Below are positions 1-64,000 of a DNA stretch of 64,000 bases, piece after piece. A program made the translations under genes and the position numbers. A model generated the notes under the pieces. The model searched no databases, was not told the origin of the DNA, and saw only the letters and a list, made by a program, of their open reading frames with translations. The first letter of the stretch is position 1. Each line of letters opens with the position of its first letter. Source of the stretch: Polaribacter irgensii 23-P (GTDB lineage: Bacteria > Bacteroidota > Bacteroidia > Flavobacteriales > Flavobacteriaceae); contig NZ_CH724148.1 in assembly GCF_000153225.1 (NCBI RefSeq), forward strand, positions 2,372,611 to 2,436,610, given 5' to 3'.

Positions 1-780
1 AAAGTAAAGAAGAAAAATATGGTTATTATTCCAGACACAGCCAACCAGAGCAGGATGAGTTATAATAAGCACAGCAAAAAAACTACACATCTCTGAAAAG
101 GCCTATTTTAGCTTTCCAAAACCACAAAAGTATACAATGCGATAAGAGCATTCGCAGGGTATTCTAGGGATACTTGTGCAACAGACAGAAAAGCCTACAT
201 TGCTGGAAGTATCTACAAACGAATCAAAGCATATCGCAGCATACCTATTTTTTTCGGAGTTTGAAATACACTGCCATATACTACGTGTTTAATTTTTAAG
301 GACCACTTTCAAAACGAAATTATAAAAAATTGACTGCCCTAAAACGCCCCGTCTAATTTGCTAAGAAAAATCTTTCATCCTATTTTTTGCCGCAGCTAAA
401 TTTTAAATACGAACTCTAAAATAATTATTAGAAAATATTTCACCAATCTAATAGAAGAGTCAATGTTAAAGACACAATCCCAAACAATCTTAAATCTTTC
501 TCCCAATCTAAAAATTTAAATTGAATCCTAGCGTCTGAAAAAAGTATATAGTAGTTACTAAGAACACAGAGCTTCGAAAAATAGAAATGTGTTGTAAACT
601 TCTTTTTCATCTAAAGAGTAAAAAAGAGTAAGACAGGCAAAAATAAAAACAATAGCTTTTCAAAAAATAATAAAACGCTGTCGTTTTATAAAGTAAGAAA
701 ATGGGCGCACAGATTCAAATAATACCCAATATACTGCGATGATTTATGTGCAGTTATTCAAAGCATGGCTCTATGCACGT
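1..780. other. gene-free stretch at the window start
   Basis: No reading frame on either strand looks like a protein here, and no RNA gene or repeat shared with the rest of the window was recognised. The stretch is AT-rich and broken by stops in all frames. It may be decayed cassette DNA, because a worn copy of the array's recombination-site family begins just after it, but that is inference. Confidence 0.4.
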
Positions 781-861
781 TCAGACGGATTTCCTTGTTT
801 TGTTGTATTTAGCAAACTACCGTCTTTATCCACGCAACACACGTATACAAATACGTTGCTT
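781..861 (+). other. degenerate right half of an attC-like site
   Basis: The run from the GACGGATTT segment through CTTGTTTTGTTGTATTTAG, CACGCAAC and TATACAAATACGTTGC lines up in order with the right half of the well-preserved sites at 5492-5626 and 8748-8882. The closing box is GTTGCTT at 855-861. The left half could not be recognised. I read it as a worn member of the same attC-like family, which would put the array's left edge near 780. Confidence 0.4.
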
Positions 862-895
862 TCCCCCCAACCCTCACTAAAAAGAGGAAAGCAAC
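855..895. repeat. 10-bp perfect inverted repeat with 21-nt loop
   Basis: GTTGCTTTCC (855-864) and GGAAAGCAAC (886-895) are exact reverse complements. The first arm is also the closing box of the degenerate site just upstream, so the two arms may be the opening and closing boxes of a gene-less mini-cassette of about 30 bp. An ordinary hairpin is the alternative; no T-run follows it. Confidence 0.45.
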
Positions 896-1033
896 CCAAC
901 ACTTTAATGCAAGCATAATACTGCACCCTATTTTCAGGGATCCGCAAATTATACTGAATTCAGGGGTTGACAGGCGGTAGAATAAAAACTATATTTTAAA
1001 CAGTTTAAGAAAAGAACCTAAAGTTGGCTTTGA

Positions 1034-1120
1034 GCACCACTGCTGGGAATAATCGTAGGTTGTATTTTCGCTGTTGTATGTCTAGTAGGAGCCAGTTATG
1101 CTGTCGCAGATACTTGTTAA
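1034..1120 (+). other. cryptic hydrophobic Cys-containing peptide frame
   Basis: This 28-codon open stretch just upstream of the 70-aa membrane protein reads as a hydrophobic Gly/Ala/Val/Cys-rich peptide ending in GASYAVADTC. It has no ATG, and a TGA stop immediately precedes it, so as it stands it is not a normal gene. It is listed because the copy at 6573-6659 keeps the same frame without indels and with mostly silent or conservative changes. It may be the tail of a small bacteriocin-like or leader peptide whose 5' part is frameshifted. Confidence 0.25.
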
Positions 1121-1135
1121 TTAAAAATTAAAAAA

Positions 1136-1348
1136 ATGATAAAACATTCAAAGAAAACAGTGTTCTATTTTTTACTTTTTACTTCCATTATGACTGGAAT
1201 CTCTTTAGCAGATGTTAAATGGAGTATTGTAAAAGCAACAGAAAATGGCTTTAAGGAAATATTATTACCCTTAATTTTTTGCTTGCTAACTATCAACTTT
1301 TTAGTTTCTTATGTAGACAAAATTAAGAAAGAAAATAGGAAGAGTTAA
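1136..1348 (+). CDS. small membrane protein (70 aa), array copy 1
   Basis: A 70-residue protein with no recognised family. Two hydrophobic segments are visible, at about residues 8-25 and 40-60, with a lysine-rich tail after the second, which predicts a small two-span inner-membrane protein. The ATG lies behind an A-rich leader (AATTAAAAATTAAAAAA) typical of flavobacterial starts. It sits inside a long repeat also present at 6451-7160, where the same gene is frameshifted near its start. It follows a cryptic hydrophobic peptide frame by 15 bases, so a peptide-plus-membrane-partner pair is possible but unproven. Confidence 0.55.
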   Translation: MIKHSKKTVFYFLLFTSIMTGISLADVKWSIVKATENGFKEILLPLIFCLLTINFLVSYVDKIKKENRKS

Positions 1349-1904
1349 TTTGATAGAGTGCCTATAAACAGAACTTGGCATAACACCACATATAAAAGAA
1401 CAGCAGTGAAATGCAAGCTAAAAGCGTTTGCTTAACTGCTGTTTTGATTTACAATCTGAAAATAAAAGGGTTTTTTAATCCGCTATGTTATACGGATAAT
1501 ACCAGTACTCCCCTAAAAGCCCCTTCTAAAAAAAGAACGCATAACTAAAATAAAACGGCAGTACTATACCCATTTAGAGGGATAATAGAATTATACTGTT
1601 TTCAGGGATTGACACGCATTAAATAATACGCTATGTTTATAAAGCATAAAAAAAGAAACCTAAAGTTCGTTTTCGGACCCATATTCTAAAAAGGGCAACT
1701 GCTGTCGGTGAGTACTATTTTATACAACATGAAGAATCAATAAAATGGTAAAAAACGGATAAACATCAAACAGCAAGAATGCTAAGATTGAAACTGACAA
1801 AAGAAAAAAGTAGATTAAATAACCAAAATCAAAAAAGTATAATTTTTTTAATAGCGAGAGAGTCTAAAAAAAGCGAAAAGATTTTTTCATAAATTTAATA
1901 AGTT
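1349..1904. other. gene-free spacer with array repeats
   Basis: It holds a GGCATAAC box (1377-1384), a third, more diverged copy of the long element that begins with CAGCAGTGAAATGC at about 1401 (compare 3090 and 6939), and a CCCATTTAGAGGG hairpin-like motif near 1571. The part from about 1650 to 1904 shows no gene and no clear repeat. Confidence 0.5.
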
Positions 1905-2651
1905 ATGAACGTATTTAAAATTTTAAGAAACAAAAGAATCATTATTTTATTTAGTTTAAGTTTTTTGTTTTTCTCCTGTTCTCAATATGAGTTAAATAAT
2001 AAAAGAGTTTTTGACTATGCAATGTATCAAGCATATAAAGACAATCCAGTGGATATGCAAAAAGTGGAAATATTAAAATCTAAATTAAAAAAAGGCTTTT
2101 CAAAATCTGAAATAAATGAACAAATTTTAAACTTAGTGAATGACCAGTATCACACAAATTTAAAAATCCCTAAAAAAGTTCTCTATATTTCAGATATAAA
2201 CATAGATGAAATGAAATCTTTTAGCCTCTCAGAAAGCTTGATAAGTAAAGAAGAAATTAAATTAATAGATGAATTATCTTTAAATATTGGTTACAAAGGT
2301 CTAGACAGTGCATTAAAAATTTTAGAAGATAAAGTAATCGCTTCCAATTTGGATATAGCCTCTTTTAAAAAATATAATAATTTAGCGATTAGCCTTAAAG
2401 TTGTGAACATAGAAAACCCTCAACTTTTTAACAACAACAATCAACAATTTAAATTAAATAAAAAAGGAACAAACTTGTCTAAAATTGGAATTTTAGCTTG
2501 TATTGTTGCTATCATCGTGTGGATTGCAGCAGTAATAAGTTTTGTCCCAGCCTGTGCAACTTGGGTTCTTTGTGGGTTCGCAGGCTTCGCACTAATAGCA
2601 GCAACAGTTGAGGTTATATTAGAATGTGTCCCAAATACCCCAGAGCAATAA
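1905..2651 (+). CDS. predicted lipoprotein with Cys-rich hydrophobic tail
   Basis: A 248-aa protein of no family I recognise. The first 25 residues are a basic start, a hydrophobic stretch and FFSC, a plausible lipobox, so it is probably exported and lipid-anchored. Residues about 30-185 are polar and predicted mainly helical. The last 60 residues contain two hydrophobic segments separated by a Cys-containing turn, with cysteines spaced through them (ILAC, VPAC, VLCG, ILEC). That tail resembles hydrophobic membrane-active peptides more than an ordinary anchor. The next gene, a multi-span membrane protein, starts 24 bases downstream in the same direction. A toxin/immunity pair is one reading; nothing in the sequence proves it. 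Confidence 0.6.
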   Translation: MNVFKILRNKRIIILFSLSFLFFSCSQYELNNKRVFDYAMYQAYKDNPVDMQKVEILKSKLKKGFSKSEINEQILNLVNDQYHTNLKIPKKVLYISDINIDEMKSFSLSESLISKEEIKLIDELSLNIGYKGLDSALKILEDKVIASNLDIASFKKYNNLAISLKVVNIENPQLFNNNNQQFKLNKKGTNLSKIGILACIVAIIVWIAAVISFVPACATWVLCGFAGFALIAATVEVILECVPNTPEQ

Positions 2652-2674
2652 AGTATTAATAAAAATAAAGAATT

Positions 2675-3088
2675 ATGAAACTTTCGAAAAAATTGCACAA
2701 ATTTTCTATAATAACAATTCTTTTTTTAATTTTTTTCCTCTCAGTTGCAGTACTTTATAATTACAACAACTCAAATGAATTTTATAAAAATATAAAAACT
2801 TTTTTCTTATCTATATTTATTGTGAGTTTACTCATAATTAGTTTTTTGAAAAATCATCAAAGTTCTTTTTTAAATAGACCCTTAACCACATTCTGCTTAT
2901 GCCTGTTTACATTTTCTTTTTTAGCCTTACTTATTAATAAATTAATTTTAACCGGATTTAAAAATGAAATTATTTTATACGATCAAATTTCATCAATTGT
3001 TTTTGGTTTTTTTTCTTTTATATTCATCATTTATCAACACTACTACAATATGAAAAAAGAAAAAAATATAACGAAACCAGATCTCTAA
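2675..3088 (+). CDS. multi-span membrane protein (137 aa)
   Basis: A 137-aa, strongly hydrophobic protein with about four predicted membrane segments (roughly residues 10-28, 42-58, 70-90 and 107-125) and a lysine-rich C-terminus that should face the cytoplasm. No family is recognised. It starts 24 bases after the predicted lipoprotein and shares its direction, so the two are probably co-transcribed and may work together. Its stop is at the edge of the 3090-3534 repeat. Its low complexity makes homology searches unreliable; the reading frame itself is convincing from length and uniform composition. Confidence 0.55.
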   Translation: MKLSKKLHKFSIITILFLIFFLSVAVLYNYNNSNEFYKNIKTFFLSIFIVSLLIISFLKNHQSSFLNRPLTTFCLCLFTFSFLALLINKLILTGFKNEIILYDQISSIVFGFFSFIFIIYQHYYNMKKEKNITKPDL

Positions 3089-3089
3089 A

Positions 3090-3534
3090 AACAGCAGTGA
3101 AATGCCAGCTAAAAGCCCGTTCTGGACTGCTATTTTTGTTTACAATGCGAAAGTAAAAGGATTTTTAATCGGCTATTTTATGCGAATAATACCGGTACAC
3201 TCCAAAAATCCCCTTCTAAAAAAAACACGCCACTTTAAAGTAACTGCAAAGGTATACCCTATTTACAGGGATACCTAAATCATACCATTTTCGGGGATTG
3301 ATACGAATGCTATTTTAATGTAGTTTTGTTTCAGAAGTTACTATTGAAAAAGTTTGCTTTTAAATCCTTATCCGATAGATAAAAGGAGCCGTTCGTTTTG
3401 TACAACTTTGAAAGCTAGAAGTCTTTTTTTTCAATAATTTGACGCTGAAAAGAAAAACACAAAAACGTATAAAGTTCCGCCTATCCCCCCAATATAGAAA
3501 CTAATACGGATAAAAGGTAAGACTATAAACAAGT
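3090..3534 (+). repeat. ~445-bp array element, copy 1 (partner 6939-7384)
   Basis: The sequence from CAGCAGTGAAATGC to TATAAACAAGTTG is nearly the same as 6939-7384, in order and almost in length. Both copies stop matching exactly at the GTT box, where different gene units begin (GTTGGCAACAAG here, GTTGTGGCTAAT in the other). No gene lies inside. It contains the CCCTATTTACAGGG motif near 3257-3270. It behaves like a shared acceptor or upstream unit whose end is a recombination point. Confidence 0.75.
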
Positions 3535-3539
3535 TGGCA
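3457..3539 (+). other. attC-like site, second subtype (copy 1)
   Basis: An ACACAA box followed by CGTATAAAGTT on the left and TATAAACAA-GTTGGCA on the right reproduces the outer parts of the 132-bp family (left xxACAAC-ACCGTATAAAATT, right TATACAAACAC-GTTxxxx) in about 83 bp. The centre is different and lacks the GAAAGTCC hairpin. The closing GTTGGCA (3533-3539) is the exact reverse complement of TGCCAAC (4264-4270), which ends the following gene unit. Confidence 0.5.
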
Positions 3540-3558
3540 ACAAGCAGGAAAACAAAAA

Positions 3559-4254
3559 ATGAGGAAAATTGAGAAAATAGAAAATCACCTAAAGGAATCT
3601 AATAATTCCCAACATATAATCAATGGAATTAAAGCCATTTTAGCAAATTTTCCTGTTGGAAGTGGAATTGCCTCATTAATGTCTGATTACATTCCTTCTC
3701 AACGCGAATTGAGACTTATGGAGTTTACAGAAAATATAGCAAGAGATTTATCTGAATTAGAAAATGAAATAAATAAAAACTATCTGAAGTCAGATGAATA
3801 CGCTTTTATTTTTGAAAAATGCTTTAAAGGGGCTGTAGAAAATTATCAAAAGGAAAAAATAATTGCTTTCAGAGCCATATTAATTAACTCATTAATAGAG
3901 TTTAAAATTACTCAAACGGAAAAAGAATATTATTTGAATCTCGTTGACAATCTTTCGTTATTGCACATCAAAATATTGAGTTTTTTAGCTTTTCCAAAAA
4001 AGTATCTTGAAATAAATGGACTTGATGAATCCATTATATCTGGTAGTTTTAGTTCTTTTTTTCCAAAAGTAATTCCCGAAGCAAATATTGAAATTATTAA
4101 ACTTGCTTTCAAAGACTTACACAATTATGGATTTACGAATACAGATAGCGGAATATTCAGCACACTGACGTCAAGCAGCGGATGGAATTTATTAGGAGAT
4201 AACGTTTCAAAAAATGGACGAAATTTTATCGAGTTCATTTCATTGAATGAATAA
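3559..4254 (+). CDS. uncharacterised cassette protein (231 aa)
   Basis: No family is recognised. The protein is predicted mostly helical: a charged start, a short less polar Gly-rich segment at about residues 25-42 (ANFPVGSGIAS), a long helical middle, and a Ser/Thr-rich C-terminal part with winged-helix-like spacing. It has no signal peptide. It is the only gene of the unit bounded by GTTGGCA (3533) and TGCCAAC (4264), with its stop ten bases before the closing box, a tight fit typical of gene cassettes. The genes around it suggest a host-defence or stress cargo, but this is inference from context only. Confidence 0.6.
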   Translation: MRKIEKIENHLKESNNSQHIINGIKAILANFPVGSGIASLMSDYIPSQRELRLMEFTENIARDLSELENEINKNYLKSDEYAFIFEKCFKGAVENYQKEKIIAFRAILINSLIEFKITQTEKEYYLNLVDNLSLLHIKILSFLAFPKKYLEINGLDESIISGSFSSFFPKVIPEANIEIIKLAFKDLHNYGFTNTDSGIFSTLTSSSGWNLLGDNVSKNGRNFIEFISLNE

Positions 4255-4263
4255 ACAGCCAGC

Positions 4264-4395
4264 TGCCAACACCGTGTAAATTTAATTGCTTACTTCTAGC
4301 CTACTTACGAAAGTCCTCACGGACTTTCTATCTGTGAATTATTTATTAACTTCACTCCTTAACGCCGCAACTAAACTTATACAAACACGTTGTGC
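4264..4395 (+). other. attC-like recombination site 1
   Basis: A 132-bp imperfect inverted repeat. The outer boxes are TGCCAAC (4264-4270) and GTTGTGC (4389-4395). The inner arms are GTGTAAATTTAATTGC on the left and GCAACTAAACTTATACA on the right, which pair with bulges. The centre is a perfect GAAAGTCC-TCAC-GGACTTTC hairpin (4309-4328). Box spacing, imperfect arms and position directly after a gene stop match integron attC sites. The family is shared with 5492-5626, 7991-8124 and 8748-8882. Confidence 0.7.
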
Positions 4396-4431
4396 TTAAT
4401 GTAAAAAAAAACCCGCATATCATTATAATTT

Positions 4432-5466
4432 ATGAATACAGAAGAAATTTTATCATTACCTACTTTAGATAGACTAAAATATATAAACTCTGTAAATGAT
4501 ACGTTTGGATTTTTAAAAAAATTGAAAAGTGAAAAAAGTGAACTTCCAAGCGAATTAGAAAGTCTATTTAAAAGATTAGAAAAATTAAATATTTTTAATG
4601 AATCTAAACTAAGTTGGTGTGAAAAATATCCTGATTTCGGAGAAATTTTCCGAATAATGGATTTATACTTAAAATCTGAAATTTTAGTTGAATTTGGGGA
4701 AAAATCGCTTCCTGAATCATTATTAAATCAAGCTTTAGAAGTTTTTAAAAAAACAATTTCATTTAAAACTTCAAGTACATACAAGAAACTAACCAAAGGT
4801 CTTACTAATTCAAGATATAGGTATTATAACTACTGCATATCAAAAGAAATAGCAAGCAGTTTCCAAGACGAATTTTTAGATTGGGGAATTGAAATTAGCA
4901 ATTTATGGAATGAAATATATTATACAAAAGAGGATTTTTTTAATGACACTGGCTATGACCGAACAAGTTGGGAAACATACATCAAATACCCTAATATGCT
5001 TGAACGGAAAAAAGATGAACTTAAAAAACAGTCAGAAAAAGCTTTTGCATTAATGGCAAGTGGTTTAGAATTAATTGAAAAGCACAACACGATTATTACA
5101 GAAGAATACAAAAATAACGCTGTTGAAATGTCATTGTACGAACGTGAATTGGAAATTTCCCTAATGGTAGAGTTAGAAAATGGAAATGACAAACAGTATT
5201 GTTATGTCTATACTTTAGAATGTGAATTATTTGTCTTTTATGTTGGCATTGCATCTAACCCTAAAGAAAGGTTTGAACAACACATAAGAGGTGCTTTTAG
5301 CAATGAATCTCATCTCTTTAAGTCAAAGTTTATACAAAAGTATAATAACGAACTAAAACAAAATATAGTTTACGAAGGAATTAGAAAAAACTGCAAATTA
5401 TTTGAAAAAGAATATATTGCTATACACAACCCACTTGGAAATATGACACAAGGAGGAGAAGGATAA
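4432..5466 (+). CDS. protein with C-terminal GIY-YIG nuclease domain
   Basis: 344 aa. Residues about 256-344 look like a GIY-YIG catalytic domain: CYVYTLE and FYVGIA give the two aromatic strands (Y-Y...Y-G), an R sits in the helix after it (NPKERFEQH), a conserved-type Glu follows near KEYIAIH, and it ends in NMTQGGEG. GIY-YIG domains cut DNA or RNA using one metal ion. The first 250 residues are helical, charged and not recognised; they may bind the target or a partner. The gene fills one unit of the array (GTTGTGC at 4389 to ACACAAC at 5492, 6 of 7 bases complementary). A defence or mobile-element role is plausible; the nuclease assignment is firmer than the role. Confidence 0.75.
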   Translation: MNTEEILSLPTLDRLKYINSVNDTFGFLKKLKSEKSELPSELESLFKRLEKLNIFNESKLSWCEKYPDFGEIFRIMDLYLKSEILVEFGEKSLPESLLNQALEVFKKTISFKTSSTYKKLTKGLTNSRYRYYNYCISKEIASSFQDEFLDWGIEISNLWNEIYYTKEDFFNDTGYDRTSWETYIKYPNMLERKKDELKKQSEKAFALMASGLELIEKHNTIITEEYKNNAVEMSLYERELEISLMVELENGNDKQYCYVYTLECELFVFYVGIASNPKERFEQHIRGAFSNESHLFKSKFIQKYNNELKQNIVYEGIRKNCKLFEKEYIAIHNPLGNMTQGGEG

Positions 5467-5491
5467 TTAAACAAGTTAGAGAAAACACTAA

Positions 5492-5626
5492 ACACAACAC
5501 CGTATAAAATTAATTGCTGGCTTTTAGCGTATTTACGAAAGTCCAAACGGACTTTCGTAGTTCTTGTTTTATTTAGTAAATTAGTTCTTTAAACCACGCA
5601 CCAAACCATATACAAACACGTTATGC
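5492..5626 (+). other. attC-like recombination site 2
   Basis: A 135-bp site of the same family. The boxes are ACACAAC (5492-5498) and GTTATGC (5620-5626); the left inner arm is CGTATAAAATTAATTGC. The central hairpin has an 11-bp perfect stem, TACGAAAGTCC (5534-5544) with GGACTTTCGTA (5549-5559), around an AAAC loop. The closing GTTATGC is the exact reverse complement of GCATAAC (6452-6458), which closes the next unit. Confidence 0.7.
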
Positions 5627-5705
5627 ATAATCAAAAAAGTCACCCCTGAATTCAAAATTATCTTCCAAAATAGATTGATTGAAATAAAAAAAGTTGGATA
5701 AATAT

Positions 5706-5736
5706 TTTTTTTACTCCAAAATGTAAAGTATATTTG
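5706..5736 (+). promoter_or_regulatory. Bacteroidetes-type promoter of the membrane/Xre pair
   Basis: TATATTTG at 5729-5736 is a full match to the TAnnTTTG -7 element, and TTTT lies 19 bases upstream at 5706-5709 where TTTG is expected. The first gene starts about 50 bases later. So this unit appears to carry its own promoter, which is less usual for integron cassettes and fits one encoding a regulator. Confidence 0.55.
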
Positions 5737-5756
5737 TCATTATGGAAAATATACTT
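5726..5756. promoter_or_regulatory. operator-like inverted repeat over the -7 element
   Basis: AAGTATATTT (5726-5735) and AAATATACTT (5747-5756) are exact reverse complements separated by 11 bases. The left arm covers the -7 promoter element. The second gene downstream encodes an Xre-type repressor, so a dimer bound here would shut off its own operon. The arrangement is seen; the repressor assignment is inference. Confidence 0.5.
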
Positions 5757-5786
5757 ATTGTTTATTAATAATCTAAAATTAAAATT

Positions 5787-6236
5787 ATGAATGTAAAATC
5801 ATTTATGGAATGTGAGAGAAAAAGCCTTGAAAAGATGAAAAGGTATCAGTTATCCAACAAATTCAAGAAAATTGGAATAGGAATAATTATAATATCGGTA
5901 ATAGCATTTATCGTGAATAAATTATCCATTGAAAATATAGACTTAAAACTAACATCCAAATATGGAATATTAATTGGATTATTACTCGTTTCAATTTCAA
6001 AAGAAAAAATAGAAGATGAACTAATAAAATCTTTGAGAATGCAATCTTATACTTTTGCATTTATTGCAGGTGTTATAATTACTCTATTAACAAATCCAAT
6101 ATTTAACTATATAGCAAATTTAATTTCTGAAAAACAGGAAGGAAGTTTTGAAGGTGTTGGAGATTGGGAAATTTTATGGATTTTGTTGAGCATTCAAGTT
6201 TTTTATTTTGAATTCTTAAAGCGAATGAACAAATGA
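5787..6236 (+). CDS. membrane protein paired with Xre regulator (149 aa)
   Basis: 149 aa with four likely membrane segments (about residues 28-45, 58-70, 88-108 and 127-143) and a basic N-terminus (ERKSLEKMKRYQ). No enzyme motif is visible. Its stop overlaps the next start as ATGA, so it is translationally coupled to the helix-turn-helix gene. Small membrane proteins followed by a short Xre regulator are a common pair in Bacteroidetes and Firmicutes; the membrane partner's job is not known from the sequence. The pair forms one unit of the array. Confidence 0.7.
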   Translation: MNVKSFMECERKSLEKMKRYQLSNKFKKIGIGIIIISVIAFIVNKLSIENIDLKLTSKYGILIGLLLVSISKEKIEDELIKSLRMQSYTFAFIAGVIITLLTNPIFNYIANLISEKQEGSFEGVGDWEILWILLSIQVFYFEFLKRMNK

Positions 6237-6457
6237 AAAATCGACTAAAGATTGAAAGAGCAATATTAGACTTAACACAAGAAGAACTTGCTAATAAAAT
6301 TGGAGTATCGCGTCAAACGATAAGTTCAATTGAAAAAAACAGATATGTACCTTCAACAGTTCTTTCATTAAGACTTTCCAACTTATTTAAAAAACCAGTT
6401 AATGACTTCTTTGAGTTAGACGAAAATGAGAAAGCCAACACTTTAATAAAAGCATAA
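6233..6457 (+). CDS. Xre/Cro-type helix-turn-helix regulator (74 aa)
   Basis: 74 aa, nearly all one HTH_3 domain: the N-terminal helix carries RAILDLTQEELANKIG, the recognition helix is VSRQTISSIEKN, followed by the usual RYVPS turn and FKKPVNDFFEL. It is the short repressor class with no sensor domain. It overlaps the upstream membrane gene by four bases (ATGA). The stop codon lies inside the closing box GCATAAC (6452-6458), so the coding part runs to the very edge of the cassette-like unit. Autoregulation through the inverted repeat at 5726-5756 is likely. Confidence 0.85.
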   Translation: MKNRLKIERAILDLTQEELANKIGVSRQTISSIEKNRYVPSTVLSLRLSNLFKKPVNDFFELDENEKANTLIKA

Positions 6458-6572
6458 CACTACACCCTATTTTCAGGGATCCCAAAATTATACTGAATTC
6501 AGGGGTTGACAGGCGGTAGAATAAAAACTATATTCTAAACAGTTTAAGAAAAGGACCTAAAGTTAGCTTTGA

Positions 6573-6659
6573 GCACCACTGCAGGGAATAATCGTAGGTT
6601 GTACATTCGCTGTTGTATGTCTAGCAGGAGCCAGTTATGCTGTTGTAGATACCTGTTAA
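6573..6659 (+). other. cryptic hydrophobic peptide frame, copy 2
   Basis: Same frame as 1034-1120, ending in GASYAVVDTC, with no indel relative to copy 1 and mostly silent or conservative codon changes. It also lacks an ATG and is preceded by the same TGA. Conservation of frame between two drifting copies is the only reason to list it. Confidence 0.25.
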
Positions 6660-6674
6660 TTAAAAATTAAAAAA

Positions 6675-6888
6675 ATGATAAAACATTTAAAAGAGAACAT
6701 TGTTCTATTTTTTACTTTTTACTTCCATTATGACCGGAATCTCTTTAGCAGATGTTGAATGGAGTATTGTAAAAGCAACAGAAAATGGCTTTAAGGAAAT
6801 ATTATTACCCTTAATTTTTTGCTTGCTAACTATCAACTTTTTAGTTTCTTATGTAGACAAAATTAAGAAAGAAAATAGGAAGAGTTAA
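6675..6888 (+). pseudogene. frameshifted second copy of the small membrane protein
   Basis: The ATG at 6675 matches the start of the intact gene at 1136, but one extra base in the first ten codons (26 instead of 25 bases before the shared TGTTCTATTT) shifts the frame, and translation from this ATG soon stops. From TTG at 6700 the original frame is open again to the normal stop at 6888, giving 62 residues that match copy 1 almost perfectly. A shortened protein from the TTG is possible; the simpler reading is a decaying copy. Confidence 0.6.
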
Positions 6889-6938
6889 TTTGATAGAGTG
6901 CCTATAAACAGAACTTGGCACAACACCACATATAAAAG

Positions 6939-7384
6939 AACAGCAGTGAAATGCAAGCTAAAAGCGCATGCTGAACTGCTATTTTTATTTACAATCCGAA
7001 AGTAAAAGGGTTTTTAATCGGCTATTTTTTTAAGGATAATACCGTTACTCCCCAAAAAGCCCCTTCTAAAAAAAACACGCCACTTTAAAGTAACTGCAAA
7101 GGTGCACCCTATTTACAGGGATATCCAAATCATACCATTTTCAGGGATTGATACGAATGCTATTTTAATGTAGTTTTGTTTTAAAAGCGATTATTGAAAC
7201 AGTTTGCTTTTAAATCATTATCCAATAGATAAAAGGAGCAGCTCGTTTTGTAAAACTTTGAGATCTAGAAGTCTTTTTTTTCAATAATTTGACGCTGAAA
7301 CGAAAAACACAAAAACGTATAAAGTTCCGAATATCCCCCCAATATAGAAACGAATACGGATAAAAGGTAAGACTATAAACAAGT
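6939..7384 (+). repeat. ~445-bp array element, copy 2 (partner 3090-3534)
   Basis: Matches 3090-3534 from AACAGCAGTGAAATGC to the GTTG at 7383. No gene lies inside. Immediately upstream is GGCACAAC (6917-6924), a box-like sequence equivalent to GGCATAAC at 1377-1384. The copies diverge right after GTTG, where a different gene unit begins. Confidence 0.75.
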
Positions 7385-7390
7385 TGTGGC
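7307..7390 (+). other. attC-like site, second subtype (copy 2)
   Basis: Same layout as 3457-3539: ACACAA then CGTATAAAGTT on the left, TATAAACAA-GTTGTGGC on the right. GTTGTGGCTA (7383-7392) is the exact reverse complement of TAGCCACAAC (7989-7998) at the end of the following unit, a 10-base match. Confidence 0.5.
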
Positions 7391-7424
7391 TAATTAAAAC
7401 GAAACGTAAAATGAACGAACATTA

Positions 7425-7991
7425 ATGGAAGTAATTGGAATAATTATCGGTGTAATTGGAATTATAGTTGGAATTTATCCATATTACAGAAGTAAATATA
7501 TTTTAAGACCTGAATTGACTATTGAAATAACTTCAAAAGGAGGTTTAAGTGCACCAAGAGGTTTGAGCAGTAAGAATGTTTTAAACTCAGAAGGAAATAT
7601 TGACGGAAATAATGCAATCCGAATATTTGAATTAACTTGGAGATTTAAAGTGACAATTACGAATAATTCAGACTTGACCGCTTTTTATCCTGAACTTGAA
7701 TTTAATCCAACTGGTTCAAAATTTAGAATTGACAAAATCAACCGACTTAAACCAATCAAACCTTCCGAATCTTTGGAACTACTTGGGGAATTTAATAAAT
7801 ATGAGGAAGTTGAAGGGAAAAACAGAACAGATGTTGGAAAAGCACCACCAAACGAGTTTAGCGAATTAGAATTATTACTTGGCTATGAAAATTCTAAAAA
7901 ACGGAGATTTTATACTTTATTTGACTTTAACGAATCTGAAAAAAAGAATAAGTTCTTAAACAAAAAACCGAAAGATTACAGAAATAACTAG
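7425..7991 (+). CDS. membrane-anchored protein (188 aa)
   Basis: 188 aa. Residues 1-20 form one Ile/Gly/Val-rich membrane segment (EVIGIIIGVIGIIVG), followed by a tyrosine-rich turn and a polar domain of about 160 residues rich in predicted beta strands, ending in a Lys/Asn-rich tail. No family is recognised. Effectors and sensors in defence and cassette loci often have this anchor-plus-beta layout, but there is no specific motif. It is the only gene in the unit bounded by the 10-base matching boxes at 7383 and 7989; the stop codon overlaps the closing box. Confidence 0.6.
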   Translation: MEVIGIIIGVIGIIVGIYPYYRSKYILRPELTIEITSKGGLSAPRGLSSKNVLNSEGNIDGNNAIRIFELTWRFKVTITNNSDLTAFYPELEFNPTGSKFRIDKINRLKPIKPSESLELLGEFNKYEEVEGKNRTDVGKAPPNEFSELELLLGYENSKKRRFYTLFDFNESEKKNKFLNKKPKDYRNN

Positions 7992-8124
7992 CCACAACAC
8001 CGTATAAAATTAATTGCTGGTTTTAGCCAACTTACGAAAGTCCAAACGAACTTTCTTGGTTATTGTTTAATTTACTAAATTAATGCCTTAAAATACGCAA
8101 CTAACATTATACCAAACGTTGGCT
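7991..8124 (+). other. attC-like recombination site 3
   Basis: Outer boxes are GCCACAAC (7991-7998) and GTTGGCT (8118-8124). The inner arms are CGTATAAAATTAATTGC and GCAACTAACATTATAC, which pair closely. The central hairpin GAAAGTCC-AAAC-GAACTTTC has one mismatch. It lies directly after one gene and 26 bases before the next. Confidence 0.7.
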
Positions 8125-8149
8125 ACAATTAAAAAAAATCCTAACTGAA

Positions 8150-8743
8150 TTGAAAAACCTGAACTTTGAAACAATACTAGAAGATGCGCAAAAATTCTTA
8201 CGGACTGAAAACGATTCTTACATTCAAACTTATACCGAATTTATAAAATACTTTGAACAAATAAACGCTGGAAAAATAAACGAACATAATTTGGTAATTG
8301 CAAGTCATTTTGTTTATGGATGGATGCCGACAATTATTCATTTGAAATTGGAACAGAAAGACAAAGTTTTATTTTTATTAAATGCTGTGAAAAATGGACA
8401 CATTTTAAAAGTCAACGAACTTGAAATTCTAAAAAAATCAATAAATAACTCTTTAGTAGGACTTTCTAAACTTTTGCATTTTATTAATCCGAAAGATTAT
8501 GCGATTTGGGACAGTCGAATCTTTAGGTATTTAACAGAAAAGAAAAGTAGTTATGGAATTGACAGACCACAACTTTATCTTGACTATTTGAAAGGAATAA
8601 AGAACATTTCGGAAAATAAAGACTACGGAAAAATACACGATTTAATTTCTCGAAATTTTGAATATGATATTTATCCAACAAGAGCAATTGAAATAACAAT
8701 GTTTGAAACAGACAGAAATAGACAAAGCCGAATGAAAAAATAA
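8150..8743 (+). CDS. cassette protein, weakly glycosylase-like (197 aa)
   Basis: 197 aa from a TTG start; no in-frame ATG occurs near the beginning, so TTG or another non-ATG start must be used. The middle of the protein (LSKLLHFINPKDYAIWDSR) resembles a segment of OGG-like / HhH DNA-glycosylase-related proteins, where a Lys and a following Asp are catalytic. The likeness is short and recalled rather than computed. The rest is helical and unrecognised. It occupies the unit between GTTGGCT (8118) and GGGCAAC (8748), whose boxes match only in part. No signal peptide or membrane segment. Confidence 0.55.
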   Translation: MKNLNFETILEDAQKFLRTENDSYIQTYTEFIKYFEQINAGKINEHNLVIASHFVYGWMPTIIHLKLEQKDKVLFLLNAVKNGHILKVNELEILKKSINNSLVGLSKLLHFINPKDYAIWDSRIFRYLTEKKSSYGIDRPQLYLDYLKGIKNISENKDYGKIHDLISRNFEYDIYPTRAIEITMFETDRNRQSRMKK

Positions 8744-8747
8744 CTAT

Positions 8748-8882
8748 GGGCAACAACGTATAAAATTAATTGCTGACAAATCGATTACTTACGAAAGCCC
8801 AAACGGACTTTCGTCGTCAGTGTTTCATTTACTAAATTGATAGATTAAACTACGCGACTAACTTTATACAAACACTTTGTGC
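8748..8882 (+). other. attC-like recombination site 4, altered closing box
   Basis: Left box GGGCAAC (8748-8754), left arm CGTATAAAATTAATTGC, central ACGAAAGCCC-AAAC-GGACTTTCGT with one mismatch, right arm GCGACTAACTTTATACA. The closing box reads TTTGTGC (8876-8882) where the others have GTTxxxx, so the G at the expected crossover point is lost. It is the last clear site of the family in the window and may be inactive. Confidence 0.65.
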
Positions 8883-8927
8883 ATAATGCGGAAAATCGTT
8901 GTAAATATTTACATTTGAACTAAAAAA

Positions 8928-9013
8928 GCCAACGCGCAAACAGCACATTTATTTTTTTTCCAACACTAAATGCCAACGCTCAAAAAAATAAAAGAACTGT
9001 TCTTTGCCAACGC
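8928..9013. repeat. GCCAACGC motif cluster, left of the methylase
   Basis: The octamer GCCAACGC occurs at 8928-8935, 8972-8979 and 9006-9013, each in an A-rich setting. The same octamer recurs just after the following two-gene module (11300-11387). The third copy overlaps the -33 element of the module's promoter. Its origin is not known; it could be a protein-binding site or short mobile-repeat debris. Confidence 0.5.
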
Positions 9014-9033
9014 ACCAAATAGTACTAACTTTA
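9003..9033 (+). promoter_or_regulatory. promoter of the restriction-modification pair
   Basis: TTTG (9003-9006), exactly 19 bases, then TAACTTTA (9026-9033), one base from the TAnnTTTG consensus of Bacteroidetes. The methyltransferase ATG follows 26 bases after it behind an A-rich leader. This is one of the clearest promoters in the window. Confidence 0.65.
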
Positions 9034-9059
9034 GAAATTAAAGATAAAGATAATTTAAT

Positions 9060-10121
9060 ATGGCAATAAACAATTTAGCTGCAGCTAAAAAAGCCAAGAA
9101 TGACGAATTTTACACGTTATACTCTGACATACAAAAAGAAATACAAGCATATCTTGACTACAATCCAAATGTTTTTAAAGGTAAAACTGTTCTACTTCCT
9201 TGTGATGACCCTGAATGGAGTAATTTTACGAAATTTTTCGCACAGAATTTTGAACGTTTCGGAATAAAAAAACTGATAAGTACAAGTTACGCACCAAATA
9301 GCAAACCTTATCAAATCGGATATCAAGTATCTATATTTGAAGAAAGTGCACCACAATACGACAGCAACAAAACTGAAAGTCAAGGAAAAATATATACTTT
9401 AGAGAGAGACATTACAGAAGACGGTAGAATTGACGTTGACGATTTAGAATGGAATTATCTCAAAGGAGATGGAGACTTTAGAAGTGAAGAAGTAATAAAG
9501 TTAAGAGATGAAGCAGATATTATTATAACCAACCCACCATTTTCATTATTTCGAGATTTCTTGCAATGGATAATTGAAGCTGATAAGCAATTTGCAATTA
9601 TTGGGAATATAAATGCAATAGCCTACCAAGAGGTTTTTGCTTTAATTGCACAAAATAAAATTTGGTTAGGTACTGGAATGGGAAGATGGATTTCTGGATT
9701 TATTGTTCCTGACACTTATGAATTATATGGAACGGAAGCAAGAATTGATGATGATGGTAATCGGATTGTAGCAACAAATAATTGCCTATGGTTGACAAAT
9801 ATTGAACACGGTAAAAGATATCAACCATTAAAATTAATGACGTTAGCTGACAATAATAAGTTTAATAAAAAACTAAAAAAAAGAACTGCATACGAAAAAT
9901 ATGATAATTATGATGCTATTGAAGTGCCTTTCACAGATGCAATTCCTTCAGATTTTGATGGAACAATGGGAGTTCCAATAACATTTCTTGATAAATACAA
10001 TCCAAATCAGTTCGATATAATTGGTATTATGGCAACAACCAAAATAAGTGAATACAATTTTGGATATCCATTTGTAAATGGTAAAAAAAAATATGCTCGA
10101 ATTTTAATCAAAAAGAAATGA
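9060..10121 (+). CDS. EcoRI-family adenine-specific DNA methyltransferase
   Basis: 353 aa. The start (AKNDEFYT, then [18 protein letters not shown]) and the NPPF motif at about residues 158-161 within [11 protein letters not shown] identify the EcoRI_methylase family, which transfers a methyl group from S-adenosylmethionine to N6 of adenine in a specific DNA sequence. The length is close to that of EcoRI methylase (about 325 aa). The C-terminus has a lysine-rich end. Its stop overlaps the next start as ATGA, so it is coupled to a DUF262-HNH nuclease. A self-protecting modification enzyme is the obvious role. The target sequence cannot be read from the protein. Confidence 0.85.
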
Positions 10122-11281
10122 AAACAACATTAAGGAGCGAAATAACCGTTAAAGAAATCTGTGACGGTTTCGTGTATAATGAAGCAGAAGGAAAAGGTCT
10201 TTTCGGTCTTTCTGGAACTCTAACAATTCAACCAGAATATCAGAGAAATTATATTTATGCAGATGGTAAAAGAGATGTCGCGGTTATAGAAAGTATCTTA
10301 AAAGGTTATCCTTTAGGTCTAATTTACTTTAATACATTGAAAAACGGTCATTTTGAAGTTTTAGATGGTCAACAAAGAATTACAAGTATTGGAAGGTTTC
10401 TCACTTTCAAATTTCCAATTAAAGATGGAAATGGAATGGAACAATATTTTGATAGCCTACCAAGTGATAAGCAACAAAAAATTGAACAAGCAAAACTTTT
10501 AATATTTGAATGTGAAGGAGAAGAAAGTGAGATTAAAGAATGGTTTAAAACAATTAATATAGCTGGAGTTCCACTTAATGCTCAAGAACTTCGAAATGCC
10601 ATTTATTCTGGAGAATTTGTTACACTTTGTAAAGAAGAATTTAGCAATAGCCTGAATACAAATATCCAGAAGTGGAGTGCTTATATAAGAGGTAGTGTTG
10701 ATAGACAAGAAATTCTTGAATGTGGTTTAGACTGGGTTAGTCAAGGTAAAATTGACAACTATATGAGTAGCAATAGAAAGGAAAGCAACATTAAGGAATT
10801 GAAGACCTATTTTAATAGTGTTATTGATTGGGTATCAACAGTCTTTATTGATGTTGAAAGAGAAATGTGTGGTTTGGAATGGGGAAGATTATATGAAAAT
10901 CACCATAAAACTGCCTATAATCCAAATAAAGTTTCTAAACAAGTAAGAGAACTTTATGGAGACCCATTTATAAAAAACGGGAAAGGTGTTTTTGAATATA
11001 TTTTAGGAGGTTCAAATGAAACAAAATTGTTACAAGTGAGAGTTTTCGATGAATCAACTAAAAAATCAACTTATGCTCAACAAACAAAAATAGCAAAAAG
11101 CAAAGACAAATCTAATTGCCCACTATGTGCAGTCAGTAATAATTCTAACAAAAAAAAGATTTGGACAATTAATGAAATGGATGCTGACCACGTAACAGCT
11201 TGGAGCAAAGGTGGTGCAACTTTAAAGGATAATTGCGAAATGTTATGTAAAACTCATAATAGAGCAAAAGGAAATAAGTAG
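10118..11281 (+). CDS. DUF262 domain plus HNH nuclease, R-M partner
   Basis: 387 aa. The N-terminal half is a DUF262 (GmrS-like, ParB-fold) domain with YQRNY at residues 41-45 and DGQQR at 83-87, the NTP-site motif of the family. The C-terminal 54 residues are an HNH nuclease finger: C334 and C337, DH at 357-358, N372, C373 and C377, and HN at 380-381. DUF262-HNH proteins include modification-dependent restriction enzymes such as GmrSD. Here it is joined by a four-base overlap to an EcoRI-type methyltransferase, so it is probably the restriction component, with DUF262 acting as an NTP-using control or specificity domain. That role is inference from pairing. Confidence 0.85.
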
Positions 11282-11299
11282 AAATATGAACTGAATTAT

Positions 11300-11387
11300 G
11301 CCAACGCTAAAAAGCCATACACATTTGCAATTCTTACCAGCCAACGCTAAAAGCCAAAAATTGCAAAAGAGTATGTCTTGCCTACGC
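11300..11387. repeat. GCCAACGC motif cluster, right of the nuclease
   Basis: GCCAACGC at 11300-11307 and 11340-11347, both followed by TAAAA(A)GCC, and a one-base variant GCCTACGC at 11380-11387. Together with the left cluster at 8928-9013 it brackets the two-gene module on both sides, marking it off from the attC-like array. Confidence 0.5.
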
Positions 11388-12027
11388 TAGCAAGTTTGCG
11401 GAATAAAGCCAGTGGATAAATGTATAAAAAACATAGGGCGTTTGTGCTAAACCGAGATGTCTGTGAGTATAAACTAAATAATAAACCGAAACGACAATGC
11501 TTATTTAGTGCCCTCCATTTCTGATTCTAAACGTTACCCTTTCCCAACCATTCCTTAAAGCAAAAAAGAACCTAACCTTAGCTTTGGGGTTAAAGTCTAC
11601 AAGAGAACAACACCTTTTATCCGCCTATTCCTTGTTGGAATAAGATTAAAAGGTTGCATTTAAAAACTAATTAGTTAATTCACTTTTTTATAGTTATTTG
11701 CAAGCTATCTTTAGGAAAGTAATCACGGTCTTTATTCTTACAACGTGCTCAAAAACGACTAAACTACAACCCGTGCTTTCTCCTAAAACACGTATTCCCA
11801 AGCGCACAGAGAATCAAAAAACACGTTTGGCAAGAACTGTAACCGTCATCATCCATCGAAATACAAACAACCCACAACCCACAACGCATACGCATAAACC
11901 ACCCAATCCCCACTCCGAACCTATTTACAAACAAAACACAACATAGAAATCTGTAGAAACTCAAGTTGCTTAAGAACGCTCAAAATAGGTCCACAACATC
12001 GAATGCTTTACTAAAAATTAGGCACAC
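11388..12027. other. gene-free spacer between accessory region and typA
   Basis: No convincing gene. A C/A-rich patch at about 11750-11945 leaves short frames open on both strands (82 aa on +, 66 aa on -), but the encoded Thr/Pro/Asn-rich and Cys/Phe/Arg-rich sequences look like translated composition bias. The CCTAACCTTAGCTTTGGGG segment near 11570 recalls the AACCTAAAGTTGGCTTTGAG segment near 1015 and 6555, a weak link to the array. Confidence 0.5.
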
Positions 12028-12060
12028 AAAAAAAGGACAAGATAAATCTTGCCCTTTTTA
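12028..12060 (-). terminator. rho-independent terminator of typA
   Basis: On the - strand the transcript would form GGGCAAGA-TTTA-TCTTGTCC and run into TTTTTTT. It lies about 20 bases beyond the typA stop. Stem, short loop and T-run are all present. Confidence 0.8.
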
Positions 12061-12079
12061 TAACTATCGTTTTGGTAAA

Positions 12080-13852
12080 TTATCCTTTAAAGACAATTTT
12101 ACGCATTCTTAAATTTTCTGGAGTTACCTCTAGATATTCATCTTCCTTGATGTATTCCATATTTTCCTCCAAAGAGAAATCTACTTTCGGTGCAATCTTC
12201 ATCGCTTCATCGGTACCCGACTTACGCATGTTTGTCAATTGCTTTCCTTTGATCAAGTTTACTGCCATTTCATCAGACTTGCTGTTCTCTCCAATTACCT
12301 GACCGATGTAAATTTCTTGATTCACATCAATAAAGAAACGTCCTCTATCTTGCAAACGGTTCAATGCATAAGCAGTTGCTTTTCCAGCTGCAGAAGAAAC
12401 AATTGCTCCTTTTACTTCTTCGGTAAAGTCTCCTTTGTACAATCCGTATTCGCTAAATCTGTGGTTGATAATTGCTGTTCCAGCGGTAGCCGTAAGGATT
12501 CTATTTCTCAAACCAATCAATCCTCTTGAAGGAATTGAAAATTCTAAGTGCTGTAGATCTCCTTTAGGCTCCATGATCAACATGTCTCCTTTTCTTAACG
12601 ATACCAAGTTAATTGCTTTTGAAGCCATCTCCTCGGGAACATCGATAGACAATGTTTCCATTGGCTCGTGCTTCTTACCGTCAATTTCTTTTAAAATTAC
12701 CTGTGGACGTCCCACCTGCAATTCATATCCTTCTCTACGCATGGTTTCAATCAATACCGATAAGTGCAGTACTCCACGTCCGTAAACGTTGAACTTGTCT
12801 TCACTATCTGTCGTCTCTACTTTTAATGCTAAGTTTTTTTCTAGTTCTTTGAACAGACGGTCACGAATGTGACGCGAAGTAACAAATTTTCCTTCTTTAC
12901 CAAAGAAAGGAGAATTGTTAATGGTAAACAACATACTCATGGTAGGCTGATCGATTTCTGTTCTTGGCAATGCTTCTGGGTTTTCTAGATCTGCAATGGT
13001 ATCTCCAATTTCAAATCCGTCAATTCCTGTGATTGCACAAATATCTCCACAAGGAACTTTTTCTACCTGCACTTTTCCCATTCCTTCGAATACGTGCAAT
13101 TCCTTGATTCTTACTTTTTTCGTAGATCCATCTGCTTTACACAACATGTAATCTTTTCCTACTTCTAAATCTCCACGAAATACACGTCCAATTGCAATTC
13201 TACCTGTAAAAGCAGAAAAGTCTAAAGAAGTAATTTGCATCTGCGGTGTTCCTTCATTGTACTTGGTTGCAGGAATCGACTCTAAAACAGCATCCAATAA
13301 CGGAATGATGTTGTCAGTTACATTCTTCCAATCTGTACTCATCCAGTTGTTTTTTGCAGAACCATAGATGGTTGCAAAATCCAACTGCTCTTCTGTAGCT
13401 TCTAAGGCAAACATCAAGTCAAAAACTTTCTCGTGAACGATGTCAGGAGTACAGTTTTCTTTGTCTACTTTGTTGACTACTACAATCGGAGTCAATCCTA
13501 AATCTAAGGCCTTTCCCAGTACAAAACGTGTTTGTGGCATCGGTCCTTCAAATGCATCTACCAATAACAAAACACCATCGGCCATTTTCAATACACGCTC
13601 TACTTCACCACCAAAATCGGCGTGACCAGGAGTATCAATGACATTGATTTTTGTTCCTTTGTACATGACAGAAACGTTTTTAGAAAGAATGGTAATCCCT
13701 CTTTCACGTTCTAAATCATTATTATCTAATAATAAATCTTTCCGTTCTTTACGATCGTCTAAGATTTTTGCTTGATCAATAATCTTGTCAACTAACGTTG
13801 TTTTTCCGTGATCGACATGGGCTATAATAGCGATGTTTCTAATTTGATGCAT
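12080..13852 (-). CDS. typA: translational GTPase TypA/BipA
   Basis: 590 aa, close to the usual 600. The GTPase domain starts at once: AHVDHGKT at residues 11-18 (P-loop), RERGITI near 49-55 (switch I), DTPGHADF near 73-80 (G3) and NKVDK near 128 (G4). The later parts match the EF-G-like domains II, III and V and the TypA-specific C-terminus ([14 protein letters not shown]). The protein binds 70S ribosomes and helps assembly and translation under cold and stress. Single transcription unit on the - strand with a terminator behind it and a -7 element in front. The start ATG follows the promoter by about 20 bases. Confidence 0.97.
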
Positions 13853-13874
13853 TCGTGATTTCTTAAATTTCGTG

Positions 13875-13882
13875 CAAAAGTA
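13875..13882 (-). promoter_or_regulatory. -7 element of the typA promoter
   Basis: TACTTTTG on the - strand is an exact TAnnTTTG match about 22 bases before the typA start codon. No TTTG is seen 19 bases upstream, so only half of the promoter is supported. Confidence 0.4.
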
Positions 13883-14050
13883 GGTGATTCCGCGTTCATT
13901 AAACGATTTCTTGCTGTTTATTTTTGATTTTTGATGCGTGCGATTGCATTATTTTTCGTTCAAAAGCACATTTAATCCGCCATTGCTGCGCGGAATGCAA
14001 AATCTGTAGTTCTTTAAAGGCCCAATTCCTTTTGATTTGTTATCATAAAA

Positions 14051-15106
14051 CTATGCTGGATAGCCTCCTTTTAAATTGAACAATGCACGCGCAAAATTGG
14101 CCTCCTTTAAAATGGCAATTGCCTGTTTGCTGCGAATTCCCGTTTTGCAATAGACCACCAGCGGTTTATCGGTAGGGATTTCATCAATACAAGAAGAGAG
14201 CGTTGGCAATGGAATGTGTTGTCCACCAATATGATGCTCAACGCGTTCCCAAGTTTCGCGAACGTCTAATAAGCGATACTCTTCTTTGTGTTTTAAAAAT
14301 GCTTCAAAAGAAATTTCTTCCTGCACTTCCACACCACAGAAAAAATCATAATCCGCTGCGAGCGCCACCACGGTATTTTTAAGCTCTTTTTCAAAACTCA
14401 CCAGCAGTTGTTGCATTGTCAAAACATTGTACAGCAATAGCTTATTGGACAGCACCATACCGATTCCGCAAATAATTTTAATCACTTCATTGGCTTGTAA
14501 ACTCCCAATAATTCCCGGTAAAACGCCCAAAACGCCTATTTGTGAGCAGTTGGGTGCATCTTCGGGCTTTGGAGGATTTGGATACAGGCAACGATAGGTA
14601 GCACTTTCTTGATAATTAAACACACTTACCTGGCCTTCAAACTTAAAGATGGCGCCATATACCAGCGGTTTTTTTGCGAGCACCGCGGCATCGTTGGTTA
14701 AATAACGGGTGGAAAAATTATCACTCCCATCGACAATAATATCATAGGCTTTAAATAGCAAAATTGCATTTTCGCGTGTCAACTTTTCATTGTACACGTT
14801 AAAAGCAATGAACGGATTTAGTCTTGACAGGCGTTTCGCGGCCGTTTCGGCTTTCGAAAGACCTACGTCATCCAGAGTATATAAGATTTGACGCTGTAGA
14901 TTGCTCTGTGCAACCACATCGTCGTCTATAATTCCCAGTGTTCCCACTCCCGCAGCGGTCAAGTATTGCAGAACCGGACATCCCAATCCTCCTGCTCCCA
15001 CAACCAAGACTTTCGCCTGCTTGAGTTTTAGTTGTCCCTCCACTCCTATTTCGTCTAATATAAGATGGCGATCGTATTGTTTTTTTTCTTCGTTTGTGAG
15101 GATCAT
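14051..15106 (-). CDS. thiF: ThiF/MoeB-type adenylyltransferase with rhodanese domain
   Basis: 351 aa. Residues 1-240 are the E1-like adenylating domain: YDRHLILDEIG near the start, nucleotide loop GAGGLG at 37-42, and the CLYPNPP...PNC region with the substrate Cys. The zinc CxxC pairs of E. coli ThiF are not visible. Residues about 255-351 are a rhodanese domain with active Cys320 in VYCKTGIRS. It should adenylate the ThiS C-terminus and pass sulfur to it, with the fused rhodanese as sulfur carrier. Last gene of the thiamin operon; its start overlaps the thiH stop by four bases. MoeB-type activity for molybdopterin is possible, but context favours thiamin. Confidence 0.88.
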   Translation of the reverse strand: MILTNEEKKQYDRHLILDEIGVEGQLKLKQAKVLVVGAGGLGCPVLQYLTAAGVGTLGIIDDDVVAQSNLQRQILYTLDDVGLSKAETAAKRLSRLNPFIAFNVYNEKLTRENAILLFKAYDIIVDGSDNFSTRYLTNDAAVLAKKPLVYGAIFKFEGQVSVFNYQESATYRCLYPNPPKPEDAPNCSQIGVLGVLPGIIGSLQANEVIKIICGIGMVLSNKLLLYNVLTMQQLLVSFEKELKNTVVALAADYDFFCGVEVQEEISFEAFLKHKEEYRLLDVRETWERVEHHIGGQHIPLPTLSSCIDEIPTDKPLVVYCKTGIRSKQAIAILKEANFARALFNLKGGYPA

Positions 15107-16227
15107 GAGGGATGCACGGATTCAAATTGTGCCCAGTCTTTCCAAACCACTTCTAAACCTTGACTTTTCAACATGGCAACCACCTCTTCGGTACTGCGCT
15201 CGTCAGAAATTTCAAACTGCTCTAAAGATTCCTTTTCTAGGGTATAGCCACCGGGGCTGGTTTTTGATTCTGCGCTAATCGATGTGGTGCCTAAATGCAC
15301 AATATGATTTCTAAAAATTTCGCTCTCCCGCGTAGACATCGAAAGTTCAATATCTTCATCAAACAACCGAAAGGCACAAATTAACTGCACCAAATCGGTG
15401 TCTGTCATCGCTACTTTTGGTTCCAAACCCCCAGAATGCGGTCGCAATCTTGGAAACGAAATGGAATACTTTGTTTTCCAATAGGTTTTTTGAAGGTACC
15501 TTAAATGCAATGCAGTAAAAAGACTGTCTGCGCGCCAATCTTCCAAGCCAAACAAAGCGCCCAAACCAATTTTGTGAATGCCGGCTTTTCCCAACCGGTC
15601 GGGCGTCTCTAAGCGGTAATCAAAATTAGATTTTTTTCCCTTCGGATGGTGTTTCTTATACTCATCTCGGTGGTAGGTTTCCTGATATACCAGTACCGCA
15701 TACAATCCGTTTTCTATCAACAGTTCATATTCCTCTTGGTCTAAAGGTTGTACTTCAATCGTAATATTTGAAAATTGAGAACGGATCAGTTGAATGGCAT
15801 TTTTAAGATATGCCACCCCAACTTTTTGATTTGCTTCTCCTGTTACGAGCAGAATATGATCGTAGCCTTTCTTTTTTAAAAAAGCGACCTCTTTTAAAAT
15901 TTCGGGATCTGTAAGTGTCCGTCTCGGTATTTTATTCGTCATGCTAAATCCGCAATAGGTGCAAATATTCTGGCATTCGTTGCTCAAATACATGGGGGCA
16001 TACATTTGGATAGTATTCCCAAATCTTTTTTTAGTGAGCAGGCTGCTTTTTTGCGCCATCTGCTCTAAAAAAGGTTTTGCTGCTGGAGAAATCAAGGCCT
16101 TAAAATCTTCGAGGTCGAGTTTCTCTTTCGCCAAGGCCTGCCTTACCTCTGCCGTTGTTTTATTGAAAATACTTTTCAGGGTATCGTCCCAATTGTACGT
16201 GTCAAAAAGTGTTTTAAAAATAGCCAT
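15103..16227 (-). CDS. thiH: 2-iminoacetate synthase ThiH
   Basis: 374 aa, normal length. A radical-SAM enzyme with the cluster motif C85-x3-C89-x2-C92 (NECQNICTYCGFS), followed by PRRTLT and LVTGE segments typical of ThiH. It splits tyrosine to p-cresol and dehydroglycine (2-iminoacetate), the glycine-derived part of the thiazole ring, using S-adenosylmethionine and an iron-sulfur cluster. This is the anaerobic-type route, as opposed to ThiO. It lies three bases after thiG and overlaps thiF by four, in one operon with both partners it needs. Confidence 0.95.
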   Translation of the reverse strand: MAIFKTLFDTYNWDDTLKSIFNKTTAEVRQALAKEKLDLEDFKALISPAAKPFLEQMAQKSSLLTKKRFGNTIQMYAPMYLSNECQNICTYCGFSMTNKIPRRTLTDPEILKEVAFLKKKGYDHILLVTGEANQKVGVAYLKNAIQLIRSQFSNITIEVQPLDQEEYELLIENGLYAVLVYQETYHRDEYKKHHPKGKKSNFDYRLETPDRLGKAGIHKIGLGALFGLEDWRADSLFTALHLRYLQKTYWKTKYSISFPRLRPHSGGLEPKVAMTDTDLVQLICAFRLFDEDIELSMSTRESEIFRNHIVHLGTTSISAESKTSPGGYTLEKESLEQFEISDERSTEEVVAMLKSQGLEVVWKDWAQFESVHPS

Positions 16228-16230
16228 GTT

Positions 16231-17001
16231 TTATTGTAAAAATGAGGTTAATGGACTGCTTGCTTCTGCCTGATTTTTTATGGGCGCTAGTTTTGCTTCA
16301 TAAGCCATTCTACCAGCTTCTACTGCCATTTTAAAAGCGATTGCCATGGCTACAGGATTTTGAGAAACCGCAATTGCCGTATTTACCAGCACAGCATCTG
16401 CTCCTATTTCCATTGCATAAGCAGCATGTGAAGGGGCACCAATACCAGCATCTATAATTACAGGAACATTGGATTGCTCGATAATAATTTCTAAAAACTC
16501 CAGCGTCCGCAAGCCTTTGTTACTTCCAATTGGCGCTCCTAAAGGCATTACGCATTGGGTTCCTACATCTTCTAAACGCTTGCACAAAACAGGATCTGCA
16601 TGAATGTAAGGAAGTACCACAAAACCCAACTTCACAAGTTCGGCGGCCGCTTTCAAGGTTTCTATCGGATCTGGCAATAAATACCGAGGATCTGGATGTA
16701 TTTCTAATTTCACCCAATTTGTTCCCAACGCTTCCCGTGCTAAAGTCGCTGCAAACACCGCTTCTTTTGCTGTTCTTACGCCAGAGGTGTTGGGTAATAA
16801 ATTGATGCGTGGATGCTTTAAATGTGTTAAAATATCGTCTTCTGTATTGTGTAGATCGATTCTTTTCAAAGCCATGGTCACCAGTTCACTTTCAGAAGCA
16901 AGCAGGGCTTCCTGCATTTGCACTGAGGAACTAAATTTTCCAGTTCCCACAAATAACCGAGAGGTAAATTCTTTGTCTGCTATTTTTAATTTGCTGTTCA
17001 T
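16231..17001 (-). CDS. thiG: thiazole synthase ThiG
   Basis: 256 aa, normal length. A TIM-barrel enzyme joining 1-deoxyxylulose 5-phosphate, ThiS thiocarboxylate and iminoacetate into the thiazole phosphate. The Schiff-base lysine is K98 in WVKLEIHPD; phosphate-binding loops are PVIIDAGIG and [11 protein letters not shown] in the second half. N-terminal [12 protein letters not shown] is typical. Part of the - strand thiamin operon, ten bases after thiE and three before thiH. Confidence 0.97.
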
Positions 17002-17010
17002 TTTCTTCTT

Positions 17011-17664
17011 TTAAAATTGTGTGTTCGCTGTTTTGTTTGCTTGCGCTTCCTTGCTTGAAACTGAAATCAATTTCGTAACAATTGGAATGCTTTTAAAATC
17101 TTTGGTGAGGGCTCCAGAAAATGCAATCCCATACACACCCGTGTTCACAATCTCAGGAACTGCGCTGAACTCAATGCCTCCAATAGCTATTATTGGCGTT
17201 TTTGTGTGCAATGCAGCGAGTATGCGCTTGTATCCATCCACTCCCAAAATAGGACTCAATTGCTTTTTTGTCTTGGTAAATTGATACGGACCCAAACCGA
17301 TGTAATCGACTTTTTTAGCCAGTAAATTTTCACAATCTTCCAAAGTGTTGGCGGTTCCTCCAATGATAAATTCAGAACCTAAATACCCCCGAACTTCTTG
17401 GGGGCAACAATCCTTTTTTCCCAGATGCACACCATCTGCCTGCACCTCTTTTGCAATTTTGTAATGGTCATTAACGATGAGTTTCGCTTTATAATGCTGA
17501 GTAATCCTTCTTGCCTTTTTAGCAGTCTCTAAAATACTGTTGGCATCTAAATTCTTTAAACGAAGTTGCACCCAAACAGCTCCAGAGATACAGGCCTGCT
17601 CAATGTTCTCTAAATGTTCTTCTGGCGTTTCTCCCTGCGATATGTACTGTAATTTACCGATCAT
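17011..17664 (-). CDS. thiE: thiamin phosphate synthase ThiE
   Basis: 217 aa. Motifs of the family in order: WVQLRLKN, IVNDHYKIAKEVQADGVHLG, GGTANT, DYIGLGPY-F-TKTK, and PIIAIGGI. It couples hydroxymethylpyrimidine diphosphate to thiazole phosphate to give thiamin phosphate. The pyrophosphate-binding residues in the TKTK loop are present, so this is the better candidate of the two ThiE-like proteins in the operon for the catalytic enzyme. Confidence 0.92.
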   Translation of the reverse strand: MIGKLQYISQGETPEEHLENIEQACISGAVWVQLRLKNLDANSILETAKKARRITQHYKAKLIVNDHYKIAKEVQADGVHLGKKDCCPQEVRGYLGSEFIIGGTANTLEDCENLLAKKVDYIGLGPYQFTKTKKQLSPILGVDGYKRILAALHTKTPIIAIGGIEFSAVPEIVNTGVYGIAFSGALTKDFKSIPIVTKLISVSSKEAQANKTANTQF

Positions 17665-17671
17665 GCTATTT

Positions 17672-18421
17672 CTAATTATGCGTTCCTAACAAAGAGCTAT
17701 TTGAATTTAAAAATTGTTCGGTGTAACTCTTCGCCTTCAAACACGATTTTTTTAAAGAGTTTCCCAGGGCCAAATTTGACGCTAATGCTGCAGACAACAC
17801 GCAACCACTACCGTGTTTGTCAAAAACAGTGAATCCTATTGGTGGAATATTAAATTTCGCTGTTTTACTGTGATACACTTCGTCCCATCCTTTTTTGGCG
17901 AGATTGTGCCCCCCTTTTAAATACACATTTGTTCTTTGTGAAATAAATTCAATAGTTTCTTCCATTGTTTTCTCAGGAAATAATTCTTTTATTTCTTCGT
18001 AATTGGGTGTTATAAAATCGCAGAGTAGCAATACTTTTTCAAAAACAACAAGATCTTGTGCAGCGTGAAAAACAAAACCTGCACTTGCTTTTAAAACGGG
18101 ATCTAGCACAATTTTTGCCCTTGGGTTTCTCTTTTTAACGGTCTCTAATATGGAGTGTAAAACTTCCCAAGATTGAACAATTCCTATTTTTACAACAGCA
18201 ACTGAAAAACGGTCAAAAAGTGTTTCTATTTGGTTTAAAATGCTGTGCTTCTCCATCCAAATGCATTCTTTAAACGCAATGTCGTTTTGCACCGTCACTG
18301 CTGTGCATGCTGACAAACCGTATACGCCATGTGCTTCAAATGTTTTGATGTCTGAGGTAATTCCCGCGCCACTAGAAGGATCTAAACCTGCAATTGTTAA
18401 AATGTAGGGTGCTGATTTCAA
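17672..18421 (-). CDS. thiD: hydroxymethylpyrimidine (phosphate) kinase ThiD
   Basis: 249 aa. A ribokinase-fold enzyme: TIAGLDPSSGAGITSDIKTFEAHG at the start is the substrate-binding signature, DPVLKASAGF the middle motif, and GSGCVLSAALASNLALG the C-terminal anion hole with the catalytic acid region replaced by the family's usual Cys. It phosphorylates HMP to HMP-P and then HMP-PP. It lies between the two ThiE-like genes, seven bases upstream of thiE. Confidence 0.95.
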   Translation of the reverse strand: MKSAPYILTIAGLDPSSGAGITSDIKTFEAHGVYGLSACTAVTVQNDIAFKECIWMEKHSILNQIETLFDRFSVAVVKIGIVQSWEVLHSILETVKKRNPRAKIVLDPVLKASAGFVFHAAQDLVVFEKVLLLCDFITPNYEEIKELFPEKTMEETIEFISQRTNVYLKGGHNLAKKGWDEVYHSKTAKFNIPPIGFTVFDKHGSGCVLSAALASNLALGNSLKKSCLKAKSYTEQFLNSNSSLLGTHN

Positions 18422-18433
18422 TTATTCATGAAT

Positions 18434-19075
18434 TTAATTAATACGGGTATGTCTGTTTTCAGAGAGCTGTGTGTAGTTTTGTACACATTGCTCGTATTGT
18501 TGTTGTATGCTCTTGAAACTTTCAACTGGATTTTCAGCGTACCACACGCCTCCTAAAACACCGACGCCATGAAAGCCAAGTGCGATGGTTTCTTCAAGAT
18601 TATTTGCAGTAATGCCTCCCATACCAATCATGCGTTTGTCTATCTCATGCACCTTAAAAGAACGCCCTAGGTATCCTTTTTTAGAAATGGAAGAAAAAAC
18701 GGGACTTAGAAAATGATAGTCAAAGGCAACGGTGCAATCTAAGACTTCTTTAATTTCGTGAAAAGAACTGCTGATCGTTTTGCCTTTCTTTTGCAAATCA
18801 AGAAAAAGTTGCGGTCCCTTAGTAAGTACATCAGCTCTTTTTTTCGCTGTAAAATGCAATCCTTTTAAATTGTAATCTTGCAGCAACTCGTGACAGTGGT
18901 GCAAGAGAATTCTATGGTGATATTCTGGCGGTATTTTGTCTAAAAAGGCGCAGTGCTCTTGTTGGTTTTTTGCTGGTTTTCTCAAGTGATAACAAGACAA
19001 TCCTTCTTTAAATAACTGTGTGAGGATTTCAATTTCACCAACAATATCTTTTTCAGGTGCTAATAAAATGAGCAT
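18434..19075 (-). CDS. ThiE/TenI-like protein
   Basis: 213 aa, TIM-barrel fold of the ThiE/TenI family: CYHLRKPAKNQQEH, GLHFTAKKRAD, DYHFLSPVFSSISKKGY and GMGGITANNLEETIALGFHGVGVLGGVW. The TK-rich pyrophosphate loop of true ThiE is replaced by SPVFSSISKKGY, so it may be a TenI-type thiazole tautomerase rather than a second synthase. Its conserved place between thiC and thiD fits a helper in the thiazole branch. It follows thiC after a 150-base spacer that contains a strong hairpin. Confidence 0.85.
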   Translation of the reverse strand: MLILLAPEKDIVGEIEILTQLFKEGLSCYHLRKPAKNQQEHCAFLDKIPPEYHHRILLHHCHELLQDYNLKGLHFTAKKRADVLTKGPQLFLDLQKKGKTISSSFHEIKEVLDCTVAFDYHFLSPVFSSISKKGYLGRSFKVHEIDKRMIGMGGITANNLEETIALGFHGVGVLGGVWYAENPVESFKSIQQQYEQCVQNYTQLSENRHTRIN

Positions 19076-19184
19076 TCTTATTCAATTTTATTCGGTTAAA
19101 GTAGATCGGATCGCGTTTACTATGAGTTAGGGATTGTATGGACATCCTTTTGCGTTTTTAGCAAAAGATAGAAAGGAAAGCCCG

Positions 19185-19210
19185 CCCACGCTTTTTTTTC
19201 AAAGCGTGGG
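19185..19210. repeat. 10-bp hairpin between thiC and the TenI-like gene
   Basis: CCCACGCTTT (19185-19194) and AAAGCGTGGG (19201-19210) are exact reverse complements with a 6-nt loop; GGAA/TTCC outside extend it with bulges. In the - strand transcript no T-run follows, so it is not a simple terminator. It would stabilise the upstream thiC mRNA end or mark a processing site, giving different levels of ThiC and the later proteins. Confidence 0.5.
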
Positions 19211-19225
19211 AACTTCCTAAAAATT

Positions 19226-21097
<1,872 letters not shown>

Positions 21098-21134
21098 TCA
21101 ATTAAATAGTTAACTACTTTAAATGTCTAATTAT

Positions 21135-21338
21135 TTAGCCTCCTTGTGTGGATGTAATAATTAGCAGTTCATCACTATTTTGAAGTACTCTAAAAGACCA
21201 ATCTGCTTTCTTTACAACGCTGCTATTGACAGCAATGGCGATGCCATTCGTGTTTATATTAATAAAACGCACGAGTGCTGCTACCGTTAAAGTTTCTGAA
21301 AATTGATGGATTTCTTGGTTTACTTTTATAGTAATCAT
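21135..21338 (-). CDS. thiS: sulfur carrier protein ThiS
   Basis: 67 aa, ubiquitin-like, ending in the required Gly-Gly (ITSTQGG). ThiF adenylates this end, and it then becomes the thiocarboxylate that gives sulfur to ThiG. First gene of the operon, about 60 bases below the riboswitch. Length and C-terminus are exactly as expected. Confidence 0.95.
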   Translation of the reverse strand: MITIKVNQEIHQFSETLTVAALVRFININTNGIAIAVNSSVVKKADWSFRVLQNSDELLIITSTQGG

Positions 21339-21398
21339 ATTTATAAAATATTACTGTAAACCGGAGAGATGTAGTTTTTTAAAATACTAGATCTAAGC

Positions 21399-21478
21399 AA
21401 CTTTTTCCTACGTTGGTCTTAACCAAATCAGGTTCTAAGGATTTTTCTCAAACTAAATTAATAGCTACTCCTAAAGTT
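21399..21478 (-). ncRNA. TPP riboswitch (THI element)
   Basis: On the - strand the sequence contains TTGAGA, then GAACCTGATTTGGTTAAGACCAACGTAGGA in two parts, matching the conserved CUGAGA...ACCUGAU..GGUUAAUACC.GCGUAGGGA core. Outer arms AACTTT and AAAGTT can form P1. It precedes thiS by about 60 bases. With thiamin diphosphate bound it would lower expression of the whole thi operon, probably by hiding the ribosome site, because no clear terminator follows. Confidence 0.9.
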
Positions 21479-21486
21479 TACTTTGT

Positions 21487-21515
21487 AAATGTACGCGATA
21501 ATTTAGTGAAACAAG
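21487..21515 (-). promoter_or_regulatory. promoter of the thiamin operon
   Basis: On the - strand TTG, 18 bases, then TACATTT, close to the Bacteroidetes TTTG-N19-TAnnTTTG pattern. It ends just before the riboswitch begins, the right distance for a transcript starting at the riboswitch's 5' arm. Confidence 0.55.
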
Positions 21516-21529
21516 AAGAATAAAAAGAA

Positions 21530-21814
21530 TTATTTTAGGTCGTCTCTAAAAGAAGAAGGTAAGATATCGGGAAGTAATTTGATTAGTAATGGCAACAACA
21601 AGGCACCCCCGGGAAGCATGAATACTGCCAACGCAGGAATGGCTTTGCAGATGTCCAACAGCTGCATCTTTACTTTTACCTTTTCCTCTTCGTTTAATGG
21701 GGTGTGCGTAGACTTTCGCAATAAAAAGAGTGCTTCCTTACTTTCAGACAACTCTTGATACAATCGCAGCTTATTTTTATGAAGCAACAATTTAATTTCC
21801 TCGATGGTTTGCAT
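21530..21814 (-). CDS. short LETM1-like protein
   Basis: 94 aa. The C-terminal half (AIPALAVFMLPGGALLLPLLIKLLPDILPSSF in two overlapping parts) matches the ribosome-binding-like core of LETM1 proteins, where PF..LLP...K.FP..LPS.F is the hallmark. The N-terminal half is a charged helix. LETM1 in mitochondria is an inner-membrane cation/proton exchange factor. In Bacteroidetes short LETM1-related proteins lack a known role. It overlaps the upstream proline dehydrogenase by one base, so the two are made together. Confidence 0.6.
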   Translation of the reverse strand: MQTIEEIKLLLHKNKLRLYQELSESKEALFLLRKSTHTPLNEEEKVKVKMQLLDICKAIPALAVFMLPGGALLLPLLIKLLPDILPSSFRDDLK

Positions 21815-22974
21815 TACTGTTTTCTGCGGGTGCGTTCTTCACTGATTAAATCCAACTCTCTACTGGTCTGTCCTGCAACAGAAGTATTTTCTTCTGCTCT
21901 TCGGATTAAATAGGGCATCACGTCTTTTACCGGTCCAAAAGGAAGGTATTTTGCCACATTGTACCCTGCATTGGAAAGATTGAAACTGATATTGTCGCTC
22001 ATGCCAAACAATTGCCCAAACCACAAGTTTTTATCTTTCTTCTCAATTCCATATTTTTTTGCCCAATCCATAATTAGATAGGTACTGTGCTCATTGTGCG
22101 TTCCTGCAAACAAGGCCATGTTCGGACGGTCCATCATATACAGCGATGCGGCGTCAAAATTTTCATCTGTTGCGCGCTTGTCGATACAAATTGGAGATTC
22201 GTAGCCTTTTTCTTCTGCACGTGCACGCTCTTTTTCCATATACGCACCCCGCACTACTTTCATCCCAATAAAAAAACCTTTTTTCAAGGCCCTTTCATTC
22301 AGCGCTTTTAAATAGTCTAGTCGGTCGTGTCGGTACATTTGTAACGTATTGAAAACAAGCGGTCGCTCTTGATTGTACCGCTCCATTAGATCCTCAATTA
22401 CATCATCTGCAGCGTCTTGCATCCAGCTTTCTTCACCATCAATCAACAGCGGGAACCCTTTTTCATAAGCCGCTTTTCCAATGGTATCAAAACGCGCTAC
22501 TACACGCTGCCATTCTACTTCTTCTGCCGCTGTTAAAACTTCTTTTTCTGTAATTTTCTGAAACAGCGCAAAACGTCCCAGTCCCGTGGGCTTAAATACA
22601 GCAAAAGGAATGGCTTTGTTTACTTTTCCGAAATCAATCACTTTCAACACCTTTGCCAAAGTTTCATCAAACTCACTTTCCGCCTCTTTTCCTTCTACAG
22701 AATAGTCTAAAACAGAGGAAACACCTTTGGAGTACATTTTATCGATGCTGGGAACGCAGTCTTCTTCTGTCACCCCACCACAAAAATGATTAAATACAGT
22801 GGCACGAATGATTCCTTCTACAGGTAAATTTGCTTTCAAGGCAAAATTCGTAATGGCAGATCCAATTCTTACCAGTGCTTGGTTTTGGATCATTCTATAT
22901 AAAAAATTAGCTCTTAATAACTCAGCATTCGATTTGAGAGAAAAAGCGACTTCGGTATTGTCAAAAAGCTTCAT
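21814..22974 (-). CDS. proline dehydrogenase
   Basis: 386 aa, one-domain enzyme (not fused to P5C dehydrogenase). FAD-dependent TIM barrel of the PRODH family with GxxK-type VVRGAYMEKER, the YMMDRPNMALFAGTHNEHS region and LFGMSDNISFNL near the C-terminus. It oxidises proline to pyrroline-5-carboxylate and passes electrons to quinone at the membrane. The single-domain form and length fit Bacteroidetes. Divergent from aroB, with a -7 element 20 bases before its start. Confidence 0.95.
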   Translation of the reverse strand: MKLFDNTEVAFSLKSNAELLRANFLYRMIQNQALVRIGSAITNFALKANLPVEGIIRATVFNHFCGGVTEEDCVPSIDKMYSKGVSSVLDYSVEGKEAESEFDETLAKVLKVIDFGKVNKAIPFAVFKPTGLGRFALFQKITEKEVLTAAEEVEWQRVVARFDTIGKAAYEKGFPLLIDGEESWMQDAADDVIEDLMERYNQERPLVFNTLQMYRHDRLDYLKALNERALKKGFFIGMKVVRGAYMEKERARAEEKGYESPICIDKRATDENFDAASLYMMDRPNMALFAGTHNEHSTYLIMDWAKKYGIEKKDKNLWFGQLFGMSDNISFNLSNAGYNVAKYLPFGPVKDVMPYLIRRAEENTSVAGQTSRELDLISEERTRRKQ

Positions 22975-22995
22975 TCAACGGTAAAATTTATATTA

Positions 22996-23003
22996 CAAAT
23001 ATA
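22996..23003 (-). promoter_or_regulatory. -7 element of the proline dehydrogenase promoter
   Basis: TATATTTG on the - strand, an exact TAnnTTTG match, about 22 bases before the start codon. No -33 TTTG is seen. Confidence 0.4.
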
Positions 23004-23063
23004 CCTTAGAATTATAAATAATTCGATAAATTATTTTTAATTTGCATCACTAAGAAACACCTT

Positions 23064-24122
23064 ATGAATTCCATACAAGCCGCTAGCTATCCTGTTCATT
23101 TTCAAGACAAAGCATATGTAGAATTGTCCAATCTCATTTCTGAAAATAACTATTCCATGCTCTTTATTCTAGTCGATGAGCATACTCTGGAAGACTGTTA
23201 TCCGAAATTTATTCCAAATTTAAAAACCGACAAGCAAATTGAGGTCATAGAAATCGAATCTGGAGAAATCAACAAAAATTTAGAAACTTGTATTGGTGTT
23301 TGGAATGTCATCACAGAGTTGGGAGGCGATCGCAAAAGTTTACTCATTACACTCGGTGGTGGAGTGATCACGGATCTCGGCGGATTTGTAGCTTCTTGTT
23401 TCAAACGTGGAATTGATTTTGTAAACATTCCCACGACCTTACTTTCGATGGTAGATGCGTCTGTTGGCGGAAAGACAGGTGTAGATTTGGGAGTATTAAA
23501 AAACCAAATTGGCGTATTTGCAAATCCAGAAATGGTTGTGGTAGACCCAGAATATCTCGCTACCGTTCCCGAACGGGAAATGAAATCTGGAATGGCAGAA
23601 ATTATCAAATACGGCATCACTTATGATCTTGCGTTACTGCACGAAATAAGAGATTATAAATACCTAAACCTACACCATTTAATCACAAGGTCTATTGCCA
23701 TAAAAAATGAAGTAGTCCTGCAAGATCCCAAAGAAAAAAATATTCGAAAAATATTAAATTTTGGACATACGCTAGGACATGCTATTGAGTCTTTTTATTT
23801 AGAATCTGCAGACAAAGAAAACCTTACGCATGGAGAAGCTATTGCCATAGGAATGGTCTGTGAGAGTTTCATATCGGCAGAAATACTTGGATTTCCATCT
23901 GCCAATGTTACAGAAATTAAAAATATAATCTCAGACATGTATCCAAGAATAAAGCTGCAAAAAGCAGACTTTCCCAGTATTATGGCGCTGCTAAAACACG
24001 ACAAAAAGAATACCAACGGACAGGTGAATTTTGTACTACTCAATGCCTATGAAGACTGCAAGCTAGACTGCATCGTTTCTGATGCGTTGATCATTGCAAG
24101 CATGGAATATTACAACGAGTAA
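23064..24122 (+). CDS. aroB: 3-dehydroquinate synthase
   Basis: 352 aa. NAD-binding GGGVITDLGGFVAS near residue 98, then RGIDFVNIPTTLLSMVDASVGGKTG, KYGITYD, and the metal-site segments GHTLGHAIES and HGEAIAIGM. It makes 3-dehydroquinate from DAHP, the second step of the shikimate pathway, with NAD and a divalent metal. Stand-alone gene, divergent from proline dehydrogenase. Confidence 0.97.
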   Translation: MNSIQAASYPVHFQDKAYVELSNLISENNYSMLFILVDEHTLEDCYPKFIPNLKTDKQIEVIEIESGEINKNLETCIGVWNVITELGGDRKSLLITLGGGVITDLGGFVASCFKRGIDFVNIPTTLLSMVDASVGGKTGVDLGVLKNQIGVFANPEMVVVDPEYLATVPEREMKSGMAEIIKYGITYDLALLHEIRDYKYLNLHHLITRSIAIKNEVVLQDPKEKNIRKILNFGHTLGHAIESFYLESADKENLTHGEAIAIGMVCESFISAEILGFPSANVTEIKNIISDMYPRIKLQKADFPSIMALLKHDKKNTNGQVNFVLLNAYEDCKLDCIVSDALIIASMEYYNE

Positions 24123-24220
24123 GGCATGCTTCTGTTACGCTAAAGCCCATCTGCTGGCACGTCCATTTAATAGACTAAAGTTCACAATAATTTTTGCTGT
24201 TTGTCTAAAACCGTAAAGTG

Positions 24221-24244
24221 TCCACTCAATACGCGCTGAGTGGA
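24221..24244. repeat. inverted repeat between convergent genes
   Basis: TCCACTCA (24221-24228) and TGAGTGGA (24237-24244) are exact reverse complements. It sits between the ends of aroB (+) and the receptor gene (-) and may slow readthrough from both sides, though no T-run is attached. Confidence 0.4.
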
Positions 24245-24253
24245 TCGCACCAT

Positions 24254-26776
24254 TTAAAATTCTTTCTTTCCAAATTCACTGTCGATAAACTTCGAAGCAT
24301 TTTTCCGAGCATTAAAATTGTAGGAAAGGTTTAAAGAAACCACATCCACTTCATATACATAGTTTGTCGTTGTAAAAAACTGCTGCGCTCTTGCGGTTGA
24401 AATCCGCTGCTCATTCGACTTTAACAGACCCATGTCTATATTTTGCCATTGCAATGTTGCTGTGAGCCTGTCATCCATAAACTTTTTGCGAAACGTAAGA
24501 TTTGGCGAGTAAAAACGAGAGTCTTCCCCCATGGCAGTATTGGCAGCAGACACATAATTAAAAGTACCCTGCAAAGAAGCGTTCTCCCATAAATCTACAG
24601 TGGTATTCAAGTTTATAGAATATACCGTGGCATTAGAAGCAATGGCATAGGTTCTTGCAACCCCATCTCGATGTTTGAAGTTCAGCGTCCCTTCAATTCC
24701 GTAATTGTACAAATTCATTCCGATGATATGCGTCCAGTTTTTAGAAGGTTTTACGGTTGCCCCCAACTCAATACCAACGGTATTGCTGCGCCCTACATTT
24801 GAATACACCCGGTTTAAAATCGTATCAATAATAGCTCCATTACTTTCATAAGCCAAAGTATTTACTCGGTTGATTGCATTTTTTACATGCCTAAAATAAG
24901 CCGTTGCATAGATGGCGTTGCCACCTTTTAAATTTTTAGTTACGCCCAGTTCTATCAAGTCAATAAATTCAGGACGTAAGGTATTGTCTCCTTGCTCAAA
25001 AACTTCAGAATGCTCGCGTTCTGCAAAACTATTCATTTTTAAAGTCGTGGTGCGGACCACTCTTTTACTATACGCTGTTTTGATATTTGTGTTTTCACTG
25101 AGCTGGTATTGTAGCGAAGCGGATGGAAACAACTTTAAAAAGTCATAATAGTAAATGTTTTCCACAGTTTCACTCTTTAGGGCTTCTGTGTAGTCCCTGT
25201 TCATGGACTCTAATCGCACTCCTGCAGCATAATTCCACTTCTTTTTAGCTCCAGTCAATTGTACATATCCCGAATGAATTTTTCTTTTCAAACGCACAGC
25301 ACTCGAAAATTCAGGAACTTGCACTCCATCTCTTTCATAGATAAAAGTACCAGTATGGTCTAAGTCTCGGTATTGATAGCCCGTTTCTAAAAGACCAAAA
25401 GAAAAAGGTTTCCATTGGTAATCAATCGTAAAACGCGTGCCATACAACGGATTGTCATTGGTGTTGAATTCTTTTTGGTATACTATGGCATTGTTGGGAA
25501 ATCCTAAGTTATCATTCTCAGTAGGACCTCCTAAAAAGGTGTATTCGTAAAGTATGGCAGTCGTAATTTTTGAAGTATTATTAAAGGTATGCGCATAATC
25601 GAAACTTCCCAAAGCAAAATCTCCTTTTCGAATTCTTAAATTGTGATTGTAATAGGCGAAGGTATATTGCCGCTCGGCCGAACCTGTGATGGGAACGGCG
25701 TGGTTGTCGTAATAAACAATATCTGCCAAGCGCTCTTTGCTGCGTTTTCCAGCGAAAAACCCCATCGAAAATGCGTTTGCTTTATTTGGGGTATATGCGG
25801 CTGTAAAACGCCCATTATAGGTTACTTCATCAAAGCTTCGCTCTCCATCAGAAGGTAAAAATGTTGTTTTATTTTCAGGTGCATTGATAATAAAAAGGTC
25901 CCCTTCTCTTCTCCCCGCTTTGTCATTTCTTTGGTAACTTACGCCTGCAGAAAGATTCCACTGCGCTGTTCTTTTGTTTACCGTAGCATCGATACCGTAT
26001 CTTTGCGAAGCTACTTTGGTGTCATAGCTCTCGATGGATGGCATTCCTCCACGAACATTTACCTGCGCAAAAGTGCCGTTAATAGCCCCTTTTTTAGTAA
26101 TAATATTCAAAATACCCCCTTTTCCTTCGGGATCGTATTTTGCTGAAGGTGCAGTAATCAATTCTACACGCTCTAAAGCATTTGCTGGCAACTGAGCTAA
26201 AATAGTGCTGGCTGTTCCTTGCGTTGGTTTTCCGTTGATTAAAACGGCAAAACCTTGACTTCCACGAACCCGAAGCGTTCCCGAACCATCCATGCTCACA
26301 GATGGCAGATTCTTGACAACATCCATAGCATTTCCCCCTACCGTACTTTGGTATGCTTTGGCATCAAAAACTTGGCGATCAATTTTATGCGAAACTGCAG
26401 GTCTCTCTGCCGTAATTGTCACCTCGCTTAATTGACTTTCACCACCTAATTGCAACGGTAAAACACCAAAATCTTGGGGATTCCCATTGCGCACTATTAC
26501 AATAGAAGGAACACTGTATTTTTGGTATCCTAAAAAAGAGGCCTCTAAATAATAATTTCCCGATTTGAGATTTGAAATGGAAAAAAAACCCTCTTTATCC
26601 GTGACAACTCCCGCTATTAATTTTTTACTGGCCTGCCCATAGATTGCAACACTGGCATATTCTAAAGGATATTGGTCCTGCGCATCTACTACAATTCCCG
26701 TTAGTTGCGCGCTTGCACTTTGCGTGCTTGCGAAAAAAAAGGAAAGACAAATAAAAGGGACTATAAAAGTTTTCAT
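24254..26776 (-). CDS. outer-membrane beta-barrel receptor (TonB-dependent type)
   Basis: About 840 aa from the ATG chosen here; an upstream GTG at 26803 would add nine residues, but the ATG sits at a typical signal peptide (KTFIVPFICLSFFFAS...SASA) behind an A-rich leader. Order: signal peptide, CarboxypepD_reg-like fold (about 25-110), plug domain with VVKNLPSVSMDGSGTLRVRG and GFAVLINGKPTQG, then a large beta-barrel of the OMP_b-brl_3 type. No SusD partner lies next to it, so it is not a SusC/D polysaccharide system. It probably imports an unknown nutrient or takes part in surface signalling. Single unit. Confidence 0.88.
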   Translation of the reverse strand: MKTFIVPFICLSFFFASTQSASAQLTGIVVDAQDQYPLEYASVAIYGQASKKLIAGVVTDKEGFFSISNLKSGNYYLEASFLGYQKYSVPSIVIVRNGNPQDFGVLPLQLGGESQLSEVTITAERPAVSHKIDRQVFDAKAYQSTVGGNAMDVVKNLPSVSMDGSGTLRVRGSQGFAVLINGKPTQGTASTILAQLPANALERVELITAPSAKYDPEGKGGILNIITKKGAINGTFAQVNVRGGMPSIESYDTKVASQRYGIDATVNKRTAQWNLSAGVSYQRNDKAGRREGDLFIINAPENKTTFLPSDGERSFDEVTYNGRFTAAYTPNKANAFSMGFFAGKRSKERLADIVYYDNHAVPITGSAERQYTFAYYNHNLRIRKGDFALGSFDYAHTFNNTSKITTAILYEYTFLGGPTENDNLGFPNNAIVYQKEFNTNDNPLYGTRFTIDYQWKPFSFGLLETGYQYRDLDHTGTFIYERDGVQVPEFSSAVRLKRKIHSGYVQLTGAKKKWNYAAGVRLESMNRDYTEALKSETVENIYYYDFLKLFPSASLQYQLSENTNIKTAYSKRVVRTTTLKMNSFAEREHSEVFEQGDNTLRPEFIDLIELGVTKNLKGGNAIYATAYFRHVKNAINRVNTLAYESNGAIIDTILNRVYSNVGRSNTVGIELGATVKPSKNWTHIIGMNLYNYGIEGTLNFKHRDGVARTYAIASNATVYSINLNTTVDLWENASLQGTFNYVSAANTAMGEDSRFYSPNLTFRKKFMDDRLTATLQWQNIDMGLLKSNEQRISTARAQQFFTTTNYVYEVDVVSLNLSYNFNARKNASKFIDSEFGKKEF

Positions 26777-26870
26777 ATTTTTAATTTTCTTACTAAATAA
26801 CACTCAAAGAAAGTGAAAATTTAGCATTTACTTTTACATTTTTAGCATACTAACGAAAAGCTATTCGTAT

Positions 26871-26912
26871 AAAAAAAGCCCTCTCAATATTTTGAGAGGG
26901 CTTTTTTTTTTA
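26871..26912. terminator. strong bidirectional terminator
   Basis: GCCCTCTCAA-TATT-TTGAGAGGGC (26878-26901), a perfect 10-bp stem, with seven As before it and eleven Ts after it. It ends the cold-shock gene on the - strand and could also stop + strand transcripts. Confidence 0.95.
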
Positions 26913-26925
26913 AAAACTAACTAAA

Positions 26926-27378
26926 TTATATTTTGGTAACTTTAACTGCATTCATTCCACGCATTCCTCTTTCTAATTCAAAAGACACTTTATCATTCTC
27001 TACAATATCGTCAATCAAACCACTTACGTGTGTAAAATATTTTTCATTATTTTCCATGTCAATGATAAAACCAAATCCTTTAGAACTATCAAAAAAGGAA
27101 ACTTTTCCTTTTCTAACGGGATCTTCTTCGGGAAGGTCTTCTTTTTTACTTACAGAAATTTGAATATCTTCCAATTCATATTCTACTTTCAACTCTGGAT
27201 CTGGTGGAGTATCTGTTAAATTTCCATTGTGATCTACATATGCAAACTGAATTCCCGATGGTCCATGCTCATCTCTGTCCGCTTTTCTAGCGTCCATTTT
27301 CTTCTGTTTGTCCTGACGTTTTTTCAAACGCTTCTTCTCTTTTTCACTCTTACTAAAGGTCTGCTGCGATTTTGCCAT
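26926..27378 (-). CDS. cold-shock-domain protein with basic N-terminal tail
   Basis: 150 aa. The C-terminal 65 residues are a cold-shock domain: KGKVSFFDSSKGFGFI is the RNP1-like strand and KYFTHVSGL the RNP2-like strand. The N-terminal 40 residues are very rich in Lys/Arg/Glu (EKEKKRLKKRQDKQKKMDARKADR in two parts), and a middle acidic linker follows. The family is common in Bacteroidetes; it likely binds single-stranded RNA and helps RNA folding in the cold. It has its own strong terminator. Confidence 0.9.
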   Translation of the reverse strand: MAKSQQTFSKSEKEKKRLKKRQDKQKKMDARKADRDEHGPSGIQFAYVDHNGNLTDTPPDPELKVEYELEDIQISVSKKEDLPEEDPVRKGKVSFFDSSKGFGFIIDMENNEKYFTHVSGLIDDIVENDKVSFELERGMRGMNAVKVTKI

Positions 27379-27599
27379 TAAAATACTACTGGTTTTAAGT
27401 TGTTGCTTTTTTAAAGATAAAATACGTGACGAATAACTTCAAAAACAAACGAATGTTAACTTGTAGAAAATGTGAACTGTATTCTTTCTTCTTGTGCAAA
27501 GATACTACATATTAAGCAATTATTCCAAGAGAAAAGCGTGTATGTGTTAAAATAAAGAAAAATAAATAGTAAAATATTCTTTTACAAAAGTAATACTAT

Positions 27600-27607
27600 T
27601 ATATTTG
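27600..27607 (+). promoter_or_regulatory. -7 element before the TetR gene
   Basis: TATATTTG, an exact TAnnTTTG match, 21 bases before the ATG at 27629. It argues against the TTG at 27605 as a start, because that codon lies inside the element. No -33 TTTG is visible. Confidence 0.45.
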
Positions 27608-27628
27608 CGCAGAATTGAATTAAACAGC

Positions 27629-28300
27629 ATGAAGAATTTACTATCCGTTATGAAAATCACGGTCTCTGAACTCGTTTTTATCAAAGACCCAGAAACCTCA
27701 GATTTAGGCAAAAGAATTATAGAAAATAGCATCTTATTAATCGATGAACTCGGATTTGACGCTTTTACCTTTAAAAAACTAGGCCTTAAAATAGGTTCTA
27801 ATGAAAGCTCTATTTATCGATATTTTGAAAGTAAACACAAATTATTACTGTACCTTACTTCTTGGTATTGGGCATGGTTAGAGTACCAATTGGTTGTTGA
27901 AACTTTCAGTCTTATCGATCCAAAAGTAAAATTAAACAAAGCAATTGCAATTTTAACAAATACGGTAAAGCTCGATCGAAATTTTTCACATATTAATGAA
28001 GTTGTTTTGTATAAAATAATTGTGAACGAAAGCTTTAAATCCTTTTTAACAAAAGAGGTAGACTCAGAAAATAATGAAGGATATTTTGAAATCTACAAAC
28101 GACTCGTTGCGCGTTTGTCGACCATAATTCTCGATATCAAACCAACCTATCCGTATTCCCTAAGTTTGGCAAGCACAATTCTAGAAGGGGGACTACACCA
28201 GCACTTCTTAACAGAGCACTTTCCCTCGATTACCAACTGTGAAGAAGACAAAACACCCACAAGCTTTTTTCTTCACCTTGTTGAAAATGCACTAAAATAA
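27629..28300 (+). CDS. TetR-family transcriptional regulator
   Basis: 223 aa from ATG 27629; ATG 27650 is also possible, while a TTG at 27605 overlaps the promoter. The N-terminal helix-turn-helix is seen in ILLIDELGFDAFTFKKLGLKIGSNESSIYRYFESKHKLLLYL (read in parts), the normal TetR layout of TF..LA...G.S...IY.YF..K. The C-terminal 170 residues are a helical ligand-binding domain of unknown ligand. It precedes an ABC/HlyD/TolC export operon by two bases and is in the same direction, so it probably controls that exporter and itself. Confidence 0.85.
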   Translation: MKNLLSVMKITVSELVFIKDPETSDLGKRIIENSILLIDELGFDAFTFKKLGLKIGSNESSIYRYFESKHKLLLYLTSWYWAWLEYQLVVETFSLIDPKVKLNKAIAILTNTVKLDRNFSHINEVVLYKIIVNESFKSFLTKEVDSENNEGYFEIYKRLVARLSTIILDIKPTYPYSLSLASTILEGGLHQHFLTEHFPSITNCEEDKTPTSFFLHLVENALK

Positions 28301-28302
28301 AT

Positions 28303-29970
28303 ATGGAAACCACTAAATTATCACCTTGGGAGCGCTTTGTAGGCCTCTTAAAGTTAGAGCGAAAAGATATTTTTCAAATTTTTTATTATGCAGTTTTTGG
28401 CGGTGTTGTCTCCCTGTCGCTTCCCTTAGGCATTCAAGCCATTATCAATCTAATTCAAGGCGCACAAGTATCTACTTCTTGGGTTGTTCTCGTGGTATTG
28501 GTTACCATGGGCGTTGCGTTTTCTGGTGCACTACAAATAATGCAACTGCGAATTATAGAAACGCTGCAACAGCGAATTTTTCTGCGTGCATCTTTTGAAT
28601 TGAGTTACCGCTTTCCAAAAATAAAAATGAACGAACTGCGGGATTACTATCCTCCAGAACTCGCAAACCGTTTTTTTGATACCCTAACCATTCAAAAAGG
28701 CTTGTCAAAAATTCTAATCGATGTGCCTACAGCCTTATTACAGATTGTATTTGCTTTAATACTATTGTCTTTTTACCATTCCTTCTTTATCGTATTCGGA
28801 ATTCTTTTACTGCTTTTAATTTATGTAGTTTTTAAATTTACTGCAAAAAAAGGCTTGGAAACAAGTTTGACAGAATCTAAAATAAAATACAAAGTTGCAC
28901 ATTGGATTCAAGAGGTGGCAAGGACCGTGGTTAGTTTTAAACTGTCTGGAAATACCAATCTCGCACTAGAAAAAAATGATGCCCTTGTAAGCCAATATTT
29001 AAAAGCGAGAGAAAATCATTTTAAGATTTTAATTTTACAATTCACCCAAATGGTAGGCTTTAAAGTGGTAGTTACTGCCAGCTTATTGCTAATTGGTGGC
29101 GCTTTGGTTTTAAATCAAGAGATGAATATCGGACAGTTTGTTGCTGCAGAAATCATTATATTATTAGTCATTCAATCAGTAGAAAAACTCATTACCGGAT
29201 TGGAATCTTTTTACGATGTACTCACCTCTATCGAAAAAATAGGTCAGGTAGTAGACAAAGAACTAGAATCTCAAGAAGGAAAAAGACCTATTTTTAAAGA
29301 CGGCCTCACCGTAGAACTCGAAAATGTCTCGTACCGTGTAGAAAGTAGAAAAAAGTTGATTATTAGCGATGTATCCTTTACTGTAAAACCAAATAGTAGA
29401 ATTTTAATTTATGGCGAAAGTGGTGCTGGTAAATCAAGTTTATTGCGCCTATTAGCTGGTGTTGTCGAACCTACAGAAGGAAATATCTATGTAAATAATC
29501 TTTCGTTGAGTAGTTTACATCTCAACCATTACCGCTCTCAATTAGGGCTCTCTCTTTCGGACGAAACTCCTTTTGAAGGCAGCATTCGAGATAATTTAGT
29601 TTTTGGCAACAAAAAAATTGAAGATGCCATCATCTATGAAGCGCTCAACATTGTAGGCTTGAATCAATTTTTAAAGGAGCAATCTGCAGGACTAGATACT
29701 ATTTTGTATCCCGAAGGAAAGCAGATCTCATACACCATAGGAAAAAAGATAATTTTAGCGCGCGCCATCATAAAACAACCGAAGGTGATGATTTTAGAAG
29801 ACCCTTTAGATCAATTTAATTTAAGTGAAACAGAACAAATAATTGCCTACCTAACCCACCCTGAAAGACCCTGGGCATTACTTGTAGTTAGCAGTAAAAA
29901 AAGCTGGAGTGCGCAATGCAATAAAATTATTACCCTTGAAAAAGGAGCCATAAAATCGATAAACGAATAG
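28303..29970 (+). CDS. ABC exporter, fused membrane and ATPase domains
   Basis: 555 aa. Six membrane spans are expected in residues about 25-300, then an ATPase domain. Walker A is intact (GESGAGKSS near residue 370). The signature that should read LSGGQ is QISYTIGKK near 473, and Walker B plus catalytic Glu read VMILEDPLD near 494 instead of LLDE. There is no N-terminal C39 peptidase domain. It pairs with the HlyD and TolC-type genes that follow, giving an envelope-spanning exporter of type I secretion layout. The altered ATPase motifs suggest slow or asymmetric ATP use. Confidence 0.88.
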   Translation: METTKLSPWERFVGLLKLERKDIFQIFYYAVFGGVVSLSLPLGIQAIINLIQGAQVSTSWVVLVVLVTMGVAFSGALQIMQLRIIETLQQRIFLRASFELSYRFPKIKMNELRDYYPPELANRFFDTLTIQKGLSKILIDVPTALLQIVFALILLSFYHSFFIVFGILLLLLIYVVFKFTAKKGLETSLTESKIKYKVAHWIQEVARTVVSFKLSGNTNLALEKNDALVSQYLKARENHFKILILQFTQMVGFKVVVTASLLLIGGALVLNQEMNIGQFVAAEIIILLVIQSVEKLITGLESFYDVLTSIEKIGQVVDKELESQEGKRPIFKDGLTVELENVSYRVESRKKLIISDVSFTVKPNSRILIYGESGAGKSSLLRLLAGVVEPTEGNIYVNNLSLSSLHLNHYRSQLGLSLSDETPFEGSIRDNLVFGNKKIEDAIIYEALNIVGLNQFLKEQSAGLDTILYPEGKQISYTIGKKIILARAIIKQPKVMILEDPLDQFNLSETEQIIAYLTHPERPWALLVVSSKKSWSAQCNKIITLEKGAIKSINE

Positions 29971-29972
29971 CC

Positions 29973-31340
29973 ATGTTAAATATTTCGAACAATCAACTGC
30001 ATAAAAAGGTGGATTTGACAGCATTCAAATCGGGAAAAAATATTTTTAACAAGCAATATTATAAATTCTTAAATAAATTTTTATTCGCTTTTGCAGCCAT
30101 GTTGCTCATTGTACTTTTTTTACCTTGGACACAAAATATTTCTGGCAATGGCATCGTGACCACACTTACGTTAGAGCAAAGACCACAAGACATTCAGTCT
30201 CAAATTCCAGGCAGAATTGAACAATGGTTTGTTCGCGAAGGAGATTTTGTAGAAAAAGGAGACACCATTTTACGGATCTCTGAAGTAAAAAGCGATTATT
30301 TTGACGACCGCTTGATTGAAAGAACAAACGATCAAATAAATGCAAAAAAATCTGCGGTGGATGCCTACGACGAAAAAGTAGCAGCACTGCAGAGACAGAC
30401 CATTGCTTTAACGGAAGAACGAGCTTTGAAAACTGCGCAAACTAAAAATAAGCTCTTACAAGCAAAATTAAAAGTACAAAGCGATAGCATCGGTTTTGAA
30501 GCTGCAAAAACAAATATTAAAATCGCAGAACGACAATATCTACGGACAGAAACTTTACAAAAAGAAGGTATTTTTGCCGTCAAAGATGTCGAAGAAAAGC
30601 GATTAAAATTACAGGAAACACAAGCAAACTTAATTACCAAAGAGAACAGTGTACTTGCAGCTAAAAATGAAGTGTTGAATGCGCAATTAGAACTCTCTCG
30701 AATTGCCGCAAGCTTTGCAGATAAAATATCGAAAGCACAGAGCGATATGTACACTGCGAAATCGAGTGGCTATGACGCCAAAGTACAAGTTTCAAAACTG
30801 GAAAACAGCAATAGTAATTACAAAGTAAGAAGCAGTCTTTTATACATCACGGCGCCACAAAATGGCTTTATCAACAAAGCGATCAAAGGGGGGATTGGAG
30901 GTGCTTTTAAAGAAGGTGAATCGCTTGTAGGCATCATGCCTGAAAAATATGACCTGGCTGTAGAAACTTTTGTGAGACCTATTGACTTGCCTCTATTGCA
31001 TCTCGATGAAAAAGTGCGCGTACAATTTGACGGGTGGCCAGCCATTATCTTTTCGGGATGGCCAAATGTTTCCTACGGAACCTATGGTGCCAGGGTAATT
31101 GCGATTGAGCGCTTTATTAGTGACAATGGCAAATACCGCGTGCTTTTAGCACCAGACGAATCAGACCACACTTGGCCTACTGCAATCCGTGTAGGTTCTG
31201 GAGCCAAAACCATTGCGTTGTTAGAAGACGTGCCTATTTGGTTCGAATTGTGGAGGCAATTGAATAGTTTCCCTCCAAATTATTACCAGCCATCAAGCAG
31301 TGAAAAAGAAAAAAACGGAAGCACAAAAATAAAAGAATGA
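29973..31340 (+). CDS. HlyD-type periplasmic adaptor
   Basis: 455 aa. One membrane helix at about residues 35-53 (FLFAFAAMLLIVLFLPW), a biotinyl-lipoyl-like segment right after (IPGRIEQWFVREGDFVEKGD), a long coiled coil of about 110-280 rich in Ala/Lys/Glu, and a beta-barrel C-terminus with KVRVQFDGWPAI. It should bridge the inner-membrane ABC protein and the TolC-type channel. It starts two bases after the ABC gene and overlaps the next start by four. Confidence 0.9.
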   Translation: MLNISNNQLHKKVDLTAFKSGKNIFNKQYYKFLNKFLFAFAAMLLIVLFLPWTQNISGNGIVTTLTLEQRPQDIQSQIPGRIEQWFVREGDFVEKGDTILRISEVKSDYFDDRLIERTNDQINAKKSAVDAYDEKVAALQRQTIALTEERALKTAQTKNKLLQAKLKVQSDSIGFEAAKTNIKIAERQYLRTETLQKEGIFAVKDVEEKRLKLQETQANLITKENSVLAAKNEVLNAQLELSRIAASFADKISKAQSDMYTAKSSGYDAKVQVSKLENSNSNYKVRSSLLYITAPQNGFINKAIKGGIGGAFKEGESLVGIMPEKYDLAVETFVRPIDLPLLHLDEKVRVQFDGWPAIIFSGWPNVSYGTYGARVIAIERFISDNGKYRVLLAPDESDHTWPTAIRVGSGAKTIALLEDVPIWFELWRQLNSFPPNYYQPSSSEKEKNGSTKIKE

Positions 31341-32734
31341 GGAAATATATAATTGCCTGCTGCTTCCTAATTATTGGGCAACAACATGCGCAAGAAAATA
31401 TGCCAAGTACGATGACTTTGTCAGAGTATCTAGGATATGTAAAAAGTTACCATCCCATTGTAAAGCAAGCAAACCTTGTGCTCAACACAAGCGAAGCGAA
31501 GTTGCTGAAAGCAAGAGGGGCATTTGATCCTGAAATTAAAGTAGATTTTGATGAAAAACAATTCAAAGCTCAAGAATACTATCACAAATTAAATGCAACT
31601 TTTAAAATACCAACTTGGTATGGTGTTGCTTTTAAAGCGAACTTTGAGCAAAATGAAGGGCTTTTTCTAAATCCAATAGATAAAGTACCCACAGACGGAT
31701 TGTACAGTGCAGGTGTTGCGGTCTCTTTGGCCAAAGGGATGTTTACCAACAAGAGAATGACGGCTTTAAAACAAGCAAAACTTTTTTTAAACCAAGCAAA
31801 AGAAGACCAACAATTGTTGGTAAATAGCATTCTTTACGAAGCTTCCTTGTCTTATTTTAATTGGCTACAATCCTACAACGAGAAACAAGTGTACATTGCT
31901 TTTTTAAACAATGCAGGCATCCGATTTGAAAGTACAAAAAGAGCCTTTCAAGAAGGAGAAAAACCAGCAATCGATACGCTGGAAGCTGGAATTACTTTAA
32001 ATTCAAGAAAGTTAAAATTAGAGAAAGCGAATATTAAATTGATCAAGTCTTCCTTAGAATTGTCTACCTACTTGTGGCTGAATGAAAATACTCCCATAGA
32101 CCTCAAAGAAAACATACTTCCAGACATAGAAACAATGAATACTGTTGACAATGCCTTTAACATTCCGCTTTTTAATGCAGAGCGCTTTGATATTGAGCAA
32201 CATCCTAAAATTAGATCTTTGGGGTTTAATATCGAAAGTTTAGCAGCAGAAGAACGATTAAAAATAAATAATTTATTACCTAAAATAGACCTACAGTATA
32301 ATTTCTTATCTCAAAACGCAACACCACAAAATTCGTTTAACCCCGAAAATTACAAAGCGGGCATTTCTTTTAGTATGCCTATATTCATAAGAAAAGAAAG
32401 AGGTGATTTGAAAGTAGCAAAATTAAAAGTACGAGACAAGCAACTTGAAAATCAATTGGAAAAAGTAGTTATCAAAAATAAAATAAGTGCCATTCAACAA
32501 GAATTGACTTCCTATATTTTACAAAATAATTTTACCTTTCAGATTGTACGGGATTATGCCGTACTATTATCAGCGGAAGAACGAAAATTCTTCTTGGGAG
32601 AAAGTTCGCTATTTCTAGTGAATTTTCGAGAACAAAAATACATCGACTCTAAACTGAAGGCAATTCGTTTAGAAAACGACTTGTTTAGAGCAAAGGCACG
32701 CTTATTCAAAGAGGCTGTAATTTCGATCAATTAA
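31337..32734 (+). CDS. TolC-family outer-membrane channel
   Basis: 465 aa with a signal peptide of about 18 residues (RKYIIACCFLIIGQQHA). The rest has the long helical repeats and short beta segments of the outer-membrane efflux protein family, with the typical LSLAEAI-like MTLSEYLGYVKSYHPIVKQA opening. It completes the export operon. What is exported cannot be told: no toxin, bacteriocin or peptidase gene lies next to it. Confidence 0.88.
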   Translation: MRKYIIACCFLIIGQQHAQENMPSTMTLSEYLGYVKSYHPIVKQANLVLNTSEAKLLKARGAFDPEIKVDFDEKQFKAQEYYHKLNATFKIPTWYGVAFKANFEQNEGLFLNPIDKVPTDGLYSAGVAVSLAKGMFTNKRMTALKQAKLFLNQAKEDQQLLVNSILYEASLSYFNWLQSYNEKQVYIAFLNNAGIRFESTKRAFQEGEKPAIDTLEAGITLNSRKLKLEKANIKLIKSSLELSTYLWLNENTPIDLKENILPDIETMNTVDNAFNIPLFNAERFDIEQHPKIRSLGFNIESLAAEERLKINNLLPKIDLQYNFLSQNATPQNSFNPENYKAGISFSMPIFIRKERGDLKVAKLKVRDKQLENQLEKVVIKNKISAIQQELTSYILQNNFTFQIVRDYAVLLSAEERKFFLGESSLFLVNFREQKYIDSKLKAIRLENDLFRAKARLFKEAVISIN

Positions 32735-33309
32735 CCGGGATTCAATTTGTAGCAAACTCATCTTAATCTCGCCGTAGGATGCAGACATAAATAGCGCTAA
32801 AGTGACTACGGCAAACGCATCACGCATCGTTGCTTTTTTATACAGCGCTAGAATTGATAGCACCTTCAAAGATAAAAAGGCTGCTTCTTAAAACGGAATT
32901 AAAAGATGCTTTTTAGCAATCTTCAAGAATACATCTTGAGCGTTCAGTCAAGATCTTGAGCAAGCCAAAAAATGTGCACTGAAAAACTGTCAAACAAATA
33001 CAAAAGAATGAAAAGTGCACAGCGGGGAACCTTCTACGTGCCTTTCGGAAACGAAAATAAAAAACCTATTTCTTTTAAAATAGCGCCATACAAATACGCT
33101 TAAATTGTAAGTCTGTACTACGCACATAGTAAAGAATTCACATGCGCTTCCGGCGTCCATAATAAATACAAATAGATTTAAGAAGTTGTAAATTCCCGCT
33201 TTTTATTTAAAGGCAATACTGTTAAAAGCTCTTTAATTCCCGAAGGGAATACCGCTCTGTCTTATAAAAAGTTATATTTGATTCTCATTAATCAAATAAT
33301 TCAATAATT
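32735..33309. other. gene-free spacer, promoter region of the next gene
   Basis: No gene on either strand. Seen: two ATCTTGAGC direct repeats near 32933 and 32951, a small ATTCCC-GAA-GGGAAT hairpin (33236-33250), and TATATTTG (33273-33280), a perfect -7 element 30 bases before the next ATG. No -33 TTTG is at the right distance. Confidence 0.5.
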
Positions 33310-36300
33310 ATGCTCCTCACTAAAACCTTTCACGTATTCAAGAACTATTCCCTTATTGTTGCCATCTGCTTAGGGATTTTGTCGCAACAAACATTTTCTC
33401 AAAAAAAAGACTCCCTCTCAGGGCAAGAAAAATTTAAAGGCTTGCCGCTAGAAAGTGGCAGAATGATCCGTTTCAATACCAATGAGGGAACTTGGCTATC
33501 ACTAGATATGAGTCCTGATGGAAAGACAATTCTGTTTAGCATGCTCGGTGACTTGTACACAATTCCTTTTAAAGGGGGGAAAGCTATTAGAATAACAGAC
33601 GGTTTGGCACTGGATGCGCAACCTAGTTACAGTCCCGACGGAAAGCGCATTGCATTTACTTCTGATAGAGATGGAAATGATAATGTATGGATTATGGACC
33701 TTGCCTCTAAAGAAACAAGACAGGTAACCAAAGACAAAAGAGGGCTAGTTGAATCTGTAGCTTGGTCTCCCGATGGTGAATATATTGTTGCAGCCAAAGG
33801 AAAAAGAAACTTAAAATTGCACTTATACCATAAAGATGCAGGAAGTGGTACACAATTAATTAAAGAACCAAAAGATTTAAAAACTGTTGAACCGGTATTT
33901 AGTCCAGACAACAAGTACATCTATTATTCAGCAAGAACTGGTGGCTGGAATTACAACGCGCAGTTGCCACAGTATCAAATTTACAGATATGATTTAGCAA
34001 CGGGAAAATCGTCAAAAATAACTTCTAGATACGGCTCTGCCTTCACGCCTACTCTTTCTAATGATGGGAAATATATGGTCTATGGTTCTCGATATGAAGA
34101 AAAAACAGGACTGGTGCTAAGAAATTTAATTTCAGGTGACGAAAATTGGCTTGCCTATCCAATACAGCGAGACGACCAAGAGTCTGTGGCCTCATTAGGT
34201 GTTTTACCTGCCATGACTTTTACACTAAATAACAAAGAGGTCTTAGCTTCTTATGGAGGTAAAATATACCGAATTCCGGTTTCTGGAGATGCTGCTATTG
34301 AAATTCCTTTTGAAGTAGATGTAGCCCTGGCAATTGGACCAAAATTAGAATTCAAATATCCTATTTCCGACGACACGGAACTACTCGCAAATCAAATTAG
34401 AAATGCAAAACCATCCCCAGACGGAACACAAATTGTATTCAATGCGTTGAACAAATTGTATGTAATGAAACTTCCGAATGGCAAGCCAGAACGGCTCACC
34501 AAAATGGATCTTATTGAAACACAACCCAACTGGTCTCCGAACGGAAAAGAAATTGTGTATGCCACCTGGTCAGATATTGACGGTGGACATTTGTATAAAG
34601 TGAACTCAAAAGGAGGAAAACCGCAAAGGTTAACTACAGTTTCTGCAATCTACAATACACCTGTTTGGGATGCTAAAACCAATAGAATTGTCTTTACCAA
34701 AGGAAGTGCACAAAGTTTTAAAAATGCCTATACAAGAGCTGCTTTTTCTGGTGGAGAAGATCTTGCTTGGATTTCAAGTGAAGGTGGAAACAACACCTTT
34801 ATTGCCAAAGCTAATGGAAGGGAAAACCCGCATTTTGTAAAAAGTGATGCTCGAATTTATTTGAGCAATAGTAAAGGATTGAGTTCCATTCGTTGGGATG
34901 GAACGGATGAAAAAATAGTTGTCAAAATTACGGGTATCGTTACTTTTGGAGACTCGCACAAAGATGCTTTGAGTTTTAGTAATTTAGAGGAGGGCACTCC
35001 AGAAGATAATAAAAAAGCTTCTAAACCCGTAGCAGTATATATGGCTCCAGAAGGCAACAAAGCAATGGCTTTAATTCATACAGATATTTATGTGGTTACA
35101 ATCCCTACGTATGGCCAAACGCCTACTATTTCTGTATCTGACACCCAAGCTTCCCAATTCCCTTCTTGGAAATTAACCACTTTTGGTGGTGAATTTCCTG
35201 CCTGGGCTGCCAACGGTAAAATGGTCTATTGGTCTTTAGGAAGTGCTTTTTTTAGGTACGATTTAAAAGAAGCTGAAAAAGTAGATAAACAACGAAAAGA
35301 CAAAGAAAAAGCACGGAAAGACGAACTTGCTAAGTTCTCGGAAGAAAAACGAAAAAAAGAAGAAAAAAAAGACAAGGAAGCTGCTAAAAAGAACAAAGGT
35401 TCCAAAAACTACAAACCTTCTGAAATTAAAGTAAAAGTAGCAATCAAAAGAGACATTCCTAAAGGTGCTGTGCTTATTCAAGGAGCAAGAATCATTACTA
35501 TGAATGGCGATGAAATCATTGAAAATGGAGATCTTTTAGTTGTTGATAATAGAATTAAAGCGCTCGGAAAATCTGGAAGCTTAGAAATTCCTGAGACAGC
35601 AACTATTATTCTTGCAAAAGGAAAAACAATTCTTCCCGGTTTTGTAGACACGCATTCACATTTAAGAACCTTTGTAGGCATTCACAAAAAGCAAGTATTT
35701 TCTTATGCAGCAAATTTAGCTTACGGTGTCACTGCAGCGAGAGACCCACAAACAGGAACTACGGATGTTCTTACCTATTTTGATTTGGTGAAAACGGGAG
35801 AAATGTTAGGACCAAGAGCCTATTCCACTGGACCTGGACTCGGCTATTGGGCGTACAATTTAAAAAGTTTTGAGCAAACCCAACGAGCTCTTAAAAAATA
35901 CAGCGAATATTACAACACCAATACGATTAAAATGTATATTGTTGGCAACAGACAGCAAAGACAGTGGGTTATAAAAGCTGCAAAAGAACAGCATTTAATG
36001 CCAACAACAGAAGGAGCTTTAAATTTTAAATTAAACATTTCAGAAATTTTAGATGGCTACCCAGGACACGAACATTCGTATCCTATTACACCTCTTTACA
36101 AGGATATTATCCAATCCGCAGCACAATCTGAAATCGCCTACACCCCCACTCTTTTAGTATCTTATGGAGGACCGTGGGCAGAAAATTATTTCTACTCAAG
36201 AGAAAACCCGTATCACAATAAAAAATTACAATACTTTACCCCTTATACCGATTTAGCAAGTAAATCAAGACGACGACCAGGCTGGTTTATGGACGAAGAA

Positions 36301-36717
36301 CACGTGTTTACAAAACATGCAGAATTTGTTGAAGATTTAGTAAACGCTGGCGGATTGGCAGGCATTGGAAGTCACGGACAATTGCAAGGCTTAGGATATC
36401 ATTGGGAGCTGTGGGCGATGGCATCTGGAACGACTAACATGAATGCATTAAAAGTTGCCACTATTCTAGGAGCAAAATCCCTGGGTTTAGACGGAGATAT
36501 TGGGTCTCTTGAAGTTGGAAAACTTGCAGATTTTATATTGTTGAAAAAAAATCCGCTTGACGATATTAGAAATACCAATACCATTCTTCAAGTGATGAAA
36601 AATGGGCGCCTATATGATGGGAATACCTTAGACGAAGTGTATCCTAGAAAAAAGAAAGCGACTGGATTTTGGTGGCATCAAGAAAAACCACAGGGATTGC
36701 CAGGAGTTGAAAAATAA
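33310..36717 (+). CDS. secreted TolB-like propeller fused to amidohydrolase
   Basis: 1135 aa. Signal peptide at about residues 1-30 (ending FSQ). Residues about 50-640 contain WD40/PD40 (TolB-like) repeats such as SPDGKRIAFTSDRDGNDNVW and SPNGKEIVYATW. Then a Lys/Glu-rich linker of about 40 residues (near 655-695), then an amidohydrolase from about 715: GFVDTHSHLRTF gives the first metal histidines, followed by a TTEGALNF region and GIGSHGQ for later ligands. Similar proteins are metal-dependent hydrolases of imidazolonepropionase/dipeptidase type. Exported, substrate unknown. Single gene. Confidence 0.88.
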   Translation: MLLTKTFHVFKNYSLIVAICLGILSQQTFSQKKDSLSGQEKFKGLPLESGRMIRFNTNEGTWLSLDMSPDGKTILFSMLGDLYTIPFKGGKAIRITDGLALDAQPSYSPDGKRIAFTSDRDGNDNVWIMDLASKETRQVTKDKRGLVESVAWSPDGEYIVAAKGKRNLKLHLYHKDAGSGTQLIKEPKDLKTVEPVFSPDNKYIYYSARTGGWNYNAQLPQYQIYRYDLATGKSSKITSRYGSAFTPTLSNDGKYMVYGSRYEEKTGLVLRNLISGDENWLAYPIQRDDQESVASLGVLPAMTFTLNNKEVLASYGGKIYRIPVSGDAAIEIPFEVDVALAIGPKLEFKYPISDDTELLANQIRNAKPSPDGTQIVFNALNKLYVMKLPNGKPERLTKMDLIETQPNWSPNGKEIVYATWSDIDGGHLYKVNSKGGKPQRLTTVSAIYNTPVWDAKTNRIVFTKGSAQSFKNAYTRAAFSGGEDLAWISSEGGNNTFIAKANGRENPHFVKSDARIYLSNSKGLSSIRWDGTDEKIVVKITGIVTFGDSHKDALSFSNLEEGTPEDNKKASKPVAVYMAPEGNKAMALIHTDIYVVTIPTYGQTPTISVSDTQASQFPSWKLTTFGGEFPAWAANGKMVYWSLGSAFFRYDLKEAEKVDKQRKDKEKARKDELAKFSEEKRKKEEKKDKEAAKKNKGSKNYKPSEIKVKVAIKRDIPKGAVLIQGARIITMNGDEIIENGDLLVVDNRIKALGKSGSLEIPETATIILAKGKTILPGFVDTHSHLRTFVGIHKKQVFSYAANLAYGVTAARDPQTGTTDVLTYFDLVKTGEMLGPRAYSTGPGLGYWAYNLKSFEQTQRALKKYSEYYNTNTIKMYIVGNRQQRQWVIKAAKEQHLMPTTEGALNFKLNISEILDGYPGHEHSYPITPLYKDIIQSAAQSEIAYTPTLLVSYGGPWAENYFYSRENPYHNKKLQYFTPYTDLASKSRRRPGWFMDEEHVFTKHAEFVEDLVNAGGLAGIGSHGQLQGLGYHWELWAMASGTTNMNALKVATILGAKSLGLDGDIGSLEVGKLADFILLKKNPLDDIRNTNTILQVMKNGRLYDGNTLDEVYPRKKKATGFWWHQEKPQGLPGVEK

Positions 36718-37060
36718 AATTTTAAGGTGGCTATTAAGTCCCCAAATAAAAAGTGTGCAACAAACAGCCCTTAATTTATATTTTAAATTAAGGGCTGTCT
36801 GTTGTGCTCTTAAGAATGCCGCTTGTGTAATTACAAACAAATGGAGCTCTGCAATCGCGCAAACAGCACTATAATTCAAGATCTCTTAGCACATCTTCTC
36901 GCTAACACGCGAACTATACAAAGAAGTTTGTACTTCAAACGCCCTCAAAGAATCGAGCAAATAATTCGTTTATACCTTCGCAAAACGTTTAAAAAAATTT
37001 CTTTTAAAGTCTTTGTTGAAGGTCCTAACTTTATCTATAATATTACCTAAAAAGAGGGCG
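36718..37060. other. spacer between convergent genes
   Basis: Holds a large inverted repeat (36752-36808) and no convincing gene. A 75-codon + frame at 36823-37050 has no start context and no recognisable content. Confidence 0.5.
36752..36808. repeat. long imperfect hairpin, possible bidirectional terminator
   Basis: The inner stem is perfect: ACAGCCCTTAATTTA (36764-36778) with TAAATTAAGGGCTGT (36784-36798), 15 bp around 5 nt. It extends outward with mismatches (GTGTGCAACA on the left, TGTTGTGCTC on the right). No T-run follows, so pausing or mRNA-end protection is as likely as termination. Confidence 0.6.
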
Positions 37061-37525
37061 TTACTCATAAAAAGCGGCTAAAAATTCAGCAACACATGCT
37101 GGTTTTTCTTGTCCTTTGATTTCTATAACACAAGAAAAGGTTGCTTTTATGCCGTTGTTCGGCAACGCGACAACAGATAGCAGTTTCGAATGAATTCGCA
37201 ATTGACTGTTTACAGGGACTGCATTTGGAAAACGCACTTTGTTTAAACCGTAATTCAAACCCATTTTTAAACTTTAAATGCTAAAAACTTCTTCTAACAA
37301 TTTAGAGATCATAGATACAGACATAAATCCGTGTGCAATAGTAGTTTTAAATGGAGATTCTATGGCAGCTCTTTTAGCATCTACATGAATCCATTGCCTG
37401 TCTGCGGTAGCATTGGCAAAATCACTAATCATTTCTTGGGTAATGGAATACCAATTTCCAGAAGGCAAATCTTTGCCTATTGCTGCTTTAAAAGCTGAAA
37501 AATTCTTAAAAATCATGGGTTTCAT
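37061..37525 (-). pseudogene. MaoC-like dehydratase broken by one in-frame stop
   Basis: The - strand reading frame from 37525 gives an N-terminal MaoC hotdog half (IGKDLPSGNWYSITQEMISDFANATADRQWIHVD, then TTIAHGFMSVSMISKLLEEVFSI in parts) with the family's D..Q.IH and H.G catalytic residues. It then meets TAA at 37274-37276. With no change of frame it continues SLKMGLNYGLNKVRFPNAVPV to the normal end. Total 155 codons, the usual length for this enoyl-CoA hydratase-like family. One nonsense change has split it. A 67-aa restart product from the ATG at 37262-37264 would lack the active site. Confidence 0.85.
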
Positions 37526-37590
37526 GTTATTTATTTTGAGAAACTATTTTTTTAATTTTGAATAGCATAAATTAGTCAAAAAAAATAGAT

Positions 37591-40500
37591 ATGAAACCAT
37601 TTTTACTTCTTTTTGCCCTTATTTCCACTTCCATTTTTAGTCAACAAAATCCAAAATGGATGCGGCACTCCGCCATTTCTCCAGACGGAACACAAATTGC
37701 ATTTACCTATAAAGGAGATTTGTATAAAGTAAATTCCAAAGGTGGGAATGCACAGCAACTTACCTTTCACAGTGCACACGATTATAAAGCTGTTTGGAAC
37801 AAAGAGGGAACTAAAATTGCTTTTGCCTCTAACAGATATGGCAATTTTGACATCTATGTAATGAATGCAGGTGGCGGACAAGCAACCCGGTTAACCTATC
37901 ATTCAAACGATGAATATCCTTATACTTTTTCTGCAAATGATCAAGAGGTTCTTTTTGGAGCCTTGAGACAAGATACTGCTGAGCACAGACAATATCCACA
38001 CGGATCACAGTCAGAGCTGTATAGCGTACCCGTAACCATGGGAAAAGTGAGTCAATTATTAACCATTCCTGCAGAAGCTGTTCAATTGTCTAAAAGTGGA
38101 GAAATCATGCTCTATCAAGATAAAAAAGGAGGAGAAAATGAATGGAGAAAACACCACACATCTGCTATTGCTAGAGATCTTTGGATGTACAATACAATTA
38201 CAAATAAACACACCATGCTTACTTCAAATATTGCAGAAGATAGGCAGCCTGTTTTCAGTGAAGATGAGAAAGATCTTTATTTTTTAAGTGAACGAAGTGG
38301 CACTTTTAATGTTCATAAACTTTCATTAGAAAACCCAAATCAAGACGAACAGTTGACCTCTTTTAAACTGCATCCAATTCGTTTTTTGAGCGCGGGAAAT
38401 GGTGTTTTATCCTTTGGATATGACGGTGAACTCTATACAATGCAAGAAGGGGCAACGCCTCAAAAAATAACCGTTCGCATTACAACACAAGACAAAGAAA
38501 ATACGGCTGAATTTGTTTCTATAGACGGTGATATTGATGAAATGGCTGTTTCGCCTAATGGAAAAGAAATTGCTTTTATTGCAAGAGGTGAAGTTTTTGT
38601 GACTGCTGTAGACAAATCTTTTACTAAGAGATTAACAGATACACCGCAAAAAGAAAGCTTTATCTCTTGGGGCCCAGAAGGGAAATCTGTGATTTACAGC
38701 AGTGAGAGAGATGGAAAATGGAGTGTTTATAAGACTACAAAAATAAGAAAAGAAGAACCTTTCTTCTATGCTGCTACACTCCTAAAAGAAGATGCTTTAA
38801 TTGCCAATACCCACGACAATTATTTAGCTCAATATTCTCCTGATGGTAAAAAAATTGCTTTTATTGAAAACCGAAGAACATTGAAAATTAAAGACCTCAA
38901 AACTAAAAAAGAAATAACACTTTTGAACTCTGAAGATTTCTTTCACATGAGGGATGGCGATAAATACTTTACATGGAGTCCCGATAGCAAATGGTTATTA
39001 ATCGATTGGAGCAAAACATTGAGCAACAGTGAAGTTTTATTAATGGCTGCAGATGGTTCTAAAAGAGTGAACTTAAATGAAAGTGGTTACTACGATTCCA
39101 GTCCGAAATGGATCAATAAAGGAAAACAAATGATTTGGACAAGCAACCGAAATGGATTGAAATCATACGCTACTAGTGGAAGTTCTCAAAATGATATATA
39201 CAGTATGTTTTTTACTCAAGAAGCTTGGGACGAATTTAATTTAAGTGATGACGATTACAAATTAATGCAGGCAGTTAAGGAGGTAGAAAAAAAGAAAAAA
39301 GAAAAAGCGGAAGAAAAGGACAACAAAAAAGGTGCAAAAGAAAAGAAAGATTCAAAGAAAAAAGACACTATAAAACCTTTAAAATTCGACTGGGAGTATA
39401 TGAAAGACCGAACAAAGAGATTGACCATCCACTCTTCCACATTGGGAGATGCTGTCATCTCTTCTAAAGGTGATGCACTGTATTATTTAGCAAGTTTTGA
39501 AGGAAAATCAAATCTTTGGTCTACTAATTTAAGAACGAAAGAAACTAAAATGTTATTGAAATTGGATGTTGCGCAAGGAAGCTTGCAATGGGACACAGAC
39601 ATGAAAAATCTATATCTTTTAAGCGCTGGAAAAATAACAAAATTAGATCCAAAAACTTCAAAAAATAAAGAAATTAAGATCAAAGGAGAAATTGAAGTAG
39701 ACCAGTATGCAGAGAGAACTGCGATGTTTAATCATGTATGGATTCGCACAAATGCCGTTTTTTACCGCCCTGACTTTCATGGGATCGATTGGGAGCAAAT
39801 GAAAACTGAATATCAGAAATACCTGCCTCATATTAGCAATGGTCATGAATTTTCAGAAATGTTATCCGAAATGTTAGGGGAATTAAATGTTTCTCACTCT
39901 GGTGCTCGTTATAATGGCAGTGAAATCGATACGAAAGACATCACCGCATCTTTAGGTATATTCATGGATTACAAACATCTTAAGAAAGGAATTCTTATTG
40001 AAGAAATCATAAAAGGGGGGCCTTTAGATAAAGCAAAATTTAAGATTGCAGCCGGGATGATTATTGAAAAAATTGACGGCATTCTAATTGAAAAAGACCA
40101 GGACGTAGCAAAATATTTGAACAGAAAATCAGGTAAATTTATGCTGCTGGATATTTTAGACCCCTCCACAAAAAAGACGCAAACAATCACTGTAAAACCT
40201 ATTTCTTTGGCGATGGAAAATAGTTTACTCTATAAAAGATGGGTGAAAATAAATGAGAAAGAAGTAGCAGCGTTGAGCAATGGAACTTTAGGATATGTGC
40301 ATATTCCTGGAATGAGTGATGCCCCTTACCGAAGTATCTATCAAGATATCATGGGTAAATATTTTGATACTAAAGGCGTTATTATAGACACTCGATTTAA
40401 TGGTGGTGGAGATTTAGTAGCGGATTTAGCAATGTTTTTTACAGGAGTTCCATTCATTACCTATGCTACAGAAGCTAAAATAGTTGGTGGAGAGCCTACC

Positions 40501-40833
40501 TCCCGCTGGACAAAACCGACCTTGTCTATCTTTAATGAAAGCATGTACTCTGATGGCCATTGTTATGCTTCTGGTTATACCGATCTAAAGATTGGAAAAA
40601 CAGTAGGAATGCCGGTTCCCGGAACTTGTAGTTTTGCAGGATGGGAAAGTTTACCAAATGGCTCTTATTGGGGGGTTGTCCCCGTAAGTGCTAAAAACAA
40701 AGCAGGGGAATGGATGGAAAATAACCAAACAGAACCCATGATTAAAGTTAAAAATATGCCCGGCAAAGTAGATCAAGGAGTGGACCAACAATTATTGCGT
40801 TCTATAAAAGAACTGATGAAAGATGTAAACTAA
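37591..40833 (+). CDS. secreted tricorn-like S41 protease
   Basis: 1080 aa with a signal peptide of about 18 residues. Two sets of PD40 propeller repeats (such as SPDGTQIAFTYKGDLY and SPNGKEIAFIARGEVF) fill about residues 20-520, then a Lys/Glu-rich linker near 560-600, a C1-type helical part, a PDZ domain near 760-860 and the S41 protease core. TRFNGGGDLVADLA is the oxyanion region, and the serine in NESMYSDGH is the expected nucleophile. It should cut short peptides in the periplasm or outside the cell, taking substrates through the propellers. Single gene with its own terminator. Confidence 0.92.
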   Translation: MKPFLLLFALISTSIFSQQNPKWMRHSAISPDGTQIAFTYKGDLYKVNSKGGNAQQLTFHSAHDYKAVWNKEGTKIAFASNRYGNFDIYVMNAGGGQATRLTYHSNDEYPYTFSANDQEVLFGALRQDTAEHRQYPHGSQSELYSVPVTMGKVSQLLTIPAEAVQLSKSGEIMLYQDKKGGENEWRKHHTSAIARDLWMYNTITNKHTMLTSNIAEDRQPVFSEDEKDLYFLSERSGTFNVHKLSLENPNQDEQLTSFKLHPIRFLSAGNGVLSFGYDGELYTMQEGATPQKITVRITTQDKENTAEFVSIDGDIDEMAVSPNGKEIAFIARGEVFVTAVDKSFTKRLTDTPQKESFISWGPEGKSVIYSSERDGKWSVYKTTKIRKEEPFFYAATLLKEDALIANTHDNYLAQYSPDGKKIAFIENRRTLKIKDLKTKKEITLLNSEDFFHMRDGDKYFTWSPDSKWLLIDWSKTLSNSEVLLMAADGSKRVNLNESGYYDSSPKWINKGKQMIWTSNRNGLKSYATSGSSQNDIYSMFFTQEAWDEFNLSDDDYKLMQAVKEVEKKKKEKAEEKDNKKGAKEKKDSKKKDTIKPLKFDWEYMKDRTKRLTIHSSTLGDAVISSKGDALYYLASFEGKSNLWSTNLRTKETKMLLKLDVAQGSLQWDTDMKNLYLLSAGKITKLDPKTSKNKEIKIKGEIEVDQYAERTAMFNHVWIRTNAVFYRPDFHGIDWEQMKTEYQKYLPHISNGHEFSEMLSEMLGELNVSHSGARYNGSEIDTKDITASLGIFMDYKHLKKGILIEEIIKGGPLDKAKFKIAAGMIIEKIDGILIEKDQDVAKYLNRKSGKFMLLDILDPSTKKTQTITVKPISLAMENSLLYKRWVKINEKEVAALSNGTLGYVHIPGMSDAPYRSIYQDIMGKYFDTKGVIIDTRFNGGGDLVADLAMFFTGVPFITYATEAKIVGGEPTSRWTKPTLSIFNESMYSDGHCYASGYTDLKIGKTVGMPVPGTCSFAGWESLPNGSYWGVVPVSAKNKAGEWMENNQTEPMIKVKNMPGKVDQGVDQQLLRSIKELMKDVN

Positions 40834-40854
40834 TTTTTAGAAATTGAAGTATTC

Positions 40855-40887
40855 AAAAGCGGAGCAAAGATGCTTCGCTTTTTTTTT
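40855..40887 (+). terminator. terminator of the tricorn-like protease
   Basis: AAGCGGAGCA-AAGA-TGCTTCGCTT with one mismatch, followed by eight Ts. The T-run overlaps the stop region of the convergent TRIC gene. Confidence 0.8.
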
Positions 40888-41512
40888 AGTGGTACTTTGA
40901 AAACAAGTCGCGCTTTATTCTAGGGAGCTCCAAATGAAACTTTACGGCAATAATGCGAATACTCACCACGACGGAAGCTGAAATTATAAAATTGATATTT
41001 TCCGCTACTTTAAAATGTGACAATATTAAATACATCAACCCTCCAACCAAACACGCAGAAGCATAAATTTCTTTTTCAAAGATCAACGGTACTTTATTGG
41101 TCAATACATCGCGCAACACACCACCAAAAACAGCGGAAATCATACCCATGATGAGGGCTACTAAAGGATGTAAATCATACGCCAACCCCTTTTGCAATCC
41201 CAGCAAAGTAAAGACACTCAAACCAATGGTGTCAAACAAAAACATGGTTGTACTTAGATATCCAATTTTACTTTTTACCAAAAAGGTAAAAAGCACTGCC
41301 GAAAAAATAGTGTATAAATAATTTAAGTCTCCAATCCAATTGATAGGATGTGCATTGATTAAGACATCGCGCAACATCCCACCGCCAACGGCAGTAACGA
41401 ATGCAATAATAATCACACCAAATAGATCTAGTTTTTTATCTGAAGCCACTAAAGTCCCACTAATCGCAAAAGCGAAAGTTCCTAAAATATCCAACACATA
41501 AATAACATCCAT
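40886..41512 (-). CDS. TRIC/UPF0126-family cation channel
   Basis: 208 aa, about seven membrane segments. Two copies of the family's GGG-x-RDV motif are seen (GGGMLRDVLI near residue 43 and GGVLRDVL near 130), the inverted-repeat architecture of prokaryotic TRIC proteins, which are potassium-permeable trimeric channels. Its start lies two bases after the end of the helicase gene, so the two are probably co-transcribed. Confidence 0.9.
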   Translation of the reverse strand: MDVIYVLDILGTFAFAISGTLVASDKKLDLFGVIIIAFVTAVGGGMLRDVLINAHPINWIGDLNYLYTIFSAVLFTFLVKSKIGYLSTTMFLFDTIGLSVFTLLGLQKGLAYDLHPLVALIMGMISAVFGGVLRDVLTNKVPLIFEKEIYASACLVGGLMYLILSHFKVAENINFIISASVVVSIRIIAVKFHLELPRIKRDLFSKYH

Positions 41513-41513
41513 A

Positions 41514-42635
41514 TTACACGGTCACTTCTGTGAATTTTATTTGGAGCGCTTTCTGAATATCATGCACTTTCTCCAATTCATTTGGTAAGATAAACGCCAG
41601 TGAAGTTCCAGTCTTTCCTGCTCTTGCGGTTCTTCCACTTCTGTGCGTATAATATTCTAATTGCTCTGGCAATTGGTGATGTATCACGAACTCTAGGCCA
41701 CTTACATCGATTCCCCTTGCTGAAACATCTGTAGAAACTAAATACTGTAAATTTTCCTTTTTGAAAGCACGCATCACTTTATCGCGTTCCTTTTGTTGCA
41801 TATCTCCTTCTAAAGCTGCGGTAGAAAAACCCTCTTCAATCAGAAGATTTGCTAAATTTTGAGCTCCAGCCTTCGTTCTACAAAAAATAATTCCACGCTG
41901 AGTACCTCTTTTTTCTAAAAACGTAATGATATCATTTGCCTTCGTTTTGAGGGTTGTTTTTACAAACTGATGCCTAATATTTGCATTTACCAGCGCGTTT
42001 TTATTCACCTCAACTCTTGGCGCATTCGAATCCATGTAGGTTTTAATAATGCGTTTTATTTCTTCTGGCATGGTTGCAGAAAACAACCACGTATTTCGAT
42101 CACTTTGAGAAGAAAATTTTAAAATGCGGTTTAAATCTTGTTTAAAACCCATGCTTAGCATTTCATCGGCCTCATCTAAAACTACTGTTTTCACATGACT
42201 TATGTCAATATCTCCACGTTCAATAAGATCAATTAATCTCCCTGGAGTGGCAACAACAACGTGCGTAGTTCTTTTTAAGTTCCCTATTTGACGATCGATT
42301 TTCTCTCCCCCAAAGACGGCTTCAATAAATATCTTTTCTTCGTTGTACTTTGTAAATTTAAAAAGTTGCTTTTTAATCTGCTGCACTAATTCTCGTGTTG
42401 GCGACAGTACCAAGGTTTGAATGTGTTCTGAACTCGTGTCAATATGGTGCAAAATTGGCAATCCAAAAGCAGCAGTTTTTCCAGTTCCCGTTTGTGCCAA
42501 TCCAATAAAATCTGTTTTCGATTTTAGTAAAATAGGAATGGTCTGTTCCTGAATTTCTGTAGGAGTAGAAATCCCTAATTCTTGAATCGATTTGATATAT
42601 GCCGGAGTGATTCCTAGTGCTGAAAATGTAGCCAT
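41514..42635 (-). CDS. DEAD-box RNA helicase
   Basis: 373 aa, the compact core without the basic C-terminal tail found in many RhlE/DeaD proteins. Motifs in order: PTEIQEQTIP (Q), AQTGTGKT (I), PTRELVQQI (Ia), TPGRLID (Ib), DEAD (II), SAT (III), DVSARGIDV (V) and HRSGRTAR (VI). ATP-dependent unwinding of short RNA duplexes in ribosome assembly or RNA turnover. A -7 element (TATATTTG) lies 20 bases before the start, overlapping the end region of the thioesterase gene. Confidence 0.95.
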   Translation of the reverse strand: MATFSALGITPAYIKSIQELGISTPTEIQEQTIPILLKSKTDFIGLAQTGTGKTAAFGLPILHHIDTSSEHIQTLVLSPTRELVQQIKKQLFKFTKYNEEKIFIEAVFGGEKIDRQIGNLKRTTHVVVATPGRLIDLIERGDIDISHVKTVVLDEADEMLSMGFKQDLNRILKFSSQSDRNTWLFSATMPEEIKRIIKTYMDSNAPRVEVNKNALVNANIRHQFVKTTLKTKANDIITFLEKRGTQRGIIFCRTKAGAQNLANLLIEEGFSTAALEGDMQQKERDKVMRAFKKENLQYLVSTDVSARGIDVSGLEFVIHHQLPEQLEYYTHRSGRTARAGKTGTSLAFILPNELEKVHDIQKALQIKFTEVTV

Positions 42636-42654
42636 TTTGTTTCTAAATTTTGTG

Positions 42655-42662
42655 CAAATATA
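42655..42662 (-). promoter_or_regulatory. -7 element of the helicase promoter
   Basis: TATATTTG on the - strand, exact TAnnTTTG, about 20 bases before the helicase ATG. No -33 TTTG at 19 bases. Confidence 0.4.
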
Positions 42663-42665
42663 CTT

Positions 42666-43061
42666 TTATTTAGCAGGTTGTAATACATTTAAAACATTTT
42701 CTCTAATTCTTGTAGGTTTGAAATTTTTTGCATTCAACATGCCCCAAACAGTTTTTGCCTTTACCAGCAATTCAGATCCCTTATAAAAAGCCATCAAACG
42801 CTCAGATTTAAAACCTCTGGTTTCTCCTACCCACGTCTTTACCGTGATATCATCGCCTAAAATTGCTTGTTTTAAATAATCAATTTCATGTTTCAACACC
42901 ACCCAAATATGTTCTGGCAAAGGATTGTTCTTTGTCAAAAATTCCCAATGCTCCACGGCAACCCAATCCATCCATTTGACATACACCACATTATTTACAT
43001 GATTTAATTTGTCTATGTGCTCCGCTGTTACTTTTATCTTTAATTCAAAAATATCCTTCAT
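42666..43061 (-). CDS. acyl-CoA thioesterase, hotdog fold
   Basis: 131 aa, 4-hydroxybenzoyl-CoA thioesterase/YbgC-like family. The signature HIDKLNHVNNVVYVKWMDWVAVEHW (read in parts) contains the Asn and the NxVY segment; the catalytic Asp is seen as N here, a common variation in this subgroup. It releases fatty acid or hydroxybenzoate from CoA. On the same strand as the helicase, 30 bases upstream. Confidence 0.88.
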   Translation of the reverse strand: MKDIFELKIKVTAEHIDKLNHVNNVVYVKWMDWVAVEHWEFLTKNNPLPEHIWVVLKHEIDYLKQAILGDDITVKTWVGETRGFKSERLMAFYKGSELLVKAKTVWGMLNAKNFKPTRIRENVLNVLQPAK

Positions 43062-43166
43062 AGATTCCCATTTTTACAAACTTATAAATTTTAACAGTAC
43101 CATAATAATTATTGCGGTTGCATTTTCAATAAAACAACTATTATTTCCGATCTTTGTGCCACTTCT

Positions 43167-44504
43167 ATGAACCAACTAGCAAACGATTTAGGAACTCAAA
43201 AAATAAGTAAATTACTTATCAAACAGGCAGTTCCGGCAACCATAGGTATTCTTGTCATGTCGTTAAATATGATTGTAGATACAATTTTTGTAGGACAATG
43301 GATTGGAGTTTTAGCAATTGCCGCAGTTACAGTCGTATTGCCCATTGCATTTCTTATTTCTTCTATAGGAATGGGAATTGGAATTGGTGGAAGCTCCATT
43401 ATCTCGCGTGCGCTGGGTGCCAATGATTCTAAAAAAGCGTTCTTAACCTTTGGAAATCAAATAAGCCTGACCGTAATTTTAGCAATTTTATTTGTACTTC
43501 TTGGCAGTATTTATAGCGCACCAATTCTGAATTTATTTGGAGCTAAAGGAGCTATTTTACCGATTGCAGCAGAATATTATAATGTCATTATTTACGGGGT
43601 TCCCTTCCTTGCTTTTGCCATGATGGGAAATCCCACCATTAGAGCTGAAGGAAAACCAAAATATGCCATGTATGCAATGATGGTTCCTGCCGTTTTAAAT
43701 GTATTGATGGACATTGTTTTTATCAAAGTCTTTGATTGGGGAATGTGGGGAGCTGGATTAGCAACCTCTATTTCCTATGCAAGCTGTGGTCTGTATATTC
43801 TATATTTCTTTCTATCTTCTAAAAGTGAATTACAGATTATCCCTAAAAACTTTAAATTAGACATTCCAATTCTAAAAAAAATTGGAAAACTTGGAGGAGT
43901 GACTGTTGTAAGACAAGGTGCTGTTAGTGTGTTAATGATTGTCTTAAATTACTCCTTGTACACCTATGGTGGAGAAATCTCAATTGCAGTCTATGGCATA
44001 ATCAATCGAGTTATGATGTTTGCGTTATCACCCGTCTTAGGAGTTACCCAGGGATTCTTACCCGTTGCTGGATTTAATATTGGCGCACATAAAAACGAAC
44101 GCGTAAAAGAAACTATAAAAAAATCCATTTATTTTGGATCTATTCTCGGAACTCTCATTTTTATTGTAATTGTTATTTTTAAAGAAGAAATTATTTGGAT
44201 TTTCACCAATGACGCAACTCTTCTAGCGCAGACGCCAGATGCCATGTTAATTGCTTTTTTAATGACGCCAATTGTCACGATGCAATTGATTGGATCTGCT
44301 TATTTCCAAGCTGCTGGTAAAGCATTGCCAGCCTTATTTTTAACACTTTTGAAACAAGGAATTTTCTTAATTCCGTTGGCGTATATTTTACCTATTTATT
44401 ACGGTGTTAATGGGGTGTGGTGGTCCTTTCCAATTGCAGATACGCTGGCAACCCTCATTACAATATTGGTATTAAAACGCGAAGTGCATAAAAATTTAAA
44501 ATAA
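43167..44504 (+). CDS. MATE-family multidrug efflux transporter
   Basis: 445 aa with twelve membrane spans in two halves; the opening LIKQAVPATIGILVMSLNMIVDTIFVGQW (in parts) and a GIGIGGSSIISRALGAND loop are typical of MATE proteins. They expel cationic drugs by sodium or proton antiport. Single gene, convergent with the DUF2461 gene. Confidence 0.93.
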   Translation: MNQLANDLGTQKISKLLIKQAVPATIGILVMSLNMIVDTIFVGQWIGVLAIAAVTVVLPIAFLISSIGMGIGIGGSSIISRALGANDSKKAFLTFGNQISLTVILAILFVLLGSIYSAPILNLFGAKGAILPIAAEYYNVIIYGVPFLAFAMMGNPTIRAEGKPKYAMYAMMVPAVLNVLMDIVFIKVFDWGMWGAGLATSISYASCGLYILYFFLSSKSELQIIPKNFKLDIPILKKIGKLGGVTVVRQGAVSVLMIVLNYSLYTYGGEISIAVYGIINRVMMFALSPVLGVTQGFLPVAGFNIGAHKNERVKETIKKSIYFGSILGTLIFIVIVIFKEEIIWIFTNDATLLAQTPDAMLIAFLMTPIVTMQLIGSAYFQAAGKALPALFLTLLKQGIFLIPLAYILPIYYGVNGVWWSFPIADTLATLITILVLKREVHKNLK

Positions 44505-44562
44505 ATTTTTTTCGCAGCGATGGCTTTCGTAAATTTAAAAACGTTGTTCGTATTAAATATAC

Positions 44563-45237
44563 TTAAACAATGGGTTCTCCATTTAAATTTGTACTTAGAA
44601 TATCACTAAAAAGATTGAAAAAGGGGCGCAAAGCTTTAAAACTTGTATTCACTTCTTCGACAAAGTTTAAAGACATCACTTCTGCATCTGTAAACCTTCT
44701 ACTGGCAATAAATCCTTTCTTTCGCAACAATGCAACTTCAGGATGTTCTTTATCAAAGCCTCTAGGAGCAGTCTTTAGCTCAGAAAAACTTTCAAATGTT
44801 CCACCAAAATGTTTGAGATAAGATGGATCTTTAAGAATTGCTTTAATTTCGGAGGCATCCAATTCGATCTCTTTTCGAATTCTAAAAAGATCCTCTTTAC
44901 TAGGTTCCCAAAATCCACCTGCTAAAAAAGAAGCGCCTGGACTAATTTTTAAAAAATACCCACCTCTCAATGTAGTTCCCAATCTTGAGAATGAATTTGC
45001 AAAATGCGTCTTGTAGGGCGTTTTATCTTTCGAAAACCGCACATCCCTATAAATGCGCATCATTTTAGATTTCTCTATTTCATCGTGCTTTTGAAGTTCT
45101 TGATGTATTGCTGCAAAGACATCTTTTGCGTTTTGCTGCACTTTCTGGTAGGTCTCTTTCTGATCGGCAAACCAATCTCTATTATTATTTTGATATAAAT
45201 TACCTAAATACTGAAGTGTCTCTTTCTCGAATTGCAT
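44563..45237 (-). CDS. DUF2461 family protein
   Basis: 224 aa. Family marks: N-terminal FLQYLGNLYQNNNRDWF-like (QYLGNLYQNNNRDWF), MRIYRDVRFSKDKTPYKTHF, GGYFLKISPGASFLAGGF and the RRFTD motif near the C-terminus. The family (about 225 aa) is widespread in bacteria and of unknown biochemical role; toxin-like or stress functions have been suggested for relatives. Single gene, no partner. Confidence 0.9.
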   Translation of the reverse strand: MQFEKETLQYLGNLYQNNNRDWFADQKETYQKVQQNAKDVFAAIHQELQKHDEIEKSKMMRIYRDVRFSKDKTPYKTHFANSFSRLGTTLRGGYFLKISPGASFLAGGFWEPSKEDLFRIRKEIELDASEIKAILKDPSYLKHFGGTFESFSELKTAPRGFDKEHPEVALLRKKGFIASRRFTDAEVMSLNFVEEVNTSFKALRPFFNLFSDILSTNLNGEPIV

Positions 45238-45360
45238 GTGCGTCTTATTTCAAAGTACCAATTTACAAAGAATTCTATAAAAGAAAAGACACCACTTCAA
45301 AAATTTATAGCAAATAACACCTCTTTATTCCTAAAATATAGTGAAATTAGTAAACTATAG

Positions 45361-46176
45361 ATGCATCAAAAAACAAAGAATATTCAGAAAAGATATGAAG
45401 GCTTTTTACAAACGCCGGCCTTGTGGAAAGACCATACGCTTTTTGAAATGTCTCAGTTTGAAATTCCTACAAAGCTTGTAAAATTGGCAATTGTTATTGA
45501 TGAAAAGTTGCGTCTTGGGAGATACATAGAACGCTTTGTCTCTTTTCAGCTGTCACAATCTCCAGAATTCAAAATTATTTCAGAAAACGTCCAAATTCAA
45601 AAGGAAAAAATCACACTCGGCGAATTAGACTGCCTGCTAACGCAGCATGGTCAGCCCATACATTTAGAAATTTGCTATAAGTTTTACCTCTATGATGAAC
45701 GTGCTGGAAATAACGAGATTGCGCACTTTATTGGTCCCAACCGTAAGGACTCTTTGTTTGAAAAGCTTACAAAATTGCAACAAAAACAATTACCGCTGCT
45801 CTATTCGGAATCCTGCACACGCTATTTAAAGAGTCTTGCATTGACATCTAAAGAAATGAAACAATACGTTTGTTTTAAAGCACAGTTGTTTGTTCCTTTT
45901 TCAAATAAAAATCTACGATTAAAAGAAATAAACCAAGACTGTATTGCTGGATTTTATGCAAATGTAAAAGATTTAGAGCAGCTCTCTAAAAGCAAGTTTT
46001 TTATTCCTGTTAAAAAAGATTGGCTGCTATCACCAAATAAAAACGTCAATTGGCAATCCATTGATCAATTTATATCTGCGACAAAAGAATCCTTAGCAAA
46101 TCAATTTTCTCCCCTCTGCTGGTTGAAAAAACCGAATGGAGAAATTGAGAAATTTTTCCTGGTTTGGTGGGACTGA
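45361..46176 (+). CDS. DUF1853 family protein
   Basis: 271 aa. The pattern LGRYIERFVSFQL, a nuclease-like KITLGELDCLLTQHGQPIHLEICYKFYL segment (E, D, then E.K spacing) and HFIGPNRKDSLFEKLTKL match DUF1853. The E-D-ExK-like arrangement resembles the PD-(D/E)XK nuclease fold, and the family has been linked to that superfamily. Function is unknown. Single gene. Confidence 0.75.
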   Translation: MHQKTKNIQKRYEGFLQTPALWKDHTLFEMSQFEIPTKLVKLAIVIDEKLRLGRYIERFVSFQLSQSPEFKIISENVQIQKEKITLGELDCLLTQHGQPIHLEICYKFYLYDERAGNNEIAHFIGPNRKDSLFEKLTKLQQKQLPLLYSESCTRYLKSLALTSKEMKQYVCFKAQLFVPFSNKNLRLKEINQDCIAGFYANVKDLEQLSKSKFFIPVKKDWLLSPNKNVNWQSIDQFISATKESLANQFSPLCWLKKPNGEIEKFFLVWWD

Positions 46177-46197
46177 AAATAAATCCATTTTTAGTCA

Positions 46198-46231
46198 GAA
46201 AAAAAGAGGAACCTACTTTCATAGATTCCTC
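46198..46231 (-). terminator. terminator of the MacAB-type operon
   Basis: On the - strand GAGGAA...TTCCTC forms a stem with partly paired middle (TCTA/TAGG) and a T-run of seven follows. It lies about 25 bases beyond the adaptor gene's stop. Confidence 0.75.
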
Positions 46232-46254
46232 TTCCCAACAACTAACTAAAACAA

Positions 46255-47364
46255 TTAATCTTTCTTTTCATCATCTTTTGAAGCTTTGTTCCAAATCTTA
46301 ATTTTATCTTTTGCAACAACACCCTCGAGAACTTCTACGTTCACTCCGTCTGAAGTTCCCAATTTAACAATTCTTTTTTCAAAAACACCTTCACTTGTTT
46401 CCACCTCTACATAGGGCTCTTCTGTCTCTTTGTCAAAGCGCAACAAACCTTCTTTAAGTGCTAAAACACTGTCTTTTTTCACTAGTATAATATCTGCATT
46501 GGCACTGTAACCCGCTCTTATAAAAAACTTATCTTCCAGGGAAACATCCGCTTTAATCTTAAATTGAACAGCGCCTCCTTCTTCCGTTCCTTTCGGTGCA
46601 ATAAAATTTAATTTGGCAAGAAACTTCTTCCCTTCTATAGCACCAATAGAAACTTCTATATCGGTACCTTTTACTAATTTACCAACCTCAGACTCATCTA
46701 CTTTCCCCTCGAAAATCATTTTACTCATGTCTGCGATAGATGCAATGGTAGTTCCTGCATTAAAGTTATTAGATTGGATTACCTGATCTCCCTCTTTGAC
46801 AGGAATTTCTAAAATAGTCCCAGACATTTGCGCAATAATATTGGTATTTGCTGCGCCTCCCGAACCTGCGGATCCAATTTTTATTATTAAATAATCATTT
46901 TCAGCATTTTCTAAATCTTGTTTTGACTGTGCGTAAGCCAATTCCACACCTTCGTATTCTGCACTTGCAATTACGCCCTTGTCAAATAAACTTTTTGATC
47001 TCTTGTAAGAAACTGCTGCATTGTTTACACGAAGTTTTGCGTTGTCAACTCTTCCTTTTGCACTAATTAAAGACTGTTCATTAGGAACTACACGCACTAC
47101 AGCAATTAAATCTCCTTTATTTACTTTAGAACCTTCTAACAATACAACTTTGTCGATAATCCCTGTTATTTGAGGTTTGATTTCAATTTCCTCTAAGGGG
47201 ATTACTTTACCAGTAGCCACTGTTTTTTTAATGATTGTCACTCTAAATGGAGTTTCTGTTTCGAATGCTACAATACCCTTTGCATTCTTCTTGCCGAACC
47301 AAACAAGGGCCCCAATGAAAAGTAACACAATACCTATTAAAATAATCTTTGCTCTTTTACTCAT
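46255..47364 (-). CDS. MacA-type efflux adaptor
   Basis: 369 aa. One N-terminal membrane helix (IILIGIVLLFIGALVWF), a lipoyl-like segment (GIIDKVVLLEGSKVNKGD), a short coiled coil of about 85-150, a second half-lipoyl (TILEIPVKEGDQV) and a beta-barrel. It joins the FtsX-type permeases and ATPase upstream in one - strand operon, the last of four genes. It should connect them to an outer-membrane channel encoded elsewhere. Confidence 0.92.
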   Translation of the reverse strand: MSKRAKIILIGIVLLFIGALVWFGKKNAKGIVAFETETPFRVTIIKKTVATGKVIPLEEIEIKPQITGIIDKVVLLEGSKVNKGDLIAVVRVVPNEQSLISAKGRVDNAKLRVNNAAVSYKRSKSLFDKGVIASAEYEGVELAYAQSKQDLENAENDYLIIKIGSAGSGGAANTNIIAQMSGTILEIPVKEGDQVIQSNNFNAGTTIASIADMSKMIFEGKVDESEVGKLVKGTDIEVSIGAIEGKKFLAKLNFIAPKGTEEGGAVQFKIKADVSLEDKFFIRAGYSANADIILVKKDSVLALKEGLLRFDKETEEPYVEVETSEGVFEKRIVKLGTSDGVNVEVLEGVVAKDKIKIWNKASKDDEKKD

Positions 47365-47383
47365 GATTTTTTGTTAAATGAAA

Positions 47384-48628
47384 TTATTCTTCTCTTAATG
47401 CTTCTATCGGTTTTACTACGGTTGCCATGTGTGCAGGAATCAATCCGATTAAAGTTCCTAACACAACTAAAGTGACAAATGCGATTAATATAATGGGAAT
47501 ATTTACAGTAGGGTTTATGAGTGTGGCGTCTTCTCCTTGACCAAATGCCATGTCGATCACAAACAAAACAAAACTACCTAAAACAACGCCCAACATTCCG
47601 GCAACTGTTGTTAAAAAAACAGATTCTAAAACAATCTGTTGTCGGATACTTTTTGGCGTTGCACCAATAGCCCTCCGTATGCCGATTTCTTTTGTTCGCT
47701 CTTTAACCGTAATTAATAGAATGTTTCCAATCGCAAAAACTCCAGCGACTAATGTAGCAATTCCTACAAACCAAGTTAAAAACTGCATGCCTGTAATAAA
47801 ACCGGTCACCTTTCCAATTTCTTTCCCCAAATTGACGCTACCAAAAGCTCTTTCATCCTCTGGGTGCACTTTATGTAATCCTTTCAAAGTAAGCAATACA
47901 TCGCGCTCCATTTGCTCAATATCTGTACCTTCATTTGCGGTAATCATCATCCAATCTACATTGTCGGCAGTATTGTATACTTTTCTGTATGTAGTAAAGG
48001 GAATGTATGCACAATCTCCGTCAAAATCGATAGTGCTCGAGGGCTTGTAAACACCAATTACTTTATAACTGATGCTATTTATCTTTAAATATTGTCCAAT
48101 TGGAAAAGCATCTATCTCAAACAACTGTTTGTACATATCTTCTGATATAACAGTTACTTTTGCATTGGTATTAATGTCGTTTTGATTTAAAAAACGGCCA
48201 TATAATAACTGTTTTTTCTGAATCTGATCTAGGATTGGGTAATCACCACTCACCTTAAAACTTCCCGATTTAAAATCTTTTATAATCAGATTATTTGTTT
48301 GATTTCTCGGAGCTAACAACCTAATCTCATCAGCGTATTCCGACTTTAAAGCAGCAATATCATTCATGTTTAAAGTAAACCTTCTGCCCTCTTGAAAACC
48401 TTTGAAAGGCGTATCTGTGGACTGTGTCCAAACAAAAACGCTGTTGGTTGCGAAATTTCCAAATAACTTATTGAAACTATTTTCTAACCCCCTAGCGGAT
48501 CCTAATAAAACAACCAATAAGAAAATTCCCCACAAGACTCCAATGATCGTAATGGAAGTCCGCACTTTATTTTTACGGATGCTTCCGTAAATTTCTTGCC
48601 AAGTATCTGAATCAAATAAAAATTTCAT
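47384..48628 (-). CDS. MacB-type permease (FtsX family), second copy
   Basis: 414 aa. N-terminal membrane helix (TSITIIGVLWGIFLLVVLLG), large periplasmic MacB_PCD domain of about 60-270, then three C-terminal helices with VKERTKEIGIRRAIGATPKSI, the FtsX signature. Works as a homo- or heterodimer with ATPase subunits, driving export or mechanotransmission. It directly follows a paralog with the same layout, so a heterodimer is likely. Confidence 0.93.
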   Translation of the reverse strand: MKFLFDSDTWQEIYGSIRKNKVRTSITIIGVLWGIFLLVVLLGSARGLENSFNKLFGNFATNSVFVWTQSTDTPFKGFQEGRRFTLNMNDIAALKSEYADEIRLLAPRNQTNNLIIKDFKSGSFKVSGDYPILDQIQKKQLLYGRFLNQNDINTNAKVTVISEDMYKQLFEIDAFPIGQYLKINSISYKVIGVYKPSSTIDFDGDCAYIPFTTYRKVYNTADNVDWMMITANEGTDIEQMERDVLLTLKGLHKVHPEDERAFGSVNLGKEIGKVTGFITGMQFLTWFVGIATLVAGVFAIGNILLITVKERTKEIGIRRAIGATPKSIRQQIVLESVFLTTVAGMLGVVLGSFVLFVIDMAFGQGEDATLINPTVNIPIILIAFVTLVVLGTLIGLIPAHMATVVKPIEALREE

Positions 48629-48630
48629 AA

Positions 48631-49863
48631 TTAATCTCCTCTTAATGCTTCAATAGGTTTAATGTTCGCAGCTCTTTTTGCCGGTACATATCCCGCAATG
48701 AGCCCTGATAATACTAATACAATCGTTGCGCCGATAACAATTTCGGGGCTAACACTTGGATTTACAATAAAATAATCTTCTTCTAAGCTATTTCCAATTA
48801 AACTCAACACATAGGTTCCTAAAGAGAGCCCTACATACCCTGCAATGGTTGTAATTAGCACAGACTCTTGCACAACCATTCCTACGATTGATGAAGGCTG
48901 CGCTCCCAAAGCTTTTCGGATACCGAATTCTCTTGTGCGTTCTTTAATAACGAAAATCATAATATTTGAGATTCCAATAATTCCCGCAATTAGCGTTCCC
49001 GAACCGATAAAAGTGATGATTAATAGCAGTGCGAACATTACGGTACTAATAAATTTATTTGACTCTGCCATATTCCTCACTGAAAGCGCTGTCTGATCAT
49101 CTGGATGAATGTTTAATTTTGCACGCATTTCGCGCTCAATTTGACTTCCAAAAGCAATGGCAGCATCTGTATTTAAATTTCGATCATATCCTACATTTAT
49201 CTGGCTGATGTAGTCATTATTGCCATATATCATTTGAGCGGTAGAGACGGGTATGTAAGCCTTTCGTTCTTCATTATCACCCCCTTCATCAGAGAAGATG
49301 CCAATCACTAAATAAGAACTGCCATTTACATTGACCCTTTTGCCTACTGCGGGACGCCCCCCAAATAAATCTTCTTTAATCAACCTTCCAATAACAATTG
49401 ACTTTGATTTTTCCTGAACATCTCTATTGTTTAAAAAACGACCGTCTGTAATGATGGTTTTTTCTAAAAACTGGTAATCGGGGTTTACAGCAGATACTCG
49501 ATACGTACTTGCCTCATTTTTATATTTTATGGAAAAATTCTTATAAATTATGGCCGATTGATATTCAATTTTATTCTTATACGTTTTACTAACATATTCA
49601 TAATCCTTATTTTTAAGCTGAATTTTCCTACCCGTTTGCAACCCTTTATATGGCTTAGAAGTTTGACGAACACGCACAGTAATTGAGTTCTCTGCGGTGT
49701 CTACAAAAGCTCCTTTGAAAAAATTTCCAAGACCATTTGCAACACCAAACAATAAGGTAAATAACAGAATGGCAAATGCAACCGTAAACCCAGACATCAC
49801 AGAACGCAACCTGTTTTTGTTAATGCTTTGAAAAATTTCTCTCCAACGATCTAAATCAAACAT
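48631..49863 (-). CDS. MacB-type permease (FtsX family), first copy
   Basis: 410 aa, same domain layout as its neighbour: one N-terminal helix, a periplasmic domain, three C-terminal helices with VIKERTREFGIRKALGAQPSSI. The two paralogs end with the same ...KPIEALR motif. It lies two bases after the ATPase gene and two before the second permease. Confidence 0.93.
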   Translation of the reverse strand: MFDLDRWREIFQSINKNRLRSVMSGFTVAFAILLFTLLFGVANGLGNFFKGAFVDTAENSITVRVRQTSKPYKGLQTGRKIQLKNKDYEYVSKTYKNKIEYQSAIIYKNFSIKYKNEASTYRVSAVNPDYQFLEKTIITDGRFLNNRDVQEKSKSIVIGRLIKEDLFGGRPAVGKRVNVNGSSYLVIGIFSDEGGDNEERKAYIPVSTAQMIYGNNDYISQINVGYDRNLNTDAAIAFGSQIEREMRAKLNIHPDDQTALSVRNMAESNKFISTVMFALLLIITFIGSGTLIAGIIGISNIMIFVIKERTREFGIRKALGAQPSSIVGMVVQESVLITTIAGYVGLSLGTYVLSLIGNSLEEDYFIVNPSVSPEIVIGATIVLVLSGLIAGYVPAKRAANIKPIEALRGD

Positions 49864-49865
49864 AT

Positions 49866-50558
49866 TTATACGGCTTTAGCTACTTTGGTAAGTGCATCAC
49901 TAATAATAACTCCATCTTTCAGGCGCACAATTCTTTTTGTTTGCGCTGCGACTTCTTCTTCATGGGTAATTACGAAAACAGTCATTCCTTCGTCATTAAT
50001 CGCTTTTAATAGATCCATTACCGAGTCTGTTGTTGTTGAATCAAGCGCTCCTGTTGGCTCATCTGCTAGAACAACTTTTGGGTTTGTCACCAATGCTCTT
50101 GCGATGGCTACACGCTGCTTTTGTCCTCCAGAGAGTTCGCTAGGCAAATGATTTGCCCATTCTTTTAAACCTACTTTCTCTAAATAATCCAACGCTATCT
50201 TTAAGCGCTCTTTTCTTGCCATTCCCTTGTAATATAAAGGCAATGCTACATTTTCTAAAGCAGTCTTGTAGGCGATTAGATTGAATGACTGAAACACAAA
50301 ACCTAAGAATTTATTTCTAAGAATTGCGGCCTTCTTTTCATTCAAGTTTTTAATTAATTGTCCGTTTAAATAGTAATTACCACGGTCATGAATGTCTAAC
50401 AACCCTACGATATTTAATAAAGTAGACTTCCCAGATCCTGAGGAACCCATAATGGATACAAATTCCCCCTCTTTAATATGCAAATCAATGCCTTTTAACA
50501 CGTGTAAAGAGTCTTTTCCTATGGGGTACGATTTGTGTAAATCTTCTATCTTGATCAT
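49866..50558 (-). CDS. ABC transporter ATPase (MacB/LolD type)
   Basis: About 230 aa from ATG 50558; an ATG at 50588 would add ten residues without homology. Walker A GSSGSGKST, Q-loop FQSFNLI, signature LSGGQKQR, Walker B VVLADEPTGALD and switch His in VITHEEE are all intact. It powers the two FtsX-type permeases that follow. First gene of the four-gene operon. Confidence 0.95.
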   Translation of the reverse strand: MIKIEDLHKSYPIGKDSLHVLKGIDLHIKEGEFVSIMGSSGSGKSTLLNIVGLLDIHDRGNYYLNGQLIKNLNEKKAAILRNKFLGFVFQSFNLIAYKTALENVALPLYYKGMARKERLKIALDYLEKVGLKEWANHLPSELSGGQKQRVAIARALVTNPKVVLADEPTGALDSTTTDSVMDLLKAINDEGMTVFVITHEEEVAAQTKRIVRLKDGVIISDALTKVAKAV

Positions 50559-50705
50559 GCAATAATTGTTTAATATAAAAGTATTCATTGCCTCTGAGTT
50601 CTGCTACTAATTTTATGTTAAAAGCACTTGAAAACAACAATACAGCTACAACCATAAGACGCAGCAAAAGAACTTATGTTACAAGAAAGTTCAGAAAAGA
50701 TGAAG

Positions 50706-50713
50706 TATCTTTG
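50706..50713 (+). promoter_or_regulatory. -7 element before the DCC gene
   Basis: TATCTTTG, an exact TAnnTTTG match, 26 bases before the start codon. No -33 TTTG at 19 bases. Confidence 0.35.
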
Positions 50714-50739
50714 CAACTCACATAATTCATACTTGTTAA

Positions 50740-51156
50740 ATGCTTGATATTCCAAAAAATAAGAAAGTCATTTTATTTGACGGTGTTTGCAATTTATGCA
50801 GTACTGCAGTAACCACCGCAATAAAATACGATAAGAAAAATACTTTCTTGTTTGCTGCCATTCAATCGGAAAGCGGCAAAAAAATTATTGCTTCTTTAAA
50901 AATCGATACTAAAAAAACAGATGCTGTTATTTTGTATGCGCCCGGAATTTCCTTCGACATTAAATCTACGGCTGCTTTAAAAGTCATGGCTGATTTTGGT
51001 GGCATCTGGAAAGCCAGCAAATTATTATGGATTTTTCCTGAATTTTTTAGAGATATCATATACGACTATATCGCAAAAAACCGCTACCAGTGGTTTGGAA
51101 AAAAAGACCATTGTATGGTTCCAACAGCAGCCTTGAAAGCCAAATTTTTAGATTAA
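50740..51156 (+). CDS. DCC-family thiol-disulfide oxidoreductase-like protein
   Basis: 138 aa. The family's opening motif DGVCNLCS holds the CxxC at residues about 17-20; the C-terminal part has the usual RYQWFGKKDHC. DUF393/DCC proteins are thioredoxin-fold-like and their exact reaction is unknown. It ends one base before the HAD gene starts, so the two are co-transcribed. Confidence 0.88.
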   Translation: MLDIPKNKKVILFDGVCNLCSTAVTTAIKYDKKNTFLFAAIQSESGKKIIASLKIDTKKTDAVILYAPGISFDIKSTAALKVMADFGGIWKASKLLWIFPEFFRDIIYDYIAKNRYQWFGKKDHCMVPTAALKAKFLD

Positions 51157-51813
51157 ATGAAAATTCCTAGCCCCGTAAAATGTGTTATTTTTGATATGGA
51201 TGGTGTTATTATCAACTCTGAAGAAATTCATAAAAAAGCGTACTACGAAACTTTTAATTCTTTAAATGTAATCGTTTCCGACACCTTGTATAAATCATTC
51301 ACAGGTTCCTCTACAAGCAATGCTTTTCAAAGATTAATCGCACATTTTAATTTAGATGAAGATCCAGAAAAGTTAGTCCTTGACAAAAGAGAACGGTATC
51401 TCGGTTTTTTTGAAAATGACCCGAATTTACAATTAGTTTATGGTGCCAAAGAAATCATACAATATTTGCATGCAAAAGGAATTACGTTAGTTTTAGCCTC
51501 CTCTTCTGCAATGGTAAATATCGACCGTGTTTTTAATCGCTTTCATCTACAGCAATACTTTACCGCAAAAATTAGTGGAGCCGATTTAATAGCATCGAAA
51601 CCGCATCCAGAAATATTTAATAAAGCAGTGATTTTGAGCAACTTTAAGAAAGAAAATTGCATCGTTATTGAAGATTCCGATAACGGAATTAAAGCTGCAA
51701 ATGACGCCCAAATATTTGTCTTTGGTTATGCCAATAAATTATCTGAAGGACAAACTTTAGAAAATGCAAACCTTGTGATTGATAATTTTAATGCGTTAAA
51801 AGAATTTGTCTAA
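51157..51813 (+). CDS. HAD-family phosphatase/phosphomutase
   Basis: 218 aa. Motif I FDMDGVIINSEE with the catalytic Asp13 and Asp15, cap domain after it, motif II LASSS, motif III Lys in ASKPHPEIF, motif IV IEDSDNGIKAA. The pattern fits the beta-phosphoglucomutase/phosphoglycolate-phosphatase branch. The substrate is not readable. Abuts the DCC gene. Confidence 0.92.
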   Translation: MKIPSPVKCVIFDMDGVIINSEEIHKKAYYETFNSLNVIVSDTLYKSFTGSSTSNAFQRLIAHFNLDEDPEKLVLDKRERYLGFFENDPNLQLVYGAKEIIQYLHAKGITLVLASSSAMVNIDRVFNRFHLQQYFTAKISGADLIASKPHPEIFNKAVILSNFKKENCIVIEDSDNGIKAANDAQIFVFGYANKLSEGQTLENANLVIDNFNALKEFV

Positions 51814-52073
51814 AATAAAAAACATCGCAACAGGTTTACCGATCAATTAAAGATAAAAAAATACACTTGATAGTTGCTGTTTTAATTTCTAGAGGACTAC
51901 AAAAAAATGGAAACCTTGCTATTAAAGTATAAAACAAGAATTTAAAAGTTCAATTTTTGATTTCAAACGTACAAAGAACTTCAACAGCATAAATTTAATA
52001 CAATGCTACGGCTGTTAAAAACGAATAGATTCGTAAGATCTGTTGTGTCTTAACGAGCTTCACAGCCGCTGTT

Positions 52074-52478
52074 TTAGGATTCTTGAGGCACCTCAGGTAA
52101 TTTATTCTTAAAACTGGGTGCGTTCTCTCGATAAGAAATTAATTTCTTTTTTGAAATAAGAACAAGCAAGTCTTCGTGCAATGTAAACAAGGTCGCTGCT
52201 CTGAAGGACTGCATTAACAGTCGCTCTATTTCTACAATAGCCAGCTCAAGAGAAAGCTGCTGGAATTGATTGTCCGTTTCTTCTCGGTATTTAAATTGAA
52301 AAACCTCTTTGCCATCGACAAAAAACAAACGAACATATACATTCTGCACGCCCTCCTTTTTTCGCAATGGCTTACTTATTGTTAACTTCACAAAGGCGTC
52401 GTCTAGTAAGCTTTGTTTAAATACATTAAATAAGTGCATCATTGAATCCATATGACAAAGGTAAAATCTTTCGAGCAA
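52074..52478 (-). CDS. orphan domain resembling a methyltransferase N-terminus
   Basis: 134 aa. FVKLTISKPLRKKEGVQNVYVR, VFQFKYREETDN, and the end LISKKKLISYRENAPSFK resemble, from memory, the N-terminal 110 residues of a Bacteroidetes SAM-dependent methyltransferase family, in which HD..K+R and the Rossmann domain would follow. Here the frame stops after PEVPQES, and nothing like a methyltransferase follows on the - strand. It may be a free-standing domain or the remnant of a gene that lost its catalytic part. An inner ATG at the tenth codon is also possible as start. Confidence 0.55.
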   Translation of the reverse strand: MLERFYLCHMDSMMHLFNVFKQSLLDDAFVKLTISKPLRKKEGVQNVYVRLFFVDGKEVFQFKYREETDNQFQQLSLELAIVEIERLLMQSFRAATLFTLHEDLLVLISKKKLISYRENAPSFKNKLPEVPQES

Positions 52479-52551
52479 AAGACATCACTTTTAAAGGATG
52501 TCTTTTGCTTACATTATAATTTATTCTTCTTTTTGAAGTCCATTTCACTTT

Positions 52552-53949
52552 CTAAGCCTGAAGTGCTAGTACCTTTGGCAAATTGGGTGTTTTTACAACA
52601 AATGCCTCCAAAACGTGGAAGAAATTTAAAATGTCTACTTTTTCATTATTAGCGTTGATAGTTACCAAGCGAACAAAAGTATCTTCTTCAAAAGAACCAA
52701 AGCCAACTACTGTAATCTGCTGCTCGTATAAGGCCGTGCAAAGCGCCATAGGTTCAATGTCTTTGTAATTAAAACAAACAGAAATGGAATCATTAAAACT
52801 ATACAAGGTATACTCTGAATGGGATCTAATATAATCTAAAGCGATGTCTGCTAAACTAAATTGTTGGTCTACAATATTCTTCAACCCACTGGTCCCTATA
52901 GATTTCCACAAAGTCCAAAATTTTAGAGCATCATTTCTTCTACCACATTGAAAAGAGGTTTTTCCTAAATTGAAATCATCTCCATCTGTCTGATACAGGT
53001 AGTCTGCGTCATTACTAAAGGAATCATGCAGGTGTTTTTTATCATTCACTAAAAGAATAGAACAAGTCAGAGGAGTTCCTAACATTTTATGCGCATTGTA
53101 ACTAAAAGAGTTCGATCGAGAGACTCCTGAAACCAAATGCTTATACTGGTCACTAAATATCACACTTCCACAATAGGCGCCATCAACATGCAGCCACATT
53201 TCATACTTTTCTGTAATATCTGCAATGGCATCAATCGGATCAAAAGCACCGAGGACAGTGGTTCCTGCAGTAGCATTTACGTAGGTTGGAATGCCACCGT
53301 TCTTCATGTCTTCGATAATTTGTGCTTCTAGCAAACGTGGAAGCATTCTTCCTTCTGCATCTGTTGCAATATAGCGCATATTATTACGCCCAATACCTGC
53401 AAAACTTACATTTTTGTCGTTTGAATAGTGTGCCTCTTTAGAGGTATAAACAATCAAAGGTTTCGTCATTCCATCCAAACGGCACTCTGGATCTTTTGCA
53501 TCCCGTCCCATCACCAAAGCCATATAATTACTCATAGAGCCTCCTGTTGGAAATGTTCCATTACTCGCTGCACCGTAACCAATTAAATGACACGATTGGC
53601 GAATAATTTCTTGTTCGATTCCTACTTGTGGACCTGCTACTTTGTAGGTATACATGCTATTATTTAGCAATACTGCTAGTAAATCTCCTAAAACAGCTTT
53701 GCTTTGTCGTCCTCCAAAAAGTTGGTTGAAAAATAAATTTGTTGCTGTTTTTGGAGTAGAAACCAACACGTCGCGCAAAACCTCTTTGAATTCAGCATCG
53801 ACCATTTCTTCCGCATTTAGGGAAAGGTCAAGAACGTCATACAATTTATTAGCTTCGATTCTTTCAGCTACAGGGTGTATCCCCTCTTCTGTAATTAAAA
53901 CCTCCACAAGTTCGTTAAACATTGCAAGGTCTTTCGTTATGTTAGACAT
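52552..53949 (-). CDS. PLP-dependent decarboxylase, cysteine-sulfinate/glutamate type
   Basis: 465 aa, group II decarboxylase fold. Landmarks: FFNQLFGG, TGGSMSNYMALVMGRD, TSKEAHYSN, the cofactor Asp region WLHVDGAYCGS, the Schiff-base lysine at about residue 288 in SYNAHKML, and the SFQCGRRNDALKFWTLWKSIG motif typical of the glutamate and cysteine-sulfinate decarboxylase branch. With cysteine dioxygenase just upstream (33 bases), cysteine sulfinate is the likely substrate and hypotaurine the product. Glutamate or aspartate cannot be excluded from the sequence alone. Confidence 0.82.
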   Translation of the reverse strand: MSNITKDLAMFNELVEVLITEEGIHPVAERIEANKLYDVLDLSLNAEEMVDAEFKEVLRDVLVSTPKTATNLFFNQLFGGRQSKAVLGDLLAVLLNNSMYTYKVAGPQVGIEQEIIRQSCHLIGYGAASNGTFPTGGSMSNYMALVMGRDAKDPECRLDGMTKPLIVYTSKEAHYSNDKNVSFAGIGRNNMRYIATDAEGRMLPRLLEAQIIEDMKNGGIPTYVNATAGTTVLGAFDPIDAIADITEKYEMWLHVDGAYCGSVIFSDQYKHLVSGVSRSNSFSYNAHKMLGTPLTCSILLVNDKKHLHDSFSNDADYLYQTDGDDFNLGKTSFQCGRRNDALKFWTLWKSIGTSGLKNIVDQQFSLADIALDYIRSHSEYTLYSFNDSISVCFNYKDIEPMALCTALYEQQITVVGFGSFEEDTFVRLVTINANNEKVDILNFFHVLEAFVVKTPNLPKVLALQA

Positions 53950-53981
53950 AGTATTTTTTTCTTTAAAATTTTAGTATTTTC

Positions 53982-54515
53982 TTAGGCACGTGTATCGTAC
54001 CCCAATTGTTTGTCTGCAAATGTTTCTGATTCCACATCAAAAACTCTGCATTTACGAATTGGTTTTGCATACAAATGCAATGACATGCACTTTTCACCTG
54101 ATATATTTTCCAAAGTATGAAACCCCATAAAGTCTTTCATATAAGTAACTTCATTGACATTTGAAATACCCATCCTTTCAAACTGTAGAATCCCTATGTC
54201 ATCTGCCTTGTAAATCGTTTCCTTAAAAGCTCCTGAAATTACCTTTACCCAACATTCTTCGCCGTCATGGTCATGAATTGGAGTAGCCTGACCAGCACAC
54301 CAACAAATTAAAATAAGCTCATACTTTTCTGTGTCTACAATGCAGTTTCTAGTATAACAAGTATCTGACCATGAAGCGTACTTCTCTAAAATAGTTGGAG
54401 TAAATTTTATAGCGTGCATTAAATGATTGTAAGTCGTCCTCTCTCCTTCTGAAAGTGCGCTTATTAAACTTTCCAAGTCTTGAGGTATGGCAGCATGCTC
54501 TTTCTTCGTCTTCAA
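53982..54515 (-). CDS. cysteine dioxygenase with mammalian-type Cys/Tyr pair
   Basis: 177 aa cupin. The iron-binding HDH is in TPIHDHDGEEC and the third His in GFHTLEN; SLHLYAKPI carries the active-site Tyr. The Cys of HDHDGEEC lines up with Cys93 of mammalian enzyme and the Tyr with Tyr157, the two residues that form the thioether cofactor; most bacterial enzymes have Gly there. It oxidises cysteine to cysteine sulfinate with O2. First gene of a two-gene - strand unit with the decarboxylase, divergent from a symporter. Confidence 0.9.
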   Translation of the reverse strand: MKTKKEHAAIPQDLESLISALSEGERTTYNHLMHAIKFTPTILEKYASWSDTCYTRNCIVDTEKYELILICWCAGQATPIHDHDGEECWVKVISGAFKETIYKADDIGILQFERMGISNVNEVTYMKDFMGFHTLENISGEKCMSLHLYAKPIRKCRVFDVESETFADKQLGYDTRA

Positions 54516-54608
54516 AATATGCTTCTTTTTTTGTTACAGACAAACGGAGCGTTTGCTTGTGCGTAAACTTTTGGATAAAAATTAAAACTTCCTATAAACT
54601 CAAAGATA

Positions 54609-54670
54609 GTGAATTTGACCCTTTTCACATATGTTTTGTTCATTTTAGTGTGAATTTAATTCAAATTCAC
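54609..54670. promoter_or_regulatory. GTGAATTT operator-like sites in the divergent promoter
   Basis: GTGAATTT (54650-54657) and AAATTCAC (54663-54670) form a perfect inverted repeat with a 5-nt centre; a further GTGAATTT is at 54609-54616. The block sits between the cysteine dioxygenase (-) and the symporter (+), so one regulator could control both. The regulator itself is not in the window. Confidence 0.5.
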
Positions 54671-54768
54671 ATAATTTCTTGTTTTTTTCACTAATTTCGA
54701 AAAGTTCAAAAAGTTAAATTCTGTGTATTTTAAAATCTTAAAAACATTAAAAAAATAAAATTAAGAGT

Positions 54769-56313
54769 ATGGAAGACCCAAATTTTATAATAAAAATTGC
54801 CGTGTTAGCATTCTATGTTGGAATTTTATTTTTCATCGGTATTATGGCCTCTCGGCGGGTAAAAAGCATGAGTGACTATTATGTTGGAGGAAAAAAAATG
54901 GGCTTTTGGGCAGTAGCATTTTCAGCGAGAGCTACTGGTGAATCTGGGTGGTTACTTATTGGACTTACCGGCATGGGTGCGATTGCAGGATACTCCGGAT
55001 ATTGGGTCGTAGCTGGAGAACTTCTTGGTGTCTTTATATCTTGGCAGTATATGGCAAAGCGCTTCAAAAAAAGATCAGATGCATACGGAGCCATCACAAT
55101 TCCAGATTATCTGCAAAGCCATTTCCAATCATCTACACATACCCTACGCATCATATCAGCGGCAGTGCTCGTTATTTTTATTGTGATCTATGTCGCCTCA
55201 CAAATAGACGTTACTGGCATCGCTTTTAAATCAATGCTTGGTATTGATTATAAAATTGGTGCAATTATAGGTTTTGTAATTGTACTCGCCTACATCTTTA
55301 TAGGAGGCTTTATTGCAGCAGTTTGGTCAGATTTATTTCAAGGCTTACTTATGTTTTTAGGTTTGGTATTGCTTCCAATTGTCATTTGGTTTTCTATGGA
55401 CCACGGTGCGGGTGTTACCGAAGGCTTAAATGCTATAGACCCCACGCTCACTCAAATAATGGGAAGAAGCTCAGATGGGTGGATGAACCTCTTTACAATT
55501 TTAGGGTTTTCTATGATTGGCCTTGGCTTTTTGGGTTCACCTCAAGTTTATGTCCGTTTTATGTCCATCAAAAACTCCAAAGAGATAGACAAAGGAAAAT
55601 GGGTAGCCACAGCGTTTACATTACTCACCGACGCTGCTGCCGTAACTATTGGAATCCTTGCCAGAATTTATTTCACAAAAGAAGGACAAGATCCAGAAAC
55701 TATTCTTGGAAATAGTGGTGAGAACGTATTGAGCATGGTTACAGAAGAATTTTTACCAACCATCTTAGTGGCTATTTTTGTTGCGATTGTTTTATCTGCC
55801 ATCATGTCTACCATAGATTCTCTGTTAATATTAGCTTCAAGTGCCATTACGCGCGATTTCTACCAAAAAATATTTAGACCTGAGATCAAAGATGAAAGTT
55901 TGACAAAAATATCAAGAATTTCTACCGTTATAATGGCGTTTACAGCGCTAATCATTGCAATGATTATCAATTATGTTTCTCCGGACAGGCAAGTTTTCTG
56001 GGTCATACTTTTTGGGTGGTCAGGAATCGCTGCCACTTTTTGTCCCGTTATTATCCTTTCACTATTTTGGAAAGGGTATTCTGAAAAAGGCGCTATTGCT
56101 TCGATGATCTCCGGATTTATGTCTGTGATTGTATTTAATTTTTTCTTCAAGGAAATGGCTAGTGTAGGCGCATATTTTATTGCCTTGGATGTATTAACGC
56201 CTTCCTTTGCGGTTGCCATGCTTGTTGGATTTTTAGTTTCAAAAAAATATCCCCCTAGAACTAAAGCTGTGCAAATGATCGAAGAAATTGACGCTGCTCC
56301 TGAAAAAGAATAA
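54769..56313 (+). CDS. sodium:solute symporter, PutP-like
   Basis: 514 aa, about thirteen membrane spans of the SSS family. YYVGGKKMGFWAVAFSARATGESGWLLIGLTG (in parts) near residues 35-65 is the PutP sodium/proline signature, and SAIMSTIDSLLILASSAITRDF is the later family motif. Proline is the expected substrate from closest likeness, but the divergent cysteine dioxygenase/decarboxylase unit raises other amino acids or taurine as candidates. Single gene behind a long A-rich leader. Confidence 0.88.
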   Translation: MEDPNFIIKIAVLAFYVGILFFIGIMASRRVKSMSDYYVGGKKMGFWAVAFSARATGESGWLLIGLTGMGAIAGYSGYWVVAGELLGVFISWQYMAKRFKKRSDAYGAITIPDYLQSHFQSSTHTLRIISAAVLVIFIVIYVASQIDVTGIAFKSMLGIDYKIGAIIGFVIVLAYIFIGGFIAAVWSDLFQGLLMFLGLVLLPIVIWFSMDHGAGVTEGLNAIDPTLTQIMGRSSDGWMNLFTILGFSMIGLGFLGSPQVYVRFMSIKNSKEIDKGKWVATAFTLLTDAAAVTIGILARIYFTKEGQDPETILGNSGENVLSMVTEEFLPTILVAIFVAIVLSAIMSTIDSLLILASSAITRDFYQKIFRPEIKDESLTKISRISTVIMAFTALIIAMIINYVSPDRQVFWVILFGWSGIAATFCPVIILSLFWKGYSEKGAIASMISGFMSVIVFNFFFKEMASVGAYFIALDVLTPSFAVAMLVGFLVSKKYPPRTKAVQMIEEIDAAPEKE

Positions 56314-56555
56314 ATATCAAGCAACGAATTCATAAGAATAAGGAGCCATATTTTAAAATACATTTGCGCTAGATGCGACCGTTTAGAAAAGAATAAAAAC
56401 AACGTTTCTTTTAATTATTGCGCAAATAGCGCTCTAAATAAAAGAAGTGCATGTGCCATCACTCCCTATTTTTGTATGGCTCTTCTGAGGCTTTATTTTT
56501 TCTTAATTCACAAAAATTTAACCATATTACAACAGAATATTATTATTTTTACTAG

Positions 56556-57359
56556 ATGCAAAAAATATTACTATTATTGTGTTTACTGTTCGCGGTAAAT
56601 GTTTTTTCACAGGCAGATTCTTTAAAAGTAAAAGTTTTAAAAGGACAAATTATTCACGCTGAAAATGATAAGGTCTTAAGCGCTGCCCATGTATTAAACT
56701 TGAATACGGTGCAAGGAAGCATTACGAATGATACCGGTTATTTTGAGTTACCTGCAAGAGTAAATGACACCATATTGGTTTCTTACCTCGGTTACTCTAG
56801 TATTAAATTAAAAATCACGAACGACTTATTGAAAGGGAATGAGTTAGAAATCGCCCTATATGAAAAACCAGAAGACATTCGAGAAGTAGTCATTAGATCT
56901 ACAAATTTAATCGGAGTTCTTGAAATTGATGTGAAACAAGTTCCTCAAGACCGATTTACAAGAATTCACATCAATGGATTACCACAAACATACGAAGTTG
57001 GAAGAGCAAAGACCAAAAGCTTCTCTACTCCTATTGCTGCTTTGTTTCAACCTGTTGATTTCTTATATAATCTTTTTGGAAAAAAACCAAAACAATTGAA
57101 AAAATTACAGAAGTTAAAAAAAGAAGACAATCTGCGTAAAATGCTTGCTGGAAAATTTGATAGAGAAGTTATGATGGAATATTTAGAGATGGACCGTCAA
57201 GAGCTTTCAGAATTATTAATTGACTGCAGTTACTCTGATTACTTTATAAAAAAAGCATCAGATCTTCAAATGATTGAAGCTGTTTTGGATTGTTATGAAA
57301 ATTACAAAGCTTTAAAAATGGGTAAAATAGAGCGAAATAAGATTCCTGTTAAAAATTAG
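56556..57359 (+). CDS. CarboxypepD_reg-like secreted protein
   Basis: 267 aa. Signal peptide of about 20 residues (LLLLCLLFAVNVFSQA). Residues 25-105 have the CarboxypepD_reg-like beta-sandwich pattern: VLKGQIIHAENDKVLSAAHVLNLNT, then TNDTGYFELPARVNDTILVSYLGYSSIKL, read in parts. The C-terminal 150 residues are charged and helical (KKPKQLKKLQKLKKEDNLRKML) and unrecognised. The family is common in Bacteroidetes envelope proteins, role unknown. Confidence 0.82.
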   Translation: MQKILLLLCLLFAVNVFSQADSLKVKVLKGQIIHAENDKVLSAAHVLNLNTVQGSITNDTGYFELPARVNDTILVSYLGYSSIKLKITNDLLKGNELEIALYEKPEDIREVVIRSTNLIGVLEIDVKQVPQDRFTRIHINGLPQTYEVGRAKTKSFSTPIAALFQPVDFLYNLFGKKPKQLKKLQKLKKEDNLRKMLAGKFDREVMMEYLEMDRQELSELLIDCSYSDYFIKKASDLQMIEAVLDCYENYKALKMGKIERNKIPVKN

Positions 57360-57600
57360 ATCGCTAGTAGGCTTCCATACCATTTCAATACGCAAAGGAA
57401 ATGCTGATTGCGTGTTGGTTGTACCTAATGTTCAAAAAGAATGCAGTTCTTTTTTACCGGCAATCCTTTTAAAAATAATTTGTATGTGGTAAACAAGTTG
57501 TACGCCAGTTAAACGAAATGCTAGCACCACTAAGAATTCTGCAGTATCTATTTATAGAATTGTTAACAGCCCCTTATACATAGCATAAAACTTTAAAACA

Positions 57601-57631
57601 AAAAAAATCCAGCAATAGCTGGATTTTTTTT
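57601..57631. terminator. bidirectional terminator
   Basis: AAATCCAGC-AATA-GCTGGATTT with A-run before and eight Ts after. It serves the + strand gene ending at 57359 and the - strand SPFH gene ending at 57652. Confidence 0.9.
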
Positions 57632-57651
57632 ACTGTTGTAGTAGACTGTAT

Positions 57652-58485
57652 TTATTGATTTCCTAAAATAATAGGCATTCCTGTCTTACCAGAACCAATC
57701 ACAACCACCTTACTATTTGAAGATTTTGACAACTCTATTGTTGCTTCAATTCCTTTATCTTGTAAAATTTTCTCAGTTAAAGATGCACTTAAAATTCTGT
57801 TCGCATCTGCTTTACCTTGCGCTTCAATAATTTGTTTTTCAGCTTCTTTTTTAGCGGTAACCAATCTGAATTCATATTCTAAAGATTCCTGCTCTTGCTT
57901 CAATTTACGCTCAATCGCCGTTTTAATGGTTGTTGGTAAAGTAACATCTCTTACCAAAATGTCATTTAATTGAATGTACTGTCTGTCTAATATTTTTTTT
58001 GTTTCTTCAAAAATTTCTGTTTGTATCACATCTCTCTTACTAGAATACAATTGCTCCGGTGTATATCGTCCTACAACACTTCTTGCTGCAGATCTCACTG
58101 TCGGTTGTATCACTCTAGAAATATAATTTTCACCTTTTTCTTGATGCAAAGATCCTATTTTATCAGATTGCGGCTGAAACCAAACAGAAGCTTCTAATTG
58201 AATCTCTAAACCATTAGAGGACAATACTTGCATTTTCTCGTAAATTTCCTGCTGTCTTACTTCATAAATAAAAATTTTATTCCAGGGTGCAACGACTTGA
58301 AAACCTTCTCCTAAAGGCGGTTCATCAGTTACAACACCACCACCAAACGTTTTGTACAAAACCCCTGCTTGACCAGAATTTATGGTCACTGTAGATTTTG
58401 AGAATAAAATGATTGCAACGACTGCTAATACTATAATTAAAATTCCTCCTTTTGGAAATTTTATGTCTAATTGATTGTTTGCCAT
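57652..58485 (-). CDS. SPFH/prohibitin-family membrane protein
   Basis: 277 aa from the ATG at 58485 (MANNQLD); an ATG seven codons upstream (58506) is less likely because the inner one is the usual start of the family and has the A-rich leader. One N-terminal membrane helix (GILIIVLAVVAIILF), then the SPFH domain with TINSGQAGVLYKTFGG and VRDVTLPTTIKTAIERKLKQEQ, and a C-terminal helical part. Prohibitin-like proteins form ring-shaped membrane microdomains and bind FtsH-type proteases. Single gene. Confidence 0.92.
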   Translation of the reverse strand: MANNQLDIKFPKGGILIIVLAVVAIILFSKSTVTINSGQAGVLYKTFGGGVVTDEPPLGEGFQVVAPWNKIFIYEVRQQEIYEKMQVLSSNGLEIQLEASVWFQPQSDKIGSLHQEKGENYISRVIQPTVRSAARSVVGRYTPEQLYSSKRDVIQTEIFEETKKILDRQYIQLNDILVRDVTLPTTIKTAIERKLKQEQESLEYEFRLVTAKKEAEKQIIEAQGKADANRILSASLTEKILQDKGIEATIELSKSSNSKVVVIGSGKTGMPIILGNQ

Positions 58486-58506
58486 TTTCTTTAATTTTAA
58501 ATTCAT

Positions 58507-59010
58507 ACAAATTTACGATATAAATTTAAGGAAACACAATGTATATGGTTATAATCTTTAGCAGACTTTTAGAATATAATTACAAGTTATTGGATTTCAT
58601 AGAGCGCACGAATCAAGATATAAACCAAAACAAACTCTGAGTATATTTTAAAAAATAAAGCAATAAATGACTGCGAACAAACAAGTATTGCTTTTCAAAA
58701 AATTATACTTTTAATAAAAAATCCTAAATTTAAAACAAATGCGTCTGTCCGTGCCCAAATATTTAAAAATGAAAAGTTTTATACAAGGCTTTTATCACAG
58801 CTTGACAATGCTGTTGCTTTGTACCTATAAAATTCTAAAAATTAACGTATAAGTGTATTGTATCAATGGTTTTTATGACAATAAAAACCATGTTCCAAAA
58901 AAATGCGTTTCAATATCAGTAAAAAACAGCTTGGAGGCCTAAAAAATTTCGATCTGCAAAAAATATAATTTGAGTGCTGATGCATCTTTTGTTTTTTATT
59001 AAAGAAAAAT
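58507..59010. other. gene-free spacer with a perfect inverted repeat
   Basis: No convincing gene. ATGGTTTTTAT (58866-58876) and ATAAAAACCAT (58881-58891) are exact reverse complements with a 4-nt loop. The frames that stay open here encode repetitive, low-information sequence. Confidence 0.5.
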
Positions 59011-59258
59011 CTACAACAAGCAATTAATTTTCTGAGGGTATAAAAATAGTGTGAAGCAATATATAGGACACTGGTGACGGTGTTGTAAGTCCTTATCATC
59101 CTCTAAATAATTCTGATACCAACTTTTTTCATGCACATTCCAATCTGTTTCTAAATGACCTCCTACCAAATCAATAGGAGCAGCAACATCAGTACACGTG
59201 CACTGGCGGCATCAGTATCAATAGCATAATAAGTATACTCAAGACATTTTTAAAACCA
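59011..59258 (-). pseudogene. possible remnant of a small secreted protein
   Basis: On the - strand one frame encodes a hydrophobic signal-like stretch (NVLSILIMLLILMPPVHVY) ending in a stop at 59189-59191. The other frame takes over from there with CTDVAAPIDLVGGHLETDWN and VHEKSWYQNYLEDDKD, which looks protein-like, and closes at 59011-59013. One frameshift near 59195 would join them. There is no ATG at the usual place. It may be decay of a short exported protein; coincidence is possible. Confidence 0.25.
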
Positions 59259-59322
59259 CCAATTTTAACCTATTATTCCTAAAATAGGTTGCTAGCAAAC
59301 AATACTACTGAACTAAAAAAAG

Positions 59323-61350
59323 TTAAATCTGACCAAAATATTTTCGCAAAAACCATTCTGTGGTAAACAAAGAGATCAAAACTAATAAAACCCATTGCCA
59401 GTCTATTAACTCTTGTGTTTTAACTATTGGCTTTTGAATCGTATCGAACTCATTATTTTCCATTAAACTTTTAATTAATAGGTCTATTTCATTTTTATAA
59501 TACAACGCTCCTCCCGCTCCTAAAGCCAATTGTGTTAACTTGGTTACATTTGCGTGTGTAAATTGTTCTTCTATTTGATCATCAACTATTTTAAAATTAC
59601 CATATGCAGTGTTTTTTTGTCCTAAAACGGCTACCTTAAAACGGTATTCTCCAGGAAGTAGTCCTTCTATGGCGCTTTGATATGAATTGTTTTTTACAGA
59701 AAAAGGACGTGTTGTAGTTTCCTTGGTTTTAATATTGGTCACTGTTATTTCCAAAGATGCACGGTCATCAAACTTATAGTTGGTATCTGTAAAAAAAGCA
59801 ACAATATTAAGCACGGCATTTGAAGCATACAAGCGCTCTGTGTTTACTTCCAGTTGCGCTCTGGGTTTCTTTGTACCTAAATACTGTACTATGTTTCCAA
59901 TAAATTGATCAAAATCTTGAAAAGTACCGCTCCTTAAAAAACTTATTGCTCTCCACCTCCAAATTCCTGCACCAAAAATAACAGCTATTTTCTGTTTTTC
60001 TTTTTCTAAAACCGAGAGCACAGGTTGCAATGTAACCAGTCCTTTAATTTCTTGTACCAATAAATCTTGGTGTTCTGTTGAAAAGTCCAGAGCTCCGAAA
60101 GCATCCTTCAAAGGTGGAAAATCACCGAAACCAATATCTTTTTGCAAAAAAGTAGAGAACGAAGATTGATAGCTCACACCATAATATTCTGTCTCGCGTA
60201 AGAAGTTTTTAGTAAAACCAAATTGTTGTTTGTTTAGCAGTGCCCAATCGGTGTTTGTGCCTGTGACAATAAATAAATTACACTGGGCTTTCTTTATTTT
60301 TGTAAATACATCTGTAAATAGCACATTTGGCTGGTATAAGATGACCAATTGAAATTCAGACAGATTACCCTTAAATTCTGTAACTTTTGAAACCTTTACG
60401 GATCGTTGTACATTGCTTTCTATCGCTTTTTTCAACAAACCGATGTCTGGATGTAATACCGCTGAAAGAAGCAACACTTTTGCTTGCTCATCAATAACTT
60501 CAACTGAAAAATTTCTAGTATTATTTGTTATATTCTTTTCATTTCTTATTTTCTCAAGCGAAGCTGTGAAATAATTCACTCCTATTTTTGATGCTTCTAA
60601 ATCGACCGTAAGAATTTGTGAAGGTTCCTTTCGAGAAAATTGTATTTCTTTTGAAAAAACCGTTTTTTCCCCATTATAAATAGAAAAAATTGATTTAACA
60701 GTGCCTATTCCCTGATAATTTAAAAAAACCTCTACCGGAAACTTATTCTTGAGATAACTGTAGGTATTTACATTGATTTGACTGACTTTCACATCTGCAT
60801 ACTTTGTGGTATCTCCAAATACGACAGGATATATAGGTTGTTTGGACTTTAGGAATTCGTAGGCGTTTCCGACCGTCTGATTGCCGTCTGTGAGCAATAA
60901 AATAGGCACTTTTTGTTCGCCATTCAATTTATGTATCCCTGAAATTGCTTTGTAAATATTTGTTTCACTCCCTAAAAAATCAAGAGTGTCTGAAATCTTT
61001 AAGTCTGCACTAAAAGTGAAATTTTCAATTTCAAACTTCTCAGACAAAGACACGTCATTCTTTAATTTGTAAATAAAATTTTGAATGTTTTCTGCTTCTT
61101 TAAAATGAGAAATTGATTTTGAATTGTCTACTAAAATCGAAAGTTTCGGTTTTATAATTTGAAGTGTAGTTCTTTCTATCTTCGGACTAATTAATAAAAC
61201 GAAAACTAAAAACAATGCAGTTGTTTTTAAGACGCAAAGCAGTAATCGCCCCCTAAACTTTCTTTTTACCTTATAAAAATATTGAAAATACCCGATTGCA
61301 ATACTACACACAAATGCGAAGAGAAGATATAAAATAGGTAGTGTTTGCAA
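59323..61350 (-). CDS. large membrane protein with von Willebrand-like domain
   Basis: 675 aa. Two N-terminal membrane helices (about residues 5-22 and 37-55), then a VWA-like fold: LSILVDNSKSIS is a near-MIDAS first strand, PILLLTDGNQTVGNA the later Asp-Gly, and a beta-rich periplasmic part; one C-terminal helix near 655. The family is widespread in Bacteroidetes with unknown function, often close to fatty-acid or cell-envelope genes. No partner MoxR ATPase lies next to it. About 120 bases downstream of fabG in the same direction. Confidence 0.75.
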   Translation of the reverse strand: MQTLPILYLLFAFVCSIAIGYFQYFYKVKRKFRGRLLLCVLKTTALFLVFVLLISPKIERTTLQIIKPKLSILVDNSKSISHFKEAENIQNFIYKLKNDVSLSEKFEIENFTFSADLKISDTLDFLGSETNIYKAISGIHKLNGEQKVPILLLTDGNQTVGNAYEFLKSKQPIYPVVFGDTTKYADVKVSQINVNTYSYLKNKFPVEVFLNYQGIGTVKSIFSIYNGEKTVFSKEIQFSRKEPSQILTVDLEASKIGVNYFTASLEKIRNEKNITNNTRNFSVEVIDEQAKVLLLSAVLHPDIGLLKKAIESNVQRSVKVSKVTEFKGNLSEFQLVILYQPNVLFTDVFTKIKKAQCNLFIVTGTNTDWALLNKQQFGFTKNFLRETEYYGVSYQSSFSTFLQKDIGFGDFPPLKDAFGALDFSTEHQDLLVQEIKGLVTLQPVLSVLEKEKQKIAVIFGAGIWRWRAISFLRSGTFQDFDQFIGNIVQYLGTKKPRAQLEVNTERLYASNAVLNIVAFFTDTNYKFDDRASLEITVTNIKTKETTTRPFSVKNNSYQSAIEGLLPGEYRFKVAVLGQKNTAYGNFKIVDDQIEEQFTHANVTKLTQLALGAGGALYYKNEIDLLIKSLMENNEFDTIQKPIVKTQELIDWQWVLLVLISLFTTEWFLRKYFGQI

Positions 61351-61472
61351 GTAGTCTTTATTTCACGGAAAGGTATCAATAACAATCTAAAAAAAGAAAA
61401 CCTGTAACGTTTAATTGTTTCAGGTTTTTAATATTTATTAGAGACTCCGTTTAAGTCAAAGCGAATTTGATA

Positions 61473-62219
61473 TTAAGTCAACATTCCTCCATCTACAGAT
61501 AACGTCTGTCCTGTGATATACGTGCTCATATCGGATGCTAAAAACACACAAGCATTTGCAATATCAATAGGTTGTCCTCCTCTTTTTAATGGAATACCGT
61601 CACGCCATGATTGGACGGTTGCCTCGTCTAATTTCGCCGTCATTTCCGTTTCAATAAAACCGGGTGCAATTACATTACTTCTAATATTTCTAGAACCTAA
61701 TTCTAAAGCTACAGACTTCGAAAAACCTACAATACCTGCTTTCGATGCCGCATAATTAGATTGGCCTGCATTTCCTTTCAATCCAACAACAGAACTCATG
61801 TTGATAATAGAGCCTGACCGCTGCTTCATCATCGGTCTAATTACTGCTTTTGTTAAGTTAAAAACAGATTTTAGATTTACCTCAATTACTTTGTCAAAAT
61901 CATCTTCAGAAATACGCAGCAACAAATTATCTTTTGTGATTCCCGCATTATTTACTAAAATATCAATTGCTCCAAACTCTTTATGCACTTCTTTTGCCAA
62001 TTCCTGAGCCGCATCAAAATTTGCTGCATTCGACTGGTAGCCCTTTGCAGAAACTCCATATGCTTTCAATTCTTCTTCCAAGGCATTTGCTGCATCCACA
62101 GAAGCACTGTAAGTAAAAGCGACATTAGCACCCTGTTTTGCAAATTCAACAGCGATACTGCGCCCAATTCCTCTGGTTGCCCCTGTAATTATTGCCGATT
62201 TATTTTCTAATAATTTCAT
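61473..62219 (-). CDS. fabG: 3-oxoacyl-ACP reductase FabG
   Basis: 248 aa, classical short-chain dehydrogenase. TGATRGIGR at residues 12-20 binds NADPH, NNAGIT follows near 88, and the Ser-Tyr-Lys triad is seen in NMSSVVGLKGNAGQSNYAASKAG. It reduces 3-oxoacyl-ACP in fatty acid elongation. The C-terminal ITGQTLSVDGGM is typical of FabG. Between the VWA-like gene and sucD, all on the - strand. Confidence 0.95.
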   Translation of the reverse strand: MKLLENKSAIITGATRGIGRSIAVEFAKQGANVAFTYSASVDAANALEEELKAYGVSAKGYQSNAANFDAAQELAKEVHKEFGAIDILVNNAGITKDNLLLRISEDDFDKVIEVNLKSVFNLTKAVIRPMMKQRSGSIINMSSVVGLKGNAGQSNYAASKAGIVGFSKSVALELGSRNIRSNVIAPGFIETEMTAKLDEATVQSWRDGIPLKRGGQPIDIANACVFLASDMSTYITGQTLSVDGGMLT

Positions 62220-62356
62220 AGTGTACTATTTAGTTGCTGTTCAAATATAAAAGAGAAATTCCCGTTTTCACGGGAATTATTTATGATTATCGTTACTAAA
62301 TCACCAAATAAATCAGCTTTACAGCTGCATTATATGGCGTTTATATATGCGATGTT

Positions 62357-63235
62357 TTATTTTTTACCCAAAACTTTTGCGACCATTTCTCCAATCTTAG
62401 CGGGTGAGCTTACAACGTGTACGCCACACTCTGCCAAAATTTTCATTTTCGCTTGTGCAGTATCATCTGCTCCTCCAACAATTGCGCCAGCATGTCCCAT
62501 CGTTCTTCCGGCTGGTGCTGTTTGACCTGCAATAAAACCAACTACTGGCTTTCTATTTCCGTCTGCTTTGATCCATTGTGCTGCTTCTGCCTCTAAATTT
62601 CCACCAATCTCACCAATCATTACAATCGCCTCTGTTTCGTCGTCATTCATTAGCAATTCGACAGCTTCTTTCGTTGTTGTTCCAATAATCGGATCTCCAC
62701 CAATACCAATAGCAGTGGTAATTCCGTATCCTTGTTTTACAACTTGATCTGCAGCTTCATACGTCAAAGTACCCGATTTAGAAACGATACCTACATTTCC
62801 TTTTTTGAAGATAAACCCTGGCATAATACCAACTTTTGCCTCGTCTGGAGTGATTACGCCAGGACAATTGGGGCCAATTAATCTGCAATCTCTTGTATCT
62901 ATATATGCTTTTACTTTTACCATATCTGCTGTAGGAATTCCTTCTGTAATACAAATGATTACTTTGATTCCTGCATCTGCAGCTTCCATAATTGCGTCAG
63001 CGGCAAATGCCGGAGGCACAAAAATTATAGATGTATCTGCTCCTACCTCTTCTACAGATTCTAATACCGTATTAAAAACAGGTTTTCCTAAGTGTTCTTG
63101 GCCTCCTTTTCCTGGAGTTACTCCCCCAACAACATTCGTTCCATAGTCAATCATTTGACCAGCGTGAAAAGTACCTTCACTACCTGTAAAACCCTGAACT
63201 ATAATTTTTGAATTTTTATTTACTAAAACACTCAT
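62357..63235 (-). CDS. sucD: succinyl-CoA ligase alpha subunit
   Basis: 292 aa, usual length. CoA-binding [16 protein letters not shown] near the start, [25 protein letters not shown], and the phosphohistidine His248 in RTMGHAGAI. With the beta subunit SucC (not in the window) it makes ATP or GTP from succinyl-CoA in the TCA cycle. Location apart from sucC is normal for flavobacteria. Confidence 0.98.
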
Positions 63236-63296
63236 TCGTTTATTATTTTATGATGTCGGACAAAAATAGTTTATTGCAAGTTTCTAAAAAAGTATT

Positions 63297-64000
63297 TTAT
63301 GTATTCTTTCTACCTTTAAAAAAACGTTTAATTTCTGCCATTTCTTTTAATTTTTCTCTTGATTCTGAAATGGGAGTTCCAAAATAACTTTTTCCTCCTG
63401 CTACCGATTTCGTCACCCCTGTTTGTCCCAAAATAATGGCTCCTTTTCCAATTGTAATTCCGCTTGTAGTACCTACTTGACCCCAAAGAGTAACTTCGTC
63501 TTCAATGATTACACAACCTGCAATTCCAGTCTGTGAGGCAATCAAACATTTTTTTCCAATCACCGTATCATGGCCAACATGCACTTGGTTGTCAATTTTT
63601 GTGCCTGCGCCAATTGTAGTGTCTCCAGTCACGCCGCGATCAATCGTGCAGGAAGCACCAATATCTACATGATCTTGTATCACTACTCTTCCTACAGAAA
63701 GTAGTTTATCAAACCCTTCTGCTCTATTTTTATAATAAAAAGCATCTGCACCTAAAACCGTATTTGCGTGGATCGTTACATTATTTCCAACAACAGTAGC
63801 ATCGTAAATAGTTACATTAGGATGGATCCTACAGTTTTCTCCAATAACCACGTTGTTTCCAACAAAAACATTGGGTTGGATAACGGTTCCATTTCCTATT
63901 TTAGCAGTATCTGAAACCGCTTTTTCAGAAGCTATAAAGGGATTAAAGTAGTTTGATATTTTATTAAAATCTCGAAAAGGATCTTCAGAAATCAGCAAAG
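63297..64000 (-). CDS. LpxD-like acyltransferase, cut by the window end
   Basis: At least 233 aa, running off the right edge (the apparent start at 63998 is only a TTG in an open frame). Left-handed beta-helix hexapeptide repeats fill it: [29 protein letters not shown] and [22 protein letters not shown], read in parts, with the catalytic-type His in the HVGHDTVIG turn. LpxD adds an acyl chain to UDP-3-O-acylglucosamine in lipid A synthesis. A second LpxD-like gene beside sucD is usual in Flavobacteriaceae, so it may be a paralog with a different acceptor. Confidence 0.85.

Follow-up and report, generated by a model that had tools for sequence, protein, structure and literature searches.

Integrons, whether chromosomal or of the class 1 paradigm, combine a tyrosine recombinase, an attI site and an array of attC cassettes with crossover at G|TT. 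Their R'' and R' sequences are complementary, their attC sites form imperfect hairpins, and cassettes are exchanged beside a promoter side that stays fixed. In the sections of the publications available to us, integrons are reported for the Bacteroidetes/Chlorobi group or Bacteroidota (PMC2426708, PMC8618304), and surveys define intI by an additional domain (PMC2426708) that is described as unique to IntI (Messier and Roy 2001, as cited in PMC2426708). In the corresponding sections of two further publications, the complete Bacteroidetes integron named by the IntegronFinder 2.0 survey is that of Salinibacter ruber M1 (PMC9024848), and the program gave none in a Tenacibaculum genome (PMC10013915). 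Here, we describe a repeated element of Polaribacter irgensii that is, judging from its sequence, very probably the docking unit of an unusual integron type present in many Bacteroidota; in P. irgensii, one integrase would serve nine attI sites in trans. Apart from the additional domain, this system would share the integron traits listed above. We found no description of such a system in the literature searched.

Two copies of the element lie in the window, the 64-kb stretch of DNA that was analyzed, where all features given below are on the + strand. Copy A (3076–3536) and copy B (6925–7386) form a single blastn block of 462 columns with 90.5% identity, and the 200 nt past the final G are unrelated (28.5% identical, ungapped). 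This agrees with the initial annotation, which had noted two copies of ~445 bp, nearly identical up to a common box and followed by different genes; its coordinates were good to a few bases, the block beginning 14 nt earlier and extending 2 nt further, through GTTG. The E value of the second genomic copy (4.4e-180) excludes chance. The element had also been described as free of genes, and indeed it contains no ORF of at least 60 aa. A third copy, previously placed at 1399–1621, is real but partial: it spans 1399–1619, matches only element positions 1–219 (77%), and includes the hairpin and promoter part without the leader, the GTT site and attI.

Both copies carry a terminator-like hairpin, which in copy A (3085–3142) is followed by a U-rich stretch and has an RNA fold of -13.3 kcal/mol, a modest signal (z -1.8; 17/200 shuffles as good). 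The hairpin of copy B (6934–6992) folds at -14.7 kcal/mol (z -2.2; 5/200 shuffles as good). Downstream, a direct repeat overlaps the upstream TTG of a predicted promoter; it reads CAGGGAT-N19-CGGGGATTGA in copy A (3266–3301, 1 mismatch to the pattern) and CAGGGAT-N19-CAGGGATTGA in copy B (7116–7151, 0 mismatches). The predicted promoter, TTG-N20-TAGTTTTG, is present at 3298–3328 and 7148–7178, with its second box 213 nt before the element end in both copies. We take this motif to be the Bacteroidota promoter consensus, and the promoter proposed earlier is predicted from the match to it; the pattern TTG-N20-TAnnTTTG occurs four times in the window, twice within copies A and B. A leader separates the promoter from the last 65 bp, which also occur directly 3' of a tyrosine recombinase gene and which we regard as the putative attI, as the initial annotation had suspected. 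In copy A, this site (3470–3535) comprises a AAAGTTCC..TATCC box, GGATAAAAGG and CTATAAACAAG|TT, with the crossover at 3533|3534; in copy B, it spans 7320–7385, with the crossover at 7383|7384. Each matches the integrase-adjacent site over 65 bp.

In the circle test, the first 5 nt of each cassette past GTT are compared with the complement of its own attC R''. Overall, 121 of 144 consecutive attC pairs were perfect over 5 nt and 23 were not, compared with a mean of 4.8 and a maximum of 13 in 2000 shuffles; an earlier, motif-based attC set gave 77/109 (shuffle maximum 12). Eight attI sites of P. irgensii scored 4, 5, 4, 5, 4, 5, 5 and 5 of 5 (copies A and B, 4 and 5), and the ninth (L196) scored 5. 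In three relatives (G003, G016 and G034), eight attI were examined, and the seven with an attC to test scored 4, 5, 5, 5, 4, 5 and 5. Moreover, the crossover predicted solely from the first attC R'' was TATAW..A|GTT in 17 of 19 loci, 99–237 nt past the recombinase match; the test gave no crossover in the other two (G054 and G018) and a second, weaker candidate in G030. Since cassette starts complement their own attC R'', the box can be read as an attI crossover, in keeping with the acceptor site postulated initially.

The cassettes of the window follow this logic. The first (3534–4389; ORF 3559–4254, no Pfam match at E 1e-3) has its attC at 4268–4392 (model R1, 119.4 bits, E 2e-22), and the second (4390–5620; circle test 4/5), whose ORF at 4432–5466 has a GIY-YIG domain just over the Pfam cut-off, has its attC at 5496–5623 (115.7 bits). 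The next putative unit (5621–7383) appears to be closed by attI rather than attC: it would consist of an ORF (5787–6236), an HTH ORF (6233–6457), the promoter and the attI of copy B, and it also holds an R'' remnant, AGCATAAC (6451–6458), and a repeated small operon (6429–6962). Truncated attC matches (32.7–49.4 bits) likewise precede copies C and D and a partial copy, F2. Beyond copy B are a cassette at 7384–8118 (ORF 7425–7991) with its attC at 7996–8121 (120.1 bits), and another at 8119–8876 (ORF 8150–8743), which scored only 3/5 in the circle test and whose attC (8752–8879, 102.3 bits) has a degenerate R' (TTTG). Model R1 gave no attC match in the window beyond 8879 at E 0.1.

The array adjoins restriction-modification-like genes: type II methyltransferase-like and restriction-enzyme-like genes lie at 9060–11281, past the last attC (PADLOC MTase_II 346.7 bits, REase_II 267 bits). 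Storage of defense genes has been suggested for integrons, and this neighborhood is in line with that view.

At least 86 attC matches were found in the P. irgensii genome. The attC stem covaries: 96.1% of cells are paired, and 85 cells show changes on both sides, compared with 29 ± 3.7 in shuffles (0/500 as high) and no more than 25 after sliding. Seven pairs had any such change, compared with 5.2 in shuffles; the count of seven was reached by 24/500 shuffles, and the three R pairs were invariant. Across the genus, the median number of attC was 32.5 in 26 genomes with the recombinase and 6 in nine without (Mann–Whitney p 5e-4); across all 58 relatives, it was 23.5 and 0, respectively (p 1e-8), with distant genomes tending to lack both. 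Eight of the nine genus members without a recombinase match at E < 1e-50 still carry 1–21 attC, indicating that attC can persist or spread without the recombinase. Applied to 16 loci from named records, model R1 found attC in nine and none in seven. Attachment sites of attC type were previously described in a flavobacterial phage, Polaribacter phage P12002L; according to the part of that report available, P12002L_attC2 is active with IntI1 and the array encodes methyltransferases (PMC9892861). In the P12002L record, however, DNA methyltransferase genes lie at 29–32 and 38 kb and the sole model match at 14.5 kb, so the published activity cannot be borrowed for the sites described here.

The nine attI of P. 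irgensii are scattered around one chromosome and comprise the site 3' of the integrase gene (C1:1313492–1313556), copies A–F, which share the promoter part (its last base is changed in copy F), and two sites without it, at 1792886 and 991549. We propose that the recombinase would act between each of these attI, crossing over at G|TT, and a cassette attC folded from its bottom strand, so that the promoter–attI side stays and the DNA beyond GTT is exchanged. The eight aligned copies with a 3' end stop at ..ACAAG|TT or ..ACACG|TT and then diverge. The initial annotation had asked what follows GTTG in further copies: compared by eye over 15–90 nt, the sequences past GTT differ at these eight copies and at L196, and the one exception is in G003, where two of six sites (L189 and L193) share ~300 nt at 93% identity and the other four differ. 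The shared stretch may be a duplicated first cassette. G003 has five promoter–attI satellites away from its recombinase gene, which places such units in more than one species. Their attI (64–67 bp) is common with the recombinase site, a further ~120–190 bp upstream is common only among themselves, and four of the five match the consensus promoter. Full-consensus promoter matches were absent from L191, L194, L196 and L197.

The satellites might instead be dead relics, array heads left by deletion of integrase genes or duplicated by homologous recombination, at which nothing is captured now. We consider this unlikely, although several observations point to it: site 1792886 follows a coding remnant of the recombinase C-terminus fused into another ORF, copies E/F and A/B have upstream pieces in common, as ordinary segmental duplicates would, the first attC taken for the circle test is over 3.5 kb away at copy D and at 1792886, and L189 and L193 are followed by the same DNA. 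Yet all nine attI retain the 3' box and 4–5/5 complementarity to the following cassette. In addition, copies A–F keep a promoter region that was not found at the integrase locus, and the G003 set is built alike with no detectable similarity to the 445-bp element; integrase-gene deletion does not explain these features. In our reading, the element's promoter would be active and the satellites would still be in use.

The recombinase gene (C1:1313601–1314722, 374 aa) is preceded by a DNA polymerase IV-like and then a DNA polymerase III alpha-like gene and is followed by attI and the cassettes, and its product presumably catalyzes the recombination, acting on single-stranded attC. PF00589 is found in 26 of 26 family members; R231, H320 and R323 are invariant and H346 and Y355 occur in at least 90%, residues that we take to be catalytic. 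A housekeeping XerC/XerD was considered and rejected: the genome has separate Xer-like proteins (301 and 306 aa, a label we assigned), which branch apart. Could this be an ordinary integron with a canonical IntI, the missing additional domain and the N-terminal extension being irrelevant? The attC/attI logic and G|TTR do match integrons, 3/3 window attC examined give a better fold for the bottom than for the top strand (bottom z -1.7, -1.6 and -3.8), and TIGR02249 matches all 26 members at E 1e-3. However, the ~42-aa IntI insertion is found in 0/26, the region measuring 43–44 residues compared with 85 in IntI1 and 85–90 in four further scanned proteins that have the insert. The P. irgensii protein scores 178.7 against a TIGR02249 cut-off of 265, and a search of its genome with an IntI model gave only this recombinase and the two Xer-like proteins, none above cut-off. 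In a tree of 103 rows with the insert columns left out, the five IntI that carry the insert group in a single clade (SH-aLRT 100), and the Bacteroidota rows lie apart from it; in a 29-row tree, IntI1 falls inside the recombinases (91/84), on a very long branch. An ordinary integron is very improbable. Least credible of all is a MITE-like non-autonomous transposon or regulatory repeat that stops at the box by chance: the promoter part (CAGGGAT direct repeats) does occur without attI, at 1399–1619 and before small operons near 927 and 6466, but 5' ends vary among copies while the 3' end is constant at G|TT, and by the circle test the box belongs with the cassette rather than with the end of a transposon.

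At their N-terminus, the recombinases have an extra domain whose fold is uncertain and may resemble either XPB/HARP or eIF1. Its model matches XPB 2fz4 (Z 6.8, 61 aligned, 2.5 Å) and HARP 4o66 (Z 4.0, 50 aligned, 2.2 Å), and eIF1/SUI1-type structures tie with XPB (4mo0, Z 6.2; 5jb3, Z 6.3); every Foldseek match has E > 0.1 and every Z is below 8. PF07443 (HARP) matches 2/26 members (best E 7e-4), and unrelated Pfam models match as many or more (DUF7108_C, six). The modeled HARP/XPB likeness is suggestive only. Tentatively, and with rather less than even confidence, we envisage a separate Bacteroidota integron lineage in which a HARP/XPB-like domain recognizes folded attC in place of the additional domain, which has been regarded as indispensable in IntI. 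This would be a distributed integron, with one integrase and several promoter-bearing attI units that themselves spread, probably as attI-closed cassettes, so that captured genes could enter any of several expression sites, each under its own regulation.

If the docking-unit reading is correct, gene-capture arrays, the largest with tens of attC, occur commonly across the genus and also in several named members of the Flavobacteriaceae, and the usual integron definition passes over them. The picture of one attI per integron would need revising, and the requirement of the additional domain for attC recombination would become directly testable.

Among known systems, the Treponema integrons resemble this one in that intI is transcribed toward attI, in the same direction as the cassettes; satellites are not described in the part of that text covered (PMC3607928). 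The Delta-attI-type gene cassettes, as far as the available part of their description goes, resemble the putative window unit at 5621–7383 in being attC-ORF-attI units in which attI replaces the cassette attC, and are mostly 14–18-nt attI1/attI2 remnants in mobile integrons (PMC12901181), whereas the window unit has a full attI after a promoter-like region and belongs to chromosomal arrays. Archaeal-type XerA (NF040815) is the best-scoring NCBIfam model for the P. irgensii protein (189.5 bits, under the family cut-off of 220), which differs from it in the extra N-terminal domain and the attached attC array. By structure, the protein best matches 4a8e (Z 22.6, 257 aligned, rmsd 7.6), then 5hxy (Z 19.7, rmsd 14.1), with IntI 2a3v behind them (Z 18.4, 249 aligned, rmsd 5.4). 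Compared with integrons in general, the recombinase described here lacks the IntI additional domain and carries an N-terminal one, and several attI are found per genome, some with their own predicted promoter.

The Polaribacter irgensii 23-P genome comprises two contigs (2.76 Mb), and the window lies at C1:2372611-2436610 (C1, contig NZ_CH724148.1). Window positions 3076-3536 and 6925-7386 are 90.5% identical and both end at GTTG, beyond which the sequences are unrelated, in agreement with the initial annotation, which had described two near-identical copies followed by different DNA. The genome also contains a pair of copies of 318-319 bp, a pair of 270 bp, four partial copies lacking the 3' end, and two sites that have just the final 65 bp in common with the element; a pattern search revealed another attI site of this type, the ninth, at C1:991549. 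As expected from the earlier proposal of an exchange point, each copy with a 3' end finishes, apart from small changes, in ..CTATAAACAAG|TT and diverges beyond it. The full 445-bp element was absent from the 57 genus relatives searched (11 candidates scored per genome), and short pieces of it were present in six of them, the piece in relative G030 being the 65-bp attI. A known RNA family was rejected as an explanation, since the sole match within positions 500-9500 lies outside the element and far below the gathering score. The idea that attI acts as a folded strand was likewise dismissed, its folding being no better than that of shuffled sequences. The element very likely represents an attI docking unit belonging to an integron system, and its promoter, predicted from a consensus match, is probably active.

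We aligned eight of the sites and two partial copies. The six promoter-attI units located away from the integrase gene (satellites A-F, of which A and B are in the window) share a core consisting of CAGGGAT direct repeats, TTG-N20-TAGTTTTG, a leader, and AAAGTTCCNNNTATCC..GGATAAAAGG..CTATAAACAAG|TT; in F, the last base of the TAGTTTTG box is altered. The integrase site and the site at 1792886 have only the last part of this core in common with A-F, and the 991549 site showed no full match to the promoter consensus. On the 5' side, A and B carry a terminator-like hairpin, C, D and the partial copy F2 a truncated attC (32.7-49.4 bits with R1, our covariance model of attC), and E and F a region with a tiny ORF. 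The window unit at 5621-7383 starts at an attC crossover and retains an R'' (AGCATAAC, 6451-6458), followed by the promoter and attI; inspected by eye, this R'' matched four of the five nucleotides of the unit's own start. The unit looks like a cassette with a promoter and attI in place of attC, recalling the delta-attI-type cassettes described in PMC12901181. Excision of such an attI-closed unit and its insertion elsewhere would spread docking sites.

The pattern CAGGGAT-N19-CAGGGRTTGA, whose two CAGGGAT repeats are 26 bp apart, occurs within two mismatches at 15 places in the genome, compared with one for the reversed control. Units A-F account for six of these and partial copies or adjacent small operons for five; the other four are elsewhere. 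Since 11 of the 15 are thereby linked to attI units, partial copies or the adjacent operons, the docking sites seem, from their sequence, to be under one common regulated promoter, as a regulon. One small operon is present twice in the window (890-1422 and 6429-6962, 93-95% identical), with the CAGGGAT-repeat promoter of the attI units in front of it; it contains a 70-aa ORF (1136-1348) or a 62-aa ORF (6700-6888), and in addition a possible short hydrophobic peptide.

The downstream genes are separated by repeats of ~127 nt, whose ends are AACACCG..AATTGC and GCAAC..ATACAAACACGTTR. R1, built from 60 sequences, detected four strong attC sites in the window; genome-wide, with 150 of 5167 candidates scored, it found at least 86 at E <= 0.01. 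Covariation supports the stem formed by the R''/R' and L''/L' pairs, with both-sided changes in 85 cells, compared with 29 +- 3.7 in shuffled alignments and at most 25 when one arm was slid; the number of pairs with any both-sided change was less telling (7 versus 5.2, reached in 24 of 500 shuffles), and the three R pairs were invariant. In the 5' arm, columns 13 and 18 are, by eye, mostly opposite C and unpaired, like extrahelical bases. In all three window sites compared, folding was better for the bottom strand than for the top. Beyond the last attC of the array, positions 9060-11281 encode type II methyltransferase-like and restriction-enzyme-like genes. Phage records queried with a single attC sequence gave no match; Polaribacter phage P12002L matches R1 (L165:14502-14624, minus strand, E 5e-12) immediately 3' of gp24, away from the phage's DNA methyltransferase genes.

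Were cassettes circular and cut at G|TT, the opening nucleotides of each would have to be complementary to its own terminal R''. We compared the first five nucleotides of each cassette with the complement of its own R'' (the circle test). Complementarity was perfect (5/5) in 121 of 144 consecutive attC pairs, compared with a mean of 4.8 and a maximum of 13 in 2000 shuffles, in a set where one locus list from P. irgensii could miss intervening sites. This set comprised 141 matches of one attC search and 35 of 47 P. irgensii matches (the 12 weaker were omitted), on the majority strand of each locus, excluding pairs less than 60 nt apart or lacking GTT/AAC at their ends. Eight P. irgensii attI sites scored 4, 5, 4, 5, 4, 5, 5 and 5, and the ninth scored 5. 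From the R'' of the first attC alone, the attI crossover was predicted in 17 of 19 loci of relatives, 99-237 nt past the end of the recombinase match and always at TATAW..A|GTT. These were 19 of 20 loci, a degenerate copy without attC (L062, from G001) being excluded; no crossover was predicted for G054 and G018, and G030 had a second, weaker candidate as well.

A gene encoding a 374-aa tyrosine recombinase immediately precedes the copy at C1:1313492-1313556. Upstream of the recombinase gene are a divergent HTH gene, which weakly matches an S24-type regulator model, and two genes oriented like the recombinase gene, one of the DNA polymerase III alpha family (985 aa, above the TIGR00594 cut-off) and one of DNA polymerase IV type (404 aa, above the PRK02406 cut-off). 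These neighbors suggest that the recombinase is co-expressed with a DNA-damage operon. The polymerase linkage is not general, occurring at 4 of 30 recombinase loci (one weakly), several of which include at most 1.5 kb of upstream sequence. In G016 (L051 / L195), the polymerase neighbor is 86% identical to that of P. irgensii and the recombinase only ~39%, different recombinases being found downstream of the same gene. The 1792886 attI comes after a C-terminal recombinase remnant that appears, by eye, fused into an aminotransferase-like frame (L019:6477-8060, minus strand), and a ~53-kb series of attC matches follows downstream of this attI.

Satellites were also detected in another relative, G003, where six sites are within three mismatches of TTTATTCTCCATATAACSAGTTR, compared with none for the reversed pattern; one is at the recombinase and five are elsewhere. 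The five share 182-252 aligned columns with one another, and for four of them the similarity to the integrase locus is limited to 64-67 bp; none matched the 445-bp P. irgensii element. Four of the five carry the full promoter consensus, with TTG 214-217 nt before GTT. The possibility that this promoter is a copy of sequence upstream of the G003 integrase gene was rejected, as no such match was present in the 275 nt compared. Among eight attI sites of G003, G016 and G034, the circle test gave 4-5 of 5 for L189, L190-L194 and L197; L188 had no attC for comparison. The integrase attI (L189) and satellite L193 also share the following ~300 nt (93%), apparently the same first cassette, which seems to have been duplicated between the two docking sites. 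In both G003 and G016, the recombinase frame at the integrase locus contains the attI box AAGTTCC..TATCCGGA within its 3' end, which may account for the FLLSG-like tail of this subgroup. One additional site, with no more than one mismatch to the attI pattern, is present in each of G016 and G034, and G034 has four more pattern matches with two mismatches.

The recombinase was matched at E < 1e-50 in 30 of 58 relatives, including 26 of 35 within the genus. These 26 genomes have a median of 32.5 attC sites, compared with 6 in the nine without a match (p 5e-4; at most 59 candidates scored per genome, under stricter filters), and eight of the nine still have 1-21. Among the best 80 of 590 loci in named genomes, 25 have alignments beginning no later than query residue 14, and so including the N-terminal domain; all are Bacteroidota by title, for example Algibacter, Flavobacterium, Algoriphagus, Winogradskyella, Seonamhaeicola, and Zunongwangia. 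R1 found attC in 9 of 16 such loci selected for testing and none in the other seven. A recombinase of the same family is encoded on a Chryseobacterium oryzae plasmid (L166, NZ_CP094530.1), followed within ~105 nt by an attI-like ..CATATAAACAAGTTAG and then a VOC-family gene; the plasmid stretch examined had no R1 match.

The ~95 N-terminal residues of the recombinase, which have no counterpart in IntI1, the class 1 representative of the canonical integrases, form a confidently predicted small alpha/beta domain (pLDDT 85.7, pTM 0.72). Its best structural matches were XPB N-terminal domains (Z 6.8) and, on a par with them, eIF1-type proteins (Z 6.2-6.3), followed by SMARCAL1 HARP and ZorD (Z 4.0). 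The top two Foldseek matches were an eIF1-containing complex chain (E 0.16) and HARP (E 0.28), with no match significant, and Pfam HARP matched 2 of 26 members (best 7e-4), equalled by some unrelated models. As these matches are weak and tied, recognition of DNA structure by this domain is a hypothesis. That a HARP/XPB-like domain replaces the additional domain of IntI and that the satellites are active is, taken jointly, a tentative proposal, somewhat against the odds. Titles and abstract openings on HARP with tyrosine recombinases disclosed no such recombinases, and the open-licence literature on Flavobacteria and Bacteroidota integrons (preprints aside) yielded no description of this system.

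A canonical IntI elsewhere in the P. irgensii genome was rejected on a search of the genome with an IntI model. Between the positions aligned to 263 and 306, IntI1 has 85 residues and four insert-bearing proteins from our scan have 85-90, compared with 43-44 in the 26 Bacteroidota members; the additional domain or patch served as a criterion for selecting intI in PMC2426708. In a 103-row tree without the insert columns (six short or broken rows, L034, L112, L123, L125, L131 and L142, excluded), the five insert-bearing proteins grouped in a single clade (SH-aLRT 100) separate from the Bacteroidota rows, the latter falling mainly into two groups of 32 (93) and 26 (91) rows; a smaller tree placed IntI1 inside the Bacteroidota rows, on a very long branch. 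Recombinases from Spirochaetota, Firmicutes and Undinarchaeales MAGs (L101, L103 and L104) branch near IntI, lack its insertion, and carry N-terminal extensions of 78-118 residues. Judged from sequence, the system is an integron by its anatomy and the circle test; by the defining feature of its protein it is not an IntI integron, and it has several predicted promoter-attI units.
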